DNA of 10,341 nt, taken from a bacterium. Its GTDB lineage: Bacteria > Patescibacteriota > Minisyncoccia > UBA6257 > 2-01-FULL-56-20. Below, one piece after another: positions 1 through 10,341 of this stretch. Location: NCBI GenBank assembly GCA_021780545.1, contig JAJXYP010000041.1, positions 1 to 10,341 of the forward strand. The letters run 5' to 3'. Made by a program: the position numbers and the translations under genes. Each line of letters starts with the position of its first letter. Positions within the stretch are counted from its first letter, which is position 1. The notes under the pieces are model-generated. The model was not told the origin of the DNA, searched no databases, and saw nothing but the letters and a program-made list of their open reading frames with translations.

Positions 1-1
1 C

Positions 2-391
2 GTTCCGGTGCGGATGATCAGTTTCGCTTTTATGATTCTGCTCGCGGTTGTTGTAGCAGAGGCCATCCAGGTTGTCGGTGTTCTCCTGGTTTTCGCGCTC
101 CTGGTCGCGCCCGCCGCCGCTGCCCAGCATCTGACTCGCCGGCCCGGATCGGCCATCGCGCTTTCCGCAACGGCCGGGATTCTGTTCGTTTGGGCGGGTA
201 TTGTATTGGCTGTTCTCACTAATTTACCCGTTGGATTTTACGTTTCATTATTGGCGGCTGCCGCATATTTCACGGCGGTCGGATGGGCGCATCTTCGGCG
301 CCCCCACACGGCGGGGAAGGACGATCACTGGGAACATCCGGAATCGCCGGTTAAGCGTTCAGCAGCCGGAAGAGCCAGCCGAACAGACTGA
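2..391 (+). CDS. ABC-3 family metal-ion permease, C-terminal part (5' end outside window)
   Basis: The 3' end of a membrane subunit of a zinc/manganese-type ABC importer (ZnuB/MntB-like, ABC-3 family). The reading frame is open from the left edge, so the true start lies upstream; the Val and Met codons near the edge are probably internal. Visible are the motif VLLVFALLVAPAAAA followed by a charged turn (HLTRRPGS), then two hydrophobic helices, one with LTNLPVGFYVSLLAAAAYF. This resembles the conserved end of the family, where the 'LLV-ALLVAPAATA' helix precedes the last two membrane spans. A hydrophilic His/Asp-rich tail (HTAGKDDHWEHPE) follows and could touch metal, but this is speculative. 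The last 41 bases overlap the end of the convergent gene on the other strand. The ATPase and binding protein would be expected upstream, outside the window. The family call is fairly safe; the metal is unknown. Confidence 0.8.
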   Translation, partial: VPVRMISFAFMILLAVVVAEAIQVVGVLLVFALLVAPAAAAQHLTRRPGSAIALSATAGILFVWAGIVLAVLTNLPVGFYVSLLAAAAYFTAVGWAHLRRPHTAGKDDHWEHPESPVKRSAAGRASRTD

Positions 392-1271
392 ATCCTTGCT
401 GGGTGCTTGAGACGGCGTTCTGAAGCTGCTCCTGTGCTTGTTCGAGGGTTTGCACCTGCGCGGCAAGCTGTTGTTGCTGGCCGGAATCGGAGATTTGATT
501 CTGCAGCCGGTTTAGCTGGGCAATTTGTTCCTGGTTTTGCGCGAGAATTTGCTGGGCATTTTTCACCTCGGCATAGTTCGGTCCGAGCATGAATCTCGCA
601 AAGCCGTTTCGGTTCTGCAGATGCTGAATCGATGATTCGATTCGGCCCTGGTTCTGGATCTGCGTTTGGGCTATTTCGCGGATTTGGCTGCCGATGCCGG
701 AATTCTGGTTAGCAATCTGGACAATGGTCTGCACGGCGTTCGTTATCTGATTTCTGACCCGGCCGATGTCCGTACCGCTGCCGTTCATTTCCGGTGGTCC
801 GTTCTGATTTTGTCCCTGATTCTGGTATTGGTACTGGCTTTGCGTCTGCGTCCCGACGCCGGTCCCATCCTGCAGGCGCAATTGCTCCTGCGTGCGCAGC
901 TGATCGCGCTGCTGTAACGGCGTCGTTGTTGCGGTGGTGGACGTTGCGGTCGATGTTGCGTGGATGCGCAGCCAATCCTGGTTTTGCAGCCGGTCGCGAT
1001 CCTGGATCGGCGTTGCGGCGGTCGTTGTCGCGATAGTGGTGGCGGTTGATGTCGTCCGGAGCCGAATGCGATCCTGATCCTGGATGCCGTTTCCGTCCGC
1101 CGCCGCGCTGCCCGATTCGCCGGATGACGAGCCGCTGGCGCCGGATCCGCCTCCGGAGCCGGATCCGCCCCCGCCACCACTGCCGACGCCGAGAGCCACG
1201 CTTCCAAACAGGAATGAAAGGAAGAGTGTCTCCGCAATAGTTCTGGATAATAGATTTGTGCGTTGTTTCAT
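351..1271 (-). CDS. Secreted Gln/Asn/Thr/Gly-rich low-complexity protein
   Basis: A 306-residue protein of no assigned function, exported or membrane-attached. Residues 1-30 form a basic start plus a hydrophobic stretch (LFLSFLFGSVALGVG) like a signal peptide. Residues 31-60 are almost only Gly/Ser. Residues 63-145 hold an imperfect repeat of a charged block (IQDQDRIRLR, IQDRDRLQNQDWLR, LQQRDQLRTQEQLRLQ) alternating with Thr/Ala/Ser tracts. Residues 168-290 are Gln/Asn-rich and look helical or coiled (VRNQITNAVQTIVQIANQNS, then repeated QNQ/LEQAQ patterns) around a less biased core near 224-240 (FARFMLGPNYAEVKNAQ). The tail GFSLFGWLFRLLNA is hydrophobic. From memory, proteins with this core and tail recur in Parcubacteria, but no search was possible. 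Other frames here are open only because of the biased composition; the signal peptide, repeats and tail pick this one. No Shine-Dalgarno is seen before the ATG at 1271. It overlaps the convergent permease by 41 bases. Confidence 0.8.
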   Translation of the reverse strand: MKQRTNLLSRTIAETLFLSFLFGSVALGVGSGGGGGSGSGGGSGASGSSSGESGSAAADGNGIQDQDRIRLRTTSTATTIATTTAATPIQDRDRLQNQDWLRIHATSTATSTTATTTPLQQRDQLRTQEQLRLQDGTGVGTQTQSQYQYQNQGQNQNGPPEMNGSGTDIGRVRNQITNAVQTIVQIANQNSGIGSQIREIAQTQIQNQGRIESSIQHLQNRNGFARFMLGPNYAEVKNAQQILAQNQEQIAQLNRLQNQISDSGQQQQLAAQVQTLEQAQEQLQNAVSSTQQGFSLFGWLFRLLNA

Positions 1272-1377
1272 GGTCTTGGTTGTTAGGTTGTGCAGGGCCT
1301 TGCATCTCTTATTACAAATTCATTTCCAAAAAAAACACCTGTAACGACGGCAAAATGGTCGTCAATATTGCGGAGAT

Positions 1378-1408
1378 AAAAAATGCCCCGACGAGAAGGT
1401 GTCGGGGC
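1378..1408 (-). terminator. Intrinsic terminator after the RlpA-like gene
   Basis: On the minus strand an 8-bp perfect stem (GCCCCGAC/GTCGGGGC, plus positions 1385-1392 and 1401-1408) with an 8-base loop is followed, after one A, by six Ts (plus-strand As at 1378-1383). It lies about 50 bases past the stop of the RlpA-like gene and points the right way for it. Confidence 0.85.
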
Positions 1409-1454
1409 TGGTTGTGGCGAAGGAGGAGTTAGCGGTAGCGTTTCGCTTCGCGAA

Positions 1455-1952
1455 TCAACGGAAAAATTTCGTTACGTGGGCGTTAAGGGTGGGCCATGTG
1501 TTTTGCGCCGGGATGCCCGTGTTTTTTACCGGCCGATACGTTACGAATGCGATGCCCCGTCTCATGATTCCGAGTTTTCGCGCGGCTTGCGCCGAAAGAT
1601 CGAGCGTTCGGCCGGTCACGTAGGGGCCCCGGTCTTCGACCGGCGCAACGATTGTCTTCATGGTTTTGAGATCGGTGATGGCGAGTCGCGTGCCGAAGGG
1701 ATATGTCCGGTGCGCGACGAAAACGGCGTTCGAACGATAAAGTTTTCCGCTCGAAAGCCGGCGTCCGTAAAATGCCGGACCATACCAGGAAGCCAGAACG
1801 ACCGATTTTGCCGGGCGGCGCGCCGGGTTGGATGCGGCGATGGCATTTTTCGTGGTACGCTTCTGCGCACCCTGCGATGCTACGAAAAATATCATCGCGC
1901 CTACCGCGATTGCCGTTAGGAATCGGCTTGCTAATGGAAAGATAAAAAACAA
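1455..1952 (-). CDS. RlpA-like septal/cell-wall protein (double-psi beta-barrel)
   Basis: A 165-residue exported protein with a double-psi beta-barrel of the RlpA family; characterised members are lytic transglycosylases that cleave stem-peptide-free peptidoglycan. Residues 1-25 form a signal peptide or membrane anchor, 26-50 a basic linker, and 52-140 the barrel: ASWYGPAFYGRR, then NAVFVAHRTYPFGTRL, then VEDRGPYVTGRTLDLSAQAARKLG. The His of AHRT (81) and the Asp of EDRGP (108) match catalytic residues known in Pseudomonas RlpA. The acidic residue usual in the 'NGERFD' segment is Lys70 here (SSGKLYR), so activity may be altered. There is no C-terminal SPOR domain, and the protein is shorter than proteobacterial RlpA. 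The start is TTG at 1952, preceded by AAGGAG (plus 1961-1966) with 8-base spacing; no nearby ATG has such a site. The gene has its own terminator at 1378-1408. Confidence 0.88.
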   Translation of the reverse strand: MFFIFPLASRFLTAIAVGAMIFFVASQGAQKRTTKNAIAASNPARRPAKSVVLASWYGPAFYGRRLSSGKLYRSNAVFVAHRTYPFGTRLAITDLKTMKTIVAPVEDRGPYVTGRTLDLSAQAARKLGIMRRGIAFVTYRPVKNTGIPAQNTWPTLNAHVTKFFR

Positions 1953-1976
1953 AACCCTTGCTCCTTGTGCGAATTG

Positions 1977-1994
1977 TCAGCAGCGGTGTGCTGA
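1977..1994. other. Short dyad upstream of the RlpA-like gene
   Basis: A perfect 6-bp inverted repeat (TCAGCA/TGCTGA around a 6-base centre) lies about 10 bases upstream of the Shine-Dalgarno of the RlpA-like gene. It would sit in the mRNA leader or at the promoter and could be an operator or small hairpin. It is short enough to occur by chance. Confidence 0.3.
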
Positions 1995-2047
1995 TTATTG
2001 ATACGTAAATGGCGGGGAAAAAGTTGCAAGACCGGTGAAGAAAGATT

Positions 2048-2074
2048 CGGGGCGGACGAGAAGCGTCCGCCCCG
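2048..2074 (-). terminator. Strong GC-rich hairpin, probable terminator of the zinc-ribbon gene
   Basis: An 11-bp perfect stem (plus 2048-2058 with 2064-2074) around a 5-base loop lies 18 bases past the stop of the zinc-ribbon gene. Read on the minus strand it is followed by GAATCTTTCTTC, only moderately U-rich, while a run of eight Ts comes before the stem. The stem is strong but the arrangement is not textbook, so it may end transcription weakly or protect the 3' end. Confidence 0.6.
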
Positions 2075-2091
2075 CGAAAAAAAAGAGGGAA

Positions 2092-2412
2092 TCAGGAGTC
2101 GCGTCCGGCGAGTGATTCATGGGCGCACCGCGGGCAAAGGCGGATTGATTCCATGATCCGTCCGCCGCCGCACCGCGCACACCGTCCCTCAGTGACGGGG
2201 CTGGCATCAATCAGACGCCTGGCCTCGTCCATTTTGGCCGGCGTCAATTTGCCGACCGTCCACCAGGAGATGATAAAAAGCTTTCCCAGTGCGGAAGAGA
2301 TGCTGTACATCTCCTCCAGCCGCCGCGCTGCGCTCTCATCGGCGGCAAACCACTGAATTGCTACGCCATCCACGTGACCCGGGATGGTCGTTCTATCTTC
2401 TGTTATATTCAT
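2092..2412 (-). CDS. Small protein with C-terminal zinc ribbon
   Basis: A 106-residue soluble protein of no assigned family. The last third holds CARC (Cys78, Cys81) and CPRC (Cys93, Cys96), separated by 11 residues, a zinc-ribbon spacing common in small nucleic-acid- or protein-binding modules. The first 70 residues contain an amphipathic part (ADESAARRLEEMYSI) and a hydrophobic WWTVGKLTPAKMDEARRLID stretch; no catalytic motif was seen. The start chosen is the ATG at 2412, preceded by GGAGGT with a 4-base spacer on the minus strand. A longer frame to 2463 would add 17 residues but overlaps the promoter and lacks a ribosome binding site. The gene is transcribed away from the envelope cluster and shares its intergenic region, so it could be that cluster's regulator; this is inference. 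Confidence 0.75.
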   Translation of the reverse strand: MNITEDRTTIPGHVDGVAIQWFAADESAARRLEEMYSISSALGKLFIISWWTVGKLTPAKMDEARRLIDASPVTEGRCARCGGGRIMESIRLCPRCAHESLAGRDS

Positions 2413-2434
2413 TAGCACCTCCAGTGCTTTATAA

Positions 2435-2463
2435 ATAATACCATAATATGCATAATCGCACAA
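2435..2463 (-). promoter_or_regulatory. Promoter of the zinc-ribbon gene (extended -10)
   Basis: On the minus strand TTGTGC (plus 2458-2463) lies 17 bases before TATTAT (2435-2440), which is directly preceded by TGG, the extended -10 signature. Transcription would begin near 2428, leaving a leader of about 15 bases that contains the GGAGGT ribosome binding site. Confidence 0.55.
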
Positions 2464-2474
2464 GGGCTTACCTC

Positions 2475-2503
2475 TTGCGCTTGCGGTATTTATGTGGTAT
2501 TAA
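2475..2503 (+). promoter_or_regulatory. Promoter of the envelope cluster (extended -10)
   Basis: TTGCGC (2475-2480) lies 17 bases before TATTAA (2498-2503), which is directly preceded by TGG. The predicted start near 2510 leaves a leader of about 55 bases before the ATG at 2565. It is the only good promoter-like sequence seen before the four plus-strand genes and nearly mirrors the divergent promoter next to it. Confidence 0.55.
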
Positions 2504-2564
2504 AGGTGCGGGTGTCGTAGTAGTACCTCGACAACCGAATATAGGTAATAAGGAGAAAAAAACT

Positions 2565-3422
2565 ATGAAATCCATTATTGCGGCGGCAATCGCCGTCGCA
2601 TTCCTGGTTCTCTCTGGGCCCGTCTTGGCTCAGAGCCAGCAAACCGGGCAATCGGTAACCGGGGTTACCGGCGTCACGCTGAGTGGTGCTTACGGTACCC
2701 AGAGTACCGGTGGCTACGGCAGGGTTCTCGGCGGGGGAGGTTTTACGGGGACAGATCCCAATTATGCATCCGGCACGGGCAAAACGACCGGGGCAGGAAA
2801 CGGCGGTTTGACGCTCACTCCCACGAGTGCGTCGTCGAATTCAGTCGCCAGCGGGATTTTCACCTCGACGGTCCAAGGGCTGCAATCCGACATTACGTCC
2901 GGTCTCTCTGCGAAGCAGGGGAATTGGGCGTCGGTCGGAAGCGGCAACAACTACGCCAACGGCGGCAACACCACCAACGGCCAAGCGTCCGGATCGGGCG
3001 TCGGGACCAATACGTTTACCGGCGGCGGTAGCGCACTGGCAAACGGTGGGACTACGGCGATCATCAGCCCTGGCGCGTTAACAGCGACGTCCAAGGCGAG
3101 TACGGTTGGCGGTGCCAGCGGCCTGCTGCAGAACCTGAGTTTAAATTCGTCTCAGGCCACCGGGCAGGGTAATGCAAACGTCGGCGCAATCGTTAATCAG
3201 GCGGCCGACTTTTGGGCCGGAGGGTGGGGCGGTGGCTCTGCTGCATTTAGCGGCATGGCACCGACTGCCGATTGCGCAACCGCGGCGACCTGTACGGGAG
3301 CCAGTGGTTCCCTGAGGGTTGATGGCTCCGCCACCGGCACTACTTTGCCGAACGGCGGGGCCTCAGCCGTGACCGTCGTCACCTCGACGGCGCACGGCAG
3401 CGGACCGGGACCTGTACAATAG
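2565..3422 (+). CDS. Secreted Gly/Ser/Thr/Asn-rich protein, first gene of the envelope cluster
   Basis: A 285-residue exported protein of unknown function. Residues 1-22 are a classic signal peptide (MKSIIAAAIAVAFLVLSGPVLA, cut before QS). The rest is low in charge and rich in Gly, Ser, Thr, Ala and Asn, with loose recurring pieces such as VTGVTGVTLSGAYG, YASGTGKTTGAGNGG and GSGNNYANGGNTTNG. This suggests an extended or beta-rich surface or matrix protein. It has only two cysteines, in DCATAATC near residue 240, which could form a small disulfide loop. No known domain was recognised, and no LPXTG or C-terminal anchor is present. The start is the ATG at 2565, with AAGGAG at 2550-2555 and 9-base spacing; an upstream in-frame extension to 2448 would run through the promoter. 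It is followed by an OmpA-like protein 93 bases downstream. Confidence 0.8.
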   Translation: MKSIIAAAIAVAFLVLSGPVLAQSQQTGQSVTGVTGVTLSGAYGTQSTGGYGRVLGGGGFTGTDPNYASGTGKTTGAGNGGLTLTPTSASSNSVASGIFTSTVQGLQSDITSGLSAKQGNWASVGSGNNYANGGNTTNGQASGSGVGTNTFTGGGSALANGGTTAIISPGALTATSKASTVGGASGLLQNLSLNSSQATGQGNANVGAIVNQAADFWAGGWGGGSAAFSGMAPTADCATAATCTGASGSLRVDGSATGTTLPNGGASAVTVVTSTAHGSGPGPVQ

Positions 3423-3439
3423 GTCAGCCGCAAAATAAT

Positions 3440-3473
3440 CCGGGTCCGGCGGCGGAAACGTCGAAGGACCCGG
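3440..3473 (+). other. Intercistronic hairpin between first and second cluster genes
   Basis: An 8-bp perfect stem (CCGGGTCC/GGACCCGG, 3440-3447 and 3466-3473) with an 18-base centre lies between the stop at 3422 and the ATG at 3516. There is no T-tract after it, only a purine-rich leader. It is more likely an mRNA stability or processing element than a terminator. Confidence 0.45.
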
Positions 3474-3515
3474 CAACTGAAACGCCCGGAAAAGGAAAAA
3501 AGAAAGGAAAGGAAA

Positions 3516-4904
3516 ATGAAAGAGAAGAAAGGCCAGGCGTTGATGCGCTTGGCTGTGATGTTCTTGCTTGTGCTGATCGCGGTCACCGGTACCGCCGGAT
3601 TCGCCCAGAGCGGATCTCCCGGCAGTCCTCCGGCGAATAGCACAGGAACGAATGCGGCGGCGCAGGCGAATGCCAACGTCGTATACGCCCCGATAAACAA
3701 TACCGATATACCTCGTCAGTTCGTCGGTGCATTCCCGGGCGTGGCCAATATGCCGGGACCGATGCCGGGCATACCGGTTCAGAACGGCGAGTGGCATATC
3801 TATTGGCCGCCGATGTTTCGGGAGATAACACCCGACATGCTGGATTCCGCGCGGCGCCGGTGGAAGCTGACGGATATTTTCCACGGGTCGGCGCTGAGCG
3901 TCGTTTCCTTCATGCACGGCATACTGCCGCAGCAACCGGGAAGTGTACGTTTGGTCAAATATGATCCAAACGTCATCGCGTATCCAGCGGATCGCCCGAT
4001 CATCAAGGTGACAGTGATAGGCGACTGGAGAAATCCGGAACCGTATCTCTTCGCTGCCATCAATGAGCTTCGGGACCGTAAACACGTGAACCGCGTGGCG
4101 ATTCTCGAGCGCGCGTTGTCGGTGAATAAAACCACCGCTCACAGCTTCGGTCTCGGCGGCAGTTTTGCAAAGTTCTTCTCGCCAGACAACAATGCTGGCG
4201 GGATGGCTATCGGGTTCGAAGGAGGGTCGTCACAGACGCAGCTGTTCGACCCGCACGAGTTCATCGTTATCGGCCTGAACGACGGCCCGGTGGACCCGCC
4301 TCAGCTGCCCGAACCGCCAAAGGAGAAAGCAGCAGCGTCTGGTTCAGCTCCGGCGCCGGCTCAATCGCCGTTGCCGCAGGTGGCTTCCACGCTGCCCGTG
4401 CAAACCATACGCATCGAGGTTGTTCAGGCTCCGCCTACTCTGGCGTCGGTTCCATCGCCGCAACCGCGGCGCGAAGAACCGCCGTCGCAGCCGACGCAGC
4501 AGCAACCGGAAGCGTCCATGGTGCCGCAGGCATCCAGGGCGTCGTCGGTAAGCTGTCAGTTGCCGGAATTAACGGTATACTTCAGGTTCAACGACGCTGA
4601 GGTGTTGCCGGTTTACCGTCCGTCAGTCGCCAAGATGGCGGCGTGGGCCGTCTCTCATCCGGCTTGCGAGCTGGAAATCGAGGGACATGCCGACCGGTGG
4701 GGATCGAACAACTATAACGATACCCTCGGGGAGCGGCGGTCACAAGCGGTTCTACGGCTTCTGGAACAGTATTCCAGCGGCCTGACCCGCGCAAACAATC
4801 GGGTTCGCGCGGCTTCCTTCGGGAAATATTACCCGCAGGGAGAGAACGATGCCCGTAACCGGCGCGTGGTGCTTCACGTTGTCGGATCACGGTCCGGCAG
4901 ATGA
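3516..4904 (+). CDS. Secreted protein with C-terminal OmpA-like domain
   Basis: A 462-residue exported protein. Residues 1-30 are a signal peptide (hydrophobic VMFLLVLIAVTG, cut after GFA). Residues 55-258 form a globular region of no recognised family, with an aromatic start (GEWHIYWPPM) and a Gly-rich block (FGLGGSFAKFF). Residues 259-345 are a Pro/Gln/Ala-rich linker suited to crossing the cell wall. Residues 350-457 are an OmpA-like domain (PF00691 type): VYFRFNDAEV, then EGHADRWGSNNYNDTLGERR, ending in NRRVVLHVV. The Asp of GHAD and the Arg of NRRV match positions that bind diaminopimelate in OmpA/Pal. Cys347 and Cys384, the only cysteines, flank the first strand and helix and could form a disulfide. 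It probably binds peptidoglycan from outside the membrane. The start is an ATG with a purine-rich GGAAAGGAAA leader rather than a full Shine-Dalgarno. Domain call firm; partner unknown. Confidence 0.88.
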   Translation: MKEKKGQALMRLAVMFLLVLIAVTGTAGFAQSGSPGSPPANSTGTNAAAQANANVVYAPINNTDIPRQFVGAFPGVANMPGPMPGIPVQNGEWHIYWPPMFREITPDMLDSARRRWKLTDIFHGSALSVVSFMHGILPQQPGSVRLVKYDPNVIAYPADRPIIKVTVIGDWRNPEPYLFAAINELRDRKHVNRVAILERALSVNKTTAHSFGLGGSFAKFFSPDNNAGGMAIGFEGGSSQTQLFDPHEFIVIGLNDGPVDPPQLPEPPKEKAAASGSAPAPAQSPLPQVASTLPVQTIRIEVVQAPPTLASVPSPQPRREEPPSQPTQQQPEASMVPQASRASSVSCQLPELTVYFRFNDAEVLPVYRPSVAKMAAWAVSHPACELEIEGHADRWGSNNYNDTLGERRSQAVLRLLEQYSSGLTRANNRVRAASFGKYYPQGENDARNRRVVLHVVGSRSGR

Positions 4905-4915
4905 AGATGTTACCA

Positions 4916-4942
4916 GGCCAGCCCGACGTTTTTGGGCTGGCC
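4916..4942 (+). other. Intercistronic hairpin between second and third cluster genes
   Basis: A 9-bp perfect stem (GGCCAGCCC/GGGCTGGCC) with a 9-base loop containing TTTTT begins 11 bases after the stop of the OmpA-like gene. No T-run follows the stem, so full termination is doubtful. It could lower read-through, or protect the upstream mRNA and thereby set gene ratios. Confidence 0.5.
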
Positions 4943-5001
4943 CACCGCGGCCAGCTCATCACTGAAACCGAGAAGAAAGAAGCAAGAAAAGGAGAAAAAG
5001 G

Positions 5002-5811
5002 ATGAAGAAGATGATGATGGTGCTGGCGGCGGTTGTTGTTGTCGCTCCAGGGATGGTAATGACGTTATCGGCGGCGGAGAAGGCTCCGCAGAAGCTGAAC
5101 GTCACGATAGGGGAATATAAAACCGGATTCTACGACGTTGAGGGAGCCGTTAAGGCGCAACTTGACGCCGCAATTGGCCAGATCGACAAACTGGCCGGTA
5201 CCGGGAACGGGAAATTGCAGATTTCTGTCGAGGGGTCCGCAGACGGGACCGGGAAGGATCTCAGAAATCAAGATCTGGCGCTGCAGCGCGCCCAGCAAGC
5301 GGTGGGATACCTCAAGCGGTTCTTCCCACTCGCGGAATTCCCTGAGCCGATATCGGCGGGTAGCTCCTACGGTAAGCGGGTCGTGATCATTCATGTGACA
5401 CGGCTTCCCGTTGCCGGTGCTTCGTATTCGCATTGGAGCGATCGTCGCTTCATCGCGATTTTCACGGTGATCGTCGTGTTGCTGTCGGCGCTATCGACGG
5501 TGTTCGCGGTGAAGATCCGGAAATCGAAATCGTCGCCGGCAGAAATATCGACGGTTTTATTTTCCTGGAATAAGAAGGTCTGGGAAAAGCAGGTTGTGCT
5601 GCGCGAGGGGGGGTACGATGTTGGTCTCACCTCCCGAACCGGAAGGCCGGTGATTCGCGAATCGTTGTCTGATGCAGCGGCGGCGCTGCGAGGCGCAGGA
5701 AAAGATCCCGAATTCCACCAGCAGCTATTGGAAATGGCTGAACGAGGTGAGATCCGGGAGGCAACCGCGGCGCAGCGGGCGAAGAGTCCGAAGGTTGCGA
5801 AGATCGCGTAA
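5002..5811 (+). CDS. Exported OmpA-like domain followed by one membrane helix and a cytoplasmic tail
   Basis: A 269-residue membrane protein. Residues 1-24 are a signal peptide (MKKMMMVLAAVVVV...LSAA). Residues 30-134 are a compact OmpA-like domain: LQISVEGSADGTGKDLRNQD, then LALQRAQQAVGYLKRFF, then GKRVVIIHV, matching the GHTD-x-G, RR-x-xAV and NRRV blocks of the family in diverged form. Asp81 is kept, while the usual GH before it is GS-A. Residues 150-170 form one strong membrane helix (FIAIFTVIVVLLSALSTVFAV) followed by Lys/Arg (KIRKSK), putting the last 97 residues in the cytoplasm. That tail holds SWNKKVWEKQVVLREGGYDV and an acidic/basic helical end, with no known motif. The order is the reverse of MotB or Pal, where the anchor comes first. 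The start has AAGGAG at 4989-4994 with 7-base spacing. The gene lies 97 bases after the previous cluster gene. Confidence 0.82.
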   Translation: MKKMMMVLAAVVVVAPGMVMTLSAAEKAPQKLNVTIGEYKTGFYDVEGAVKAQLDAAIGQIDKLAGTGNGKLQISVEGSADGTGKDLRNQDLALQRAQQAVGYLKRFFPLAEFPEPISAGSSYGKRVVIIHVTRLPVAGASYSHWSDRRFIAIFTVIVVLLSALSTVFAVKIRKSKSSPAEISTVLFSWNKKVWEKQVVLREGGYDVGLTSRTGRPVIRESLSDAAAALRGAGKDPEFHQQLLEMAERGEIREATAAQRAKSPKVAKIA

Positions 5812-5840
5812 GCGCAAAGAGAAAGAGAAAAGGAGAAGAT

Positions 5841-6614
5841 ATGCTCGGAGAAAAACCTCTCGTGAGGTTGACATCGTGGTTTAAAACCAAACCAACCCGC
5901 AGCGAGATATTTTGTGTGTCTATTACAGTGGGGCTGGCGCTTCTGGCCCTATTCGTTTGGGGGGCTATCGTTAATCGGTCCCCGATGATGGGGCACATCC
6001 GTCATCCGGAAACGTTGTCCGGCGTAAATTCGAGGGTTTCGACGCCTGCGGCCGCAAAGCCGTTGGCGAGGGAATCCGTTAGCGCCGGCGCGTCGGTCCA
6101 TGACGTCGCCCAAGCATCCGCTGCATGGGAGGCAAAGCTGCGGCTTGCTCTTGCGCAACCCGGCGATGGAACGGATCGCATCTTCGAGCGGCAGCTCGAA
6201 GAGAACCCTGGCATTGCGGAACATGAAACGTTCGCATACCGGGGAAACCCCAAAGACACTGCCGAAGTCAGACGATGGGCGGTGCATGCCGCCGATCTAG
6301 TTTCCATCGCGGCAGGATTTCGCGATCCCGTCACCGGGCAGGAATTTCGCATTTCCCGGCCGGGGCATGAGTCGTTTGTTCTTGCAAAGACCGCGGCTGG
6401 ACAGTTGACGGTGAATGTTTACACGTTCAAAACCGTTGCTGTCCCCGCTGGCGGCCGTGCGGCGGAAACCGGTTTCGATCCGGTCCCCGTAAGCACGATA
6501 AGTGTCGCGCGGAATCCCGCGCATGGTCAATTCCCGGGTTGGTTGGATAGCGGCGGTCATCCTCCGACTTGGGGAAAGTTGTACATTCCAGGTTTTAACA
6601 GTAAGGGGGGCTAG
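5841..6614 (+). CDS. Single-pass membrane protein, last gene of the envelope cluster
   Basis: A 257-residue protein of no recognised family. Residues 1-22 are short, basic and cytoplasmic. Residues 23-44 form one membrane helix (IFCVSITVGLALLALFVWGAIV). The remaining 210 residues should lie outside, first an Ala/Ser-rich linker (about 45-100) and then a globular part with FERQLEENPGIAEHETFAY, FRDPVTGQEFRISRPGHESFVLA and a Pro/Gly-rich end (WLDSGGHPPTWGKLYIPGF). There is one cysteine, inside the helix, and no catalytic motif was seen. The start ATG has AAGGAG at 5830-5835 with 5-base spacing and lies only 29 bases after the preceding stop, so the two are almost certainly co-transcribed. It may be the inner-membrane partner of the two OmpA-like proteins; this is inferred from position and topology only. 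Confidence 0.78.
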   Translation: MLGEKPLVRLTSWFKTKPTRSEIFCVSITVGLALLALFVWGAIVNRSPMMGHIRHPETLSGVNSRVSTPAAAKPLARESVSAGASVHDVAQASAAWEAKLRLALAQPGDGTDRIFERQLEENPGIAEHETFAYRGNPKDTAEVRRWAVHAADLVSIAAGFRDPVTGQEFRISRPGHESFVLAKTAAGQLTVNVYTFKTVAVPAGGRAAETGFDPVPVSTISVARNPAHGQFPGWLDSGGHPPTWGKLYIPGFNSKGG

Positions 6615-6810
6615 GAAGGACTTAACACCCATCCAAACCAGCCCCCTTCGCATTCGTATTCAACTTACGGTCTACATCTGAAGGCAGCTGCTCAATTGAG
6701 CGCTGAAAACGAAGGATCAACTGAACCTTTGCTTGCTTCGTCAATTGACGGGCATGCCGCTCAAATGGGCGCCTCTCGGATGTACAACCGCGGTCAATGC
6801 GATTCGCACG
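6615..6810 (+). other. Gene-free 3' region with repeated TCAATTGA dyads
   Basis: No supported gene lies between the stop at 6614 and the terminator at 6811. The stretch holds two perfect 12-bp palindromes, GCTCAATTGAGC (6690-6701) and CGTCAATTGACG (6739-6750), plus related imperfect copies (TCAACTGA 6717-6724, TCAAATGG 6761-6768, TCAATGCG 6794-6801). The first four cores lie 25, 24 and 20 bases apart. A short inverted repeat (GGGGGCT 6606-6612 with AGCCCCC 6640-6646) surrounds the stop codon of the last cluster gene. The stretch may be a long 3' UTR, a small RNA or a protein-binding array. Confidence 0.45.
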
Positions 6811-6839
6811 AAGGGACGCTTAACAGCGCCCCTTTTTTT
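6811..6839 (+). terminator. Intrinsic terminator of the envelope cluster
   Basis: AAGGG and CGCT pair with AGCG and CCCTT (6811-6834; one A-C mismatch between the two helices, TAAC loop), followed directly by five more Ts. It lies about 200 bases past the last plus-strand gene, and no other plus-strand gene lies between. Confidence 0.8.
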
Positions 6840-6844
6840 GTTTA

Positions 6845-6884
6845 AATAAAACATCCGCCCGGGATTTTCTATGCCCGATGGATG
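6845..6884 (-). terminator. Probable terminator of the MscS-family gene
   Basis: On the minus strand CATCC and CGGG pair with CCCG and GGATG (plus 6880-6884, 6874-6877, 6860-6863, 6852-6856), with a small internal loop, followed by TTTTATTT. The hairpin contains the stop codon of the channel gene (6869-6871). It faces the plus-strand terminator at 6811-6839, as expected between convergent units. Confidence 0.6.
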
Positions 6885-7729
6885 ACTCGTTGCGGGAAGG
6901 GCAACTCGATGCGCTCGCGGTCGAAGGCGGCCTTAAGGCGCTTGCGGAGCTCTCCCGTAACATCCCACTGCCGCATCGGCTTCGTGTTGCCGGTGATTTT
7001 TATCACGATCGCGGAATCGCCGAATTCGTGGATGCGGAGGAACTGCGGGGGAGTGATGATGCTGTCTTTCCATGCTGCATCATCGGCTAGTTCGCGGCCG
7101 ACGCGGTTTACGACGCGGATGACGGCGTCGAGGTCCGAGTCGTACCCGATGCCGACGTTCAGGTTCACCGACGCGAATCGCCGCGACTGGTTCGAAGCGA
7201 TTTTAATTTCTCCGTTTGGGATGAAGTGCGCGGTGCCGTCCATATCTCGCAGGACGGTCCGGCGCAGCGTCAAATCTTCGACGACGCCGCTGATATCCCC
7301 GACGCTCACCCAGTCGCCGACGCGGTATTGATTTTCCAGAACGATGAAGAAACCGGCGATGAGATCGCGGATGACGTACTGCGCTCCGAAGCCGAGGGCG
7401 ACGCCGGCGACGCCGGCGGCTGCCAGGATCGGGCCGATGTTCATGCCGAATTCTGCGATGATCATGACGCCGGCGACGGTCCAGACGCCGATATTTATCG
7501 TGTCGGAGAAAACGTTGACCAGCGTGTCGGCGCGCCGCTTGGCGCCATCGTTGCTGCTGCCGTCCCGCCGGACCGCGACCGTTCGCCGGACGGCTTTTTC
7601 AACGAAGAATACGCTGATGCTGCGGGCGATGAAGGCGGCGATTACGATGCCCAGGATGCGCAAGCCATGGTTTAAGAACCACGGTTCGGCGGCGATCCAG
7701 ATGCTCGCTAGGATTCCGGAATGCGGCAT
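6869..7729 (-). CDS. MscS-family small-conductance mechanosensitive channel
   Basis: A 286-residue inner-membrane channel that opens under membrane tension and releases solutes on hypo-osmotic shock. It is about as long as E. coli MscS. Helices are at residues 18-43 and 76-95 and in the pore segment 98-131 (IGPILAAAGVAGVALGFGAQYVIRDLIAGFFIVLENQ), with the Gly/Ala-rich face typical of TM3. The beta domain follows with VGDWVSVGDISGVVEDLTLRRTVLRDMDGTAHFIPNGEI, a strong family match, then the cytoplasmic vestibule domain up to about 272. All expected parts are present. The ATG at 7729 has no Shine-Dalgarno, but a perfect TATAAT lies 15 bases upstream of it, so the mRNA leader is very short. It may be an osmotic safety valve, unrelated to the neighbouring cluster except as an envelope protein. 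Confidence 0.95.
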   Translation of the reverse strand: MPHSGILASIWIAAEPWFLNHGLRILGIVIAAFIARSISVFFVEKAVRRTVAVRRDGSSNDGAKRRADTLVNVFSDTINIGVWTVAGVMIIAEFGMNIGPILAAAGVAGVALGFGAQYVIRDLIAGFFIVLENQYRVGDWVSVGDISGVVEDLTLRRTVLRDMDGTAHFIPNGEIKIASNQSRRFASVNLNVGIGYDSDLDAVIRVVNRVGRELADDAAWKDSIITPPQFLRIHEFGDSAIVIKITGNTKPMRQWDVTGELRKRLKAAFDRERIELPFPQRVIHRA

Positions 7730-7744
7730 AAAGATATTTTGCTA

Positions 7745-7750
7745 ATTATA
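7745..7750 (-). promoter_or_regulatory. -10 element of the MscS-family gene
   Basis: A perfect TATAAT on the minus strand lies 15 bases before the ATG at 7729, placing the transcript start within about 10 bases of the start codon. No convincing -35 was found (TTTCAC at 7766-7771 has 15-base spacing). It follows directly after the terminator at 7791-7840, so the channel gene forms its own unit. Confidence 0.5.
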
Positions 7751-7790
7751 GCGGATTTTTTGTTGGTGAAACAGAAATAAATATATGATG

Positions 7791-7840
7791 AAAAAAAGCG
7801 GCGTCCGCAGGGGTGGTTTAGCCCTGGAGGGACGCCGCTT
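7791..7840 (-). terminator. Strong two-tier terminator of the upstream structured transcript
   Basis: On the minus strand a 12-bp outer stem (AAGCGGCGTCC/GGACGCCGCTT core, plus 7796-7806 and 7830-7840) encloses a second 5-bp stem (CAGGG/CCCTG, 7822-7826 and 7808-7812). It ends in a run of seven Ts (plus As 7791-7797, the last two overlapping the stem). No annotated gene ends close to it, which implies a transcript from the interval to the right. Confidence 0.85.
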
Positions 7841-7958
7841 GCTGCGGGTGGGTGTGCGCCGTTGCGGCGCACGGGTTTGCTGCGGCGATCAACCGCCGCG
7901 GCGTGAACGGCCGTCACGCCGCGAACGGAGACCCCCGCAACAGTGGAAGAGGCGAGAA

Positions 7959-8177
7959 TTACTTGCGGCGGTGCCCGTAAAGGCGCCTTCGCCGGCGATA
8001 GCTCGGCGGGTGGTGCCTCCCGCGGCCCGGACGCATCGAGCGGACGCGATGCACGTGCCCGAAGCACCGCTGCTGGCATTTCATCGCAGCTCTGTTTCGA
8101 GCCGCTCGTATCTCCCTCGTGACGGTTTGGTTCCGCCACAATAAGGAGATCAGATGAAACCTATTCATCCGATTCAT
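7959..8177 (-). CDS. Possible small arginine-rich protein
   Basis: A 72-residue frame starting at the ATG at 8177, preceded on the minus strand by AGAGAGG with a 7-base spacer and lying inside the unit bounded by the promoter and terminator described here. Twenty of the 72 residues are Arg, with six His and only two acidic or fewer. The end is PPSYRRRRRLYGHRRK, and Cys34 and Cys38 lie in MKCQQRCFGHVH. If made, it would be a very basic nucleic-acid-binding type of peptide. Against it: in GC-rich DNA, Arg-rich frames arise by chance, a second in-frame ATG follows three codons later, and the region is full of hairpins. An internal ATG would give a 41-residue version. No family recognised. Confidence 0.3.
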   Translation of the reverse strand: MNRMNRFHLISLLWRNQTVTREIRAARNRAAMKCQQRCFGHVHRVRSMRPGRGRHHPPSYRRRRRLYGHRRK

Positions 8178-8180
8178 CCG
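8163..8180. repeat. Two tandem 9-base copies of ATTCATCCG
   Basis: ATTCATCCG occurs twice in direct succession. On the minus strand the copies provide the two alternative ATG codons of the small arginine-rich frame; on the plus strand they fall just after the AAGGAG-preceded ATG at 8154. Short, and possibly only slippage. Confidence 0.6.
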
Positions 8181-8208
8181 ACTACCTCTCTCGTGGATTT
8201 TACTGCAC

Positions 8209-8239
8209 CCGTCTTCCGTCAGCAGACGACGGAAAACGG
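8209..8239 (-). other. 12-bp hairpin at the predicted 5' end of the structured transcript
   Basis: Plus positions 8209-8220 and 8228-8239 form a 12-bp inverted repeat around a 7-base loop. The single non-Watson-Crick position is G-U in minus-strand RNA but C-A in plus-strand RNA, so the structure favours minus-strand transcription. It would begin about five bases after the predicted start, as protective 5' hairpins do. Confidence 0.6.
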
Positions 8240-8250
8240 TTCTGTTCCTT

Positions 8251-8279
8251 AGATTAGCGCAGATCGGAAGCGATTGCAA
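8251..8279 (-). promoter_or_regulatory. Promoter-like sequence of the structured transcript
   Basis: On the minus strand TTGCAA (plus 8274-8279) is 17 bases before TAATCT (8251-8256). Four and three of six bases match the consensus hexamers with ideal spacing. The predicted start near 8244 falls just before the 12-bp hairpin. The support is positional more than by consensus. Confidence 0.4.
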
Positions 8280-8351
8280 TCCACAGACGCCTTTGATCGT
8301 CTATTGCCCCCCGTTTATCATTCGCCGCTCGTTTCCGCTGTCCGCGTTTGC

Positions 8352-8819
8352 TTACCGTGTTATCGAAAACGGCGCGCTTTCGCCGCTGACCGATTCGATG
8401 ATGGGGATGGATTTGTACGCGGTGATGCCGAGGATATAGGTCCCTGACGGATAGCCGTCAGGGACCGTCCAGTCGGTTCGTCCGGTATTCGGTAAGTTGA
8501 TAAACAGAATCGGATCGAATTCCTGACCGTCGGCGGGAAGCGGTGGCGGGGGAATGCGGCGCAGAGTGACGGAGATGTTGTATTCGACAGGCACGTTTCG
8601 GGCGGTCCAGGTAATCGCGTGCGTCGAGCCGATCGGCCAGACGGCTCCGGCGGCGGGCGAAGTGATCAAAACCGACGGCGCGCGGAAAAGCTCGCAGGAG
8701 CGTTCGCAATAATACCAGGCGACGGCAATCGCGCCGATCGCTGCCAGCGCGCCGATCGCGAGCGCTATGGCAAGCGGCATGGAAAAAATGGCTGAATATC
8801 GGCTGCGGTGGTTCTCCAT
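8352..8819 (-). CDS. Membrane-anchored protein with Kre9/KNH-like Ig-type domain
   Basis: A 155-residue surface protein. Residues 14-36 form a strong membrane helix after a basic start (MENHRSRYS), so the rest should face outside. Residues 49-155 match the Kre9/KNH-like (Ser-Thr-rich GPI-anchored type, PF10342) beta-sandwich: VLITSPAAGAVWPIGSTHAITWT near its start, a proline-rich loop (PPPPLP), then INLPNTGRTDWTVPDGYPSGTYILGITAY and a final PFSIT strand. Such domains are common in secreted proteins of candidate-phyla bacteria and are thought to be structural or adhesive. Cys38 and Cys42 lie at the outer membrane face and might pair. The ATG at 8819 is chosen because a longer frame upstream would cross the tRNA-Tyr gene. 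There is no Shine-Dalgarno; an AATAAT preceded by TGT ends four bases before the ATG, suggesting a leaderless or near-leaderless message. Confidence 0.82.
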   Translation of the reverse strand: MENHRSRYSAIFSMPLAIALAIGALAAIGAIAVAWYYCERSCELFRAPSVLITSPAAGAVWPIGSTHAITWTARNVPVEYNISVTLRRIPPPPLPADGQEFDPILFINLPNTGRTDWTVPDGYPSGTYILGITAYKSIPIIESVSGESAPFSITR

Positions 8820-8823
8820 GCCG

Positions 8824-8829
8824 ATTATT
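8824..8829 (-). promoter_or_regulatory. -10-like element for a near-leaderless message
   Basis: On the minus strand AATAAT preceded by TGT (extended -10 pattern) ends four bases before the ATG at 8819, so the transcript would begin at or just inside the start codon. No -35 was recognised. Confidence 0.35.
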
Positions 8830-8887
8830 ACAATCGGAGCGGCGAAACACGTCTGCGCCGGTTCGATTTCTGGCGCAGCCTCTCTTG

Positions 8888-8971
8888 TGCGTCGGGCAGG
8901 ATTCGAACCTGCGTAGCCCAATGGGCGACAGATTTACAGTCTGTTGCGATTGACCACTCCGCCACCGACGC
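8888..8971 (-). tRNA. tRNA-Tyr (anticodon GTA)
   Basis: An 84-base class II tRNA. The acceptor stem GCGTCGG/CCGACGC (plus 8965-8971 and 8889-8895) is perfect, with discriminator A at 8888. The anticodon stem ACAGA/TCTGT encloses loop CTGTAAA, giving anticodon GTA (plus 8935-8937). A long variable arm (GCCCATTGGGC) is typical of bacterial tRNA-Tyr, and the T arm GCAGG/CCTGC carries TTCGAAT. The 3' CCA is not encoded (ACA follows the acceptor). It lies 33 bases after the small membrane-protein gene and probably comes from the rpsB-tsf transcript. Confidence 0.95.
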
Positions 8972-9003
8972 GCTGTCGACCGTCGAAACGGCACACCGGG
9001 CCG

Positions 9004-9345
9004 CTATTCTTCGGTCTCCTTATTTTGCTCCGCAATGTCGCGGAAATCAATCCCCGGTTTCCGTCCGTCTTCTTCGGCGCTGATTTTCCGCAGATGACTG
9101 CTGATGGCGTTGTCGAGCTTCAGGATCGTCACTTTGAATTTGCGGAGGAATTTCAGGAGAAAACCGTTGATCGACGCATCGAGTTTTTCCGGGATCTCGG
9201 AATGCGCCCAGCGATCGAGCAGGCTTCGCCTGTCATCCGCATCGTCGCCCTCGGCTTCGGCCACGCGCGGCAGGGCGCTGACCATGAGATAGAGGACCGC
9301 GCCGAGCGATACCATTAGAATGAGATTGAGGATAAAAAAGATCAT
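9004..9345 (-). CDS. Small membrane-anchored protein coupled to tsf
   Basis: A 113-residue protein of unknown function. Residues 1-25 are one hydrophobic helix (MIFFILNLILMVSLGAVLYLMV) with almost no residues before it, so it acts as an N-terminal anchor. Residues 28-45 are acidic (AEAEGDDADDRR), 50-90 are helical and basic (LLKFLRKFKVTILKLDNAI), and the end is charged (EQNKETEE). No known domain or catalytic motif was recognised. Its ATG overlaps the tsf stop by one base (TAATG), and GAGG lies just upstream inside tsf, so translation is probably coupled to EF-Ts. Similar small membrane proteins near tsf occur in related genomes as far as can be recalled; this was not checked. Confidence 0.78.
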   Translation of the reverse strand: MIFFILNLILMVSLGAVLYLMVSALPRVAEAEGDDADDRRSLLDRWAHSEIPEKLDASINGFLLKFLRKFKVTILKLDNAISSHLRKISAEEDGRKPGIDFRDIAEQNKETEE

Positions 9346-9800
9346 TACACCTCGATCCGGTAGAACTGCTTTACGGCGACATTCTCGCCGACTTTCGCAA
9401 TGACGTCATTCACGATGCTCTGCACCGTCCTGGACTCGTCCTTGATGTAGGGCTGCGCAAGGAGTTCATCTACGGAGGCAGGCGCGGCTGCGGCAATCTG
9501 CATCGCGAGCTCACGGGCGAGCTCCCGGAATGGATCCGAGCGGACGACGAAGTCCGTTTCGGCTCGGATTTCAAGGAGGACGCCGATGCGGTCGGCGTGG
9601 ATATAGGAATAGGCGAGTCCGGAACCCGTTTCGCGACCGGCCCGTTTTTCAACTTTCGCGATGCCGCGTTCGCCGATGATGCGCTTCGCCGCGTCGAAAT
9701 CGCCTTCGGCTTCGAGAAGCGCCTTGCGGCAGTCCATGACTCCAGCGCCCGTCATTTCCCGAAGTTTCTGCACTGATTCAGCCGATATTTCTTTTGCCAT
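9345..9800 (-). CDS. tsf: Elongation factor Ts, short form
   Basis: EF-Ts, the guanine-nucleotide exchange factor that reloads EF-Tu with GTP in the cytoplasm. The 151 residues hold the N-terminal UBA-like domain (1-45, LREMTGAGVMDCRKALLEA), the TDFV motif (82-85, in ETDFVVRSDPF) whose Asp and Phe disturb the EF-Tu nucleotide site, and the end IAKVGENVAVKQFYRIEV. E. coli EF-Ts has about 283 residues. Here one core half and the coiled-coil insertion are missing, as in other short bacterial forms, and Cys24 is a non-catalytic oddity. The gene starts 12 bases after rpsB in the usual rpsB-tsf order. No Shine-Dalgarno precedes the ATG (AACCAACCAATCAT), so start selection may depend on coupling to rpsB. 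Its stop overlaps the next start. Confidence 0.97.
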   Translation of the reverse strand: MAKEISAESVQKLREMTGAGVMDCRKALLEAEGDFDAAKRIIGERGIAKVEKRAGRETGSGLAYSYIHADRIGVLLEIRAETDFVVRSDPFRELARELAMQIAAAAPASVDELLAQPYIKDESRTVQSIVNDVIAKVGENVAVKQFYRIEV

Positions 9801-9812
9801 ATGATTGGTTGG

Positions 9813-10341
9813 TTATTGCCCTTCCGTTGTCGCCGGTTGCTCCACCGGCGCGGCCGGTCGGAGTTTCACGCCGGACTCGATGGCTTTTTCAATCTTGCCA
9901 AGGAACCATTCAATGCTCGTTTTTGCCTTGTCGTTTCCGGGAACCAGATAATCGATGAGATCGGGATTCGCGTCGATATTCGCAAGGGCGACGATTGGAA
10001 TCCGGCGAATCCTTGCTTCGCGGACGGCGGTTGTATGGAGTTGAGGATCGACAATAACGACAAAATCCGGTTCGCGCGTCATGGCTTCAAGGCCGCCCAT
10101 GAGTTCTTCGAGCCGTTTGATTTCGCGGTCGATCTCCACCCGCTCCTTCTTGGTGTATTTATCGAGCGCACCGGAAGCGAGATCCGCGCGCAATTTCTTG
10201 AGGTATTCGGTTCGCTGAGCGATGTTGCGGAAATTCGTCAGTGTTCCGCCGACCCAGCGATGGGTGACGAAGGGGAACACGAAGCGCTTTGCGATGGCAT
10301 CCACGGCGGCCTCCGTAGCCGGCTCTGTCACGACGAGGAGT
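9813..10341 (-). CDS. rpsB: 30S ribosomal protein S2, C-terminal part (5' end outside window)
   Basis: Ribosomal protein S2, a late-assembling protein of the small subunit. The frame is open to the right edge, so the N-terminal part is missing. Clear family blocks are FPFVTHRWVGGTLTNFRNI, the coiled-coil-like region LKKLRADLASGALDKYTKKE...EIKRLEELMGGLEAM, PDFVVIVDPQLHTTAVREA, the block IPIVALANIDANPDLIDYLVPGND and a helix near EWFLGKIEKAIESG. The end is a variable Pro/Ala/Glu tail (PAAPVEQPATTEGQ). All expected C-terminal elements are intact. tsf follows after 12 bases, so the two are co-transcribed; the promoter and any S2 autoregulatory site lie outside the window. Confidence 0.96.
   Translation of the reverse strand, partial: LLVVTEPATEAAVDAIAKRFVFPFVTHRWVGGTLTNFRNIAQRTEYLKKLRADLASGALDKYTKKERVEIDREIKRLEELMGGLEAMTREPDFVVIVDPQLHTTAVREARIRRIPIVALANIDANPDLIDYLVPGNDKAKTSIEWFLGKIEKAIESGVKLRPAAPVEQPATTEGQ

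Follow-up and report, generated by a model that had tools for sequence, protein, structure and literature searches.

A four-gene cluster of Patescibacteria with a putative wall-bound adaptor related to proteins of sortase loci

Introduction

Among described systems, the sortase/LPxTG loci and the Pal/OmpA-like proteins (PF00691) come closest to the locus reported here, a cluster of four genes (ORF1 to ORF4) in a window of 10,341 nt, the whole stretch of Patescibacterial DNA that was analysed. Relatives of the N-terminal domain (N-domain) of ORF2 adjoin a sortase at 9/9 loci and low-complexity LPxTG-type proteins at 8/9. However, neither the genome nor the locus of the window gave a sortase match, a sorting signal is missing from ORF1, and ORF2 bears an OmpA domain instead. 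The C-terminus of ORF2 and an ORF3 orthologue from a second genus score above the PF00691 cut-off. Unlike Pal, ORF2 joins its OmpA domain to an N-domain without family entry, and no lipobox is seen by eye. In ORF3 the OmpA part precedes the membrane helix, the opposite order to that of MotB. By the name of its model, PdsO of the proteobacterial dedicated sortase system (TIGR03789) is OmpA-like and goes with sortase systems. Residues 330-454 of ORF2 match this model (E 6.1e-10), but the score is 39.2 bits where 152.2 are required, the match covers the OmpA region only, and no sortase adjoins ORF2. The CsgG and curlin families gave no Pfam match in ORF1-4 or in the sortase-type proteins scanned. 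No named system covers the four genes, none of which had matched one by eye in an earlier note on this DNA, and a literature search gave no publication that, judged by its listing, describes this locus.

Life on other cells is common among Patescibacteria, and what builds their surface is little known. They are taken as monoderm, and to our knowledge an outer membrane is not expected in this group.

Results

Organization of the cluster

The presence of four plus-strand genes, proposed in the earlier note, was confirmed and the coordinates of ORF1-ORF4 were set (Table 1). Successive genes are separated by 93, 97 and 29 nt. A longer frame of ORF1 opens at 2448, the ATG given in Table 1 being the likely start. 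Hydropathy analysis of the window proteins gave one N-terminal segment each for ORF1, ORF2 and ORF4 and two for ORF3 (residues 1-26 and 146-174). Each of the four appears to be an exported or membrane protein, as had been claimed from their signal peptides or membrane helices. The ORF2 orthologues of genomes G046 and G047 have no segment above the same threshold; their starts are signal-peptide-like by eye.

The cluster had also been described as following a single promoter-like sequence and ending at one terminator. The second part is supported by the hairpin downstream of ORF4 (6810-6835), which runs into 7 U; the folding energy of the corresponding 51-nt stretch is -15.5 kcal/mol, a value reached by 4/200 shuffled sequences. 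The hairpin is absent from the output of a scan of the window, probably owing to its stem mismatch. Promoter-like sites are located at 2412 and 2428, just 5′ of the cluster, but the window contains 5 such sites where 4.4 are expected, and the promoter claim is therefore no better than chance. The zinc-ribbon gene that had been noted to diverge from the same intergenic region is not part of the set: tblastn gave no match to its protein (E <= 1) in seven stretches around the other cluster copies.

Table 1. Position of the cluster features in the window.
Feature	Position	Strand	Description
ORF1	2565-3422	+	likely start ATG 2565, AAGGAG upstream; 285 aa
ORF2	3516-4904	+	signal-peptide-like start followed by a short low-complexity tract and the conserved N-domain; Pro-rich linker; Pal-like OmpA domain at the C-terminus
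N-domain of ORF2	3681-4310	+	homologous to sortase-locus proteins of two other families
OmpA domain of ORF2	4578-4862	+	residues 355-449, Pfam
ORF3	5002-5811	+	signal-peptide-like start, degenerate OmpA-like ectodomain, later helix 146-174, tail of ~95 residues
ORF4	5841-6614	+	N-terminal membrane helix 20-46 and ectodomain
Terminator-like hairpin 3′ of ORF4	6810-6839	+	one stem mismatch, runs into 7 U

Conservation of the cluster in relatives

Of 38 genomes of the family, four contain ORF1, and these are also the four with full-length ORF2. The order ORF1-ORF2-ORF3-ORF4 is repeated in a second genus (G046) with different flanks, which supports the reading of the cluster as a single unit. G044 (75% complete) and G047 (96%) contain ORF1 and ORF2 only, followed by other genes, and searches for ORF3 and ORF4 in these two genomes found none. 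The four genes are therefore better viewed as two pairs. One further genome carries ORF3 and ORF4 on a contig that begins inside ORF3. Thus ORF1 accompanies ORF2 in 4/4 cases and ORF3 accompanies ORF4 in 3/3, one of them cut by the contig start. The earlier note had proposed conserved gene order as a check on joint function, and the finding of the genes apart in relatives as evidence against it. G046 keeps all four genes in order, whereas the separability of the pairs in G044 and G047 goes partly against a joint set. All ORF2, ORF3 and ORF4 pairs of relatives score higher than their 25 shuffles, as do 5/6 ORF1 pairs, the exception being the window versus G044. The rare and patchy distribution suggests that the OmpA-type set may be dispensable.

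The four genes could be mere neighbours, with ORF2 and ORF3 as ordinary peptidoglycan binders (Pal/Rv0899-like) that take part in no joint machine. OmpA domains are indeed common wall binders, RlpA-like and MscS-like proteins are encoded in the flanks of the window cluster, and the two pairs are separable. We nevertheless consider this explanation unlikely in view of the constant association within each pair, the recurrence of the full order in another genus with different flanks, and the tie between ORF2 relatives and a surface-protein sortase locus described below.

ORF1 and the OmpA domain of ORF2

ORF1 is a low-complexity protein (21% Gly, 14% Ala, 13% Thr, 13% Ser) with a signal-peptide-like start. 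It has no recognisable fold or family, and Pfam, NCBIfam and PHROGs give it no name. In 4/4 genomes the protein lacks both an LPxTG-type signal and a C-terminal helix, its hydrophobic segments being N-terminal only.

The C-terminal domain of ORF2 matches PF00691 with 42 bits (gathering cut-off 27.2), and among solved structures it is closest to OmpA-family lipoproteins and Pal (E 5e-22 to 3e-19). Residues D393 and R408, taken as the Asp/Arg pair of the DAP (peptidoglycan) site, are invariant in 4/4 orthologues. A search of 5.8 billion proteins, which requires shared exact words so that absence from it is weak, gave at least three ORF2 matches beyond the query (22-36% coverage), each with an OmpA domain, and no relative of ORF3 or ORF4. 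A viral origin was rejected, as no ORF2 relative was found among viral contigs and the PHROG match is confined to the OmpA region. A plasmid origin was likewise rejected: 12 plasmid records match and, among the matches listed (8 of 12), only the OmpA region is involved.

The N-domain of ORF2 is shared with sortase loci

The N-domain of ORF2 has no entry in Pfam, NCBIfam or PHROGs and is also present in two other families of the same class. Comparison of separate alignments of the window-type and sortase-type domains by hhalign gave 99.74% (E 4.8e-27), and a 4-row N-domain profile finds sortase-type proteins with E values of 9.8e-18, 3.5e-11 and 7.4e-10. These relatives have no OmpA domain. A sortase lies just upstream at all nine loci, directly adjacent in eight, and each of the three sortase-type genomes tested has exactly one sortase match, located in the N-domain locus. 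The one sortase scanned scored 79.9 for PF04203 (cut-off 26.6); class D was its best class model, yet below the cut-off of that model. Pfam confirms the sortase and a DUF4012 protein at locus L072 and has no match for the Wzz-like protein there, the labels Wzz, rml and HtrA on sortase-locus genes having been assigned by eye.

Eight of the nine loci hold low-complexity LPxTG-type proteins; the ninth locus is truncated where its contig starts. LPxTG ends were called by motif; 11/12 of the surface proteins have the motif and a C-terminal hydrophobic segment, and the twelfth has the motif alone. Curated anchor models run on two of the proteins remained below cut-offs (15.3 vs 15.9; 13.8 and 13.5 vs 20). 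Neither an ORF4 domain nor an ORF1 relative was found in the sortase-type loci. Homology of ORF1 to the LPxTG proteins was rejected, its profile matching none of the listed ORFs in the nine loci (E 0.01). Conversely, the window-type locus contains no sortase. PF04203 has no match in genomes G000 (83% complete, so that absence from this genome is not final), G044, G045 and G046, and a single match in G047, on another contig than the cluster.

The N-terminal tracts (N-tracts) of the sortase-type relatives were compared with the LPxTG proteins across eight loci. The own-locus partner was best in 7/8 rows and 6/8 columns, and own-locus pairing ranks best among 40,320 permutations. Adaptor and polymer tracts of the sortase type may thus vary together by locus, as expected of co-assembling partners, a possibility that we hold tentatively. 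In the window type, 57, 9, 60 and 88 of 100 shuffled ORF1 sequences score as high as ORF1 itself against the ORF2 N-tract (four genomes). Since the ORF2 N-tract is no nearer to ORF1 than to shuffled ORF1, the tract sharing of the sortase type is not carried over to the window type.

The N-domain was modelled with a pTM of 0.60. An earlier model of full ORF2 from a 4-row alignment was poor (pLDDT 49), and structure matches to viral spike domains were low-score noise. A Gly/Ser-rich strand pair is visible by eye across 13 N-domains, and TraT decamer chains appear at Foldseek ranks 3 and 8. Both would suit an export or assembly pore in which the Gly-rich hairpin forms a ring that extrudes or nucleates the polymer, comparable to CsgG or TraT-like rings. 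However, the TraT rows have E values of 0.25 and 0.29 with a TM of ~0.1, the hairpin has a pLDDT of 34-43, the CsgG family is unmatched in the Pfam scans, and an outer membrane is, as far as we know, not expected here. Such a pore is improbable.

ORF3 and ORF4

The earlier note had counted two OmpA-like proteins in the cluster. This stands for ORF2; the window ORF3 reaches 21.8 bits for PF00691, below the cut-off, and its G046 orthologue 43.1 bits, above it. The G046 copy has a Ser at the expected Asp position of the OmpA domain. ORF3 and an exported single-helix protein at the same position in sortase loci are alike in position and topology only; homology between them was rejected (hhalign 0.7%). 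The ORF4 ectodomain (GEG..RQL..W motif) is common to large proteins of two other families, encoded by open frames of 468-1167 aa, and Pfam, NCBIfam and PHROGs give ORF4 no name. The motif had suggested a LysM domain, which was rejected: hhalign of 12 ORF4 domains against 13 LysM domains from relatives gave a probability of 1.3%, and Pfam found no LysM match.

The tail of ORF3 after its later helix is predicted to be cytoplasmic and could relay a signal. The cluster would then be an envelope-stress sensor, in which ORF2, with an RcsF/FvfA-like N-domain and a peptidoglycan tether, reads the state of the wall and ORF1 is secreted as an output or a ligand. ORF2 has no sequence match to the FvfA/RcsF fold, and its structural score is within the range of common arrangements. 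We regard a sensor as quite unlikely.

Discussion

The cluster had been read in the earlier note as a trans-envelope assembly or surface-appendage anchor. The position of ORF2 relatives beside sortases and LPxTG-type proteins speaks for a role at the surface or in wall anchoring; the data do not demonstrate a trans-envelope machine. In our preferred reading, to which we give somewhat less than an even chance, these genes specify a small structure at the cell surface. ORF2 would serve there to couple a low-complexity surface polymer to the wall, being anchored by OmpA here and belonging to a sortase system elsewhere. ORF1 would be secreted and would make up the low-complexity filament or coat. 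ORF2 would act as its wall-side adaptor, the N-domain engaging the surface polymer, the proline-rich linker spanning the thickness of the wall and the OmpA domain holding peptidoglycan non-covalently. ORF3, with OmpA-like ectodomain, helix and tail, and ORF4, with helix and ectodomain, may be accessory membrane parts through which the wall-bound complex is tethered to the membrane. In the two other families the N-domain would serve the sortase locus, and the LPxTG-type low-complexity protein would presumably be fixed covalently, with no OmpA domain.

More broadly, though with less confidence, these loci may represent a new Patescibacterial surface-polymer family built on one adaptor domain with an exchangeable anchor: sortase and LPxTG polymers with a shared N-tract in two families, and an OmpA tether with a sortase-free protein in the third. 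The N-domain family, for which Pfam and NCBIfam have no entry, is now linked to a sortase locus and its cognate surface proteins. In the window type, whose locus has no sortase, OmpA domains are employed by a lineage taken to lack an outer membrane. Concrete proteins and tracts are now at hand for work on binding and wall attachment.

Organization of the cluster

The window is one entire contig (G000:C7, 10,341 nt) of a draft genome of 0.68 Mb that is 83% complete. The four plus-strand genes ORF1 to ORF4 are spaced 93, 97 and 29 nt apart and are accompanied by ribosome-binding-site-like sequences. The earlier note had placed them between a single promoter-like sequence and one terminator. A terminator-like hairpin (one stem mismatch) followed by 7 U lies after ORF4; promoter-like matches in the window are at chance level (5 versus 4.4 expected).

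Coordinates of features in the window and in two compared loci
Feature	Position	Strand	Observation
Gln-rich protein	window:351-1271	-	Low complexity, hydrophobic start; before the cluster
RlpA-like protein	window:1455-1952	-	91.7 vs cut-off 82.15; before the cluster
ORF1	window:2565-3422	+	
ORF2	window:3516-4904	+	N-domain at 3681..4310
ORF3	window:5002-5811	+	
ORF4	window:5841-6614	+	
ORF4 to terminator	window:6615-6809		~195 nt; no obvious gene, no Rfam match at gathering threshold
Terminator-like hairpin	window:6810-6835		
L072 sortase	L072:9734-10591		TSP3-type (calcium-binding) repeat before catalytic domain, 25.6 vs cut-off 25
Flank of G046 cluster	L013:105-4235	-	1376-aa repetitive surface-type protein; C-terminal peptidoglycan-binding-like domain (by eye)

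ORF1 (21% Gly, 14% Ala, 13% Thr, 13% Ser) has a signal-peptide-like start and lacks a second hydrophobic segment. ORF2 begins like a signal peptide and continues with a short low-complexity tract, the N-domain (~200 residues) and a Pro-rich linker; it ends in an OmpA domain, for which the nearest structures are of the Pal type (best E 5e-22). ORF3 carries a signal-peptide-like start and one helix (146-174) followed by a tail of ~95 residues. That the cluster encodes two OmpA-like proteins is clear for ORF2 (42 bits, Pfam cut-off 27.2); the ORF3 match is weak and below cut-off in the window (21.8 bits), but reaches 43.1 bits in the orthologue of the related genome G046. ORF4 is composed of a single N-terminal helix and an ectodomain. 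ORF1, ORF4 and the N-domain of ORF2 all lack matches in Pfam, NCBIfam and PHROGs.

The ORF4 ectodomain (motif GEG..RQL..W; loci L027-L036 and L096-L099) is also present within larger proteins of 10 genomes from two other families of the order, in open frames of 468-1167 aa, the shortest being interrupted by a stop. The four of these scanned gave no Pfam match, and the neighbourhoods of 4 of the 10 genes, inspected by eye, have nothing in common except a small protein immediately upstream in two.

Conservation of the gene set

ORF1 and full-length ORF2 occur in the same four of 38 family genomes (G000, G044, G046 and G047); a fifth ORF2 match, in G024, covers the OmpA part only. In loci L022 and L023 (G028 and G024, from different families), a C-terminal OmpA domain is carried by an ABC-type substrate-binding-like protein (by eye), adjoined by a permease-like gene. 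The window ORF4 matched G046 and G045, with a doubtful match in G020 (E 0.017, internal stop). ORF3 adjoins ORF4 in G046 and G045 (pairwise E 1.4e-11 and 5.7e-4); counting the window, the two genes are together in 3/3 genomes. A three-row ORF3 profile retrieved no further convincing relative from 244 genomes of the order (four weak matches, E 0.001-0.004). Every ORF2, ORF3 and ORF4 pair, and 5/6 ORF1 pairs, scored above 25 shuffles.

The four-gene order described from the window is kept in G046, but in G044 and G047 the gene after ORF1-ORF2 is membrane-protease-like. In G045 the contig starts inside ORF3, so that any ORF1-ORF2 pair before it would lie beyond the contig end; searches of that genome for ORF1 and ORF2 were negative. 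For the window's zinc-ribbon and MscS proteins, no match turned up in the stretches around other cluster copies, and both are therefore placed outside the set.

The ORF2 N-domain in sortase loci

A four-row N-domain profile run against 383 genomes of the class identified three additional genomes (E 9.8e-18, 3.5e-11 and 7.4e-10). A seven-row profile then matched 8/18 genomes of the family to which one of these belongs (two previously found) and 2/379 genomes of a phylum sample, both previously found. Aligned separately and compared with hhalign, the N-domains of the window type and of these relatives (sortase type) matched at 99.74% (E 4.8e-27, 180 columns).

Nine of the loci lie outside the window's family. 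There the last 150 residues of the ORF2 relative contain 2-6 Cys, and the window-type OmpA profile did not match these C-termini at E 10. A sortase, called by similarity to that of locus L072 (Pfam 79.9 bits for L072, cut-off 26.6), lies just upstream in 9/9 loci, directly adjacent in 8; in one locus the contig start truncates the sortase. Upstream in 8/9 (the ninth is cut there) are one or two low-complexity proteins with LPxTG-type ends (LPATG, LPASG, VPATG, APNTG or similar). A C-terminal hydrophobic segment is present in 11/12 of them; curated anchor models were below cut-offs in the two scanned. Downstream in 8/9 (the ninth is cut) is a protein whose second segment is of the membrane type; 7/8 of these proteins have an N-terminal segment too. 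ORFs similar to those of L072 occur farther along, namely Wzz-like and rmlB-like genes (named by eye; 8/9 each) and DUF4012 (5/9), and on the opposite side, an HtrA-like gene (by eye; 7/9).

Each of three sortase-type genomes tested has exactly one sortase match, that of the ORF2-relative locus. Among window-type genomes, none was detected in G000 (83% complete), G044, G045 or G046; the single match in G047 is on a different contig from ORF2. Two matches are present in G050, which belongs to the family but has no ORF2.

Cognate low-complexity tracts

In sortase-type loci, the residues that follow the signal peptide in the ORF2 relative are similar to the own-locus LPxTG protein, scoring above all 40 shuffles in 12/12 comparisons, narrowly so for L073 (31.2 versus 28.5 bits). 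An 8 x 8 comparison was made without the cut locus L091, using the better of two LPxTG proteins where two are present. The own-locus protein was the best match in 7/8 rows and 6/8 columns, the exceptional row, L072, being closer to the LPxTG protein of its close relative L090. The total score was highest for the own-locus pairing among all 40,320 pairings, and the own LPxTG protein outscored every other locus's ORF2 tract in 8/8. Simple descent is insufficient to account for these matches, since L093 and L095 have different tracts although the remainder of the protein is close (308 bits). Possible causes are gene conversion and selection for co-assembly. The same own-locus test was negative on the four window-type loci.

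A proposed wall-side adaptor with alternative anchors

Sortases are already on record in these bacteria: PMC6744442 reports that over half of CPR genomes carry a sortase family, and links a DUF4012 family to envelope polysaccharide; PMC4736985 and PMC5220378 mention sortase in passing. In the open-licence literature searched, we found no description of the ORF2 adaptor, of its tract pairing with LPxTG proteins or of the form with OmpA.

In our view, ORF2 would act as the wall-side adaptor of a surface polymer, anchored non-covalently through its OmpA domain in loci that lack a sortase. Peptidoglycan binding by ORF2 is predicted from its membership of the OmpA family and from conservation at the expected positions of the peptidoglycan site. 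ORF3 and ORF4 would provide the membrane link for this wall-bound component.
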